Source: Sialis fuliginosa | Lineage: Eukaryota > Arthropoda > Insecta > Megaloptera > Sialidae | Reading direction: 5' to 3' | DNA length: 64,000 nucleotides | NCBI GenBank assembly: GCA_961205875.1 | Contig: OY540814.1 | Location: 14,366,993-14,430,992, forward strand | In this document: one piece after another, positions 1-64,000 of the stretch | Position numbering within the stretch: the stretch's first letter is position 1 | Layout of the letters: each line of letters begins with the position of its first letter | Notes under the pieces: model-generated | The model's input: only the letters and a program-made list of their open reading frames with translations | What the model was told of the DNA's origin: nothing | Database searches by the model: none | Translations under genes and position numbers: made by a program

Positions 1-59
1 GTTTCGAATTCTGAATTTTTTTCAGGTTTTTTATTTTGATAATTTAGAAAATAGGGTGG

Positions 60-390
60 GGGGACGCTCTGATAACAACTTTGAACGTAAATATATCGTG
101 ACTGAAGGGTTAAAATCAAAAGGTCATATGACATTTTGTATTGAATTTTAGGAGACCTATCTAAAAACACCCTACTTAATAGATTAAGTGAAATTTTTTT
201 TAATATACTATTCAATCTGTAGAAAGGGGGTCCAAAAATTTTTTTTTCAAAAATCTTATCATTTCTGTTATTAGGTTAACAGTCTTCGTCCGTATATCAA
301 ATTTCATCTTAATCGGCTTAAATTTTTTGAGGACGGACAGACATGGCGAAACTATTAGGTTTCCTAGTTTTCTACGGAAACCTAAAAAAA
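60..390. repeat. Retroelement-like 3' tail ending in a hairpin
   Basis: The stretch runs into 'AATCGGCTTAAATTTTTTGA', then GGACGGACAGACATGG, then a perfect 10-bp stem (TTAGGTTTCC at 355-364 and GGAAACCTAA at 376-385), followed by an A-rich tail. A tail made of 'cggacggacagac', a short hairpin and poly(A) is the usual 3' end of abundant insect retroelement or SINE-like repeats. An 83-codon open frame on the minus strand covers the same DNA and is not taken as a gene. The left limit is uncertain; the family is not named. Confidence 0.45.
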
Positions 391-399
391 AGAAAATAT

Positions 400-2070
400 T
401 GATGTAGGTCAAAACCACACGTACCACTTTCTTCGAGGTGTGAAACAGTGGATTTTTTAACATTTGTAATGATTGTTTTTAACAATGTAAAGCTGCTATC
501 AATTATATTCTATAAACCATTCACCACTGATTTTAGACTACCGATTTCATTAATAAATGTCACAATACTGTCATTTATATTTAATACCCTGTAGAAAGCG
601 TTTGGTTAGGTTTTGATCTAAATGTCTAGACCAATTTTTTTATAACGAGCAATAAACTGCCAAAAACCCATCCTTCACCATATTTGAACACTTTTACTAG
701 AAAAAATAAAAATCAAACGATCTTAAATCTCTTCCACCAGACGCTTTTATTATAAACTTTCACCGTTTGGATTCTTATCAAATGCAGCATAACTATTGCG
801 TACCACAGCACACTATGATTAAACGCCATTATACCCCTATTTGCAGTGAAATTCTGCAGTTATTTTATCAAGATTGCTATGCAATCAACACGATGTGTAT
901 ATATACAAAGCACGCTTGTTAATATTTTCTTTTTTTCTTTTTACATTAACATGAAAACGGCCCGTTATCGCGAAATTGTATTTTATGTTTTAATTACTAA
1001 CAATAAGATAATTTGCGGTGAATGAGTTTATGGATATTTATTAATTTGACTTTTAACCTATTTGTTTTTACGCAGTATTTAAAAAAATACGTTTTTTAAG
1101 AATGCTTTTTTATTGTTTTCACTATAATGTCTATATGTATGTATGTATGTCTGTATGTATATAATATATAAGCTCGAAAATGGTTAAAATATCCACCGTG
1201 GATGCCACATAACTTTCTTATACTTTTAAAAATATAGGTAATTGCATGAGATAATTGAATAAATCAAAATTAACAAATATAAACAGTTTGGTTTGAAATA
1301 TTTTTAGAATTCCGTCAAAATGGTATCCTTGTTAGCGAAACTCTTTATTACATTTTTTAAATTTTACAAACTGAAATTTTGCTTGCTTTATAATACTATA
1401 ACTCTGATAAAAAAGATTAATTAAATTTAACTTTTTTTTTTAAAAGCAAAAAAAAAGTGTTTTTATTTATTTATGTACCATAATTTTTACCATATTATTT
1501 TGTAATTACATAGCGTTAACAATTAGGTACTCACTTTTTAATATTTTGATACCTCGATAATATTTACGTGGGTGTATCTTTAACTTTTAAGAACACAATT
1601 TACAATTGTTAACTTTGTTTGTTTTGTTCAGATTTTCACTTCTTTAAAAATATGCACATTTTATCTTTCACATCGCAAAAATGCTTATTATATACAAATT
1701 ATATAATGCGATATAGGTATGAAAAAATAGTATGTATGCGGCATACAGAATTATGTTTTTGTAAGTATGTCACGTAATAGCTGCATTTATTATTTATATC
1801 TCAGACGCCAACCATAAAAAACATGTTAATTTTAATTTGCAAAAAATTCGTTGCAGTAAAGTTAATGACATTGAAGTTATAGCGACATCATTATCATTTT
1901 ATTACGGTAATATAGAATTTTATCGTTTAATGTCATTATTACTGAATACACGTATGGTGACAGTGTAGTAAAATAAAAATATTAGTACAATAATTATTTC
2001 AGTTATTTAAAAGCCAATTAATATAAGAGTGAAACAATGTTATATAAGTAAACTTACATATATGCATCTT
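400..2070. other. AT-rich non-coding DNA
   Basis: Apart from a short TATG microsatellite near 1133 I see no open frame, RNA gene or clear repeat here. The sequence is dominated by A/T runs, as expected of intron or intergenic DNA. Confidence 0.6.
1133..1160. repeat. (TATG)n microsatellite
   Basis: About seven tetranucleotide units of the TATG/TGTA type with one TCTG interruption. It is short and imperfect, and probably polymorphic. Confidence 0.8.
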
Positions 2071-2071
2071 A

Positions 2072-2205
2072 ATTTTCCTTAATACGGGTCTGCCGGAAAT
2101 CAATTATCACATAGCTCAATTAATGTAAAAATCCTAGGTTTTCGAACAGTGAAAGCCCTATCCAAATCGGTTCAATAGTTTTCGTGTTGACTTGAGCATT
2201 GTTCT
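2072..2205 (+). repeat. Retroelement-like tail, family shared with 50.4 kb
   Basis: The order CTTAATACGGGTCTGCC, then TTATCA, then ACAGTGAAAG, then CCAAATCGGTTCAATAGTTT recurs in divergent form at 50388-50510 and, for its later half, near 32975 and 61240. 'AAATCGGTTCAATAGTTTT' is a widespread signature near the 3' ends of insect non-LTR elements. The grouping is based on ordered shared motifs read by eye. Confidence 0.5.
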
Positions 2206-2243
2206 CTGAATGAACCGAAAAACCGAACAATATTCGTCTGTAC

Positions 2244-2680
2244 CAGAGCTATCCAACCTGTGGCCCGCCACGCTCTTATTTGCGGCCCGCGGTCACATAC
2301 GAAGAAATTATGTTTTATGTTTTTTTTTAAGTATCAGGTGTTTCATAATGTCTGAAATTGGTTTTAATTTCCCGTCGTTTTCTTTAAAATAACATTTAAA
2401 ACATTGTTTTATTTATATAACTTAACTAATAATTTTATTTGCTAAATATTTTTATAATAAAAAAGCATTTGAATTGCCAGAATTGATTTTTAGTGTGTAG
2501 CAGGTATATAAGATTTAGTACCTAAATTTTCACGACTTTTGAAATAAACAATGGAAATAAGCCACTGGCTCTCCATCTATATAGTCAGTACGTATCTCCG
2601 ACTAGAATCTAGAACAAGCACGCCTAACTTTTTCCAAAGTTTGTTGGTAAATAGTAAAAGATTAAAAAAAGTACGTAATA
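2244..2680 (+). mobile_element. hAT-like transposon relic
   Basis: The stretch opens with CAGAGCTATCCAACCTGTGG followed by CCCGC, and a second GCGGCCCGCGG 30 bases on. This closely resembles the CAG...CAACCTG.GGCCCGC termini of a common hAT group. At 2551-2650 a plus-strand open frame reads ISHWLSIYIVSTYL before losing similarity; 'STYL(C)E' is a conserved segment near the C-terminus of hAT transposases, so this may be a frameshifted remnant of the dimerisation region. The opposite terminus and the 8-bp target duplication were not found, so the element is truncated or the right end is unrecognisable. Confidence 0.45.
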
Positions 2681-3544
2681 ACTCAAATCAAAAATATGTT
2701 TTTATATTGTACAGATTTAGTATTAAAGTGGATATTTTTTTAATATTAATACATTCCATCAATTTTATAACAGTAGTATTATGTAATAAATCATTCAATA
2801 TGAATTAACGAATATTTGAAAAGTTAACCGAAATAATGTTTACCTCCAATATATTGATCAAAAACGGAAATGAATTAATATCAAACTCGTCAAGCAGAAA
2901 AAGTGCTTTTCTGATAAAAAAATTATTCATTTTTAATTCGTATTTTTTACAAATTTAATCCAGTGTAAATTTTTATGTTTGAATTTTGATTAAATTTTTT
3001 ATAAAAAAAACATGATTTTTAATTGTTTATAAATGTAGAACTTTTTAATTATTTTTTAAATGGATATTAAAAATAATATATTAGATAACAAAATATTACT
3101 TGAAAAGTTTGAAAATTATGTTTTTAATATCAAGTTTTAAAAGTTATATATAGACAATATTCTTTATACAAACTACCTTTGAATTTTCAAATCCTTTTGT
3201 TAATATTATCAATATTTTTAAGAGAATAAGAAATAATTTTTTTTCAGCTATATCGATATCGAATCCTGAATACGTGCCCTGGACATGTTAGTTATCATTC
3301 GAAAAGTTTTGGCATGAAGTTATTTCTTTTCGTGGCCCCCAACCCCCCCTTATTTTGTGTAATTTGAGCATTCGTATTAATTAAAATTCTGCAGTACTTT
3401 CTTTTTTCGTTATTTTTTGAAAACGCTTGATCTTATGATAAATGAACAAAGTATGTTTTGTCCCCATACACCTCTGGTCTAAATTATTATTATTTGATAT
3501 ATCGATAATACTTATTAATACCAATTTCTGTATCAAATTTAAGA

Positions 3545-3720
3545 ACTGTAGCATAATGGGTTCTCTAGATATTAAATAAACACTTATTTTGGGTAAAAGA
3601 CTGTAGCTCCCTCAGGAAGAATTTCCGGACATAGGTTCACATAAGGATTTTTGCTTAAAATTATATCTTCGATCTACTGTTAAATTTTTTACACTAGTTG
3701 TAAATCATCCTGTATGTATC
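3545..3720 (+). repeat. Three-copy dispersed repeat, copy 1
   Basis: Shares with 5035-5150 and 30858-31041 the ordered blocks CTGTAGCA(C)AAT.GGTTCTC, AGATATTAAATAAACACT, a CTGTAG..CC..CA.G(A)A segment and TTTCCGGACA. Copies 1 and 3 also share the end block ATCATCCTGTAT. No coding content is visible. The CATCCTGTAT(A) end resembles a transposon terminus, suggesting a non-autonomous DNA element. Confidence 0.65.
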
Positions 3721-4054
3721 AATTTCAAACCCTAAATGATGGTTTCCTAATAAAGCAAACATAGTCGTGTTTTCAGAAACAGAAACAAAAACAGTTTGAA
3801 ATACAAAACTAAAACTCCGTATACAAGACAGTTACTGTATTGTTCTAAACTTCGGCATGCATCACTTATGTTAAAATCTCCATTTTCACTTGTTTTTTTA
3901 AATTATCATAAAATGAAATGAATAAAATTGATACCAAACTTGTTTACATTTATTTTTTTATTTATCAATGAAAAATTGTAAACAAGTAAATAAAATTGGG
4001 GCCTAATGGTGTTATTTTTTAAATATTTTATCTCTAAGCAAAAAATACAATTCT

Positions 4055-4089
4055 AGCCCCATTCTTATAAAGTTTGGGCATCACTGGTA
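4055..4089 (-). mobile_element. Possible hAT-like terminus
   Basis: Read on the minus strand this begins CAGTGATGCCCAAACTTTA, close to the 'CAGTGGTTCCCAAACTT' type of hAT terminus. Only one end is visible and no target duplication was identified, so this is a weak call. Confidence 0.25.
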
Positions 4090-5034
4090 CACATACTACG
4101 TATGAATTGGCTTGTTTGCGATAAGCTTGTTTAAGTTTGCGAGAGGTATTGACATTTCCTAGTTTGCAATCAAAATAAAACAATCGCATAGGCACCTTTG
4201 GCAAAATCAATGGTGGTTTTTAGCAAGGTACATATTTGTATTTCTATAATATATATACAGGATCCGCACTTCCTCTCCTCCTTCTTAAACACTTTCATCT
4301 AGATGTCGAATTATTTTATAGGTATTATCAAACACTTGATAAAAAGAAATTATTTATTTATTACAAATTATATCTAGACTTTAAATAAAAAATGAAATTC
4401 AATCCCTCTTCTGACAGCTCTTCGTAAATATATAGTTTTTTAAGAGAATTTTATGATATTTATACTTAAATTACTAATTAAAACTAAAAGGACAAAATAA
4501 TTTGTTTGTATTCATGAAATATTATCCAATGTTCATTTCTCGAATCTTTTACAAACAAATACAGTACCACCAACTGTATATGATTTAATTATATACATAT
4601 ACATATAAATAACTGTCAACCAGTAAATGAAATTAAAGATATAGGTACGCATTCAATTTCAAACCTAATAACGTATTTTATGAAAACAAACATTATATTT
4701 TGTGTGCGGATACGTTTAAAATATTGAAACACCTTTTCAACGAAATCGTATAACGAAAATACAAACAATGTTAAACATAATTAAACAAGACGGTCGTTGT
4801 TCCCAGACCTACGGCGTTTAAACATTTAATAATGTGTACAGAAATATTCAGTGCTTGGTGTTCTGTACAAAAACAAAAAGCACAGCATGTGTTTTACTTA
4901 ACAAATCTTGTATTTAGATTTAATAGTAATATATTTATAGATGAAAGTTTTAATTTTTAGGACCACACGCTGGTACGAGATTGATTTAAATTTAACGAAA
5001 CTTGAGATGATATTAATGATAAACCGGTTATCAA

Positions 5035-5150
5035 ATTCCATAGCTGTACCACAATAGGTTCTCTAGATATTAAATAAACACTAATTTTAGACAAAACTTT
5101 CAGAAGTCTGTAGATCCTTCACGAAGAATTTCCAGACATAAAATTGTATA
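5035..5150 (+). repeat. Three-copy dispersed repeat, copy 2
   Basis: Matches copy 1 through AGCTGTACCACAATAGGTTC, then AGATATTAAATAAACACTAA and AGAATTTCCAGACATA, then diverges. It lacks the terminal CATCCTGTAT block and is therefore the shortest copy. Confidence 0.6.
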
Positions 5151-5159
5151 CTTATAATT

Positions 5160-6355
5160 ACATCATCGATGTAATTTTTCATAAATCGTTATGTATGTAG
5201 TTCTACTAAATGTGATTAAAATTAGTTAAAAATGATTTTTTAATATATTCGGATTGCACACCTTATAGATAATTGTTTACTCTTTAATTTTTGTCCTGTA
5301 ATTTTTCACGTGCAAATAGTCATATGTAAATAGTCAAATACTATAGAGTGCGTCATACCGTATGCAAATATATAGCCATACTTTCTCCACGCTCTACCAT
5401 GAAAACGGTTGTTTTTTAAAAAAAGTGGGGAGAACCTTTTTTTTCTTAAGAATTTAATAATACACCATTTATATAATAACCTCCATTGACCTCTGAGTCA
5501 TAGGAAGCAAGATATTCAAGAATAACCGTTTTTCGTGACGTTAGACCTTCAATATCTCGCAACGCCGGCACGATATCTTTGGGGACTTTTTACACGTTAT
5601 TTATAACACTGTAACGAAGGTGTATACAAAAATTCAGCTAACTGCTATTTTTTTCGCAGTTGAAATCTAAAATTACTGGACTAATAGTTTTTCGAAAGGA
5701 TTTGAATACAATAATAATAATAAGAATACTTTAAGATATAATAATTATTAGATCTTTAATCAATTTTACATAATGTGAAAATTGATTTTTCTAAAGTCAC
5801 TAACCTTTATTATTATTACTAAAACTTTATTTTAGTAGGCTTCTTAATCGTTTTATTGTCGTAATAACGTACATTGATTGACGGAAACGGAAATGTCTTG
5901 ATTACAAGAGGTCATTGTATATCCTTTCAATGGCATGGATATTAGCATAAGGACCTATTAACTAATCAGGATTAATGAACGTTTGTAATTGAAACTATAA
6001 ATTTGCTTAAACAATTAAATTGAATTAAATTAGTTAATAGTTATCTGTATCAATTATGGAAAATTTCGTGTAACATTTAGAATATATTTATAATTTATAT
6101 TCGGTTCTTTGTTTTTATTTATTTACTAGTGCATTTTAAACCCTTAAAGAATTGATAGATGTCAGAATTGATTATTGTCAGAATTTTAAAATTTGGAGTG
6201 ACAGTTTGTTATACCTATATTTTATTTTATACCATTAAAATTGCAAAACGTTATTTACTTATTGATTTTTTTGAAAGGCTGGTTTGATGAAGAAAGATCT
6301 GTAGAAAACGTGTTAATAAATTAGTGTAATATTAGGTATATTTCATAATTTATAT
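5160..6355. other. Non-coding stretch with one G+C-richer patch
   Basis: Mostly AT-rich. From about 5340 to 5640 the composition is more balanced (CGTCATACCGTATGC, CTCCACGCTCTACC, CGCAACGCCGGCACG), which may be a degraded repeat, but no inverted ends or open frame could be established. Confidence 0.4.
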
Positions 6356-6359
6356 AAAA

Positions 6360-7098
6360 CTAGATGTGCCCGCGCGGCTTCGCCCGCGTGGTCAACGGAA
6401 TTGTTTAGGATTTTTGAAAAATATAGAATTAAGTACAAACTAAATTAGGTACATAAAAAAACGAATCAGAACAAAAATTACAAATAATTTTTGTTCTGTT
6501 ACAAATAATTACAAATAATTTTTGTTCTGTTTAAATTTAAAAGTTAATAATTGAAAACAAAATAAACAACTATGAGCCGAGCGCAGAATATTTCCCTCTG
6601 CCTCGTGGAACTTCATCACAGTTCGCGGGAATTGCCGCGAATAATATGTTACTGTATGTATATTTCAAGTTATTTCCTAAACCAATAGACCAAATTGAAT
6701 GCTGTAAAGGGCAAATAATATCTACATTAAGTACTTATATGACGATAAAATCATTTATTTTGATACGGATTAATGTTTTGCAGGTCATAAGCCCACGTAA
6801 ACAGAACCCAAATATTTTAATTTTCTTTGTAACATAAAAGCAGTCACTGTGACTTAAATATAAAAGTTAGACGTATGATGTCACGGCCTTAATTTTAGAT
6901 ATTTTTATCCTACACAATTCTTTAACACATTATTTTATTCAATATTGAACGGTTTAGGCAGCGTACTGCAAAAGAGCGCGCTGGCGGCAATCTTTTTTCC
7001 GACTTGATTTACTATTATCGTCACTGCTTAGTTGGTATGTTATCTAACGTAACAAAATATAGCTTTTAACCTGACCAGAGAACGTACCTATGAATTAA
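6360..7098 (+). mobile_element. Retroelement-like family, copy with 5' head
   Basis: Starts with CTAGATGTGCCCGCGCGGCT and continues to CGCCCGCGTGG, the typical head of a very common insect repeat. From about 6545 to 6890 it parallels 63125-63485 (shared blocks ATTGAAAACAAAATAAACAA, ATGCTGTAAA, GATACGGATTAATGTTTTGC, CGTAAACAGAACC, CATAAAAGCAGTCA). The stretch near 6995-7060 matches the reverse complement of 56255-56325 (GACTTGATTTACTATTATCG). It ends at AGAGAACGTACCTATGAATT, after which only the 63-kb copy continues into the tail. A 63-codon open frame at 6646 is broken in the other copy, so it is not coding. The copy includes a local duplication of ACAAATAATTTTTGTTCTGT near 6480-6530. Confidence 0.7.
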
Positions 7099-7099
7099 A

Positions 7100-8440
7100 A
7101 AAGAAACCCGCCTTGAGTCTGGACTAATTTTTGAAAGAACAAGCAGTAATTTCGGATCAAACTTGAAAAGTTCATTTTAATATTAAGGGATTATCTATTA
7201 ACCACGTACGCTTGTCATTGGAAGGGGCGGGGGGAGGTTAATATAAAGCATTAAAATGGATGACGAGAGACTAAGCGTAATATTAAGAAGGATGTTTCAC
7301 AAGATTGTGACAATGTGGAGAAAGTGGATCGAAAATAATAAAAATGCGTTATGTAATTTATAAAGGAGAGTAAATATTTAGTTATATCTTCTGTATGCTA
7401 ACTTTTCGAGCTGTTGTCCACAGCCCGAAAAGTAAGCTCTTATAAATATTTCTATGTATCTGAAATAACACGATTTCCCTATATACCGTTCTTGAGTTCT
7501 ACACCCGCTACTTATCTATGTTATTAGTATTGAATATCAATCCATGATATTCTAGATGTCTGATCGCAGATGATCCGATTTATATAAAATAGATTTTATT
7601 CTATAATCGGATTTAAAATGCCTCGCTGCAAAATCGAATAATAAAAATAAATTTTGTTGATCTCATCAAACAGTCATATTCTCGTTTATTTGGATCACTT
7701 TTAAATAGAATAATTATTCAATCTGTAAAATGCAGAAGGTTTGTTTTATGAAACGATATTTTATCAAATAACGTAGTAATCAGCTTTTTTCCCCTTTCTA
7801 TAGAATTCTGTATTTCTAACATTATTTCCTCAAAGTATCAGTTTTTAAACACAATACATATTCTATGCCAACTAAATTTCAATTACACTTCTTGTCTAAA
7901 AGAAATATTTTATTTTTATTTCATACTGTTTGAAATTTTTAATATTAATAATATTAATAATGCAAAAGTGTGGTATCAATTCGAACCAAAACGATCTTTT
8001 TGAAAGCTCAATGTCCCATTTTAATAGCGAATTTCTTAAAAGAAGGTAAAGTAAATTTTCAAAAAGAGAGCTACCACCGATTTATGTGAACTTTTTTTGA
8101 AATACTCATTTTAAGAAGAAAATTATACGCCCTAGCTGATTGTGTGACAGCAATTTTTTCTATTAAAACTTTTTTAATTTTTATAACTGAAAATTTGTCG
8201 TCTTAAAATGTAAAATTTTTATATTAATTGTCATATAAATTAACTTTATTTAAAAAGTTACTGAATTAAGAAAACAATTATTTCAAAAGAATTTGATACT
8301 GACTTTGTGTAGCTCATTTTTAGAATTGAAAATTTCAAAATTCATTACTCAATAAATATTTAAGATAAAACGAAAAAATATGTAAGGCATGAAATAAAAA
8401 ATTAACACTATATTGACGTGAAATGGGCCATATGTAATGG
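7100..8440. other. AT-rich non-coding DNA
   Basis: No convincing gene. Around 7190-7270 there is a G-rich patch (GGAAGGGGCGGGGGGAGG) next to TCTATTAACCACGTACGCTT, which recalls the 'GGGACCGTCCATTAATTACGT' ends of another insect repeat, also seen near 32897; the resemblance is partial. Confidence 0.4.
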
Positions 8441-8449
8441 CCCCGCAGT

Positions 8450-8560
8450 CATTAGATGTGTTGTCAATCAATAACCACACTTACACCCACACACTCTCAC
8501 ACACACGTACGTCACGAAGCCATGTGATTAATGACGTCACGACGGACGTCTGGTGGTTTA
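8450..8560. promoter_or_regulatory. ACGTC/CRE-rich patch
   Basis: Contains the palindromic cAMP-response-type site TGACGTCA at 8532-8539, flanked within 40 bases by GTACGTCACG and GGACGTC, so four ACGT cores fall inside about 50 bp, in an otherwise AT-rich setting. A CA-rich run (CACACACTCTCACACACACG) sits just upstream. This could be an enhancer or promoter fragment for bZIP factors, or only a remnant of a G+C-richer repeat. No adjacent gene could be assigned. Confidence 0.3.
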
Positions 8561-8564
8561 AATA

Positions 8565-10100
8565 ATTTGTGGAACATTTGTGTGTATTATCAACATCGCC
8601 GTTGCGTGAGTTATTAAAAAATGTTTTCATCATTTATAATGTTTTTATTAACAGCATCGAGTCATGTTGGACAACAGTACTTATAGCTTTGTAAAAATAC
8701 ATCTCTTAAAGCCATGCTTCGAATAACGTGGCTTTAACAATCCCATTTTCCACTAATCTCTGATGTTGCAGCGTTTGCTTCGAAATTACATCTTTTTAGC
8801 AGCATGAATCTGATACCCTCCAGGCTTAAAACTTAATAATATTGCTTCTACTGACAAACATTTTTTGCTTCTACAATGTAATTTTTTGACATACAAATTC
8901 GTCTTCCCCTGCAATAATAGGTGGTAACCTCAGGAGCACAAATGCAACAAAATATGTCACACTTTAAAAACTTGTATCTCCAAAACAATAAATAAAACGA
9001 CAAAAGATTATATAGTTCCATTAATAATAAATGAGTTTTAACCCTCCATCCCTCAACCCTTACGTACAGTAGCACGGGATTTTTTTACATACAGCCAACC
9101 TAATTATTTAATAAAAATGTACTGGAAAAACGGAGAAACTGTGTTTTCTTAAACTATTATTATTATATTGGTTTAAGTGTATATTTTTAGTTTAAGTAAT
9201 GAAAATGTGATAAAAATTTCAGCAAAGTTGCTACTGCGCCCTTAAGTATTATTTTTTTAATCTATGTATACGTCGTTTTATCCTTCTTAATAGATTTAAA
9301 TTTTTATCCCCTACTACCTAACAGATTTTGATGAAACTTTCAATATAAGAAAACCTATGACTCTAGAATTCTTTAAAGCTAAATAATGATGAGTATTAAA
9401 TATTATAACAAGCCCGTATTAAATAAAATTTACAATTGAATTAGTCGCTCAGGCGCGTATTAAGACAGAATTAATTTAAATAAATTTTAACTTTTAAGTT
9501 TGTCCAGCCCTGACTATGAACTCATAAATGTGGACATAGGCTATGTGCGCTCTCTACAGCTATAATTCAACTAAAGCACTGTCCCAGAGCGCTCACATAG
9601 TCCTCTCACAGGTGTAGTAAGGACACATACGCTACACTGTCGTTTTTGTCACTATTATAACATATGCATATACACTATACAGTTATACATACATACATAA
9701 ATACGTATGCAACTACGGAACATCGGTAAATCAATATTATTTTCTGATACACGCAAATATTTGCTCTGTTGTTAATATTACAACAATCTAGGTCCAAATT
9801 TACCATTATTTTTAATTATAAAATTTAAAAAAGGTTTTAACAATGCTGCAAAACAATCCAATAATATAACAGAATAAAGATAATAATATTTTTGTAAATA
9901 CTTGCAAATTAATTATAAATGATTTGATTAACGAGTAATAACGAATTGTTAGTACATAATAAATGAAGTCAGATAAAAATAGAATATAGAGTTTTTTTAT
10001 TTTATTTTAGAATCCCATCAAACGGATTATATTATTAGTTACTTCTTTTACTAGTCTAGGTAGTATAAAAAAAATAGTGTATAACATATGTTTATATTAA
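8565..10100. other. Non-coding DNA with an imperfect hairpin near 9.5 kb
   Basis: No gene is supported. Around 9535-9605, AGGCTATGTGCGCTCT and AGAGCGCTCACATAGTCCT form an imperfect inverted repeat with a loop of about 45 bases, in a locally G+C-richer patch. A short ATAC-type microsatellite lies near 9688. Confidence 0.4.
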
Positions 10101-10105
10101 TCATA

Positions 10106-10135
10106 CGTATGGTGTATGTATACATACACCATACG
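10106..10135. repeat. Perfect 30-bp palindrome
   Basis: Two uninterrupted 15-base arms, CGTATGGTGTATGTA and its exact reverse complement, meet with no spacer. The arms are not simple AT repeats, so chance occurrence is unlikely in 64 kb. It could extrude as a cruciform or bind a dimeric factor. Confidence 0.9.
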
Positions 10136-10139
10136 AAAG

Positions 10140-13100
10140 AAAGAAATAAACATAAAAACTACAAATATAATGCCCGGTATTATAAACAAGATAACACAAA
10201 TTTCTTAGCTAACAAACACTTTCAATAGTGTATAAACTCTGTGATATTCTCTATTAAATGGTTTTGAAATTTATCTTACAATTAGTGGAACTTCAACTTA
10301 CTATAATTTACCCTAAGATAATTTTCAAACACCTATACCACCACTGTTTTAATACCGTTTGTGCTTACTAACCACGCGCGCGCAAAACTGTCAAACACTT
10401 CAAGGGGACTATCAGATAAAAGTTTAATACCCCCATTTGAAAGTGCTAGTAAGGTAACAAATTTTGTTAGGTATTTCTTTTATAATAAGGGGCATAAGTT
10501 TTGATACACTGTTAATATTTATTTAATTTTAAATACCTACATAAATAAAATTATAAAAATATCTACGTGCATTTCTTTATGTCAAAGGCGGGGGGGGGGG
10601 GGACATTTAAGTAATTATTTGTTTATATTCATAACTTAAAATTATCTACCATCTTTACTTGAGCTTTTAGAAATAAAAAATACATGAAAGAATTAAATAA
10701 TATACTATAACCCTCTCATTCTAAAGTTTTTGTAAATAGTGAACGGACTTTGTAATTGATCTGTATGTAGGATTACGTTTTCACAAAGTTCTATACTCAT
10801 TGATTAGTTATTATTAGAGGCAGGTTGTTTTTTATTTACTATCTAATTATAAGCCGATTACTTCCTGTATAAATAACATTTCTTCTGACGAAGGTACGCG
10901 TATGTTCAGTAATTCTTTATTTATTTATGTATTGTTCTTTCGTTACTATACGTTAATACGTTAATGAAAAAAGTTTTTGTGTTAGTAAAAAATAGATTGC
11001 TATTTTTCTGCGGATGTATCTATTCCAATTGTAATTTCAATGTAACTACAACAATAATTAAATTTATTGTCACGTAGCAAAATATATTAAAGCATAAACT
11101 AATGATCTATTGTTTCAATTTTACCTACTTCTATTAGTTACAACTTATTTTCACATAATTATATTTTACGTGTCAATTATAGAATATGAATATAATATTG
11201 GCTGTAAAAGACCTAGATAAACAGTTTTAAGGAGATTGTGTAGTTTTCTTATTTTTAAATAAGTATCAACGATTCTTAGAAATCAGTCCTGGTTTGAAAG
11301 GGCTGATTGTTCGAGCGAAGCGAAAAGTAGTTCCCTCTCTTCTAAGGACTATAAAAATTAATTTTGAGCCCCGTAAATTTTTAAACTAATTAATATATGT
11401 AGTTTAACTGGTTCAATTACATTATGTAAAATTGCCTACCGATTCCGGATAAAGAATTTTTACGAAAAGTTAATTAGTTAAAGTTATGATTAGCTGAAAT
11501 AAAAAAATGTATAACACAATAAAAAAGTTTTTTCTATATACACAAGTGGGGTATAAAAAATTCGCGTTTTGTTGAACTGATTTCAAAAATAATTATACTT
11601 TTAAAAGATCATTTACAAGTGGCAAGTGGTAGAAACTGTAAAGTTTTTGAAGAAATTACTTATACACTTGTAACTTCGAAGCTAATTGATGATAAAAATT
11701 GTGAGTATAAAGAAAATATATGTGATTCCAGGAAAAGTATTATAGTTTTATTCACTTGCAAATTGTGTACAATATAATACACCTTGCTGACTTTTTTAAT
11801 ATTGACATACAAAAAGATATTTCTAGAAGCATATATTCCACGAAGAATGCTCTTGTTTAAGATTTTACGTCATGTAAACAGTATTGTTATAGTAAAAAAA
11901 CAATAGGAGAACAATTTACAAATAAAGTTTTTCTTCTACGATAAATATATTTACCTTATTGTGTTGAAGCTATAAAACATATTTTAGTTGTTAAATTGTG
12001 CAGTGAAAGATTACAAAAAAGATGTTCTACGTCATTATTTTTTAATTAAAACATTCTGTTGTTTTTTTTTTTGTATACGTGAAACGTACAGTATCGTAAA
12101 ATATGTTTTTTATGAATATTTTCTTTTGTGATAATATTTGTTTTATTTTTAACATATGAATTGTTGTGACAGTATTTATATTTTTTTCGAAAATAGGATA
12201 CCGCAGTCTTTTTTTTAGTTTGTACAATAATTTATAAATCCTAGAATTTAAAAAATAGGTAAACAAACATTAAATAGAAACTTAAGATATCCACTGCAAT
12301 ATGCGATGAAACAACACAGTTTACACCCAGAAACCAAAATTTATCTCAAGCTCACCGCGAAAGTAGTATAACGTTAATCACTTTGTCATGTGAATAAATC
12401 AATTTATAAAAACAGATATTAGAATATGTAAAAAAAAGTGTACAAGCTAGGTAGTAGAAAACCTTTCTATAAAATTGAAAATGGCTTTATCTACTTGAAG
12501 TAGTCACAGAATCTGTCTGATTTCTTAAGAGAATAACCACAAAAAATATAGAGTTTCTTCATTCAGGTGAAACCGTGCACTCCTCTTTTGTTCGGAAGAT
12601 TTTTTTTTGCAATTAACTTTCATACTCTAAACTAATATAGTAAGTTGGATTTTCTTTGTAATCTTCTTATGAAATTCTATTGATTAAAGTTTTATTAAAT
12701 ATTTTTAAATATATTTATAAAAGTCAGAAAAATTTACGAAATTCAGAAATAATTCTTACTTTTTGACTGATACGGACAAAAAATAATTTTTGCTCATTTT
12801 TCTTTCAATTTTACAGCAAAAATAGTTGTATATAAAATTAAAGTTTATTGAATACAAACAAATAATATTGAGTATATAGATATACATATCTTTTGTCAGT
12901 TTCGTACTTCACAAAATAATGACAAACTTGAAAGAATATTTCAACGAAAAGACAATAATTTTAATAAATTCAGACTACCATTATTTGGTAAACACGAATC
13001 TGATTTATTTAACTTTAATTTTTATATGTACCTAACTATTTTTACCAAAAATAGACATTGCTGGAGGAGGGAAACTTCATGCTTTCTTAGTGACACTATA

Positions 13101-14035
13101 AAAACCAATATATAAAAACTAAGATCTACTCTCTTAAACTGAATTAGCGAGAAACTACTAATTCATAGTGAGTATTTACTATTGAAATAGTTAAAAGTAT
13201 ACCACTATAAATTAGTGAACAGTCTAAGGTTTTTATTTTATTTATTTTTGATGTCGAAAACTGGAGCAATCTAAAGAACTCATTCATTATTTAGTACGCA
13301 TAAATAAATAGAAAATCATCACGCATGACGATAATCTATTAATTATTCATAACATAACTTCAATGTCTATTATTAAAATTAAGGAAAATTGTTTATTGCA
13401 AACACCTGATTTTTGTTAATAACTCTACCAGAGCAATTGACTCGTTGACAAATGGAAGTTAAAGTAAATGCCGTAATGGCACCACTTTCAATTCGAAATC
13501 ACTATTCTTTTAGTTAAATTTAAAGTGACTAATTGAATTAGTGAAATAACTACAAATTAAGATAATACACCTACTTTCTTATACTAATAGTATTAAAATA
13601 CAAGATGTAGGTATTCAAATATAGATTCTAAATTCACCACTAATTCTATTTACCTCAAATGTAAAGGTACCAAATTTTAGCAATAGTAATTTATTTCTTA
13701 TGTTTTAATCTGCATACTATAAACGTGAACAATTGTTAATGTATATACCTATATCTGGTATAAGCGTGGCGAGTTACAATTATTTTACAAAGCTGCGATT
13801 ATCACACTTCTAGGTATGTGCCTTTAGCTTTGTACTGTTTAAGACGGGTCATTTTATCTCTAAACTGTGCACATTTAAATCCTGAATAAGCCCAAACAAA
13901 CAAACAGACTCGGCGAGTGTTTTGTTGATATTAACACAGTATAATAATTAGTTAATTACGTGTTTGTTATACACGCATTAATAATACGATTTGTTGGTTT
14001 TTTTTTTAGATGATTCAAATGATTTTTACTTGTTT
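10140..14035. other. Long AT-rich stretch without a gene
   Basis: Nearly four kilobases of A/T-dominated DNA. Open frames are short and of low complexity (for example 12042-12266 on the minus strand, rich in Lys, Ile and Tyr). Apart from a 13-base G run at 10590 I see nothing annotatable. Confidence 0.6.
10590..10602. repeat. 13-base G homopolymer
   Basis: An uninterrupted run of 13 G in a region of about 25% G+C. Such a run can form G-quadruplex-like structures and is prone to length change and sequencing error. Confidence 0.85.
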
Positions 14036-14037
14036 AG

Positions 14038-14498
14038 TAAGGTACTTGCACCAGTTATGGCCGCTATAAGAGCAAGGTTTACTGTTTTTTGTGATTGACG
14101 GGCTTATTTTTTGTAATTCTCATAAACTAATGTTACTAATAAAACAAGTAACTCTTTATTTTATCTATTTAATTAACAAAGTCCGCAAATAAAGTTTTTT
14201 TTTTAATTATATCCTTTTGTTTTTTTCTCCAGTAATGGATAAAGTAAAACTAGTAATGAGCATGCAGTGACGAACACTTGCTAATGATTACAAAATGATA
14301 AGTACTACGACACAAAATATATAAAAGAAAGAATCGTCAAGTTTGAAACATTGTAAAACAGTTGCTATGATAATACATATAATAATTAATAAATAAATTA
14401 TATTAATAATTAGTTTAAATGTCCACCATTTTGACACCTTTTGGCCGAAAGTCATCAAATCACGCTGTAAGACAGTTTAAAATGTACATACATTAATA
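14038..14498 (+). mobile_element. MITE family shared with 27.1 kb, copy 1
   Basis: Begins TAAGGTACTTGCACCAGTTA, then runs parallel to the reverse complement of 27095-27565: TGGCCGCTATAAGAGCAAG, TTTTTTGTAATTCTCAT, ACAAGTAACTCTTTATTT, CCAGTAATGG, GATAAGTACTACGACA, AGAAAGAATCGTCAA and GTTGCTATGATAATA all recur in order. Near the right end it carries about 40 extra bases and loses the terminal block seen in the other copy. No coding capacity, so a non-autonomous DNA element. Confidence 0.75.
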
Positions 14499-16509
14499 TT
14501 CAGAAATTGTAGTAATCAAATATCAATAAATATTTCTAATTCAGTATATTAATTTAATAATTATCATTATTTATAATATATGTGATGAGTCATTATGCAA
14601 ACTTACTTAGTACACAGAAAAAAAGAATTAGTTATAGGAAATAAATGTATTTAGTTGGCGTGTTTTCGAAAATATTTGTTAATTATTAAGAAAAATAAAT
14701 GTTATCAATTAGATATTTGATAACAACACAACGATATATATAGCTCCAATATGGGATTTGTTAACAGTAACTAAACATTATGTTCGCCATTAGCAACTGG
14801 GTATAAATATTGTTAACATAACCAAATCTCGTTATCTATAAATAATCTATTTTCTCAGTCTTTCGTGAAGCATTTGTGTAACTGTGGAGCTGGAACAATG
14901 AAGTGAATGTCTGTAGAATTTTCTTTCGTTAACGATGATTTTTGTAAAAATGCACCAATTGTTTTTGCAAAATGTAGACTCGAGTGTTATTAATTTTGAT
15001 ACCAATCGGATCAGTGCAAAGCACATATCGTGTAAGAATTTTCCGACTTTCACTGCATTTTTATATTAAATATATATGGTTTTCCATACCAATTGTAAAC
15101 GAATGAAAAGCAGAGAAAAAATACGAAAAATGGTCTTTGTTAGAGCTCTATAAGTAATGTCGTTTTCGAGAAAAAAATACCTGCTTCTTCAAAGCTGAAA
15201 CAGTCTGTATAAAAACAAGTCAAAACAATATTTATTTATATACCTTTAAGTGGATACTTTTATGTAGGTAACAAAAAAGGTTAGACTTTACCTGTATAAT
15301 ATATATCTTTCTATAGCACGCTTACGTTTGAAGTACAAAAAAAATTAATTAGCATCTTGTTCTCATTTAAGTTTTATAAATATATTCTTTTCTCAAATAC
15401 CTCACCACATAAAGTTTTCTCTGTACTAAATTTTAGTTACATGCGGTGCTTCTATACGCCCGCGCCGTTGTAACTTTCGTTTTATGCTACCTAACAAATG
15501 AAGCAGCTTGTTCAGTGAATGTACAATTTCTTTTTATTTTATGCCATAATCTAAAATTCTAATATACAAATTTAACACTAAGATGCAGAACATAGGAAAA
15601 TACCTACTATAGTAGAGGAAAAATATATATGAAATTTTTACATAGTTTCTATAGCCCCAACTTTTTTCTAAATATGTATGTAGTGATTATAAAAAATACG
15701 TTTCGTTTCAATGAAATTATTTATACATTTTGAGCATCTCTGATTCGAATACTACATCTTTTTTTACTCTATAACATCTGTGTAATGGTATGTTAGTTTG
15801 TGAATGCTCAATGTATAACCAAACTGGTAAAATTTTAAAACATGAAAAACTTCAAAATTAAAGTGTTTTTTTAAATTAGCAATTACGAAGAACCTCTTTT
15901 TATGATAACAACCAAACTTGAAGATAAAATTTAAAACTTATATTAAAAGACATATCACTTTTTCTTGATATATAAAATAGGTCCTAAAGATTTTCGTAAA
16001 CAATTAAACGTATCTTGCGGTAGATTAAACACAAAAAAATCGCATTGTTTAAGCAATATACCTGGTAATGATGCAAGAGTACGTATTATGCGGTATACTA
16101 GAGAGTAGAAAGATATTAAATGTGTTTTTAGGTTAGTTTTATATATCCAAGAGATTTTTTTACGAAAGTTACCAGAAAAAACATGTTTTATTGTTCTACA
16201 AAATGTAATATTATATTATTTATAATAAAAAAAAGTTTTCCGCCGAGCAATGAAGGTATATGAATTTGGATACCATCTTCCTGTTCATAAAGCCCCAAGG
16301 ATATTTATTATTTTATCTTTTTTGATTTTACTAATAATTTCATAAATAAATGTATTGTCCTTTAATAATGCCACATCCTGTATATGTATCGGAAATATCA
16401 TAGTATTATCGTAGTTAAATCCTACGAGGTATATTTATGTATGCGTTGTAACTTGACACTGATAACTCTATAAAAATCTTGAGACATACTTTCTGATACC
16501 AATACGTAC

Positions 16510-16691
16510 CTAATAAACGAGGCACTGCTGACTTGAACTCCAACACTATACAACCATAACAATAGTAATATCAGAGGTAGATCATTATTTTTAACAACGC
16601 GATTTTCTTCGCGCGACGACAAGAATTCCAATCGATATTGAAATGTGATCACGACCCGGTCATTCGCTTTAGTATTCGGTACAGTAGTCAT
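16510..16691 (-). CDS. Candidate first coding exon, membrane segment, unrecognised
   Basis: On the minus strand an ATG at 16691 opens a frame of 60 codons reaching TTATTAG followed by GTACGT at 16509-16504, a plausible splice donor; without splicing the frame stays open to 16422. The predicted start MTTVPNTKANDRVV is polar, followed by a hydrophobic segment (LPLILLLLWLYSVGVQVSS) at residues about 39-57 that could be a membrane span. G+C is clearly higher than in the flanks and third positions are mixed. I do not recognise the protein, no next exon was identified, and chance cannot be excluded. Confidence 0.25.
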
Positions 16692-16847
16692 TGCAGAAAT
16701 GTTTATTGAATTACTCGTAATGTAATTTGTGAGGAGTTATAGTAGAGTGGAAGTATATACATATATATAATGATATATGAAAGGGTTGGTGGAGGAATCT
16801 GTAGAAATAGATACAAAGTGGCAAATACATTTATTTAGTACTTTTTA

Positions 16848-16995
16848 ACCGACTTCAAAAAAAGAGGAGGTTCTTAATTCTCTCAATATATAGTTTTTCG
16901 GTCATATCTCCGACAAATATGCTCTGAATTGGACGTTTTTGAAAGAGTATATTGCCGAAGTGGTCCCATATAAATTTTATCAGAATTTTAATCAG
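16848..16995 (+). repeat. 'CCGACTTCAAAAAA' insect repeat fragment
   Basis: The segment TTAACCGACTTCAAAAAAAG followed by AGGAGGTTCTTAATTC is a familiar start of abundant insect interspersed repeats ('cgacttcaaaaaaggaggaggttctcaattcg'). Only the beginning is recognisable; the right limit is a guess from the loss of balanced composition. Confidence 0.45.
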
Positions 16996-17564
16996 CCACA
17001 ATTAACCTACTTTTTCGGAAATATTAAATAAATAATATATTTTTATGAAACATAAACTACATATCACTAAAACATTAATTTGCGACAGATTGTTGCGTGC
17101 AAAGACGAAAAAATACCGCCACGTTTATATTCAGCGGGCACGACACGATATAGTACATGTGCGTATGCACCAAGGGTGCTCAAACTTCACCAAGCTCTAC
17201 TCTACTAAAACTGCCTAAACATTAGGGGAGAGTGGAGTAATCACAAACACGGAGTGATCGCGAATTCAGTGGTTTCAGTATGTTAGAAGAGAAAAGCTAA
17301 TGTACTCTCTGCACTTACCGATAACGTCTAGTATCGGACCGTTAACGGTCAGTGTAAATCACGCTCACAATACAAACTAAGCTTAATTCCATTTTTATTT
17401 ATATTTCATCTAATTTTTTATTAAAATAAAAGCCATGTAATAACTGATATGTAATTAACACAAAAGTTATGCCCAAGTAAGCCTCGATCAAGCAGTATTT
17501 GTTGTCACCCGTATTGTTTATTATATGATCCTAACCTCAAAAAAAATATGTTTATTTTTTTCAA

Positions 17565-17624
17565 ACTCAACCGCGTCAAAGTAAATCCGCATAAATGGAG
17601 ACCGCGTAAATGGAGGTATTACTG
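17565..17624 (-). mobile_element. Possible pogo/Tigger-like terminus
   Basis: Read on the minus strand this begins CAGTAATACCTCCATTTACG and continues with CGG...CCATTTATGCGG, next to a TA dinucleotide at 17625. 'CAGTAATACCTC.ATATACGCGG' is characteristic of pogo-like termini. The partner end was not found, so this is a truncated relic. Confidence 0.4.
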
Positions 17625-17693
17625 TATACTCTAATCCAGCAATATTTTTATTTTTCTTTAAAGCAATATTATTGGACAAAAACAATAAATTAA

Positions 17694-17902
17694 GTAGATT
17701 AGACTTTTCTCTTTTATCACTGTACGACCATTTTTTACCGAGTTATTTACGATCAAAGCAGAAACCTATAACTAGGAAACAAATTATTGTTAAAAATTTT
17801 AAGGGCAGTTTTGTAAAGCTGATAATATTTATATATTCTTTATAACTCGGTCAAAAATGGTCGTTCAGCAATAAAAAAATGGAAGAGAAAAGTCTAACCT
17901 AC
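17694..17902. mobile_element. Short foldback MITE (53-bp arms)
   Basis: Left arm 17694-17746 starts GTAGATTAGACTTTTCTCTT and ends TACCGAGTTAT. Right arm 17842-17902 is its imperfect reverse complement, ending AGAAAAGTCTAACCTAC. Both arms contain the CGACCATTTTT(T)ACCGAGTTAT block. The interior of about 95 bases has no open frame. Target duplication is unclear, so the superfamily is not assigned. Confidence 0.7.
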
Positions 17903-19106
17903 AAAAATCATTCATTAGATTTGTTTTAAAAAAATTTTCACAGCCCATGAAAGCTCTAATATAGCAAACAATTTTGTGGGCTATATATTTTTTTAAATAC
18001 GTATGAGGAAAAGATAGTCCAGATAAGAGTACAAGACCTTTTATTTTTTTGTGAGACTATGTATTTGGACCAGGATTGGTCAATCCTGGTATGCAATGAA
18101 ACTAAATATTTTTCAATAAAACTTGTTTTATGGGTATGTACATACTGCCGCATAGTGAGCTATGGCTCGATTGTACCTGGGCACGGAACGCAGACTATTA
18201 ATAATGCCTGAGCAAGGTACATGACACACGGACGGGAAATTACAATTATTAAATTTTGAATGCGGTGTTCTCGTATTATTATTTTTGTCAGCACGCTTTC
18301 AGAGCATCAAATATATGTCTTAATACAACGCCATTGTTTGGAGTTTAAAGCAGTATTGCAATGTGACGATTTGAAAACTGTAGACCGAAATTCAAAGTAT
18401 TTACGACGTTATAGCACATAGAAGAGGACGAGCCGTGTTAGTATTATATCTGTTATTAAATCTTTTAACGCGTTTTTCTCGAAATCACTTTTTTCGGTTG
18501 GTGGGAAGCATAAACGAAATTCTAATCAACCGATCGGGCTATAATTTTAACACGTTATTCTACATACTAATAGTTACCGTATACCTTATACCGTTACCAT
18601 TTTATGGATACTTACGTTAGGGCCGGGCATTAATGAGTCAATAGATAAACAAAAACAAACTTTTTTATATAGTTAAATATGAATATTATAAACTATAAAT
18701 AATTACACACATTTTGTATTAATTAAATATTATTCAATATATTAAGGAGTTCATAAAAAACATCTTCTAAAACAAATCAGCTGTGGAAGTCTCGGAGCAA
18801 GATTTTCCGAATTAATCTCAATAACGAGTGTATAAAAACAGAGAGAACGATAATCAAGTTTAAGCGGCAAGTTTGTTCTCAGGCATGAAATAAAATTTAA
18901 TTAGACGCAACGTGGAAATGCACTTAGACTGTGACAGTGTCAACCATCAGGGGTGAACCAGTAAGCTTATGTATGCAATCATGTATTTAAACAGTTCTTG
19001 ACTTCTGAGTGTAAATCACATTATTCTTCTTGTCAATGTTTTGTCGCTTATTGCAGTAAGGATCTTCAGGATTCTCTATGAAAAATTATTAATGTGTAAA
19101 TGTTTT

Positions 19107-19617
19107 ACAATTTTCAACCAATTTGAACAGAGTCTATCTTATTTGAAAGCTAAGTAGTTGTAGTTTATTAAAATTACCCAAAGGCTGGTATATTTACCCT
19201 CTTAAATACTCTTTCACCCCCTTAAATCTGATAAAAATTAATAAATCCAGTAATAACTACTGCACAAAATAAAAATTTTAATTTTTGCTTGTACTGTTAT
19301 ATGTATTTCTTCGATATCCACTCTCTTTTAAGACATTGAGAAAAAAATTCAAATTTTACATAATACTTTAATTATAAATGCAGGTAATAAAATTTTATTT
19401 CAACCTTATTTTAATTTAACTTAATTCGTAATTTATGAAATAAAAAATGTATTTATTTATGATTTTAGGTATAGAACATATTATCATTTAAACGTTTAAT
19501 CATATTTAAGGGGGTTAATTAGGAGGGTAAAAATACCATTCTTGGGGTAATTTTCGTAAACTACAACTACATAGCTTTCAAATGAGATCGACTGCAGTCA
19601 AATTGGTTATAATTGGC
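19107..19617. mobile_element. Foldback element with ~130-bp arms
   Basis: The left arm (about 19107-19238) and the reverse complement of the right arm (about 19490-19617) share AACCAATTTGA, ATTTGAAAGCTA.GTAGTT, GTAGTTTA, AAAATTACCC, TTTACCCTC and CCCCCTTAAAT in the same order. The central 250 bases are AT-rich and non-coding. Arms this long relative to the element fit a foldback or long-TIR MITE. Confidence 0.75.
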
Positions 19618-20601
19618 TTGAAGCAAAATTTCGCGCAATATTATGTCATTTAAATCCACTGTGTGTCGGCCCCAATTGAAATAAGTGGGTAACTTCGCCC
19701 CTGTCTAATAACCAATCTGTGAGGGATTGTCTTGTTCAATGTATTTTAATTTTTGATTAAATTCAGTCCGGTTTTTAATTGTTCGGTCTCTATGTATTTG
19801 TCGGATAAAATTTATTTGAATTCAGGGTTCTATTGGATGCTGTTTAATTCTGTTTGTTTGCCATTGTCATGCTTCTTAGACTTTGAAATTTTAATTTCAT
19901 TCTTCAGTACTGGATTTAAATAAACATTTTATACAAGAAAAATGAATCTATTTAATTTTTTCCGTTATTTTTTCGAAAACATTGAAAATTTATTATGGTT
20001 TCTGAATGGTCCAGTGTGTTGGAATTTTTTTTTAAATATGTTGTATTTTTACTTGTTTTTTTGTCTACTTTCCGGATCATGACCCCCTTCCTCCAAACAT
20101 TTAAATCTAGATTCACGTTGTTTTGAAAAAATGATATAAAATATTTTTTGATTACTATTTCTTCCCTATTGATCCTGAATTACGGGATACCAATAGAATA
20201 AAAAATATTAAATTGGAAGTTGGTATATAATAAAGAATTAGGACTGGCATTGTGGTATAAAATATAAAAATTGTAATAAATTTACATTTTATAAATACAA
20301 AATAAAATTTTCTTGGGTATAATAGAGAACATCACATTTCCATAGAATTAAGTTTTTATCGAGATTACTATAAATATTCAGTTCATATTTCTACACTTTC
20401 ATATAAAAGGAGGTTTTATTAAAATTTTATACTTATAAAATACTGAAAAAGTTTCAGAATTAAATCTGAAAAAGATAGCATAGCTACTCAAAGATTTAGA
20501 TTATAGAAAACTTGTTGCGTAATCTTAGTCTTCCGTGGTTATATTGCTGTGACTCTTTACTTATAGAATTTTTGATTAAATCTGTATGTTCTATTCAAAA
20601 T

Positions 20602-20845
20602 TGACGTAAACAAATAAACCGAAACCAAAGAATAAACTCTCCATCGATTTTTTCTTCATGTTTTAGGAATAGGAAGGTTTTTGAGGGAAGGGAGGAGGCA
20701 TTCCCAGAAGAATAGATAAAAATCGACTTAAACAAAGAAACAAGATCAAAAAATAAAACTCGATTGATTTTTTTTGTTCATGGTTAAGGAATAGGATATT
20801 GTTCGTTGAAATTCGTTCATTTTTCTTCCCCCGGAAGGTTGTTTT
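20602..20845 (+). repeat. Diverged tandem duplication, period about 122 bp
   Basis: Two head-to-tail units: each has GACGTAAACAAA / GACTTAAACAAA, then AAATAAA(A)CTC, ATCGATTTTTT / TTGATTTTTTT, TTCATG and AGGAATAGGA, offset by 121-122 bases. The open frames on both strands across it reflect this non-coding duplication. Confidence 0.65.
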
Positions 20846-21656
20846 GGTGTCGGGGTGAAAGGAAGGGGAAACATGCACAGTTTGTTCTCTGGCTTGTCGT
20901 TGTGTGGGATATTTACGATACTAAGATAGATGGCGTAAACGCTTTGTACATTGACGTAGACATCTTTATGGCCGAACACGAGATAAAATATTATTTTTTT
21001 TTGTTAAAGAGAATAGTTTATGAGATAGTTAAATGTACAATGCATGACATTTTTTATATAAATTTTTCTTATTGTTAGAAAATGTATTAAAAGTTGAATT
21101 ACTGCAACCGTGGCTTCGCCTGCATTGTACTCGTTTTTCAACATTTATATGATTTATAAAATTTAATACCGTATTTGTTAGTCAAGGAACAATTATTTAC
21201 CCATATTAAAGTTGAACTTGGAGAAAAATCACGGTTCACGTATTTTTCTATTTCAATATAAGAGTATTTTGCCTGAATCCAAAACAAAATTAATATTTAC
21301 ATATAGTGGAGTGCCTTAAGCACCTAAAATACTAAAACCTCGGAATCGATTTTTTTTGAATAAATTTTCATAAAACCTTTTGGATTGTATAGTAATGTTG
21401 TAGAAATGTTATTGATTATATTTATTGCATTCAATAAAGGAAACAAAACCTCATCACTAACTTTTTTTTCAAATAGTGGAAAAGACATCGGTTTGCTTCT
21501 AGGCTACACAAATATTCATTGTTTCTTTTTTGTTTCAAATTCATTATTTCTTCTTGTACACTTATACTTGTATACTTATACACGTTATACAATCAAATAT
21601 ATGTACCACAAACAAATTTAGAAGAGAAAAATACAGTCATTACAAATAATTTAACA

Positions 21657-21897
21657 TCAACAATAACGAACAGAGAAGAGTGCACGTTATTTGAACAATT
21701 TTGCGGCAGAGTCGGGGATCAAAGAGTCACCGGTAAGCACCACTTCAATAAGAAGACATACACACACACATAATATAGCGGTAGGACCACCTGACGCCTC
21801 ACCAAAGCTCAAAGACCTTCTTAATTCTTCTTTGTTATCGGACCAACAACTTTGTCTGTATTCCGTGGTACTTTTCTTTGTGTACTTTATTTGGTAG
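21657..21897 (+). CDS. Candidate coding exon, unrecognised
   Basis: A G+C-richer island follows ATAACGAACAG, a weak acceptor-like border. One frame stays open from before 21690 to a TAG at 21895 and reads NNFAAESGIKESPVS, a His/Thr run produced by a CACACA tract, then VGPPDASPKLKDLLNSSL. Codons in this second part are mixed at third position, unlike the surroundings. A second frame in the first half is also open (FEQFCGRVGDQRVTG) and could end at CACCG/GTAAGC at 21733, so the frame is ambiguous. No family recognised. Confidence 0.22.
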
Positions 21898-22540
21898 CCA
21901 AAGTGACTAATTATACCGTATTTAATTGTTATAGATCAATGGTTCTCAAATGGGCGTGCATTAAATTTAATTTTTTTTTTAAATGTCATAGAAAAAATAT
22001 AGTCGCTTGCAGAAATGGTCGACCAGTTTTCATTCAAATTCGCTTATCAAAAACTTAGTAGGCTCCTCTCATTTGATTATTATAATATTTAAATAATTTC
22101 TCCATCTACCAAAAAAAGACAAATATTTTGATACTCATTTGCTATATAAAGAAGTACTCTTCGCTTATAGTACTCATATATCTATTGAAAATTATACAGG
22201 TAAATTTTATGGCAATAAATATTTGATATTCCGAATTTTAGTATTTAATTATGTTAAACTTGATATAAAATTAATTAATGAAATGGACGTATATTTGTGT
22301 GTTTATTTAAAATAATGTGAGTATATAACCTTCCCACTAAAAAAATATAACCGATGCTGTTTGTCTTAATATTTTTGAATCTGTTTTAAGCAATTATGGT
22401 CTTTAGTACTCATCATTATAGCCATAGTACTCAACCTAATTATTCAATATAAACTATATTTATTATTTTGTGATATAAACTACGTATTAGAAAATATCAA
22501 TTGTTTTCCTTAACCATTTATTTAATTCCGGATCATCCCA

Positions 22541-22575
22541 ACTAGGGGTGTACCGGAATTCCGGTTAACAAAAAT
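22541..22575 (+). mobile_element. Possible hAT-like terminus
   Basis: TAGGGGTGTACCGGAATTCC followed by GG resembles the 'CAGGGGTGTACCGG' kind of hAT terminus. A single end with no partner or target duplication; weak. Confidence 0.22.
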
Positions 22576-22579
22576 GTCA

Positions 22580-24100
22580 TTATATTACGGACATTGAACT
22601 GTTCAATTATACGGGCTGAGTCATATCAGGTGGTACAAACTTGAACAGTTGATCGAGAAAAATATTTCAAGAAAAAAAGTTCATATAAACATCGGAAATT
22701 TTTCGCGAGCGAACTACAGACTCTCAAATATTTTGTCTAAAATTAGTTTTTATTAAATTATCGCAAAGTTTTTCCTATTTTCGATAATAAAACAACTCAT
22801 AACAAAACATTCATTATTGAATAAAAATCACAATTGCCATGGAAAACTATTATTGTTAATCGAGACGTCACTCGAGTGCAATATTAAATTTGTCAAGTGA
22901 GCTTTGGAAAAAAGAATAGTTGATGTTTAAAATTTTTATATTTATTAAAATTCTTGGCTTAATTCAAACAAGAATTAGTTATCTTATTGTATATTAGTAT
23001 AATACAAAAAAGTTTGATAGCCACTGAAAATCGAAATCCTTACACAACTTATAAAACATTTATTAATTCTATCTTACAAAGTGAACATTGCACAGGATAT
23101 AATTATGAGAGTCAAACAATTTCAATTTCAAACACAAAATTACATACATACAAAGAAGAAAATAATAATATCAAAGAATCAGCGAGCCCAAATTACCCAG
23201 CATTATCTAAAACACATTGCTAATCCAACGAGTAAGTATGTACAAGATCTTTGTAACAGCCAAAGCCTGGCACCTTATTATTAACTCTTACTTACCGAAC
23301 AATTCACCTAAAAAAAACTCCACATGCGTCAAAATTTTACAATTTTTTAAATTATTTTTTTAATCATTTAATTTAACAATATGCACAAACATTGTTAATG
23401 AAAAAATAAAAATAATAAATATACGAAACTTGCAATAATTTTTTACATCAATTTTTATTCATAGTTTTTATAAAAATTTTAATTTGAAATTTTAGGTTAT
23501 GATACATACGCGGTATCATCCGCATGCTCGATGAATACAGTTTATTCTCAGTGTATACTCATATCGCGAGTAGAGGGTTAATACAATACACATCCTAGTC
23601 TTTGAAGTTAACTGGGTATAATGAAAAGCTCGCCACGTTTATTGTGATTTTGGATGTTTTATATTTGCTGCAATGTTAATAATTTATCGTCTTTTGTTGG
23701 CAATATTGTATTGTCTCGCATTTTGAAAAGTAATTCAGTTAATGAACTCCGTAGTTATTAATTAGGTTATGCGTGAGTTGGAAGAGTTCAAATGTATGTC
23801 TGTTGGGATGTTCATTTGTTAAATTAAACGAATTTTTAATTATTCTATTACGTTTAAATTTTAAATTTTATCCTACGTTTATTATTCAGAAAACGTAAAA
23901 CAGTATAACTGAATTATGTTCAAAGAATTTATTTTAAAACTAATGTTGGTATCGTTAAAATCAAATTAGTTTTGATTTTTTGATTATATGCATCATTTTA
24001 TAGGCAAATAAAATAATCTATACTTATGTGTAGTTTGTAGAAATTTTTTTCAACTTGGCACGGAAACTACAGAATTGAATTTGATTACAATTTAAAATTA
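22580..24100. other. AT-rich non-coding DNA
   Basis: No gene supported. A good splice-donor-like GTAAGTATG at 23230 follows a Lys/Gln/Ile-rich open stretch, but there is no convincing acceptor or coding bias. Around 23500-23620 the composition is slightly richer, with CGCGGTATCATCCGCATGC. Confidence 0.4.
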
Positions 24101-24104
24101 TATA

Positions 24105-24530
24105 TGTATATATAATCTCACTTTTTCGTCCGTCCGTCCGTCCTTTTCACTCAAAGCTAAATAGCTCATAAACTATATAAGCTAGAAACTTGAAATTTTT
24201 ACTGAACATGTAAAATGATGCCCTCTAGTAAAAGATGTACAAATATATTGAAAAAATAATTTTTCAAGGGGGGCACTAAGGAGCTAAAGCTAGGTAAAAA
24301 AAAGATTTTTTTATACCAAGGCATGTGGTACGTTAAAATGTATAACCAAATCAGGCGCCTGCAGGGGACTTTAAAGCAAATACAAAAAAATGCATGTGGG
24401 TTGTCGTAATGTAGATCTCAATTAGTAGAATATTACCATATTTTTATATTATTTTTTAACTCAAAAATACACATGTGTTTATAAATAATCCACGTAGTAC
24501 GTACTTCGGAACCCTTAAGGCATATACCCG
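24105..24530 (+). repeat. CCGTCCGTCC repeat family, copy 1
   Basis: Shares with 34685-35425: a run of CCGTCCGTCC, CTTTTTCACTCAAAGCTAAA, CTATATAAGCTAGAAACTTG, GGCATGTGGTA(C/T)GT, ATCTCAATTAGTAGAATAT, ACTTCGGAACCCTTA(A/T)GGC and ATA.(A/C)CTCGTGTA-like ending. The start motif and the 'cggaaccct' end are typical of a common insect interspersed repeat. No coding capacity. Confidence 0.75.
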
Positions 24531-24534
24531 TGTA

Positions 24535-26865
24535 CATCGCCCTAATTATTCATTTATTGTCAAGTTTTTTTAAATATTTAAATAAAAAAGATATTTTTGT
24601 CGGAAGCATATTTAATCCAATTCGGTATAAAATTAAGATAAACCCACCCCTTACCTCCAATATACTCACAAAAATTTGTATAAATAAATCTATTGAAAGC
24701 TATACCTACTATTTGTATCATTTTTTTCTATAACTTTTTTGCACTGTTTCTTTTTAAAAGTTTTCCATATTTTTTTGACATGAGTTTAAAAATAAAAAAT
24801 CGTACACAAAACAGTATTCGATAGATAATAAAATATTTTATGCAGAAGTAAAAATACATTTATTGTTGTACAACGAAATAAATTCGAGTCAAATCCATAC
24901 ATCATTCTGATACATACATAAATAAGCAAGAATAACTTTAAAAGAATTATTTTTCTCATTTCATAAGCACTCACAAATTACTTTCTTGTAAGGGATTTAT
25001 AATTTATATATAACGTACTTATGTTTCTTGAATTTTACGACCCATAATACTTCTTTGAAGATTACCTTGTGCGAGGAATTATCAATGTCTTGAAATAATA
25101 AAGCTTTTGCGATTTATTATTATCTACAATTTTATTATTTATTTATAAAATTATGCATTTGTCCCTAACATAAATGTAGTAGAGGTCGGTTATAAAATTA
25201 TTGCAGTATTCCGTATGTCCAACATTATAAAGAAAGTGGGGCTTCAATTATTTTTATTAAAAACAAAAAAACGCTATTTGTATTATTGAAATGCATTTAG
25301 TAATTAGATTTTTTTTTTGTTCGTGCATTTGACATAAATAGAACACGCTATTTTTTACAAACACTGTTTATTGATGGAAATTCCGGTAGGTATGCCGGCA
25401 GAACTTACCCATATTAGTTTAGGGAATTGCAATATATATTAAATGAATATTCATCATTTGTTTCCGTGTTAGAAATGCATTATTTATTTTACGACGTTTT
25501 TTATTTAATGCTTGCGATCGTGAATCCGATATTCATATTGTTTATACGCATTTTTTATGTGAAATTGTTTAATTTTGTGATAAATAATTGAACAATATTA
25601 TTTTGAAGTGATATTTTATAAAATATTATATTACAATAGATCTTGGCTTATGAGTAAGAGCCGCGTCGTTTTGTCGTACGTTTCGTCGCACAATGAAGTG
25701 AACTCTTAATATGCTATGAAGTAGAGACAATGACCAAAACGATACTATTTACACCCAGAAACCAAGAAGTGTCAAATTTTGTTTATATTTTTATAAATTA
25801 TTAAAAATTGGGACAAAATTGAGAAGATTCATGACGTTTAGACTTAAGTTACGTATTAGTTTTGTGGTTATATTCTTCAGGACTTTTCAAATATAAAATT
25901 ATATATATAATTTTTAAATTATTCATTCAAATATGAGTGTATAAAGAATATTTTTTACGATTGCATTTTTTAATTTTTATTATAAACGTGTCACATTTAT
26001 CGTTAAACAACATTTCATGTATATCAAAAAAGCACCCTTATGTTGACAGCAAACAAAAATAAAGCTTGCAGTAGGTATTTATTTATATGTGTGTGACCTT
26101 TTTAAACAATGTTGCCAACTCTAAAACGATAAATTTATTTATTTCCATTACAGTTTTTTTTGTGTCATCTGAATTTAATAAAAATTTCTGGTATTTTGAG
26201 TGGGGGTGTAATTTAGAATAGGTATTTAATGTTTCTGAAGCAATATGAATACATATGAAATATGAATGAGTGGACATTAGTCTTTAATTTAAAAAAAACC
26301 GAGTTGATTTTTTATTTGTATTTACAAGTAAATAATTATGAAACCAAATATTTAAAAATATTGGAAACTAAAAATATTTTTTTTTAAAATAGGTGCATTT
26401 GAAATTTGAAATTTCTTCACTAATTTTTTTGTAAATAGAAATTTAATTCATTTTTCACAGGGTTATAAAATTATACTAGAAAGACTTTTATTAAATAAAA
26501 TTTACTTTATATATTAACTGAATATTTTTCCCTTAAATTAATTTAGATATACGCCACTGAACCAATTTCTGATAAAAAATACATGATTCCTTTTGTAAAT
26601 TTATTCAAATTATATCTACAAATGAAACGAGATATTCCATATAAAAACTTTTATTTTATGTCCCCAGGAAACAATCTAATTTCTGAAAGTAAATATTTAA
26701 GTTCGTTTTCCGGCTGCCACCCTACTTTAATACTTAATACTTAATAGGCACCTATTTGCTTTAGTCGATATCTACTTACCTCTAGCTCAACTGTGTTCAT
26801 TCATATTTGTTGACAATAATGTAAAATGTAAGATGTAATTTTTGTATTATATATTTGTATGTATC
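24535..26865. other. AT-rich non-coding DNA
   Basis: Homopolymer-rich sequence with only short open frames. A moderately G+C-richer patch at 25650-25750 carries CCGCGTCGTTTTGTCGTACG and TTTACACCCAGAAACCAA; the latter 18 bases also occur at 12324, but the flanks do not match. Confidence 0.5.
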
Positions 26866-26871
26866 TAGTCT

Positions 26872-26911
26872 AATAATAATACTGAATACTATAGTATTCA
26901 ATATTATTATT
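26872..26911. repeat. 40-bp near-perfect palindrome
   Basis: Two spacer-free 20-base arms centred on GAATACTATAGTATTC pair at 19 of 20 positions; the exception is C at 26882 opposite A at 26901. It is AT-rich and could form a cruciform or transcript hairpin. Confidence 0.85.
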
Positions 26912-27094
26912 TAAAGTTAGCTTATACTTAATTTGATAGCATTAAACTAATTTTGATATTATGTCTAATTTTTAATACAAGAATTATTTACTCGAACTTT
27001 TCATGAGACAAAACATAACGAGTATCATCTCGGTATCGTATTTAACAACCAACAGTCTCGTCTAAATTTATTTTGCCTTTTTCTATTTCCTCAT

Positions 27095-27565
27095 AAGGTA
27101 GTGGCACCAATCTTGGTAAGAACCCCAGTAATGGCAAATTATTAATTAAATATATTTACATTTAACTGCCTTACAGCACGATTTGATGACAATCGGCCAA
27201 TATAATTTATTTATTAATTATTATATATATTATCATAGCAACTGCTTTACATTGTCTCAAATTTGACGATTCTTTCATTTATATCTTTTATGTCGTAGTA
27301 CTTATCATTTTTTAATCATTAGCAAGTATCCATCACTGCGTGCTCACTACTGGTTTTACCTTTGCCATTACTGGATAAAAAACGTAAACAAAATAAAAGG
27401 CTACAATTTAAAAAACAAACTATATTTGCAGACTTTGGTAATTAAATTGATTAAATAAAGAGTTACTTGTTTTATTAGTAACATGAGTTCATGAGAATTA
27501 CAAAAAACAATCCCATTAAACCAAAAAAACTTGCTCTTATAGCGGCCATAACTGGTGCCTACCTT
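27095..27565 (-). mobile_element. MITE family shared with 14.0 kb, copy 2
   Basis: A more complete copy in the opposite orientation. Ends are related inverted repeats: AAGGTAGTGGCACCAATCTT on the left and the reverse complement of AAGGTAGGCACCAGTTATGG on the right, each preceded by T, so a TA target duplication is possible. About 471 bp, non-coding. It defines both termini of the family. Confidence 0.78.
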
Positions 27566-27569
27566 ACCT

Positions 27570-29315
27570 ATATAAACTATAACTGAAAAATCAGAAGAAA
27601 AAAACTGTAATCAAGAACCTTTATTCTTGTTTAATTTATAATTGTCGATCATTTTTTTTAAATATATAAAGCCCTATCTTACCTTACTGAAATTAAATAT
27701 AACACAAATAAACGGATGTGACCATCACATGACTTTTTTATACATTACTGTAAAAAATCTAATATTTTCAAGAACTAATCAGAACATCTATTATTTGTAA
27801 ATTTTTGTAGGGCAGAAGTCTGTAGGAATCTCAAGTAGTTAGTATGTATAAAAATATTAATAATGTAAAAATTCTTCAAATAAGACACAGGTTATACCAA
27901 GTAACCAAGAACCAAAACCTCCATTATTGACTTGACACGACTAACGTCTCCACTTCTATGTCGCGTTACCTTTAACGTACATACATAAATAATACACTGT
28001 TTTATGTTTTATTTATATGCTCTTGAGAGGTACACGAACGAGATAAGATGCACTAACCTTACCCGCCCCCCCCCCCCTCTTCATTTCTTCTATAGTGTGA
28101 AAGGTGGTGGGGGGGGGGGACTCATACCTGTCGCTACTTATATGTAATGTTATGTGATGTTGTAAGCCAATTTCAAAAATGTTATTTAATTTTAGATGTT
28201 GTTAGAATGGAATTTTAAATGGGGGTTAATATCTATTTATTATTTAGGTAAATATCTATTTTGATCTGGTTTTGTATTATACTGTATATTAAATGTATAT
28301 TATACAGATATATCTATTATTGGAACCAAAATGGTCCAATTTTTATAATATTTTTTAAATTCTACAAGTACAAAAAACACAAAACGTTTTTATTTATATT
28401 ATAATATATTATATTATTATCATATTGTTATTTATTATTATATTTTGATCTAATGAAATATATATATTTACTTTAAACCTTTGTGCGATTTTTTTTTGTT
28501 CAAATATATTTAATAGCAATAGTAAAAAAATGCTTAAAACATTCTGAAATAATTCTTCCAATTTTAACATCAAAAATCAAACAATTTTTATTCTGTGTAC
28601 TTTTACTCAAGTTGATGGTTTCCGAGTAAAAAAATTAAATCCGACTATTGGTTTTATATTACGATGTATTGATTTCTCATCAACAATTTTATTGACTTTA
28701 ATGCAGTGACAGTTTATTTATCATTTTCACGGTAAACTCTCACAAATCAAACGACTGAATCTTCGCGTGATCATTTGTACTTTGCTATTTTTTCTTAGGT
28801 ATTTTGAATTTTGTATACATATATCTTATTGTTCATTTATGAAAAATATAAAATGGTTAAGAAAATAAATGAATTCAATTGTAAATTAAGGCTTTATAAA
28901 GGCTTGTCTTTTAAATATGAATTTAGGTAACATATTTAATAATAATATTTTCGTAGAACCGTTAAGATAATCGATATTTTATAACCTGAAATGCGTGTGA
29001 AAAATTCTACTTTTACAAAAATAATTTTTTTCGCCCTAATACGCAAAAGTGAAAATTCATATTATATCTATTGACAGCGCCAAATTGACATGTGTACATA
29101 TATACCATAGAGATAATAACCTAGAGTAGGTGTACCATAGCACTTCATGTAAGTGAAAATGAAATATGCTTTGTCTTATAAACATACATATTTGCAGTAA
29201 GTATTCTGCCCATGTGAAAAATAAATATAAATTCCCTTACATTATTTTTTATCCTTCTACTGACAGTTCGCATTTTCGTCTGCCATACCTTCTCTATGTT
29301 TAATATCTCTATATC
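27570..29315. other. AT-rich non-coding DNA
   Basis: No gene. It contains the C12/G11 tract pair near 28.1 kb and, near 28610, AAGTTGATGGTTTCCGAGTA, a block also found at 38530 and in both arms of the foldback element at 36.6 kb. Confidence 0.45.
28066..28119. repeat. Poly-C / poly-G tract pair
   Basis: Twelve C at 28066-28077 and eleven G at 28109-28119 are separated by 31 bases. The tracts can pair with each other as a very stable stem, or form quadruplex/i-motif structures, in DNA otherwise about three-quarters AT. Confidence 0.85.
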
Positions 29316-29320
29316 TACTC

Positions 29321-29700
29321 AAATCTTGAATCGTGAGTGTGCGTGATCATGAGTCAAATTAAGAGTCTGTGAGTATATTTTGAAGATAATTTTTTTTACA
29401 TATAAACTTATTTGATCTTTTTTTTAATATCTGAACTAAAAATGCATAAATAAAATAATATTTTAAAACGAAAAGACATTAATTTTTATCATTTCAAAAT
29501 TTAATTTACAACAATTACATTAAATCGTGTCACGAGCGTGACCCGCCGTGCGTGATCGAATGTGAGTAAAAAATAGAATTCGTGAGGGTACGTGATCGTG
29601 AATGCTTTTTTTGTAACCCTGAGTAAACGGGCGAGACTAAAAAAATTTTCTCGTGAACGTGTGTGATCGTGAAAAAAATTACTCAAGCGCCCAGCTCCAG
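29321..29700 (+). mobile_element. hAT-like non-autonomous element, right-hand copy
   Basis: Both flanks of an AT-rich core carry repeated CGTGATCGTGAG-like motifs (GTGAGTGTGCGTGATCATGA; CGTGCGTGATCGAATGTGAG; GTGAACGTGTGTGATCGTGA). The core, AACAATTACATTAAATCGTG and neighbours, matches 48917-49482 in reverse complement. The right end reads GCGCCCAGCTCCAG; its reverse complement CTGGAGCTGGGCGC parallels AGAGCTGGGAGCGGGCGG at the far end of the other copy, giving a hAT-style inverted terminus. The left end is truncated. The open frame across 29501-29866 on the minus strand is a by-product. Confidence 0.65.
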
Positions 29701-29944
29701 TATATAGGTACTCTTTGATTTGTTTAATTTTGGAAGTTTTATTAGTAAACAGCACTAAACATACATTTAAAATAATGCAACACATCTTAAAAACAATACA
29801 TATCAAATCGACCTTTATAATGCACAGTAAATTAAAAATCTTATTAATCAAGATCTTAAAAATCATCCTGTATAAAATAAACGTAACCTAGAGAAAAACA
29901 ATGTACAAAGTTGGTTTGATCTAATTGTCTGCACAGACATAGCT

Positions 29945-30040
29945 GACGGCAGTGACGGCCAAGCGCACCGCGACTGCTTGAGCGATGTAGAGGTACTCGT
30001 ATACAACAGGCGCTCGTTCGATACCCGGTGTTATTTATAG
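29945..30040 (+). mobile_element. tRNA-derived SINE head
   Basis: GTGACGGCCAAGCGCA resembles a Leu/Ser-type tRNA A box (TGGCCGAGCGG), and 60 bases further CTCGTTCGATACCCGG matches a B box (GTTCGATACC). The stretch is much G+C-richer than its surroundings. It does not fold as an intact tRNA, so a pol III SINE head is the best reading. The body may extend to about 30100. Confidence 0.5.
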
Positions 30041-30857
30041 ACGTTGCCCGATCAATGTGCACGTCCCGAGGGATTGCGCGGTTCCGGGCTTGTTTTAAAA
30101 CCGACACAATTACAAAAATGTAAGAAAATTCACGCCGAGTTTCTTTGTGCAAGGATTCTGTGAAATAATAATACTGTAAGAAATTTTAACGCTGAAATGT
30201 CAGTTTTTTTTGTTACTTCGTTGGCAGTTTGTTTATGAATAATTGATTAGTTGATGACAATGTTTCAACTGTTCAGAAACCAAATTAATTAACTTTAACT
30301 TTTTAAATTCACGTCAAATAGCTGTATTTATGAACAAATAAATTAACACTTGTAGAAAATAAATAATTAAAATCAGTTATTTTTTTTATTTTTCGTCGTA
30401 TTATATTGACAATTGTTAACATAGTACTATGGAACTATAAATCACACAGACTTCAGTTATGTTTTAAAATATTAAATATGTGGTCTAGCATTATGTTTTA
30501 AAATTTTAAATAATTTTGTCGGATAGTTTATTAGTTAAAGCTCTTTAAGTAATTTATTTGATTTATATTACTTAATATTACAATTGTTTTTGAATTCACA
30601 AAATCAAAATTTTTTTACAAACGTAGGTGAACAAATTAAATAGGTTTAAGTTTTAAAGTATAATTGATATTTAATCTCTTATTCCTCTAAAATTTAATAA
30701 ATTAAAACAAACTAAAAGATTGTAACTACCAAACTATTCGTTAAAGTAATTTGAAATTTTAATACGTAAAACTCAACTATATAACAAAACTTAAACACTA
30801 TTCCAAAATTTGCATGAGCTGTAGTTCCAAAGTACTGTCACCAAACAAGAGTAGTAG

Positions 30858-31041
30858 ACTGTAGCACAATCGGTTCTCCAGATATTAAATAATAACTAAT
30901 TTTGAGTCAAATTTTTGGAGGGCTGTAGCCACTTCATGGTAAATTTCCGGACACATGTTCATATAAAGTTTTTTGCTTAAATTATTTTTCTTAATATACC
31001 GTTTAAGTTTGGCACGGCAGTGCTGAATCATCCTGTATATA
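30858..31041 (+). repeat. Three-copy dispersed repeat, copy 3
   Basis: Matches copy 1 at 3545 end to end: CTGTAGCACAATCGGTTCTC, AGATATTAAATAATAACTAA, GGCTGTAGCC, AATTTCCGGACACATGTTCA, TTTTTTGCTTAAATTAT and AATCATCCTGTATATA. It confirms that the family ends at CATCCTGTAT. Confidence 0.65.
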
Positions 31042-31529
31042 CTTCATATATAGATACTACAATATAGATACTGTTTCCAATTAAATATCTCTGAAGACAA
31101 ACAATACTCATCAGTAAAGCTCGAGTTCTGTTGCACAAGATATCTGTACTGCTACAGTTGCAGGCTCTACAGTGCACTGAATTATGTCCTACAATCTCAT
31201 TACATTCAACAATAGAATCCTCGCAATATTTTACACGTTGTTAGGAATTGAATTCATGTGGAATATGATATTCAAATGTCAAGACTGTAATACGAGTATT
31301 ATACGTGATATAATTTGGTTTAATAAATGCTCTCTGATGTTTTTAATTTTATAAATACTATATATTAAAGTATAGTATATAGGAAAAAGTCCTCTTAATA
31401 CGTGTCCTCATAGATCTATATTCAGTTACACCGTAGCAATTATATTCTGATACAAATGAAAACGCTAAAATATTAAATTTATAATAAAGTTTCGGTATTG
31501 AAAATTTATAATAAGTGTTTGGGAATAAC

Positions 31530-31865
31530 TCCTCCTTTAACTTTGATAACTAGCTTCAATCTTCTTACAAAGTCATTGCAAGTAGCACGCACTGTTTTCA
31601 TTGGCATTTCGTCCCAAATTTTAGAATAACATTCTTAAATTGCTTCAAATATATGACCATACAAAATAATCGAAAGATTGCAATCGGGAGAGCTTGGCGG
31701 CCATTCATTCTTCAACAAAAAATCAACCAAATTATCCTTACACCGTGCTTGAATAATGTTTGATTTGTGGGAGGGGGCTCCATCTTGTTGAAATCAATAA
31801 TAATCATCTCCAAATAAAAACTTTTTTTGAAATCTACTGACTTAAGTACATTTTGTGGCACTTAT
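31530..31865 (-). pseudogene. maT/Tc1-like transposase fragment (decayed)
   Basis: Minus-strand translation contains FQQDGAPSHKSN, NEWPPSSPD and, at the end, ATCNDFVRRLKLVIKVKGG, which are hallmarks of the C-terminal catalytic half of Tc1/mariner-superfamily transposases (DDE/D nucleases that move DNA elements by cut and paste). The second catalytic Asp (QQD) is present. The third, expected 37 residues later in an LNPLD-type motif as in maT (DD37D) elements, is replaced by Ile. The reading frame has two in-frame stops, one just before FQQD and one after YGHIFEAI, and a frameshift upstream, where VLKSVDF appears in another frame. The N-terminal half and the inverted ends are missing. It is a dead fragment. 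Confidence 0.88.
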
Positions 31866-31869
31866 ACAC

Positions 31870-33760
31870 TGCTCTAAATTTAATAATATACGTAAAACAT
31901 ATTATCGTAACTCATAAAACATATTAAATTATCGGAAATAATATAGCATACATAAAAAATGGTATAATAAACATGAAAAATAACCACTAAGAAAACAGTT
32001 ACTCTTGGGGATAAGAATAATAAAATTATAAAATATCGAATTTAGTGCGTATGAAAAACACTGCATGTTGATAAGGTAGGGGATAAATTGATTATTTCAT
32101 GTCACCAATGTTCATAATCTGAGAATTTACAGAAGTCTATCACGCGAATAGATTATTCAAACTCGATTATTCGCCTACATACTTCCTATAATAAATTTTC
32201 TATATTTTTAAGGATATATCAGACATGTTGTAGTAAGAAAAGTATAAAATTATATAGGTACCTTCATATATTATATCAGATGCGTAGATAAGTATTATAT
32301 TTCGGGAGCAGAAAAGGGGGTAATGCGATATTTTTATTTGTAAATGTGAAGGCCCCTAGTTTCAGGTCTCCGAGCACGTCTTAACCTGCTATAATCGGCC
32401 CATCAGCACCACCCTACTCCGTATTGTATCCTTGTGATATGACTCCCTCAAAAATAAACCACATAATAAATTGTATCGACTGTTATATACTTCTGAAATC
32501 ATGTGTCAATTGAAATAAAAATGTATGACTATTTAAGGATATTTGAATATGAGAGAAACATGATTTTCCTTTATAAGCAGTATTAATTTCTGTCGTAATG
32601 TATAACTCCTGTATACATTAAAGTATGTAAAGAAAAAGAAGTAATTCTATATGAAATAACGAAACCATAGAAATCAAAACAAACCTTACAAATACACGTA
32701 TTCAGTTTTGTCCAAAAAGTATCTGATATCAAATAGCACAAAAGAAAATACGAAAAACATACAAATAAATACATATATAAAAGAAATTGAATAAATAAAT
32801 ACTTTAGTTTTTTATATATGTATTTTTAGATATTTCACTACCTAACTTCTTTGTCTTATAGATATAACAACTAACTCTGATTCTAAATTGTTGATAAGGG
32901 AGCGTCCGTTAATTACGTCGTAAGGTTTTGAAGGAGAGAGTGGTGGTAGATCCGCAAAACTAATTCTTAAGCCTTGTAACTGTGAAAGACTCATCAAAAT
33001 CGGTTCAATAGTTTTCAAAACAAATAAATACAGAAACAGGCGGACAAAATTTTCAAAAAACTCTCAAAATGAATGATTGTATACGAATATCTTTGATGTA
33101 TATAATATATAATAAGCACCTTAGGAGTTCATATATATGTATATATATACTATATAAGGCCGAAGAAAAAATCTTTTCAATTTGAGAAGCTCCAGCTGTC
33201 AGACTTAATCTTTTTCCTTTTGACAAGTTTGATATATGAACATCAGAATGACCGCATCATTAAATAGATATATTCCTGTAATCTTTCTTTTTCATAGATG
33301 TTTTCTATTTACATATATATTTATTTTTGAAACAAAATGTTTTTCTGTTTGAGTAATGGAAAATTAAAGCTAATATTTTTAGTTTCTTATTTTGATGTAA
33401 AAACATAAAATAAAAAATACTAAGTATATAACTACAACATATTTATACATAGTACTACATATTATTGTTATTATGTTCAAAGATAAATTTATAAAAAATA
33501 AACATTTAAACATATTTATTTTTTACTCTATTTGATTTATACTTAAAATGAAATTAAAAACACAACAAAGTGAAGTTAAAGGTACTTCCAAATATGCTGC
33601 ATACAATTAAAATTCTTTTTAAACATCGGCTGTTGTAATTGAAAAAAATTTAAATTATTTTTTTCGCATGCTCTGGTCATGAACATAATACGATTGCTAA
33701 TTCTTTTTTTACTATAATGAAAAATATTTTGTTAATAAATTAATGTAATTTTCTATTTTT
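31870..33760. other. Non-coding DNA with one G+C-richer patch
   Basis: No gene. Around 32340-32450 the sequence becomes balanced (GGCCCCTAGTTTCAGGTCTC, GGCCCATCAGCACCACCCTA) but all frames contain stops; it looks like a repeat fragment that I cannot name. Confidence 0.4.
32897..33060 (+). repeat. Retroelement-like tail
   Basis: Starts GGGAGCGTCCGTTAATTACG, which resembles the end of a common insect repeat, and continues to GTGAAAGACTCATCAAAATC then GGTTCAATAGTTTTCAAAAC and GAAACAGGCGGACAAAA, the same tail order as 2130-2200. Whether these are one element or two abutting fragments is not clear. Confidence 0.45.
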
Positions 33761-33764
33761 TCAG

Positions 33765-33800
33765 GTAAGGATCTACCAGAATCATTTCATTACATCAAAA
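33765..33800 (+). CDS. Candidate 36-nt microexon
   Basis: A pyrimidine-rich TTCTATTTTTTCAG immediately precedes 36 bases, which are followed by GTAAGC, a good donor. The exon length is a multiple of three. It is open in two phases: phase 0 gives VRIYQNHFITSK, and phase 1 gives KDLPESFHYIK. In phase 0 it joins without a shift to the 35-codon frame at 34044, across a 243-bp intron beginning GTAAGC and ending TTCTTAG. In AT-rich DNA such signals also arise by chance, so this is a candidate only. No protein family recognised. Confidence 0.28.
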
Positions 33801-34039
33801 GTAAGCTACATATTTTTATCATTTAATTTATGTTACCATGGCAACTTAAGAAAATTAATGTTACATTTTTAGAACGATCAATATTTTGAACTTACAAATT
33901 TTGATAAATATTTATATTGGATAAAAAAAATGCATACCTTGTTTTCAAGGCACTAATCATACGTCACAGATCATACCCTAGAAAATATTGCATTTTCTAT
34001 AAATAACAATAGTGTATAGTCAGATCTAACTCTATTTTC

Positions 34040-34284
34040 TTAGATCACAAACCTATTTATCTCATATCCGTTGCACAATACATCTCTTGAAACGGTCTTT
34101 GAAGTACTACTGTCTGCTATTGAACCCGATTCCATCAAAAGTGTGTGAGCGTATGTGTGTATGTGTGTTATTGTGTACGTGGGTGGATGGATGTTAGCGG
34201 AGTGATATAATGCAAATGGACCAATCTTTGAGACCAATCCCATCTCGTGTGATGCATTGGCACTCCACAGGTCGTATACGGTTG
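34040..34284 (-). CDS. Rival candidate exon on the minus strand, unrecognised
   Basis: The same G+C-rich island is open on the minus strand for 80 codons after an acceptor-like ACATTTTTTAG at 34285 and up to a TAA at 34040. It reads ATVYDLWSANASHEMGLVSK, then IGPFALYHSANIHPP, a His/Thr-rich stretch made by a CA repeat, then GSIADSSTSKTVSRDVL. Third positions are about half G or C. The 34160-34284 part is open only on this strand. At most one of the two strands can be right in the overlap; neither encodes a family I know. Confidence 0.25.
34044..34148 (+). CDS. Candidate terminal exon following the microexon
   Basis: After CTCTATTTTCTTAG a plus-strand frame runs 34 codons to TGA at 34146-34148: ITNLFISYPLHNTSL, then ETVFEVLLSAIEPDSIKSV. 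It is in phase 0 and so continues the phase-0 reading of the 36-nt exon at 33765. It lies at the edge of a G+C-rich island that continues past the stop (to about 34310), which weakens the call. No clear AATAAA follows. The competing minus-strand frame is listed separately. Confidence 0.22.
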   Translation: MTNLFISYPLHNTSLETVFEVLLSAIEPDSIKSV

Positions 34285-34396
34285 CTAAAAAATGTATCAA
34301 TCTCTTCAACGAGATATCTTATTTTGGAAAATACTAATATAAAATATGTAGCGTTTCGATTTTCGTGCACTACACATTTTTTATGAAGTTTATACA

Positions 34397-34513
34397 GATG
34401 TCCTGTAAGTCAGGAACCATAAAAAATACAAAAATGTATTACATAGTATAACTAAATTCAAACAAAATATTATAATAATAGAAATCCCTATGGGTCCTGA
34501 CTTACCAGACACC
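34397..34513. mobile_element. Mini MITE, 117 bp
   Basis: Left end GATGTCCTGTAAGTCAGGAA and right end, read in reverse, GGTGTCTGGTAAGTCAGGAC form inverted repeats of about 24 bases around an AT-rich core. A single related end (ACAGATGTCTCGTAAGTCAT) occurs at 62193, indicating a dispersed family. Confidence 0.65.
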
Positions 34514-34684
34514 AAAACGGTTTGTATTGCCTGTAAAAAATATTTTGAGTGTACAGAATTTATATATTAAAATAGATTTTTTAGTCATGAAAATAAACTT
34601 ATGTCACCAACGCAAGAGCTTTTTCTAAACTATTCTAATTTTTTTAAACAAAATTAAAAGTCTGTTTCCACAATACCGACAAAA

Positions 34685-35425
34685 CAGTTGTTTTTAGGGT
34701 TCCGAATAAACCCTATTAATCTCACTTTGTCGCCCGTCCGTCCATCCGTCCGTCTTTTTCACTCAAAGCTAAATAATATAATATTATATAGTTATATAAA
34801 CTATATAAGCTAGAAACTTGAAATTTTTGCAGGGGGCTTTAAAGCAAATCTAAAAAAACAAAAAAAATTGTATTCCAACAGGTGGGGGGTGTCAAAATGT
34901 ACATCTCAATTAGTAAAATTTGACCCTATTTTTATTTTTTTCTAACTCAAAAATGGCGCCTGTAGGGGGCTAATAGCAATATTTTATTTTGTCCCCACCC
35001 CCCTCTAACTCTATAACTACTGGCTCAAAAAATCTGAAAAAAATTTGGTAATGAGGCTTTGATGAGACTACTAACGACAAATACTAAAGTAAGTAATATC
35101 ATTTCAAATTTTGGAATAATAGGGAGGGGTGTCATATAATTTTTTATTTTTATTTTCATATCTAGGCATGTGGTATGTCAAAATGTACATCTCAATTAGT
35201 AGAATATGACCATATTTTATATTTTTTTTCTAACTCAAAAATTGCGCCTCTAGGGGGCTAAATACAATATTTTATTTTGTCCACCCACCCTCTAGCTCGG
35301 TAACTACTGGCTCAAAAAATCTGAAAACATTTGGTAACTCAAAAACTCAAAAATGCATGACTCCAAACATTCCACGTAGTATGAACTTCGGAACCCTTAT
35401 GGCATACACTCGTGTATGTCTTGCC
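34685..35425 (+). repeat. CCGTCCGTCC repeat family, longer copy
   Basis: Starts AGGGTTCCGAATAAACCCTA, then CCCGTCCGTCCATCCGTCCG, and ends ACTTCGGAACCCTTATGGCA. Compared with 24105-24530 it contains an internal direct duplication with a 288-base offset: AACTCAAAAATGGCGCC at 34944 and AACTCAAAAATTGCGCC at 35232, each followed by AGGGGGCTAA, TTTATTTTGTCC and TAACTACTGGCTCAAAAAAT. Non-coding. Confidence 0.75.
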
Positions 35426-35429
35426 CGAA

Positions 35430-36550
35430 TTATTTATTATTAGCTGCCAATGTCAAAATTTCTACTTTTCAGTTAATTTCTTACTCGCAGAATAAATTTA
35501 TCAAATCTAATTACAAATAACTTGAAAATAATATCAAACTTATTTCCAGTTTTTGATTAATAAATTGAAAACAAGTTTGTATTTTGATTTGGCATTGTCA
35601 CTAAACAGACTACGTTGTTTAAGAAAAATCTTACCTACTCGAGACGGGTCTTTAGCTTATTGATAAAAGCTCAAACAAAAACAATTTTTTAAAAGTTGCT
35701 AATTTTACCTGACGAATTTTAAGTTTATTTAATTTGATGAAAATTCGTCGTTACAAATATAATTAAAAATAATGCTGTAAAATGAAATAAGTAATAATAA
35801 ATAAATAAAAACAATTAATTCGATTTGAACACCTTCTCCATTAATATATTACAATATTTGATTTAAATAACTCCAAAATGAATATTTACAGTTAATTGTA
35901 GTTTTAATCCTGCATCATTCAAAGCTCATTTTATTTATTTTTTCTACAAAACCAATGCAACTATGCACCAGCATCCCAATTAAAAGTACCACATGTGTGA
36001 AAACATTGTGTACTTTGTACATTGTATATATGTACATATATATAAATAAAACAAGTTCAAACGGCCAGACCGTAATAGTTTAATGATTCAATGCATTTTT
36101 ATTCAGTTTCGCGTGATTTTAGCTGATGAATAAAACAAATGCGTTTTGTTTTATTCGTGACATTTTCATGACCGACAATCATTTATAATAATGTATTATC
36201 TGTATGTTTGTTTGTAATATTTCAACGATTTGTTGTTTTATTTAATTGAATTAATAATTCTGACGCTAAAATGACTAGTCTATGTTTTATACAAAGTGGG
36301 GCTTTTAAAGGGTTACAGATTTTTATCTCAGAACTATCACATATTTGAAAAAAATGTTTCAACTAAAAATTTTTTATTAGTTATTTTAGCGTGGCTTTCA
36401 AGTATATTTGAAGGTCAACATAATTTGTTTAAATAGGAACCTATAGTTTTATTTAATAATTTTATTCTACGTGAAAAACCGAAATCTTTCATTAAAAACT
36501 TTTTTTTGAACAATCTAAATGATATCTAACAAAATAACTTCGAGATTTTA
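35430..36550. other. AT-rich non-coding DNA
   Basis: No gene or repeat recognised; short TATA-type runs near 36030. Confidence 0.5.
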
Positions 36551-36556
36551 AACATA

Positions 36557-36774
36557 CAAGAATTTTTACTCGGAAATCATAAGAAAAAGTATAAGAAACA
36601 ATAAATGTTTACTTTAGTGTAATAAAACGTGGAGAATTATTCTTTTTATTCTTAAATAAAATAAATATAAAAAGTTTTAAAAATTTTTAAATAAGTTTAT
36701 TTAGAATAAAATAAACATTTTTTGTATCTTATACATTTTTTTTAAGTTTATGGTTTTTGAGTAAAAAATTCTTG
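36557..36774. mobile_element. Foldback MITE with ~55-bp arms
   Basis: CAAGAATTTTTACTCGGAAA at the left pairs imperfectly with the reverse complement of TGGTTTTTGAGTAAAAAATTCTTG at the right; both continue into a TATAAGA.AC block and AATGTTTA. The interior of about 100 bases is AT-rich. Blocks resembling one arm are at 28610 and 38530 (GTTGATG.TTTCCGAGTAAA). Confidence 0.6.
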
Positions 36775-37387
36775 AAATAAAATAACAAATAAATATATAT
36801 ATAATTATATAATAAATATATATAATAATACTATTCGATTACTCCCTCACATTCACACATTTTTTCAAGTATAGTGGGGTGCGCGTACCCTTAGGAGTAT
36901 GATTTTTTTATTAAATAATTATTATTATCAAATAATAAATTCTGCATAGATGCGATTTTTAAAAAAAAATTTTAATTTTGTTATGCGTATTTAATTTTTT
37001 ATTAGAAATATAACTTTAATACTGCAATATGTAAAGCATTTTTCCAAAATTTTACTGAATCCAATAAAATAATGTGATTCCTAAGAATACCAGCTATTGT
37101 TACCGTAATTCATCCCCCTTCCCCTCATTTTCGATTACAGTTTTTCATAGATGATTAACTTTAATTATCTAATTTTGGTGAGCTCTCGATATCCATCTGG
37201 GCAACATTAATTTATCAGATAAATAACATTTGAACGGTCAATGTTGTTATGAAAAAAATGTAAATACCTACCTTTAATTCTTCAATACTATGCAATTTTA
37301 TTCAAGTTTGAATAAATTAAATAACTCTTTTACATATCCACATTTTTGTATACAGTGTTTTATTTCTTTCAACATATGAATACCGCA

Positions 37388-37601
37388 TTATTTCGGTTGT
37401 AAAGATTTAATTTGAATGTTTGTTCTGTAAAATCCAATATTAGCAACATAGCAACCCAGCACAAAGAAACGATAAATCAAAAGGTCGAAAACGCATTTTG
37501 TATTCCGCATATTATAACCAATACAGGCAAAAGTAACTTGATACTTGTGTATATATACATGAGCGGCGACAGTTTGGGATAACTCTGACAAATGTAGCGC
37601 A
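37388..37601 (-). CDS. Weak candidate coding exon, unrecognised
   Basis: After an acceptor-like ACATTTGTCAG the minus strand is open for about 70 codons to a TAA: LSQTVAAHVYIHKYQVTFAC, then FDLLIYRFFVLGCYVANIGF and IKSLQPK. Composition is slightly richer in G+C and Cys/Val/Gly than flanking DNA. The middle is hydrophobic. No family recognised and chance is quite possible. Confidence 0.15.
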
Positions 37602-37690
37602 TATTTTATTCGTGAACTAACTACCCTTTAAAATTCCAGGCTTAACTCCGGACGAAATGACACCTAAACGATACTTGACTTGTTTTTAGA

Positions 37691-37740
37691 GATATTTATT
37701 TTATTAAGAATAAAGGTTTTCTTTAATAAAATAAATATCG
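37691..37740. repeat. AT-rich hairpin, ~20-bp stem
   Basis: GATATTTATTTTATTAAGAA and TTCTTTAATAAAATAAATATC are inverted repeats separated by about 8 bases. It is strong but of low complexity. Confidence 0.75.
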
Positions 37741-37914
37741 TATCTAATTTTGCTACTTTGTAATATATACTTTAAATTAATTTTAAAATTTAACTTTTTT
37801 GTTTACTATTTAATGTCTAATTTAAAAATATGCGATATATTTCAAAACTTATTTGTGCTTTTAATAAGAATAAATAGAAAATAAAATAAAAAATTATAAA
37901 AAAATCACATCAGA

Positions 37915-38000
37915 TCGAGACTTTACTGTCTCGATAACGTGTACAAGACGAGACTAATTTAATTTTTTATGAGACGAGATAGCTTCTTGTAAAATTTGAG
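37915..38000. repeat. GAGACGAGACT-type repeat fragment
   Basis: GATCGAGACTTTACTGTCTC, AAGACGAGACTAAT and GAGACGAGATAG cluster here. The same motif recurs at 51826-51884 (ACGAGACTCGTCTCGTGTG) and 53085-53130 (ACTGAGACGAGACTT; CTAGTCTCGTGT). It is probably the end region of one repeat family. Confidence 0.4.
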
Positions 38001-39268
38001 ACCGATACAAAATCTCAGTTACAAAAAACAAAACAAGATGCTAGTTCATAAAATTGACCCCCCTCCTAAAAAAATATTACGGTTACGCTCATGTATTTTG
38101 TGTGTTTTAACAAATGCAAATCACTCCCTTTCCATTAACATATTCAAAAAGAAAATAATATCATATGCATGTGACATTCTGTTTATAAATCATATTGTAA
38201 TTTGATGTTTCTTAATTAGGAATGGCTATTTATAAATTTAAAATTTAACAATCGATATGTTAATATAGAATAAAATCTTCAAATGAAATTTTTTAACGCC
38301 CGCTGGTTTCGATGTTATTATATATATGTATGTAGTATGTATATTCTCTAATATTATTGTTGTTATAATAATAATTGTATTGCATATTCATGTAACACAG
38401 TTATACACTTCTAGCCTTCCTGTAATGTAATTTATATTACTAACAATTAAATACAGTATTATTCTATTATGTACGTATATTAAGGGAATTATTGCTATTA
38501 GATCAAAATATGCATTTTTGCACTTCTTCTCTAAAGTTGATGATTTCCGAGTAAACAATTCCAAAAATCTAATTACACTTGAAAGGAAAAAAAATATGTT
38601 ATTTTTTACTATAAAAATTTCTGGCAAATTATTATACTGCATTGTAACCTGAGGACAGTACTGAGTAATTCAGATAATATTGGAAATTCTAATATACTAA
38701 ATTGAAAAAATTATTACATTACACTAGACATTTTACTCTATACCGGCGCAGTTACAAAGTTCTATAATTTAGATTTTGATTGAAATTGTTAAAAAACTAA
38801 AAAATAATCAGGCACGTATTAAGAAAAATGTCTAATTAATATTTTCTGAATACTTTATCGGTGTGTATTAGAATTGTTCGATAGTAACTATCTCAGGTGA
38901 TTTTTGCGCGAGGAAGCACTGTGCATTTACTTGGCAGATGTATTTATTATACAATTTTTTCTTGTTTGTAATCAGATAAAATTTGCTAATTTTTGCTTAT
39001 ATAGAAAAAAACCTAATTGAAAAACAATAATTTACATCACTTCCGGACAAACCGGAATTAAAAAAGAAAAGAAATATCACGATGTTTCAAGTATATATTC
39101 ATCTCTATATAATAACAATGGTAGCCATCTTGAACTGAACAGCCTTTACATTTCAATAGCTTAATACAATAGCAAACAGGTCACGTGAAAGCACCCTAAT
39201 AAAGTGACACTAACGTACACAAAACTCTACAATCCATAGATTTATGTATAGAGTAGGCGCTAGGGAAC

Positions 39269-39286
39269 CACGTGACGTCATCACGT
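39269..39286. promoter_or_regulatory. Overlapping E-box and CRE
   Basis: CACGTG at 39269-39274 overlaps TGACGTCA at 39273-39280, followed by TCACGTC. This is a compact site for bHLH and bZIP factors just outside the MITE that begins at 39301. No transcription start is assigned. Confidence 0.35.
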
Positions 39287-39300
39287 CTACAACCCATACA

Positions 39301-39922
39301 GACCCTTTAAGACGGTCAGTTCAGTTATCAATATAGTTTCAGTCGGACTGTCCGTTTTTTCTCTGTGTCCAGGAATTTACACTATCCGTTCTGTTCTCAT
39401 TTCCTAGTCCTTTCAGTTCTCTGTTTAGTCCGAATTGCGCTTTCAAAGTGTAGTACTTACAAGGGGACGGTTACAGTTATACATAGTTGAGGCAGATATT
39501 AATTAGTCCCCGCTAGATTTGGGTACCAACTCATCCACGTTTCCGAGAAATCGCAAGTAGAAATTTACCACTCTATATAAGTCATAATCTGCTGTATTGA
39601 AACAACGATACAAATTGGCGAGCGGTCAATGTTTAGGACTCTCATTAAAACCCGAATAGTTTCTTTTTTTTTAATTTTTCGTTACAATCGAACACGCGGC
39701 CGGCAATTTTACCATTGGTATTAGTTTTTCTTTGAATGAAATAACGTGTAGGAAGTTTTTTACACACTGAATTCTAAGAACTGAAATGAAAGCCATCCTG
39801 TCAGTTATCCATCTCCATTTCAATTCTCCTGTCAATCTTTAGTTTTTACACATAGGAAACCCGGACAGTTCGACTGGAACTAAGACCAGAACGGACGACT
39901 GAACTGACCGTCTAAAAGAGCC
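39301..39922. mobile_element. 622-bp MITE with ~60-bp inverted ends
   Basis: Left end GACCCTTTAAGACGGTCAGT, then TCAGT and GTTTCAGTCGGACTGTCCG. The right end is the reverse complement: it reads GGCTCTTTTAGACGGTCAGT, then TCAGTCGTCCGTTCTG and GTTCCAGTCGAACTGTCCGG. The interior is non-coding, moderately G+C-rich, with further partial symmetry (TTTACAC, CAGTTCT, CAGTTAT). Target duplication is not clear, so the superfamily is open. Confidence 0.75.
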
Positions 39923-39929
39923 TTAACAA

Positions 39930-41505
39930 AGGGCTAGTTTTAGAGAAGGTTATATGAATAAAACATTCCAATTGGGGAACGGTCCTTTGAGGAATTATGT
40001 ACATGCTGTTATCTATACTGATTTACTGTATTTTATTGTTTATGAGGTATATGTAAATAAGGTATTATTGATTAATGGCTTCTGGATATAAGTCTTATTA
40101 TTTTGGTATAAATCGCACAAACTCCAAAATATTCTTGAAATGTTCATTATATAGTATGGTTTTACTTATTAAAATGTCAAATCAAATTGTCGGATAAATT
40201 AGTAATCACAGCCCTTTAAATAAATTGTATATAAAGTGAGGTTAAGTTAAATAACTCTTAAAATGAAATTTATGTAAATGTAAAAAGTTTGACTACTAAA
40301 TGGGAAAAGATTGTGCACATCTGCTGTACATAGATTCTAATAGTGCACGTAATAGTATGTAGTATGTAAACATATATCTTCCCACATACAATCAATAGTA
40401 GGTTGTGAAAACTCACTTTAGCGTGCCGCTGCTTTTAGATTAGTGTCATCCTTCACTTGTTGTTAGAAATAGAGCCAGTGGCGGAGTGTAACACTCATAT
40501 CGACGTGTAACTCAATACTCTGTCGAGGAAATTGCCCTTTGTTTTTCTATACTCGGATATTTGATATTTGAATGAGTATTATTGTTTCTGTTTGTTTTTT
40601 ATTTATTTTAGAGGACTGCACTATGATGCCAAATTAATTCTAACTGAGCAAAAATATTTAAATGGTTTGCAATATTTGTGTTTAAAAATAAATATCGAGT
40701 AATAATACACGTACATATATAAAAATAATGAATAAATCCTAATCGTTTTACGTCAATATCAAAAGTTCTCGTCTCAATTATGCTAAGAATTTATGAAAAT
40801 CTACTCATTGCATTCAAATGGGCAACTGAAAACTAAGTACATTGTTCAAGATAATTAAAAATGTATTTTTCATAAATGGCATAACTATAAAAAACAACTT
40901 CTTGAAGTTTGCATATGTATACAGTTACTGGCACTGTGTTTACATAACAACAAAGTTCTCTGACCGACCCAAAACTCGTCACTCGCAAAATTTGTTTTTG
41001 CCTGTTCTGTTCTTAGAAATTGAAAAACTTCATGTCCGATATCCATACGTATTTAACTTTTAAAAAGATACATTTTATAGAAAAATTTTTTTTTCAATTA
41101 CAGCCAAAATATGATGAATATTTTATAAGAAAAATAAGTATCTTTTAATTTTATATCTAAAAAAAAAAATAATGTTTATTTTATATCGGTATTTAATTAT
41201 GTTATCCTAGATTGATCAGTTTTTCGAAATATTAATTTAGGGCAAACAAGCGCAGAGTTCTTAATTAATATTTCAGTGAAAAATCTCTCGTTTTTAGCCA
41301 ATAAAAAAGAATATGTATCGGAAATAATTAATAATTATCAATAATGAAAATGCAATAATTTTTAAGATATTTTGGATACCAAATTTGAATATGCGTTTTT
41401 TTGAAAAATTCCTTTTTTATGGCCTTCCATCTTTGATGATTTAACCATTGTTGTTTTATTCTTATGTTTTTTTGTTTTTTTTCGGCTTTTCACCTTTCAC
41501 TTTTA
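39930..41505. other. AT-rich non-coding DNA
   Basis: No gene supported. The open frame 40842-41063 has no coding bias or recognisable residues. Confidence 0.45.
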
Positions 41506-41532
41506 TTGGTTTTTGTTTTCTTATTTTCTAAG

Positions 41533-41639
41533 TATGGGGACACAAGACAGGATTGTGAAGTTACCTCTGGGCTACTCAGGGCAAGTTAAACAAACATTAT
41601 GGCCAGAATTCAGGGTTTTATGTGGGGAACACACACTGG
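41533..41639 (+). CDS. Candidate coding exon, unrecognised
   Basis: A long pyrimidine tract ending TCTTATTTTCTAAG precedes a 107-bp island of balanced composition whose only open frame reads MGTQDRIVKLPLGYSGQ, then VKQTLWPEFRVLCGEHTL, ending at CTGG/GTACCT, a moderate donor. The other five frames contain stops. Beyond 41640 the frame stays open to 41851 but turns AT-rich and hydrophobic, as expected of intron read-through. Family unknown. Confidence 0.3.
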
Positions 41640-41975
41640 GTACCTTTTTAATATATATATATTTTTTTTATTTGTTGTATTCATATATTGCGTTGTATGT
41701 CTTAAGATCTCGTAGAATACTTTCCATCAAATGGGGTTCTATATTTATGAAAAATTACTTGAATGACTTGAAACTTTCAGGAGATATTTTCCATAGATCA
41801 ACTCTTATTTATTTGAATACGTTTATTTGTATAACTGCAGGTAAATTTTAGACAAAATACTATTCTACTAAAATTAAAAAATAGTTCAAAGGGTTGCTAA
41901 TACTCTTATAATAATGTATAGCTACGGCACTGTACACAATACGTCATGTAAGTACGTAGATAGAGAGATATGTTT

Positions 41976-42166
41976 TTATAAAATACGGCCATGTTTCAAT
42001 TTCCGCAAGTTTGATGTATTTATTGAGTAACATCGACAGCGGTAAAGTGTCATCTCCAGGTCTCCAATATCTGTATCAATACAACCATAATTCACCAATG
42101 ATTGAATTAACTGATAGTGCATCGAATTGCCCAGTTCTAACGTCCTGTACTGTTGCGGTGACATTT
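41976..42166 (-). CDS. Candidate coding exon, unrecognised
   Basis: On the minus strand ATGAGTATTTACAG is an acceptor-like border at 42167, followed by AA and an ATG at 42164. The frame is open for 62 codons to TAA at 41976: MSPQQYRTLELGNSMHYQLI, then QSLVNYGCIDTDIGDLEM and RCRCYSINTSNLRK. Residue composition is balanced and third positions are about half G or C, unlike surrounding DNA. It may be an internal or terminal exon (a possible weak donor is GGCC/GTATTT near 41985). It is the most protein-like short frame in the window, but I recognise no family. Confidence 0.35.
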
Positions 42167-42204
42167 CTGTAAATACTCATATCCAGTGACTGATTTATTG
42201 TATT

Positions 42205-42400
42205 TAAAAACTAACTATTACCCGTGACTTCGGACGCCTGGAATTTGTATTTTTTTATCTAATCAATTTTTGGGATACAAAGTAAACTTTCCTTTGCAAG
42301 CTATCTTCCTGCCAAATTTTATCAAGATCAGTTCAGCGGTTTAGCCGTAAAAAGTAACAAACAAACAGACAAAATTACTTTCGTATTAGTATGGATTTTT
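42205..42400 (+). mobile_element. Short retroelement-like repeat with head and tail
   Basis: Starts ACTATTACCCGTGACTTCGG, a decayed form of the CCCGCGACTTCGTCCGCGTGG head, and ends with AGCTATCTTCCTGCCAAATTTTAT in two blocks, TCAGCGGTTTAGCCG and AACAAACAGACAAAATTACT, TTCGTATTAGTATGGATT. This head-to-tail layout of about 195 bp is a standard 5'-truncated form of an abundant insect (notably lepidopteran) repeat. Confidence 0.75.
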
Positions 42401-42404
42401 TAAG

Positions 42405-44485
42405 ATAAACTTAAATAAAAATACAATAATGTGATTATATTCTTTCATAAAAGATATATATAGTATGAATATGTATAAATGTAGATTTGTTTCAAATAAT
42501 TAGACAGGCGTTATTCTGCGTATAAAAAGTTCCGTGGCATTTTTTTTACTCTGCCTATGTATTCAAATTAATAAATATAAAAAAATTAAAACAATTTCTT
42601 AAGAAAAACATTCCCTCGGCATAATGAACATTTTTAAATAAGGAATTGATTCAACATGACATTTCAAAATTCTTTACAAATTGGTTGGAAAAAAAGCACT
42701 AAAATGTAATCTTTTCATTTAACTCACATTTTTATGATCATATGAGAAAATAATATGATATTTACGAAATAACCTTCAAAACATTGGCTCTCTAAACAAT
42801 ACTAAAAAAATATTTAAAAGTCAATGTATTTTCATCCTCTTGTGACATTTTCAAGGAAAAAATAAATAAAATAAAAATAAAGTTTCACTAAAGGTTTATC
42901 ATTGACATTTCTATCAAGGTTATATAATGTTTATATGCAATGTTACCAGATGCGTATTCTTTAAAACGAGGATGAGGTGTATATATTAATTAGTTTAATT
43001 GAATTTCAAAAATTGAAACATAAAAAAAAATTGCAAAAAATCCTTGATGTGCGCCTGATGCATTACATTGTAGACATAAGCATGAAGAAAGCTTTATGCG
43101 ATGCTTTCAAATTACACTAACAGATGGTGCAGTTTAGTAAACAGTGCTTGAGAAAATAAATACTACGCTAGTTCAAGAGTACACAATCCAGTTATAAATA
43201 ACTTTTGTGAATTTTACGACAAGATTAAAGCGTATAATGCAATTAACGAGATTTTGCAAGATTTAAGGCTTTTGCGATGATCTTAAACTTACATAGAATA
43301 TATAGGACAAAATTGGCATAGTACATTGAAATTATAAATCAGACAAAATTTAGAATTGTCTTAAAATATTTGTTATATCTAGTTTTAGGTATTAAAATAT
43401 GAAATCGATTCTTTAAGAGGCAAGCGGTGAGTGGGGATCGATTATATTAAAGCATACACTTACCAAATGTTCAGAAGAAATTATTTTGTATTCAAATAAT
43501 AGTTTGGCCTATTAAATCTTGTATAAAAAGGATTATTTTACGTATCAAAACGTATCATAATTAATATTTTTGAAACGAGACCTTTATCTATCCATCCTGT
43601 ATAATAGTAGAAGTATTTTAAAATATTATAAAGTAACAAAAGGTTAATTACTTGAAACATTACAATCTTCAGCATTATTTATTTAAATGACAAATGCATA
43701 AATAAAACCAATTAATACATTGTCAACTTCCTCTGGAAAAGGAACTACGTCAAATATACAAGAAACTTTTACCCAACAAAATAATGAGGATTGCCAATAC
43801 ACCGCTTACATTTTGTAAAATTCACAATGTGAATATACTAGATTGAATTCTAGTGCAAGTTTGATAAAATGTTTTATAAGATTTAACTTTTAATATAGTT
43901 TGTAAACTAGAAGGCTGCGGTAGATATACCTATACATGTATGTGTACATTAGGGGAGGGAGGGGGATTATGAATTACTGACTCTTGAGTAGATAAACTTG
44001 TATAGTTATATGAGAATAGTTAGAAACTTCTTGTTTTGTATAAAGTAGTTTAAAATATATCTTCTGGTATCATACATATATTAATATTTATGTGCGAGTA
44101 ACCGCGCCGAATTCCGGGGGTGGATAACCGCCTAGACTTCGCCCCCATATAAATCTACACTTTCTATTTTCTATTAAATGAAATAAAACATATTATGTAA
44201 CAATTCAAAAAGTTTCATTTTAACTAATGTTTTTGTTAATTACGTACTGTTTATTATTAAATACTTCATGATGCTCAGTTTTGAACCTGAATGTTTATGC
44301 TACCTAAAAATTTGCAGCAAACCCCATTCTACAAGAAACAACTGGCTATAAAACAAAATTAAATGAATTTATTGATGTAAAAAAAAATGATGATACTACC
44401 CTGGATTAATCCATGGTTATAAATACCTCCCTGGATAAATTAAAAGCCGTCATAAATTTCGGAACGGTGTTAAATGGGGTATGTA
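42405..44485. other. AT-rich non-coding DNA
   Basis: No gene. Around 44100-44150 a G+C-rich patch (CGCGCCGAATTCCGGGGGTG, CTAGACTTCGCCCCC) looks like a decayed repeat head. Confidence 0.45.
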
Positions 44486-44490
44486 ATATA

Positions 44491-46003
44491 CAGGTTGGGG
44501 CAATAGTGTGTGGTAGTTCGATAGCTCGTAGACCATAACAGATAAAAAAAAATTTCTAATGCAGATGTAAACTGTGGGTAAATGTGCATACATAGAAATT
44601 ATTTTCAAATATACAGGGTGCTACAAAAAAGTGTGGCACGCTTAAGGTAATTTTTTTTAAATGGAATGCCCTGATTATTTTTGCATATTTAAAACTTCTT
44701 TTGGGATGTTTATTCATATCAAAAATATTAGCCCCATCTGATGTCCAGTTTAGACGTAATAATATATTTTTCAAAAAAATTGACTTTTACATTACTCCAC
44801 TTAAAAATTCACCACTTCCGCGGCCGCAGCTTTGAAGACGAAATTAAATATGGACCTTATTGTAGGATGTTGGTGAGTACTTTTGCTTCAATATCTTAGA
44901 GCCACCATGTACAGGGTGTTCAAAATTAATTTTCAAGTTTTGAGAACTTCAAAGTTATTTTTCTCAACTATTTCAAATGGAACACCCTATATATTTTTTA
45001 ATGATGTTATGTAGAATTACATAACGAACATTTTCTGTTTGTTCATCCTTATGGTTATTTGTAACCATTTTTGAATTATTGAGCAAAAAGTACAAAATTC
45101 AGCAATATTTACTAAAAAAAAATATTTTTTTTCAAATAAAATAAAATACCATGTACAGTATGTTCATGTTGCCCATAAAAACAGCTTGAATTTTTTTCAG
45201 CTAGCAAACAGATGCTTTATTATTTTATTGAACACAAACAACCAAAATAATTTACAATCATATAAATTCATTAATGAGCAGTGTGAAATTGAGACAGAAA
45301 CATAAAATGCTGTTTTATGGGCAACATGAAGATCCTGTACATGGTGTTTTATTTTATTTGAAAAAAAATTAATTTTTTTTAGTAAATATTGCTGAATTTT
45401 GTACTTTTTGCTCAATAATTCAAAAATGGTTACAAATAACCATAAGGATGAACAAACAAAAAATGTTCGTTATGTAATTCTACATAACATCATTAAAAAA
45501 TATATAGGGTGTTCCATTTGAAATAGTTGAGAAAAATAACTTTGAAGTTCTCAAAATTTGAAAATTAATTTTGAACACCCTGTACATGGTGGCTCTAAGA
45601 TATTAAAGCAAAAGTACCCACCAACCTCCTACAATAAGGTCCATATTTAATTTCGTCTTCAAAGCTACGGCCGCGGAAGTGGTGAATTTTTAAGTGGAGT
45701 AATGTAAAAGTCAATTTTTTTGAAAAATATATTATTACGTCTGAACCGGACATCAGATGGGGCTAATATTTTTGATATGAATAAACATCCCAAGAGATGT
45801 TTTAAATATGCAAAAATAATCAGGGCATTCCATTTAAAACAAATTACCTTAAGCGTGCCACACTTTTTTGTAGCACCCTGTATATTTGAAAATAATTTCT
45901 ATGTATGCGCATTTACCCACAGTTTACATCTGCATTAGAAATTTTTTTTTATCTGTTATGGTCTACGAGCTATCGAACTTCCACACACTATTGCCCCACC
46001 CTG
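44491..46003. mobile_element. 1.5-kb palindromic element with two 695-bp arms
   Basis: The left arm 44491-45185 and right arm 45309-46003 are near-identical inverted copies around a 123-bp spacer. Terminal bases CAGGTTGGGGCAATAGTGTG and the reverse complement of CACACTATTGCCCCACCCTG are flanked by TA (TATA) on both sides, consistent with a TA-target DNA transposon. Differences between arms are scattered single substitutions. Inside each arm are further transposon-like end motifs (ACAGGGTGCTACAAAAAAG; GTACAGGGTGTTCAAAATT; ACACCCTATA), suggesting nested origin before the arms were duplicated. Matching 72-codon open frames (44556-44774 minus, 45720-45938 plus) are mirror copies, not independent genes. 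No transposase is encoded. Confidence 0.9.
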
Positions 46004-46005
46004 TA

Positions 46006-48655
46006 TAATCTAATTTTACGTATTAAAATTTTTAATTATTTTGAGTAATTGTTTAATTACAGCACAAATACAATGGATTTTGCATTTTTCTTTGCTTAAG
46101 GAAATGATAATTGAAAATATGCTGATCAAAATTTATAATGGGTAGAACCTACGAGAACCCATCATTTGCGCTTCAATGAGTACCGAAATAATTATTTATT
46201 TCTATTATTATCTCTCTTTCTCTACAGAAATAACTTTTAAAAAAAAGTTCAAAGAATAAAAAGTATTTAAAATCAGCCAAGGAATACAAATAAATATTGT
46301 TTATAATTTTTCATAACATTATTTATTTATTTTTTAAATATCGAACCAAAAAACTAAAAAAAATTAATTTTTATTTTATTTTATCCTTTAGTACATAAAG
46401 ATCATATTTTAAAAAATTATTTTGATATAAAAAAACAAGGAAGTACTAATCAAATGAACAATTCTAAGCCCAAAATGTCTGTTAAAAACGTATATATCAA
46501 AATTAATAATACAACAGAATTACTTAGGAGACAAATCCTTTAACGAATTGTGACGAAGATTCATCCTAGTTAAATATTACCTTGAAGGACAGTATAATCT
46601 CTTAATATGTTCGTTCACAGTCCTGTTGGTTATTTAGCCTTGAACTTTATGGGGGACTTTACAAATCGAACTCTTAAACGTGGTTCATTGTTTTCTGCTT
46701 TATTAAATATTTATTACCGGATTTTTTATTTATGCAGTTTCAGACAATTTTTATTCTAATTATAGGTATCTCAAATTCTACGTATTTCGAGACTATATGT
46801 AGTTTTAATATTTTAGTAAAATCTGGTTACTAAACAAAAATTTTATCGAAATACGTCGCATAAACTTAATCGATTTATAAATTACGTACTGTACTAGATG
46901 GATGTCGGAATGTCACCAATTCAATTGTTTCATACATAGTTTTCATTTATCTCAAGATCTTTTGCTAACGTATCACATGTTATTTATAATTTTTTTACCG
47001 ATTTTGTCTCGTTTTATTATTGCATGATAATTTTATCCAAATTGGTTCAGTATTTTCTTAAATTAACGTGAACAATCAAACATTTTTCTCCTTTTCATAT
47101 TAGTTTTTGATATTTATTGGTTTCAGTTTATTAAGTTTTTTTTTAATTTTGGCTGATTTAAAACTACTGACAATAAGTAAGAAAGTGTTTTTTAGTTTTT
47201 CTGTAAGTTAATTAGTAATATACTGCTTGTTTTGTGTAGTTCTTTAGTAGTCTTCTGGACGATTTTTCAAAAAATAAAATATTTAACATCTCATTTATTC
47301 TCTATATAATTCAATAAATTGGTAAACATTTTTGCGAAACTTTTACGAAAGAAAATTTATAATTCAAATAGATATAAGAATGTTTTTTATATTATTTATA
47401 AGAAAGTACCTCTTCTGCAAAGGTTTTGTTCGGGATTTGTTTGTTTTTAATTCTTTCAGACCCAAACATACCTAAATAAATAACAAAGTTCAGGTAAATA
47501 AAAAACATATGTATAATATACATACACAAAAAAGAAGTAAAATGTTTTATGTATGGTTTGTATGCATCTGTAAATAGAGAGACAATTCTTTATCTGAATT
47601 ATTTATTTATGCTTAATATAAGTGAAAAAAAGGTAGATGATCCTAAATCATTTACTCGTAACTTTTTTTAAACATATATGTACATTAAATAAATCAATTA
47701 TAGTAATAAGTAGTGATAAAATCGAACTCGAAATTTTAACGCAACTACACGTTTTGAGGATCCCTAAATTACATACGACCATTAATTCAATCACGTCTGT
47801 ATGTCTGTCTGTGAACGCTCTACAGCCAAAACGTTGACTTACAAACATGATTTTAAAAGGAAGATTCTTGTATGTATACTATAAATGTATGTACATCTCC
47901 TATTTTTGAAGAGCACTACTGAACCAGAAACTCTTGTAAATTTCATTGAAACGATGCATGATAGTAAAGAATGTTTTGATTCAAAGTTATAGATAGTATT
48001 TGTATCTATAATTTATGTTTTATTCATATTTTTAAAAATATGTATCTACCTTCTGTATGAACTCAATTAATTAAACAATGGTATATTTATTAATTATACC
48101 TATCATATTAATTTTTATGTTTTATAAAAAAATTATCAATTACTTATGAAAATAAAAACAACAGTAGAAAATGTTCTTTCTAAAAGTTTTTCAAATAATT
48201 CAGTCTAAAGAAACTTGTCTTGATTTTTCTCTACAACTTATTTTCTGTATAGTCCCTCCTAGCGGTTCTTTGTGTAATCTACTACTACGATATTATAAAA
48301 AATAAATCACAAACTTCTTACTCATATCTCAGGTTTCATTATACAAAACTTTTACATATGTATATACAACGTACATGCATATGTTATACTAGATTCTAGC
48401 TAGATGAACTACCCTAGGGCTTATTGTAATAGTTTAAGAACTTTAATTTTCAATTTTATTTATATTAATTAAACACAAATCTGTTTTAATATAAAATAAT
48501 TTAATTTAATCATAGCTTTTCATTATTTTTCGTAATATTATACGTAATTTTCAATTTGATATAAAAATATTATTTGTAAAACTTCATCCAAATTTATTAC
48601 ATTACCTCACTGGGAGTTAATATCGGTAGATACATATGTAGATATAGTTATCTAT
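46006..48655. other. AT-rich non-coding DNA
   Basis: No gene. At 47735-47870 the order GAGGATCCC, TCACGTCTGTATGTCTGTC, TGTGAACGCTCTACAGCCAA and ACTTACAAACATGATTTTAA recalls the 'tctgtctgtcc...aaaacg' core of a common insect repeat; paired open frames on both strands there are coincidental. Confidence 0.45.
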
Positions 48656-48659
48656 CAGT

Positions 48660-48860
48660 TATCAAAAGTGGTGATCCACCTTCAGAACATATTTTTTTCT
48701 TTCACCAATTTTGGTGGAGGTGATGCCAGCCAATGAGTGCCACGATTGAGCCAGGAGCGTAAAAACTAAGGGGGTGTTAAACTGTTCGTGTTATCAAGGT
48801 TTCGCAATAGGGAGGTGTTCGAGATACAGTGACCTTACAAACTAAAATTCGTCATTATAG
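48660..48860. other. G+C-richer patch, unidentified
   Basis: GGTGATGCCAGCCAATGAGT, CACGATTGAGCCAGGAGCG and CGCAATAGGGAGGTGTTCG stand out from AT-rich flanks. All frames have stops. Probably a repeat fragment; I cannot name it. Confidence 0.35.
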
Positions 48861-48916
48861 AAGCTTAGTAAAACTAATTTCAACTATCGAATTACAGAGT
48901 TATTATATAGCACGAT

Positions 48917-49482
48917 ATTTTTGCTCACGATCACGCACGGTAGGTCCCGTTCGTGACACGATTTAATGTAATTGTTGTAAATTAAATTTTGAAATGATGA
49001 AAATTAACGTTGTTTTTTACGTGCATTATGTTATGTGTATATTTATATTCATATTATTTCTTCTAACTGCATTTATAGTACAAGTAATAGCAAACAAAAC
49101 AATAAGAAAATAATCTTATAATGCATTTTAAAATCTTTTTTGGTGTCCGATAAAGTTCGCAATACTGACAATGTGAAAGTGCTTCTAAAAATGACATTAA
49201 TTTTTTATACTGTATTTTTAATGTCAAAATTCGTTTTGAAACATTTATTCATTATTAGTTCAGATATTAAAAAAAAGATCAAATAAGTTTATAAAAAAAA
49301 TTATCTTCAAAATATACTCACGGACTCACGCACGAGAAAAATGTACTCGCGCACGGTCACGCACGGTTGTTTTAATTTGACTCACGATCACGCACGCTTG
49401 CGATACAAGATTTGAAAATCGCTCACGCTCACGTCGGGTTACGGCCGTGAACCGAAAAATTCACCGCCCGCTCCCAGCTCTA
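48917..49482 (-). mobile_element. hAT-like non-autonomous element, left-hand copy
   Basis: Inverted relative to 29321-29700. The core (ACACGATTTAATGTAATTGT) and the flank AGATCAAATAAGTTTATAAA match that copy in reverse complement. Motif arrays (CTCACGATCACGCACG; GGACTCACGCACGAG; GCGCACGGTCACGCACGG) flank the core. The right end ends CGCCCGCTCCCAGCTCT, whose reverse complement AGAGCTGGGAGCGGGCGG is a hAT-style terminus. About 150 extra AT-rich bases lie inside relative to the other copy, and the opposite terminus is missing here. Confidence 0.68.
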
Positions 49483-49846
49483 ATTCGAGGAATAAAGATT
49501 CTTATACTGTATATAGTACATACTGAGAGTTTCAGTTATTATATATAATAACTCCCTCACTTATTGAATTTGGAGACTGCTGGTATAGGTAATCTTATTA
49601 AACACCACTTGGAACTGAGTTTATATAACTCTATTGGTATAAGAATTCAATTACCCTAGTAAAGTAAGATATTCTTGCAAGCCTTTATATTCGCAAATAA
49701 ACACAATTAGCTGCTGCACATGAAAGAGGCTATTGCACTGGGTGTAAAGCACGAGTGATAATCAAGTTTGAGTACCTCTGAGCACAATATTAGCACTTGT
49801 AATTGGATATCATCTATTCGCTGGTATACATGTATACATACATATA

Positions 49847-50090
49847 TTAGGGTGTGTCAAAAAAAAGCTTTTTTTTTGCTCTCATTACAAAATAAGTTAG
49901 TTTATGACCTAAAATAAATAATTATATGAATTATTTCCATATGTTATTTAAATGGGAAACGGGACCTCTCCTTTTGCGGCAACTCTTAATATTGAACTAC
50001 AGGGTAATCCTTCAGCGAGGATTTATTTGAGGTCATAAACTAACTTATTTCGTAACGAAAGCAAATGTTAATTTTTTTGACGCACCCAAT
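49847..50090. mobile_element. 244-bp MITE with ~60-bp inverted ends
   Basis: Left end TTAGGGTGTGTCAAAAAAAA and right end, reversed, ATTGGGTGCGTCAAAAAAAT. Both arms share TACAAAATAAGTTAGTTTAT / TACGAAATAAGTTAGTTTAT and GACCT. The flanks are TA-rich, so a TA target is likely. The GGGTG.GTCAAAAAAA end is widespread in insects. Confidence 0.8.
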
Positions 50091-50387
50091 ATGTATGTAT
50101 GTAATAATGTATAAACTATTATTCTGTATTGAATATTCATTGATCTGCGGGCTATCTGTGACCTGCATTAAAAATAAATGACCTAGCTATAACTTATATT
50201 CAGTATAAGTTTTTGGTTTAATTATACGAACATCACAACTGTCCTTATAATTTTTATACATTGTTGTTAAAAGAATTCAGCATTACAAATTGTAGGTTTA
50301 ATTACATTATAACATAATTTCCCCTTCATTACCTTTTCCATTTTTATAAATTTCTGTAGAAAATATGAATTGTTAATTTTTTCTTAA

Positions 50388-50510
50388 TACAGGCCTGCCA
50401 TAAATCGTTTATCATTCTGCCTAAACTAATAGGTATTAGACTTTCTAGCAGTGACAGTCTCGTCGTTTTCGCGTCATGTCGGATTAAATAGACAGACGAA
50501 AATTATTAAG
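50388..50510 (+). repeat. Retroelement-like tail, family shared with 2.1 kb
   Basis: TCTTAATACAGGCCTGCCAT, AAATCGTTTATCA and CAGTGACAGTCTCG parallel the ordered blocks at 2072-2160, then TAAATAGACAGACGAAAATT closes with a 'gacagac' tail. Confidence 0.45.
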
Positions 50511-51196
50511 TCTGTTAAAATGTAAAATAATACACTAAAAAATACTTTTTACAGACAAACCCTACAGATTTATATAAAGAAACAAATTATAAAGGAATCT
50601 TTGAAATGTTGGCATGCACCCAAAAACAAAGAAAAATTAAAGCCTTTGTTTGTCTGTCTCATAACGTATGATATTAGCTGCACAAGTAACTTAATAAACA
50701 ACTGAAATGTTCATATATCTGTCAAAAAGAATCTTTATTAAACTATAATACTGGAGTTGAGATAGAGTCCTTAGTCTAATATATATTCGTTTTTGTATAG
50801 TAATATTCTATTCCATAATTTTCTTTATATATACCTATGTTTTCCTAATAGCCTACAAAAAATTATATGTACAAAAAATGTTACAAGCAAATATATACCT
50901 TTACATATATATAACATTTATCTACATTGTTAGTACTAAAAGTCCTGACATCTTTTTTAATAAAGCGACGCGTTTAAACCTAATTTATACACCCAAGTGA
51001 ATTATATAATTTTTTCAGTTTCGCCGCCTAAGTAATAATAACCTTATAAGATAAAATTAACTGTTAGCATCCTTTTCACATACAATCTTCACTCTTGACT
51101 CCTGACCTTTACAAAAATGTAAATTTAGATAAATTGCCTTTTGTTTTATATAACACTCCAAGTACTTTTTTTTATTATTTAATAAACATAAATAAT

Positions 51197-51490
51197 TCAT
51201 GAGGTGTGTCCTTTCTCTTGACAAATCTGTCTGATGTACTGAAAATTCGTGTTATTTTTGATTGATGTTTTTCTTAATGGAACTAGATATATTTTGTGAA
51301 TTATGGCTTCAAAATTATAATTATCTATTGTTTCTTGGTCTATTAAACTTTTTATGTGTTTGAAGTCATTAAGTTTATAATAAATAATAGAAATTGTACT
51401 AGTTTTGCTATTTCTTGTAGTTGTTAATCTTTTTAACAACTGGACATTCAATTTATCAATAAATATATTAACCCCAATTTTTATAAACAT
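51197..51490 (-). CDS. Open frame next to poly(A)-like tail, unrecognised
   Basis: A 97-codon minus-strand frame starts at ATG 51490 (MFIKIGVNIFIDKLNVQLLK) and ends IRQICQEKGHTS. Codon use is AT-rich like its surroundings. Just after the stop comes TTATTAAATAATAAAAAAAA, which resembles a polyadenylation signal with an A tail and could mark a retrocopy or a 3' exon. No family recognised; chance is likely. Confidence 0.15.
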   Translation of the reverse strand: MFIKIGVNIFIDKLNVQLLKRLTTTRNSKTSTISIIYYKLNDFKHIKSLIDQETIDNYNFEAIIHKIYLVPLRKTSIKNNTNFQYIRQICQEKGHTS

Positions 51491-51825
51491 TATTTTTATT
51501 AAAAGGAAAGGGTTAAATCATGGCCAGAGATGATCAGTCACTACGCCCATTCAATAAAAGATGTAGTCCTTGATTCACAAATCCGGTTCTTAAATTAGAT
51601 TATCCTTTACTTTTATTAAGAAATATGCTGAATTATTTTTTTCCAATAAATAGAAATTTAACAAAATCACAAATGTATTTTTTTTGTGCAACAAAAACGT
51701 TGATATCTCGAAATGAGCTTTGTGTGAGTTGTTACATTAGTGCATAACAGTGTTCATGTATCATATGTTTGAAATAAATCAATGTTTAAATATAGTATAC
51801 GTGTTTTTTATATTAAAAAAAAAGG

Positions 51826-51890
51826 AATTCGTACGAGACCAAAACTTTTTTTTTACGAGACTCGTCTCGTGTGTAACCTTACTCAGTATC
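51826..51890. repeat. GAGACGAGACT-type repeat fragment
   Basis: GTACGAGACC and ACGAGACTCGTCTCGTGTG include a self-complementary CGAGACTCGTCTCG-like block; related blocks lie at 37915-38000 and 53085-53130. Confidence 0.4.
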
Positions 51891-52009
51891 AAGTTAAAAT
51901 TGGTTCCGTAGGAAATAGGACGATTATAATAGATATATCTTTATAAAGCTTTAGTCGCAATTTAGTGTTATCTCCACGAGTACACATACACACACACGCA
52001 TAAACTCTA

Positions 52010-52200
52010 GTGTCTTGACATTTGACAATGTACAGAGCGATCCATCATCGCGTAGTGCGGTAAACACGCACAGCTCCCACCCAACACTCCCACACCCCAC
52101 ACCTCAGTGCTGTAGAAATCTGAGCCAATGAATATGCAAAGCTTATCTTGCGTCGGTAATGTAATCAATTGGTACATTCTCTCTGACGCCCTTCTTGTGA
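52010..52200. other. G+C-richer patch with CCAAT and octamer-like words
   Basis: CGATCCATCATCGCGTAGTG, CACCCAACACTCCCACACCC and GAGCCAATGAATATGCAAAG fall in 190 bases of balanced composition. All frames contain stops. It may be regulatory DNA or a decayed repeat; nothing decides. Confidence 0.25.
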
Positions 52201-52292
52201 AATATATTCAATATGCTAGATAAATACGAGGCATTGTAGGAATTGGAATTTTATGTTAAAATATTTGAAAAACCGGTTTTTCTGTTCATTTA

Positions 52293-52932
52293 GGGTGGGT
52301 CGTAAATAGGAAATTTTCGCAGATCAAAACGTAATAGTGCGCATAATTTGCTACTCATTAATAGAAGCATAACGCCACCAATTTTTTTGTCGGTCAATAT
52401 CTTCAGAACGTGCAATTAGCCCAAACCAACCATCATACTATGCATGCAATTATAATCACTATTATTTTATTTCGTAATAAATTGGGATTTATTGTCAAAG
52501 AGCATGACAACAGTTGCTTTAAAGACGCTATTCCTGTTGTTAGTCCTACACATTTTTTTTTCTTCGACTTGGGTCGTTAGTTTGACGCACCAGTAAACAT
52601 AAATGTGTGTTTTAACTTTAAAATGGTATTAACTAAGGGCAATACAACAGTACATCAACCGAAATACGAAAATACGGTTAGATACATAAAAACATGAAAT
52701 TGGTAATTTTTGTCTAAAACGAACCTCCTTAACCTCTCACGTTTGCACCCCTGAAGAATTTTTTTAAATAATTGTCATCGAAATAATGCATGCGACCAAA
52801 TCAAAATCTGACCCGTTTAAAATAATTAACATTTTCAAAAAAATCACTTTTTTGGTGAAATTTTTGAATCTTTGGGCTCATTGCGCGTTCTGAATATATT
52901 GACCGCGAAGATTTACTATTTTCGACCCAACC
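52293..52932. mobile_element. 640-bp element with inverted ends and TA flanks
   Basis: GGGTGGGTCGTAAATAGGAA at the left and, reversed, GGTTGGGTCGAAAATAGTAA at the right, each bordered by TA. The next block (TTTTCGCAG / TCTTCGCGG) and CGGTCAATAT.TTCAGAACG(T/C)GCAAT.AGCCC also recur in both arms, but in the left arm about 60 bases have been inserted between them. No transposase; probably a mariner-type MITE. Confidence 0.75.
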
Positions 52933-53864
52933 TAGTGTACGCATGCATTGTTAGTGTCAAAATCTATACCTTTCACTTAATTTTGTTGTATATTATCTCA
53001 GGAAATGATATAAAATTCATCAATACAAAATTGAAAACATTTATGTGCTTCAATTTGGCAGTTCTGTCGGTTGAAAAATACGTGACTGAGACGAGACTTA
53101 AGTACTTATAAAAACTAGTCTCGTGTAAAATCCTAATTTGTACGTATTTTAAAAATATTTTCTTTTTTAGAATTGGCAAAATTTTCTTGCAGATTTTAAA
53201 TTACCGTTTCAGATTTATTGAAATCAAATATTCAATAACCACATTAAATATATCAATATGTAATTACAACCAGAGACAAATATAATCTATAAATAAAACT
53301 ATCATCACATCAGGGGAATTACAACCAATCAGAATTGGTTATAAATTATTAATTTACAACCAATACGTATGATAATATATTATGTATAAAACGATATGAA
53401 ACGATAGGAATGAATCCATGCTGTTATTATTATTCCTCATTAACTTCAATAACAATAAGATTAGAATTATATCAATTATCTACGCAGAATTACTACAATC
53501 CGTTTTATACAGAAATTCTCATTTATCACAGCAATTGTGCACACTGTTCTATTTCAAGGGTGGTTAAAATAACAAAACTTATATCTAATATTAGAAAAGG
53601 TTATTTGTACATCATGATTATCTATACGTACAAACAGTTGTCCTAAAAGTTTGGAAATAATTTAATAGAACTGCATTTTTTTTTAAATGATTATTATTTT
53701 TTGCTATGAAAATTTTGTTCTTTTATGACTATAGACAGTTTACTTCTACGGTATTTTATTTTTTTTAAATCACTACAGTGTTTATCGTAAATTTAAAATT
53801 TAAAACGACTATTTTATGGATTCAGTTCAATTCAATATTTAAATGAACTTTTTTTTAATCATTT

Positions 53865-54218
53865 CACTAAAATTTGGATAACATGCACTTTGTACACTCA
53901 AACATAAATTTTAATATATTGCACGAAAAAATTAATACTTTACACTGAATGATCCCACTAATATTTTGATATATTTGTTGTGATTTTTATGATTTTTTAT
54001 ATTTTAACCTAACTAAAACTAACCAACCTCCCTTGACCCAATAGATTGCCCTAACCAAGGACAGTTATTAGAGCATTAACTGTATTCTGAATAACTATGT
54101 ATTAACGTGATTTTTGACAATTGTGACGTCATACCGGCATATTCTTCAATACGAGTTAAAATTTAGTGCAAAGTATTAAAATTTATGTTCGAGTGTACCA
54201 AGCTCATAATTTTTAGTG
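53865..54218. mobile_element. 354-bp foldback MITE
   Basis: CACTAAAATTTGGATAACAT at the left and, reversed, CACTAAAAATTATGAGCTTG at the right lead into the shared block TACACTC(A/G)AACATAAATTTTAA and a TTGCAC(G/T)AAA block. The interior contains a TGACGTCA at 54124 and no open frame. The target duplication is unclear. Confidence 0.75.
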
Positions 54219-54221
54219 CAA

Positions 54222-55436
54222 TTATATATAACCCTTACTTAAAGAATTGTAGAATTGAAATTATAATACATGAAGCTAGAGTATATATCGAACATTTTAA
54301 GGCCATCCTAAAGATTGTTAGGTTTATAATTCCAGAGTTCTATGAAGCTAAATAGGATATGTTTTTTTATCAACCTGATATGTCATACACACATACATAC
54401 AAATTTTAATTTTGTACATCCCTGTACTTTATTAATAATTAGAATAATCATGTACTGTTATTGTTTACACGTGCCCAGTACTGACGCTCTTCTCTTGATT
54501 TAGATTTTAATTATGATTTGTTATGTAACCATAGCGTGGGATTTGCTTGTATAATGTTATTAGTAAAGACCGCGCTGGTATTAATCCATGTATTGGAAAC
54601 TTATCACCTAAAGGATAATTAACAGTAACTATATGCACATATTATATTGTACCTATTTCTAAAACCTTCCAGGAAATGAATGAAAATCTTATACGACCAT
54701 TAATAGATCCTTTTTGGTACTTATGATTTTATGAATTGCTTATTTTGAATATTATGTAGTTAACATATTTCATACAAGTTTCGCAGTAACAATAGATACT
54801 CAACTGGCTAACTACATTATGTACCTACAATGTACAATGTACTTGTACATACATTGTTATGAGTTAGTTTTAAGTCGACCTATTATTTTCTTGTTGATTT
54901 TTATGCTGAAGTGAAATTTGATACACACAATTTTACTATTTGGTGTTTATCTTATAATATGGTATTTCAAAGTTTTAAAATTTTTAAAATAATAAAGTAT
55001 TCAACCAAAACTATAACTTCAGTACAAGCATTTCTCATATTTTAATTAGTTAATTGATTCCCAGAATTCTCTCAAAATTTTCTTCTGATTATTTTCAGAT
55101 TGTAAAGAACGTTGCTTTATAAAATAATAACTTAAATTCACATATTTTAATCTTAGGGCATTTTTAGAGGCCGAACCAATTTAAATATAATTGTCTCTAT
55201 TAGTATACTGACAATTACAAACATATTTAATGAAACTCTATGGAAATACAGCGAGCACCTATGCTCTAATTATAAAGCAGTGTAATTAATATCAAGAGAC
55301 TCTCTGTTTACCCATAGAACATTATGCAAATTAAACATATTGTAATTTGCCGGGATATCTACACAATTTCAGTATATCTAGGTCTAACTATGTATAGTTG
55401 TATATTATTATTATAGAAATAGATTCATAATATAAT
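54222..55436. other. AT-rich non-coding DNA
   Basis: Nothing annotatable; a short hairpin of ACAATGTAC / GTACATACATTGT type lies near 54828. Confidence 0.5.
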
Positions 55437-55439
55437 ATA

Positions 55440-55610
55440 CTAGCAGTTCCCCACGGCTTTGCTCGCATTTTATATTTTGAACAGATATTGTCGACCTTGG
55501 TATTTGCCGTTGAATACATATGTAGATACTCTTTTTGAGCCAGTAGGTACTGATCGAGAAAGCTTCTTTCTGGCATTATTTTTGTGTAAGAAAAAAATAT
55601 GATCAACTCG
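55440..55610 (+). mobile_element. Retroelement-like head
   Basis: ACTAGCAGTTCCCCACGGCT followed by TTGCTCGCATTTTAT is the usual start of an insect repeat ('actagcag..cccgcggcttcgctcgc'). The body continues to about 55610 and then degrades. A minus-strand open frame of 72 codons across it is a by-product. Confidence 0.55.
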
Positions 55611-55828
55611 TACTGATTGACCTATCGCTGATACATAAATTCAAAATGAGTCAGTTTTTTTTTTTCAATAAACATGTACTAGATATATTTATATTAGAGA
55701 TATAACGAATGTATGATTTTGAATTGTAAAAATAAATTTGACTGTTCCTATACTAAGTTCTTAAAAATAATTATCTAATATAAAAAATAAATTAATAAAA
55801 AAATATAAATATAAAATATTCGCACCTT

Positions 55829-55880
55829 TTCTTGCGAATGCGAATATTAAAAAATGTGCAAATATTCGTTACAACACTAA
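55829..55880 (-). mobile_element. hAT-like terminus
   Basis: On the minus strand TAGTGTTGTAACGAATATTT is followed by GCACATTT, AATATTCGCATTCGCAAG and GGTGCGAATA. 'TAGTGTTGTAACGAATATTCG' is a familiar hAT end in insects. The partner end is not found; the nearby pogo-like MITE begins nine bases away. Confidence 0.45.
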
Positions 55881-55888
55881 TCTATATA

Positions 55889-56137
55889 CACTGATACCTC
55901 CCCATAACGAACGGCTCGGTAACCGAGAACCTCCGTACTACGAACGCGAGAGGGGTATCCAACATTTAGACATGTGTTTGTGTGAAGGATATGTGCAGAA
56001 CATTGCGTCGTAATCACGGCCAACGGAGTTTTGAATAGCGCGCATCTTTTCGGTGCAGGAGTGGGAGTAGAGGAGAACGCGTTTCATTCGCTGTAGAGGG
56101 ACTCTATATATGAGTTCGTTATCGGAAGGTACCTGTG
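55889..56137. mobile_element. 249-bp pogo/Tigger-like MITE
   Basis: Left end CACTGATACCTCCCCATAAC followed by GAAC; right end, reversed, CACAGGTACCTTCCGATAAC followed by GAAC. Both ends are bordered by TA (55887-55888 and 56138-56139), as in pogo elements, whose termini read CA.TG.TACCTC...TA.CGAAC. The interior is non-coding and unusually G+C-rich for this window (GGCCAACGGAG, AGCGCGCATC). It abuts the 3' end of a retroelement copy. Confidence 0.78.
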
Positions 56138-56472
56138 TATATTATAAAACGCAACGTCTCTGTCTGTTCGGGTACTTATCAATCGAGAACCATTTATCCG
56201 ATTTACGTGTTTTTTTAATTCATATATATATTCTCTGGCCAAGTTTTAGTAAGTATATATTTTGTTACGTTAGATAACACAAGGAAAAGCAGTGACGATA
56301 ATAGTAAATCAAGTCGGAAAAAATCGTAAATATCTCGTTGTTTTTCCACCTAAAACCCCCACAACCGTGGTATTTTTCTCGCCGAATCTATTGAAACTAA
56401 TTTTAACTCTCTATACGTGACAAGGGGTGAAATATTAACTCCCATGCGAAACCGGAGCAAATCTGCTAGTAT
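56138..56472 (-). mobile_element. Retroelement-like family, full-span short copy
   Basis: On the minus strand it begins TACTAGCAGATTTGCTCCGG followed by TTTCGCATGGGAG and ends AATCGGATAAATGGTTCTCG, ATTGATAAGTACCCGAACAG, ACAGAGACGTTGCGTTTTAT. The tail matches 63555-63640 and the block GACTTGATTTACTATTATCG matches 7007-7026 in the 6-kb copy. It thus links the head-bearing and tail-bearing copies into one family. Confidence 0.7.
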
Positions 56473-56474
56473 CT

Positions 56475-57595
56475 ACATAAAACATTTCATTTAATACAAA
56501 AATTGCAAAGGTTATTTTTTTTTTTTTGGTAAAGTAAAGCTGTATACAATACAGAATACTTTACTTTGGTTCTAAGAGCACACTTGTAGCTGTTGGGTAA
56601 ATATAAATTATGTAAGGTAGCGCAGCCCGTGACATTTCACCCGGCCCCCGCATGAATAAATAAACCTCAAGTCTGCACAGTTTAACTCTACCGTTTTTTA
56701 TACGTGTATAAACTAGTCGAATCAGATAGATTGAAAATGGTTATCTACTGTAAATATTGAGTGGAACAAATCTATGTGTAATCAATCTGTGGTGTGACTG
56801 AATTTATATAATGTATATTTCATGGTACAGTCCAAACTTGGGCTCTTACAAGGGGGGTGGGGGGTTGACAGGGCTCTATAATGAGAAGCCAATGCGACGT
56901 GTCAACAAGCTTTTATTTGGTCGTCATCAAAAAATATATAAGGTTTCTTAGTAGGAGGGGTTCGCCAAAAATCCTGGCCCAAAGGCCAACGATAGGTAGT
57001 GGGAGCCATGCCCCAAACATCTGGAATTATTTTAATTAATTTTAAGTAAAAAATTATTTTGACTTGAAAAAATTGATATTGAGTACCCTCCGTTTTTAAT
57101 TAATTTTAATTTCGGTATGTTTTTAAAAACTGTTATTTCTTCTGTATACTATTTATAATTTAATAAAATTTCTATAAGTACTAAACAGCGAATTATAATA
57201 AACCAGTTAGTATCAACATAAATCACATTACACCAATCTGTAGTACTTGAAAACGTCAAACAATAAAACTAACTATAAAATAACCAGGCGAATTACTCAT
57301 CTCGAATCACGAACGAATCTATGATTTATTCAAGAAGTAGGTAGATTATTTATTTTTGAAATATTAGAAATATTAAATATATTTCTATAAGCTAAACAAA
57401 AATAATATGGCACAAATAAATACATATTTCAATTTTTAACTTGAAAAAGTATAAGGGCAATTCTTAATAAATTCATTTGAAATGATAAGGTAAATTGGAA
57501 TTTAATTTTAAACTGAATTATATTTTTCTTTTTTAAGGAATTATACCCTTTCCTCCCTCCCCTCTCAGGATCCACCTGTTTCGATCTGTTATAAA
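56475..57595. other. Non-coding DNA with G-rich patches
   Basis: No gene. G-rich runs (AAGGGGGGTGGGGGGTTG near 56850) and a balanced patch 56930-57030 (GGCCCAAAGGCCAACGATAG) may be repeat fragments. Confidence 0.4.
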
Positions 57596-57631
57596 TACAA
57601 CGTTTGAAAGTTCTTTGTTTGTATTTTATAG

Positions 57632-57861
57632 AACAGTCACCTTGCGTAGAGTGCAATCACTTTGACTTACAAATAACTGTTAAAGTATTTCAAGTGATGT
57701 TGTCTGTTGTATTTTCAACTGTGAATATTTCTGACCTTATTACGTTTGATAGAAAATGCGCAGATGGAAAATTTACTTTTAGAAATACATTAGGTATTAT
57801 TTTTACAAGAGTGATTAATAATAACGATGAACAAAATACAATATTCAATGATGGAAAATAA
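57632..57861 (+). CDS. Candidate terminal exon, unrecognised
   Basis: TTCTTTGTTTGTATTTTATAG is a good acceptor. The following frame is open for 75 codons to a TAA: QSPCVECNHFDLQITVKVFQ, then SVVFSTVNISDLITFDRKCA, DGKFTFRNTLGIIFTRVI and a polar end. Composition is more balanced than its flanks. An AATAAA overlaps the stop region. I do not recognise the sequence and no preceding exon was found. Confidence 0.25.
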
Positions 57862-58755
57862 TAAATCAAATATGGAAAACAATGGCGGATTTTCTATGCA
57901 GAAAAAAAAATTGTCATTTTTTTAAATAATCAGATTTATCTTAACGACACATAATACCTTAATGCCCGGTATTATCAACCAATTTAAAGCTCCTTTAGCA
58001 CTAAATGCTTCTATAACCTAAATTTTGTATATTAAAAACGTGACTTAAATCAATATTTAGGCTCTCGATGAAAAATGTACAAAATATGCATTGTAAAAAT
58101 ACAGCACAGAAAATTAAAAATCAATTTAATTAAATGCATTATGCTTAGTTATGTTAATAATATGACAGTTAGTTAAAGGAGCATTTAGTTAAACTTGATA
58201 ATAATAATAAATCTATTAGTCCAATCAAATACATGAAGTATTTAATATATGTATAAATCTGTATCTTTATTTAAGTCGATCATTTTACAAAATGAAAAGC
58301 AGTAGTGATGTGGTGGCTAGGTTTTTTAAAGCAGCCAGTCGCATAGCTATTCACTGATTTTTAAATACACAAATCATGAGGGTTTTCTCTATCTACATAT
58401 AATAAAGAAGAAAATAATAAATAAAGAAGGGGCAAAACATACATAAATAAAATCATGTCCTGACTACATCATATGTATTATTAATTTAATTAAAAATATT
58501 AAAGTGCAAACTTTCATAGAAAGAAGAATGTATTACATATTATATAGTTTCATTAATTAATGCTAGAAGCATAGTTTTTTCATATCGCGTAAAGTCCGTG
58601 CAATATATTAATAATATCATTAGTGAGTAGGGTATCATATACATACATATAAGAGTATGTATATGTATGTACCTACTTCATATCTGCAATATAACACATA
58701 TAGTGAACTGCTAGCTTATATTTTAGCAAATTAATACAGTATATTTTTGCAGTAT

Positions 58756-58860
58756 GCAGTGTTGCCAGAACGTACTTTTTTGTACGGTTTTCGTACTATT
58801 TATGACCCGACCGTACCAAAATCGTACCTCAGCTCTGACCGTACCATTTGACCCACAAAG
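58756..58860 (+). mobile_element. hAT-like terminus
   Basis: CAGTGTTGCCAGAACGTACT is a typical hAT start. It is followed by repeated GTAC words (TTGTACGG, CGTACTATT, CCGTACCAAAATCGTACC, GACCGTACC), the kind of subterminal repeats hAT transposases bind. The partner end was not found. The 68-codon frame starting here is a by-product. Confidence 0.5.
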
Positions 58861-59534
58861 ATTTTTATATAAAATGTTTATTATGAATAATACCAATAAA
58901 AATAAAGTAAAAACGAAACGTACCTTAATATTTTTGTCTATATCTACTTTTCAGTATTGACGGTTTAATTACTTGATAATTAATGTCTTTTAACACAAAA
59001 TAAAAGCAGTGTTAATATAATTATATAATAATGTAAATGCTTTACATTCTATTATGTACACCTGTCACAACTGCTTTTAGATCGCTTCTACTGAACGCGC
59101 TTAAGGTCATTCGTATATACAATACCATTTATTATACCTGTCAGTGGGCTGTTTTTTATATTTAATATTTTCTCTAGACCAAATTCTTTATAATATCGGC
59201 CATAAGAATCTCTTTTGCGTCTATTCATTCAGTAATATATTGTATCTGATCTCGACACGCATATAAATAAAATACTATGTCAATTCAACTGCGGAACATT
59301 TACAAAATAATGGAAATTCATAAAACTAACTAGCGCAATTACATAGACAGGCAGCACACTACCATAAATTATCAATAAATAGCGAAATAAACAAAACTAA
59401 CTGTACGGAGGGCATTCCAACATTGGTACGACTGCATTTTGCAACAAACTTAGCATATTTATTGTTAGAGCACTAATCGTAAACATAGATAAATTATATC
59501 AATACATTTGAATTAAACTGAATTATGTTTATCT

Positions 59535-59690
59535 ATATATATTCATCTGCAGCAAGAAAACGACTGAGCCGATTTGGATGAAACCTACACCAACCTGTTC
59601 TTTGAAATCTCATAAGTCCGATGTTAATTCTCATCAAGTGATTAATTTAACTGCACAAAAAAATGAGCGCGCGCGCCATTTAACCATCAA
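59535..59690 (+). repeat. Retroelement-like repeat with GCGCGC tail
   Basis: TCATCTGCAGCAAGAAAACG, ACTGAGCCGATTTGGATGAA and ACCTACACCAACC followed later by GAGCGCGCGCGCCATTTAA. 'gagccgatttggatgaaa' is typical of a tail region in insect repeats. Confidence 0.5.
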
Positions 59691-60172
59691 AATTATGCAT
59701 GTTTGCAAAGTTTAATTTTCTACATGAAAGTACGTGTGAGAACATATTATGTATATTAATCTTTAATATTTAAGTCACTGCAGACGTTTTTTGTATAAAA
59801 TGCCTGGAAAGTCTATTTTCAGTACGTGTAATCTCCATATTGGCATAAACTACGAAATATCATGTTTCAGATTTAAATAATATCTACATTTACCACGGAT
59901 ATCGCGGGAACAGTACCTAAGTATTTTACATATTTATTATTTTTTAACGTCACGTCTATGTAGTGTTTTACGCCAGATACTGGGTGGACATTTCAGAAAC
60001 TTGATGTAACGCACTGAGATCAGTTAGTGCGCTAACGTAAAATAATCAGTACTTATATCTTAACACTCAGAGCAGCTACCACGTGGGTTTTAGTCTCAAT
60101 TATATATCTTGTGATACAAGTACAAATCAAAAAATTTAACCAGTTTTAATGAGTGAAAAACTTCGTATTATA

Positions 60173-60466
60173 AAAAAATATATCCGTATTTCCTCGATTT
60201 CGCTTGTATACATTAAATAATTGAATTGGAATAAAAAAGACAGTATATAAAAATATTTTTTCTACGCGGTAACGTTTTTGATTTTATGATTAAAGTTTTT
60301 TAAATTGAATAAAAACAAAAAAAGCACATTTCATATTTCGATGATTTCACTTATAAATATTGATTAATTTAATTGAAATAAAAATGACAGTATATAAGAA
60401 TATATTTTCTACGCGGTAACATTTTTAATTTTTTTTTAAAGTTTTTTAAATTTTAATTAAAAATTT
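60173..60466 (+). repeat. Tandem duplication, period 147 bp
   Basis: Two head-to-tail units share GACAGTATATAA, TTTTCTACGCGGTAAC (60258 and 60405) and AAAGTTTTTTAAATT at a constant 147-base offset, with about 80% similarity by eye. Non-coding. Confidence 0.75.
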
Positions 60467-60479
60467 GTAAATATTCACT

Positions 60480-62785
60480 TTGTTTTTATGCTTGTATAAA
60501 TCATAAGAAATAACGAAAAGAAAGAACAAATTGCAAAAAGTAAACACGTTCTTCCCTAGAATAATAGACAGGTTTTTCAATTTTATTGATATTAATCTAT
60601 TTTAAATTTATTAATAAGGAGATATCATGGACAAAAAAATTATATTTTACTTTTAAATATGTAATCCATTCCCAGAAAGTGATTAGGAAATTAAAAATAG
60701 AGCCAAATATACTTCGAAAATTTTCCATTTACAAAGTACCTAATTTATAATTTTTTACATTGAAAATGAATGTATATAAGTGACTATGTTAAGTACATTA
60801 ATAAATATCACCGGCAATGAAATTATAAATTTACATCATCAACGTAAATATTCATTTCTTGGAATTGTAATTTCACGAGACGAAAGTTTAAAATATTATC
60901 TTATAATGGTATTTATCAGAAAATTCTTTCAACTTAAATATTAGAGTTATTTTGTAGAATCATTCGACTTTGAAATTTTAATTTTGTAATTAGTAATTTA
61001 TAAAGGTACATCTTTATTTTTCCTTTTGACGTAATTACAAAATATAATTTAAAGGAATTGAAAGTGGAAATAAACAAAATACTGTTTGCAAAGTACCCAA
61101 TTTTCCATTTAACTTACCTGAAACCATTTTGACTATTGTCAATATGTCTTTGTCATTCTTAAAAACATAATCGAGCCTGTTATAATATTTAATATCCATT
61201 ATCATATATCTTTAACTAATTTCATAGTCTTAGATTTTCTAATAGTGAAAGTACTATCAAAATCTGTTAAGTAGTTAATGAAAAAAATTATCAAAACTAC
61301 TGGATAATATTGCCAATAAAATGATTTATAGATTTAAAATAAAATACAGTAGTAACTGTGCCGCAACTAATAACTTAGAAATACGTCTATTTTCACATTT
61401 TATTATAAAAAATATGTAATATTAATTATTGATTAAGTCAGTTATATGTACAAAACCCTATGAAAATGAATTTAACTTTTTTATGCTACTGTATATTTGG
61501 GTTAGGGGCGGAGGATTAAAACATTTTATCATAAATGAGATTATATTAGCATCTATTGGCGTTTTATTTATTGATTTGCGATTATTAGTTCCGTTAATAT
61601 AAACTTTTAAAGGTGTGACAAATTTGTTGCATTCGTAATCCCGGAGAAGACGTCAAAATAATGAAATTTTATATTTATGATCTCTAAGAAATTGTCATAT
61701 TCTGAGATAGATATGACAACCGGAAAGGGAAGCTTACCCCCATTTTTTTATATAAATATTTATATTAATATTATAACCTAAATTAACGTTTAAAAAATGT
61801 TCAACGATTTTTATAAAAAAATACACATTTTTAATAAATACTATTGACGGAATCGTATGGATGGTCTAAGGATCGCATGAATAGAAGCCATAAATGATGG
61901 CAACAAACATTCTGTTTGTATTTCTCTAAATTATACGGGACTCTAGAAGCCGCGCTATGTGAACGCATATTTAATACACGTTCAAATAAATATATTCCAT
62001 TACCGCTGACGGTTTTCTCGTTACCCTGTAAGGTTTTTTAAGCAAAACTGTTAAAATATGCCAGAATTAACACCAAAATAAATTGTTTGTAGTTTTTTTC
62101 AACAGATTCGTGTTGTTTATATGTATGTATATATTGTTTACAATGTAATGGGTACTATTTTATCTATGCAAATCAGTGGTTCGCTTAAAGTACAGATGTC
62201 TCGTAAGTCATTGCTCATAGGTAAAAATAATAATCCGGAAATTAATAATCTAATCTAAAATGAATTTTATAGGCCTTACATTTAGTTTTATAGACCTGTG
62301 TTATCTCTACTCTTAATTAATGGCTGTTAATTAATTTTGGCTTCTGAACAGCTTATACGCCACATCAAGAAATTGATTTTGTCCCACAACTGAATTTCCC
62401 TATGTACCGAAGTGAAAACATGGATTGTTATCTATATTAATTGACAACATAATTAGTAATATTATTATTATTTGGCAACGTAAACATTTCTATACAATAC
62501 AAATACCTCGATACCTGCAATAATTAGAGAGAATATCAATTAGATTTAAAACATACACAGAGAGAGAGGGAACATTTCTGTGTTTTTGTGGTCGCACTTT
62601 AATTATTTACCTGTGAAGTACAAGTATTAATTTAACTACAAAATCGCTTTCTCTAATTCTAATTTGTCAGTTTCGAGATGTCGTTTTTAATTAATTTCTA
62701 GAATTGAATTAATTTAAAATGTTTCCTATTTTATTAATTATTTGAATTAGACCGTTTTAAATGTTGAATTATACCTATTAAAGTA
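60480..62785. other. AT-rich non-coding DNA
   Basis: No gene. Fragments: a tail-like block TTTTCTAATAGTGAAAGTAC at 61236 and a single ACAGATGTCTCGTAAGTCAT end at 62193 related to the mini MITE at 34397. Confidence 0.45.
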
Positions 62786-62789
62786 TTTT

Positions 62790-62935
62790 TATTTTTTTTC
62801 GCGAAGCTTTTTTGTTCGTTTGTCCGTCCGTTCGCGTCATGACTCAAAAACTACTGGACCGATTGACACAAAATTTAGAATATATATTTTAAATTCTCTG
62901 CCCATTCTGGGTGAAACCTAAACTAACTTCACGTT
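62790..62935 (+). repeat. Retroelement-like repeat
   Basis: TTTTTCGCGAAGC, TTTGTCCGTCCGTTCGCGTC, CATGACTCAAAAACTACTGG, ACCGATTGACACAAAATTTA and TGGGTGAAACC are the standard ordered words of an insect interspersed repeat tail. Confidence 0.6.
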
Positions 62936-63032
62936 TGTATTAATAATAATCGGTAATTATTATTCATTCTCAATTTATTACACTGGACCGTAACATATAT
63001 TTTTTTTATATTTTTTTCCTGACGTGTTCCAT

Positions 63033-63650
63033 ATTGAAAAATATAGTTGAATTAAGTAGGCACAAACACGATTAGTTATTATTGTTATAATAACTTATCA
63101 ATTGTTTTTCTTAAATTTCAAAGCTAATTATTGAAAACAAAATAAACAATTAACGATCAAGAAAGTCCAAATGCCAGGGTAGCCGAACGTATGGCATACG
63201 CTCCCCTCTATTCAAACGACTGCGGACGCCAAGACACGGCTTTTCAATGATATTACGGTAACATATTATTTATTTCATGTTATTTGCTAAACTATAAGAC
63301 CAAACTGGATGCTGTAAAAGGCAAATTATATAACCATTAAGTACTTATGACAATATCATTTATTTTGATAAGGATTAATGTTTTACAGGTCATAAGTCCA
63401 CGTAAACAGAACCAAAATATTTTTAATTTTCTTTGTAACATAAAAGCAGTCATTGTGGCTTAAATATAAAAGTTAGACATATGGTGTCGCTTTATTTTAG
63501 ATCTTTTGATTTTACATAATTATTTTTTAGAGAACGTACCTATGAATTAAAAATACAATACGTAAATCGGATAAGTGGTTCTCGAGTGATAAGCGCACTA
63601 ACGGACAGACAGACAGAGAGACGTTGAGCTTTATATATTATATAGATATA
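63033..63650 (+). mobile_element. Retroelement-like family, tail-bearing copy
   Basis: Parallels 6410-7098 from TTGAAAAATATAG through AACGTACCTATGAATTAAAA, then continues into AATCGGATAAGTGGTTCTCG, AGTGATAAGCGCACTAACGG and ACAGACAGACAGAGAGACGT, ending TATATTATATAGAT. The head is replaced or lost. G+C-rich insertion-like differences occur at 63165-63245. Comparison with the 6-kb copy shows no conserved open frame. Confidence 0.7.
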
Positions 63651-63654
63651 CATA

Positions 63655-64000
63655 AGTACACAACTAAAAAATTATTTACCCGTAAAAAAAAGATAGAAAA
63701 TATGTGAGATTCTATGAAAAATAGTTTGATTCATATCGGTTAACATTGATGGACCCCACATATTGTGGATAATTGTACAATATACACTTTTCCAAGTCTT
63801 TGTTAGTTGAGAACACCGTCATTAATTTTTTAGACAATCCGTCCTCCGAACAAAATAATTAATCGCTTTTTATGTTTTTGAAGTTCAAACGTTTTTTGAT
63901 GCCGTAGATTCAAATGGAATGCCAACCTATTAAAATAGGGCGATATGTTATCTCGTTTAACTACGATTTATTTCAACTGTGGTTATAAAACGAGCTGTGT
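63655..64000. other. AT-rich non-coding DNA
   Basis: No gene or repeat recognised up to the window edge. Confidence 0.5.

Follow-up and report, generated by a model that had tools for sequence, protein, structure and literature searches.

The palindrome at positions 44491-46003 of the Sialis fuliginosa DNA analysed here (the window, 64,000 nucleotides) is one of a family of dispersed copies, and we read it as a foldback-type, non-coding cut-and-paste DNA transposon that is moved by the transposase of another element. The best explanation, and one that we hold to be highly probable, is a foldback transposon moved in trans whose palindrome symmetry is renewed by gene conversion between its arms. 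The data described below show that the copies are dispersed and have their ends in common, that an empty site exists, that a young group goes back to one master copy, that the arms have been homogenised across the family and that one copy carries a conversion tract.

Structure of the palindrome

Self-alignment of the window confirmed the two near-identical 695-bp inverted arms and the 123-bp spacer that the sequence-only reading had described. The left arm (44491-45185, forward strand) and the right arm (45309-46003, reverse strand, the reverse complement of the left) differ by 18 mismatches over 694 aligned positions plus 2 gap columns, and the spacer between them (45186-45308) falls outside the arm alignment. 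The outer end of the left arm is CAGGTTGGGGCAATAGTG in the window copy, the commonest form in the family being CAGGGTGGGGCAATAGTG. A gapless scan of the palindrome gave 97% complementarity over 660 nt, and in the self-BLAST of the window, which is AT-rich (28% GC), the palindrome scored E = 0, far beyond chance. The mirror symmetry extends 4 bp beyond the arms, to TATA at 44487-44490 on the left and at 46004-46007 on the right, so that the TA flanks reported earlier are present as part of a longer TATA on each side; from the flanks of 40 copies and the empty sites of one of them (L134), these flanks are best read as a 4-bp target-site duplication. Folded as single-stranded RNA, positions 44515-45979 of the palindrome are predicted to form one long hairpin with an MFE of -1072.5 kcal/mol, and with this predicted folding a transcript might be able to feed the Dicer-2/endo-siRNA pathway, as had been proposed.

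No evident gene was found in the element. There are 13 stop-to-stop frames of at least 90 aa in the window, one of which (90 aa) overlaps the element; a Pfam search with ten of the frames lying outside the element returned nothing above cut-off, the single match in the ten frames scoring below its cut-off. No tRNA was found in the window. In the viral collection there was no exact match to the end pattern or to an internal module pattern, and a looser end pattern matched 13 viral records. The 14-base end pattern matched at least 120 stretches in the prokaryote collection; BLAST of the element against 120 of these loci gave a best E of 0.027, and they were therefore taken as chance matches.

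A dispersed family in the genome

The window's own assembly (392,097,322 bases in 20 contigs) was searched with the 1521-bp element as query, and the 80 resulting rows correspond to 40 places, each matched on both strands. The family thus has at least 40 copies on 13 contigs, a lower bound because 40 were scored out of 635 first-look candidates. Those scored are the ones most similar to the window copy and form a biased sample, within which identity to the window copy is 96-100%. The arms make up nearly the whole element, and 39 of the 40 scored copies match it at full length, from query position 1 or 3 to 1521, the remaining one being truncated at 1464. Including both TATAs, the length is 1519-1524 bp in 37 of the 40. 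TATA stands on both sides of 38 copies, the exceptions being L159, which has TCTA on its left, and L160, which has no right end. An exact match to the commonest 22-base end stands at both ends of 27/40 copies and at one end or both of 39/40. The flanks mostly differ between copies, with a few copies sharing repeats (L127/L147/L152 and L139/L156). The search for other copies with the same ends, whose absence had been named as grounds for abandoning the sequence-only reading, therefore returned at least 40, and these dispersed copies with the predicted ends support the classification as a non-autonomous transposable element.

Target sites and the proposed transposase acting in trans

The clearest view of the target comes from L134, which is inserted in a repeat that has three empty paralogs, at 22216-22331 of the window and in the flanks of L130 and L135. 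The empty paralogs carry four bases at the site (TATG at 22216-22331 of the window, TATA in the other two), and L134 itself has TATA on either side of the element, so the duplication in L134 is 4 bp. L139 and L156, which lie in a TA run of another repeat, fit a 2-bp duplication (one paralog compared), a reading weakened by the fact that TA runs readily change length. We favour TATA as the target duplication; TA is possible. Three copies share one insertion point close to the end of a repeat, which lies in the right flank of L127, the right flank of L147 and the left flank of L152 (element orientation). The common arrangement is TCTACTA-TATA-element-TATA-ACGAAGTG or ATGAAGTG, and the opposite flanks differ, which suggests a favoured target. 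The repeat end beside these three copies presumably resembles a Helitron 5' end.

With regard to the transposase, a genome search for DDE_3 (PF13358) yielded matches of which 150 were scored out of 454 candidates, many of them in stop-free frames of 344-381 codons. Judged from these frames, the genome is rich in open Tc1/mariner-type transposase genes, none of which was linked to the element's ends. The ends look to us like mariner ends, which we take as a lead only. Most likely, the transposase acting in trans is of the Tc1/mariner kind, a class assignment that we infer. Tc1/mariner elements duplicate TA, and a 4-bp duplication would be unusual for them. It is a real possibility, if a somewhat doubtful one, that the mover is a transposase with a 4-bp target outside Tc1/mariner and that the mariner-like ends arose by chance: the cleanest empty site is one of 4 bp, with all three paralogs concurring on the length, and TATA flanks both sides of nearly every scored copy (38/40). 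Against this stand the fit of L139 and L156 to 2 bp and the abundance of open DDE_3 frames in the genome, even with none tied to the element's ends.

A young group founded by a master copy

Thirteen copies, the window copy among them, lie 0.26-1.33% from their own majority. Within this young group, 15 sites distinguish the two arms in 7 or more of the 13 copies; 8 sites do so in every one of the 13, 6 of them with the same two bases throughout. Since these arm differences are common to the young copies, they must have been present already in the founding master, and the high arm identity of the window copy was therefore inherited and not restored in place. The arms of the group have hardly been homogenised since the group arose, so conversion does not explain the arm identity of the window copy. 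The selection of the 40 copies favoured those resembling the window copy, and for this reason we cannot claim that its group is the youngest in the genome. The sequence-only reading had offered recent origin or gene conversion between the arms as the source of the preserved symmetry, and both have a part, at different levels: recent origin applies to the window copy, which sits in a young group whose arm differences come from one master, and gene conversion applies to the family as a whole, in which one arm has been homogenised with the other.

Arm-to-arm homogenisation across the family

Simple divergence since the palindrome arose predicts that the two arms of a copy lie roughly as far apart as the most distant copies do, and that the left arms form one lineage and the right arms another. 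The data fit neither prediction. The distance between a copy's own arms is 0.14-3.47% with a median of 2.46% (39 copies), against a copy-to-copy distance with a median of 3.54% and a maximum of 5.72% (39 copies). All 39 of the 39 copies have an own arm-arm distance below the copy-to-copy median, and 11 of the 39 have arms that resemble each other more closely than they resemble any other copy, whichever way the arms are paired. In a tree of the 78 arms, the arms of one copy are sister tips in 12 of 39 cases, with supports of 0.56-1.00, two of them below 0.8. Both arms of the member copies also cluster in several small groups (e.g., L137/L149, L143/L152, L138/L144, and L139/L141), and those of L142, L145, and L151 scatter, grouping with arms of other copies. 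Forcing the 39 left arms into one clade cost 431.7 log-likelihood units (p-AU 8e-20), and a history of one left and one right arm lineage is rejected by this test. The test relies on the asymmetry of the copies to orient them, and a first tree was already known when it was run. Copy orientation has no bearing on the results for sister arms and for distances. The truncated L160 was left out of the arm tree, the clade test and the distances, and kept in the counts of arm differences and private changes. Private changes with the same base in both arms number 31, versus 0.23 expected under independent mutation, beside 145 private changes in a single arm (40 copies).

The clearest single event was found in L136. 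In comparison to its kin L125 and L140, L136 carries the other arm's base on both arms at arm sites 210, 259, 261, 265, 270, and 295, and the flanking sites 168 and 341 still differ between its arms, which shows a conversion tract of at least 86 bp. Site 291, inside the tract, differs between the arms of L136, and we read this as a later mutation because the change is present in neither L125 nor L140.

Renewal of the symmetry could in principle also come about by re-forming the whole palindrome from one arm, through snap-back or template-switch replication at the birth of a copy group. Near-identical arms are expected soon after such an event, and they are found in L148 (1 difference in 692), L133 (3 in 690), and L135 (3 in 692). 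We nevertheless think re-formation improbable, because the L136 tract is partial, with still-differing sites on both sides of it, and because the narrow length range of the copies (37 of 40) indicates a centre without the gain or loss that rebuilding would leave there. It is considerably more improbable still that the hairpin is kept by selection for pairing, each change in one arm being matched later by a separate mutation in the other, with a functional RNA such as a small-RNA source as the product. The 31 private changes identical in both arms would fit this, as would the single long hairpin predicted for the RNA, but the six informative sites of L136 shifted together to the other arm's bases within 86 bases, the 145 single-arm changes remain, and the window holds no Rfam match at the gathering score, the two matches in 44400-46100 being sub-threshold with E near 1. 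Inverted-duplication artefacts of assembly do exist as a matter of general knowledge, but an artefact here (from a folded read, or from a join that created an inverted duplication) has a negligible chance of being the explanation, since the assembly contains the structure at 39 other places, the ends and build agree at all 40, and the copies of the young group even have arm differences in common.

End-like motifs within the arms

A scan of the left arm with the 14-base end motif (up to 4 mismatches) found 7 instances in both orientations, the end itself included, compared with a mean of 0.55 and a maximum of 3 in 500 mononucleotide shuffles. On the forward strand, the motif TATACAGGGTGCTA lies at 44610-44623 and, together with an inverted instance with 4 mismatches at 44664-44677 (reverse strand), bounds a module of about 68 bp. 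A second module of about 86 bp is bounded by TGTACAGGGTGTTC at 44908-44921 (forward strand, 1 mismatch) and an inverted instance at 44980-44993 (reverse strand, 1 mismatch). The remaining two are a weak one at 45144-45157 (reverse strand, 4 mismatches) and one at 45152-45165 (forward strand, 3 mismatches). These internal motifs may be extra transposase binding sites or remnants of nested small elements. As to the origin of the modules, a comparison with the window and with the sequence flanking the 40 copies gave just weak A+T-rich matches (best E 1.6e-4), a literature search found no paper for an internal motif, and TRF listed no tandem array in the element.

Other palindromes and repeats

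Other palindromes and repeats were observed in the window and elsewhere in the genome. A second, more diverged palindrome of 289 bp (71% self-identity) lies at 49825-50113 of the window, with ends like TTAGGGTGTGTCAAAAAAA; it looks like a Tc1/mariner-type MITE. A 68-bp palindrome (82%) is found at 10087-10154, and two pairs of window repeats have about 85% identity (14037-14404 with 27199-27567, and 6661-6923 with 63271-63525). The repeat in which L139 is inserted forms a palindrome of its own, 1155 bp long, 86% self-complementary and with the end TATACCGGGTGTTCC, when read on the flanks joined at the insertion (the last 84 bases of the left flank plus positions 1-1067 of the right flank, in element orientation). 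This type of repeat, seen at L156 too, constitutes a second long-palindrome family. In addition, DDE_3 fragments occur as inverted pairs at five loci (G000 C1:33318931/33319495, C4:20906011/20906582, C4:30373109/30373632, C1:29146618/29147094, and C2:17151172/17152634), their starts lying about 0.5 kb apart in four and 1.5 kb apart in one; their arrangement would suggest palindromes built from pieces of transposons, with part of the transposase gene retained.

Comparison with known elements

The palindrome belongs to a known kind of element, and its closest precedent is the two-TIR elements of Galileo. Galileo (P superfamily, Drosophila mojavensis; PMC3573991) likewise has non-coding copies that consist almost entirely of long TIRs; these are 18-1250 bp long with a mean of 668 bp, two-TIR copies average 1.7-2.2 kb, and the TIRs within a copy are 98-100% identical. 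The rarity that had been claimed for arms this long is accordingly weaker than stated, given Galileo TIRs with that mean and reaching about 1.25 kb (PMC3573991). The same paper describes subfamilies that arose from bursts, a proposed repair of one TIR from another, and internal repeats proposed as extra transposase binding sites (PMC3573991). Galileo copies, however, are bounded by 7-bp sequences (PMC3573991), and the palindrome by TATA, with a duplication of 4 bp or 2 bp; the copies of the palindrome thus lack the 7-bp target duplication of Galileo and the P superfamily.

Long TIRs are also found in the TA-inserting superfamily, and the LTIR group of rosa-like mariners (DD40D/DD41D, aphids), with TIRs of about 460 bp (PMC5490172), offers a comparison for the 695-bp arms. 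LTIR elements encode a transposase, whereas in the palindrome no gene was found, and their two ends listed in Table 1 of that paper are, judged by eye, unlike the palindrome's end (PMC5490172). Foldback elements such as Tetris of Drosophila virilis share with the palindrome a non-autonomous nature, long inverted arms, and an autonomous partner that was not found (PMC4079207); Tetris has tandem repeats of about 220 bp in its TIRs and duplications of 8-10 bp, whereas TRF gave no array for the palindrome. MITEs resemble the palindrome in their terminal inverted repeats, a short TA-rich duplication and many near-identical copies. At about 1513 bp, the palindrome exceeds the usual MITE limit of <600 bp quoted in PMC3573991. 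In Wolbachia insertion sequences, the two inverted ends of a single element similarly recombine with each other, but that case is bacterial and the abstract of PMC3004938 reports inversions and not arm conversion.

Less usual here is how much evidence for homogenised arms the copies provide. The best-known examples of gene conversion between arms are the large palindromes of sex chromosomes. A limited literature search on arm conversion and transposons brought up sex-chromosome palindromes, TE papers and PMC3004938, with no case among them that we recognised as comparable.

Discussion

We propose that an element of about 1513 bp, CAGG...CCTG, without an evident gene and duplicating TATA (possibly TA) on insertion, is mobilised in trans by a transposase whose gene lies elsewhere, with Tc1/mariner as the most likely class. 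Masters with slightly different arms would have founded separate copy groups, and the group that includes the window copy is young. Gene conversion has copied one arm onto the other during the family's history and within at least one individual copy, and by this copying the palindrome would renew its symmetry. The conversion intermediate may have been an extruded cruciform, or the conversion may have taken place during repair after excision.

A more far-reaching version, which we regard as unlikely, is that of a self-correcting transposon, in which each arm is a template for its partner, the hairpin or cruciform formed during movement is where conversion occurs, and a burst can start from a freshly symmetrical master. 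If this were true, selection would act on symmetry itself, and the internal motifs would serve as reserve binding sites for the transposase; the other long palindrome, the one with a TATACNGGGTG-type end, and the inverted pairs of transposase fragments would then be products of the same process.

Under gene conversion between the arms of a foldback transposon moved in trans, the explanation that we prefer, the finding bears on how such elements are dated: because the arms are more alike than the copies of the family, the identity of the arms should not be taken as a measure of an element's age. The family may also be a source of long double-stranded RNA. With dozens of replicate palindromes of traceable relatedness, it would also make the rate, tract length and timing of conversion measurable.
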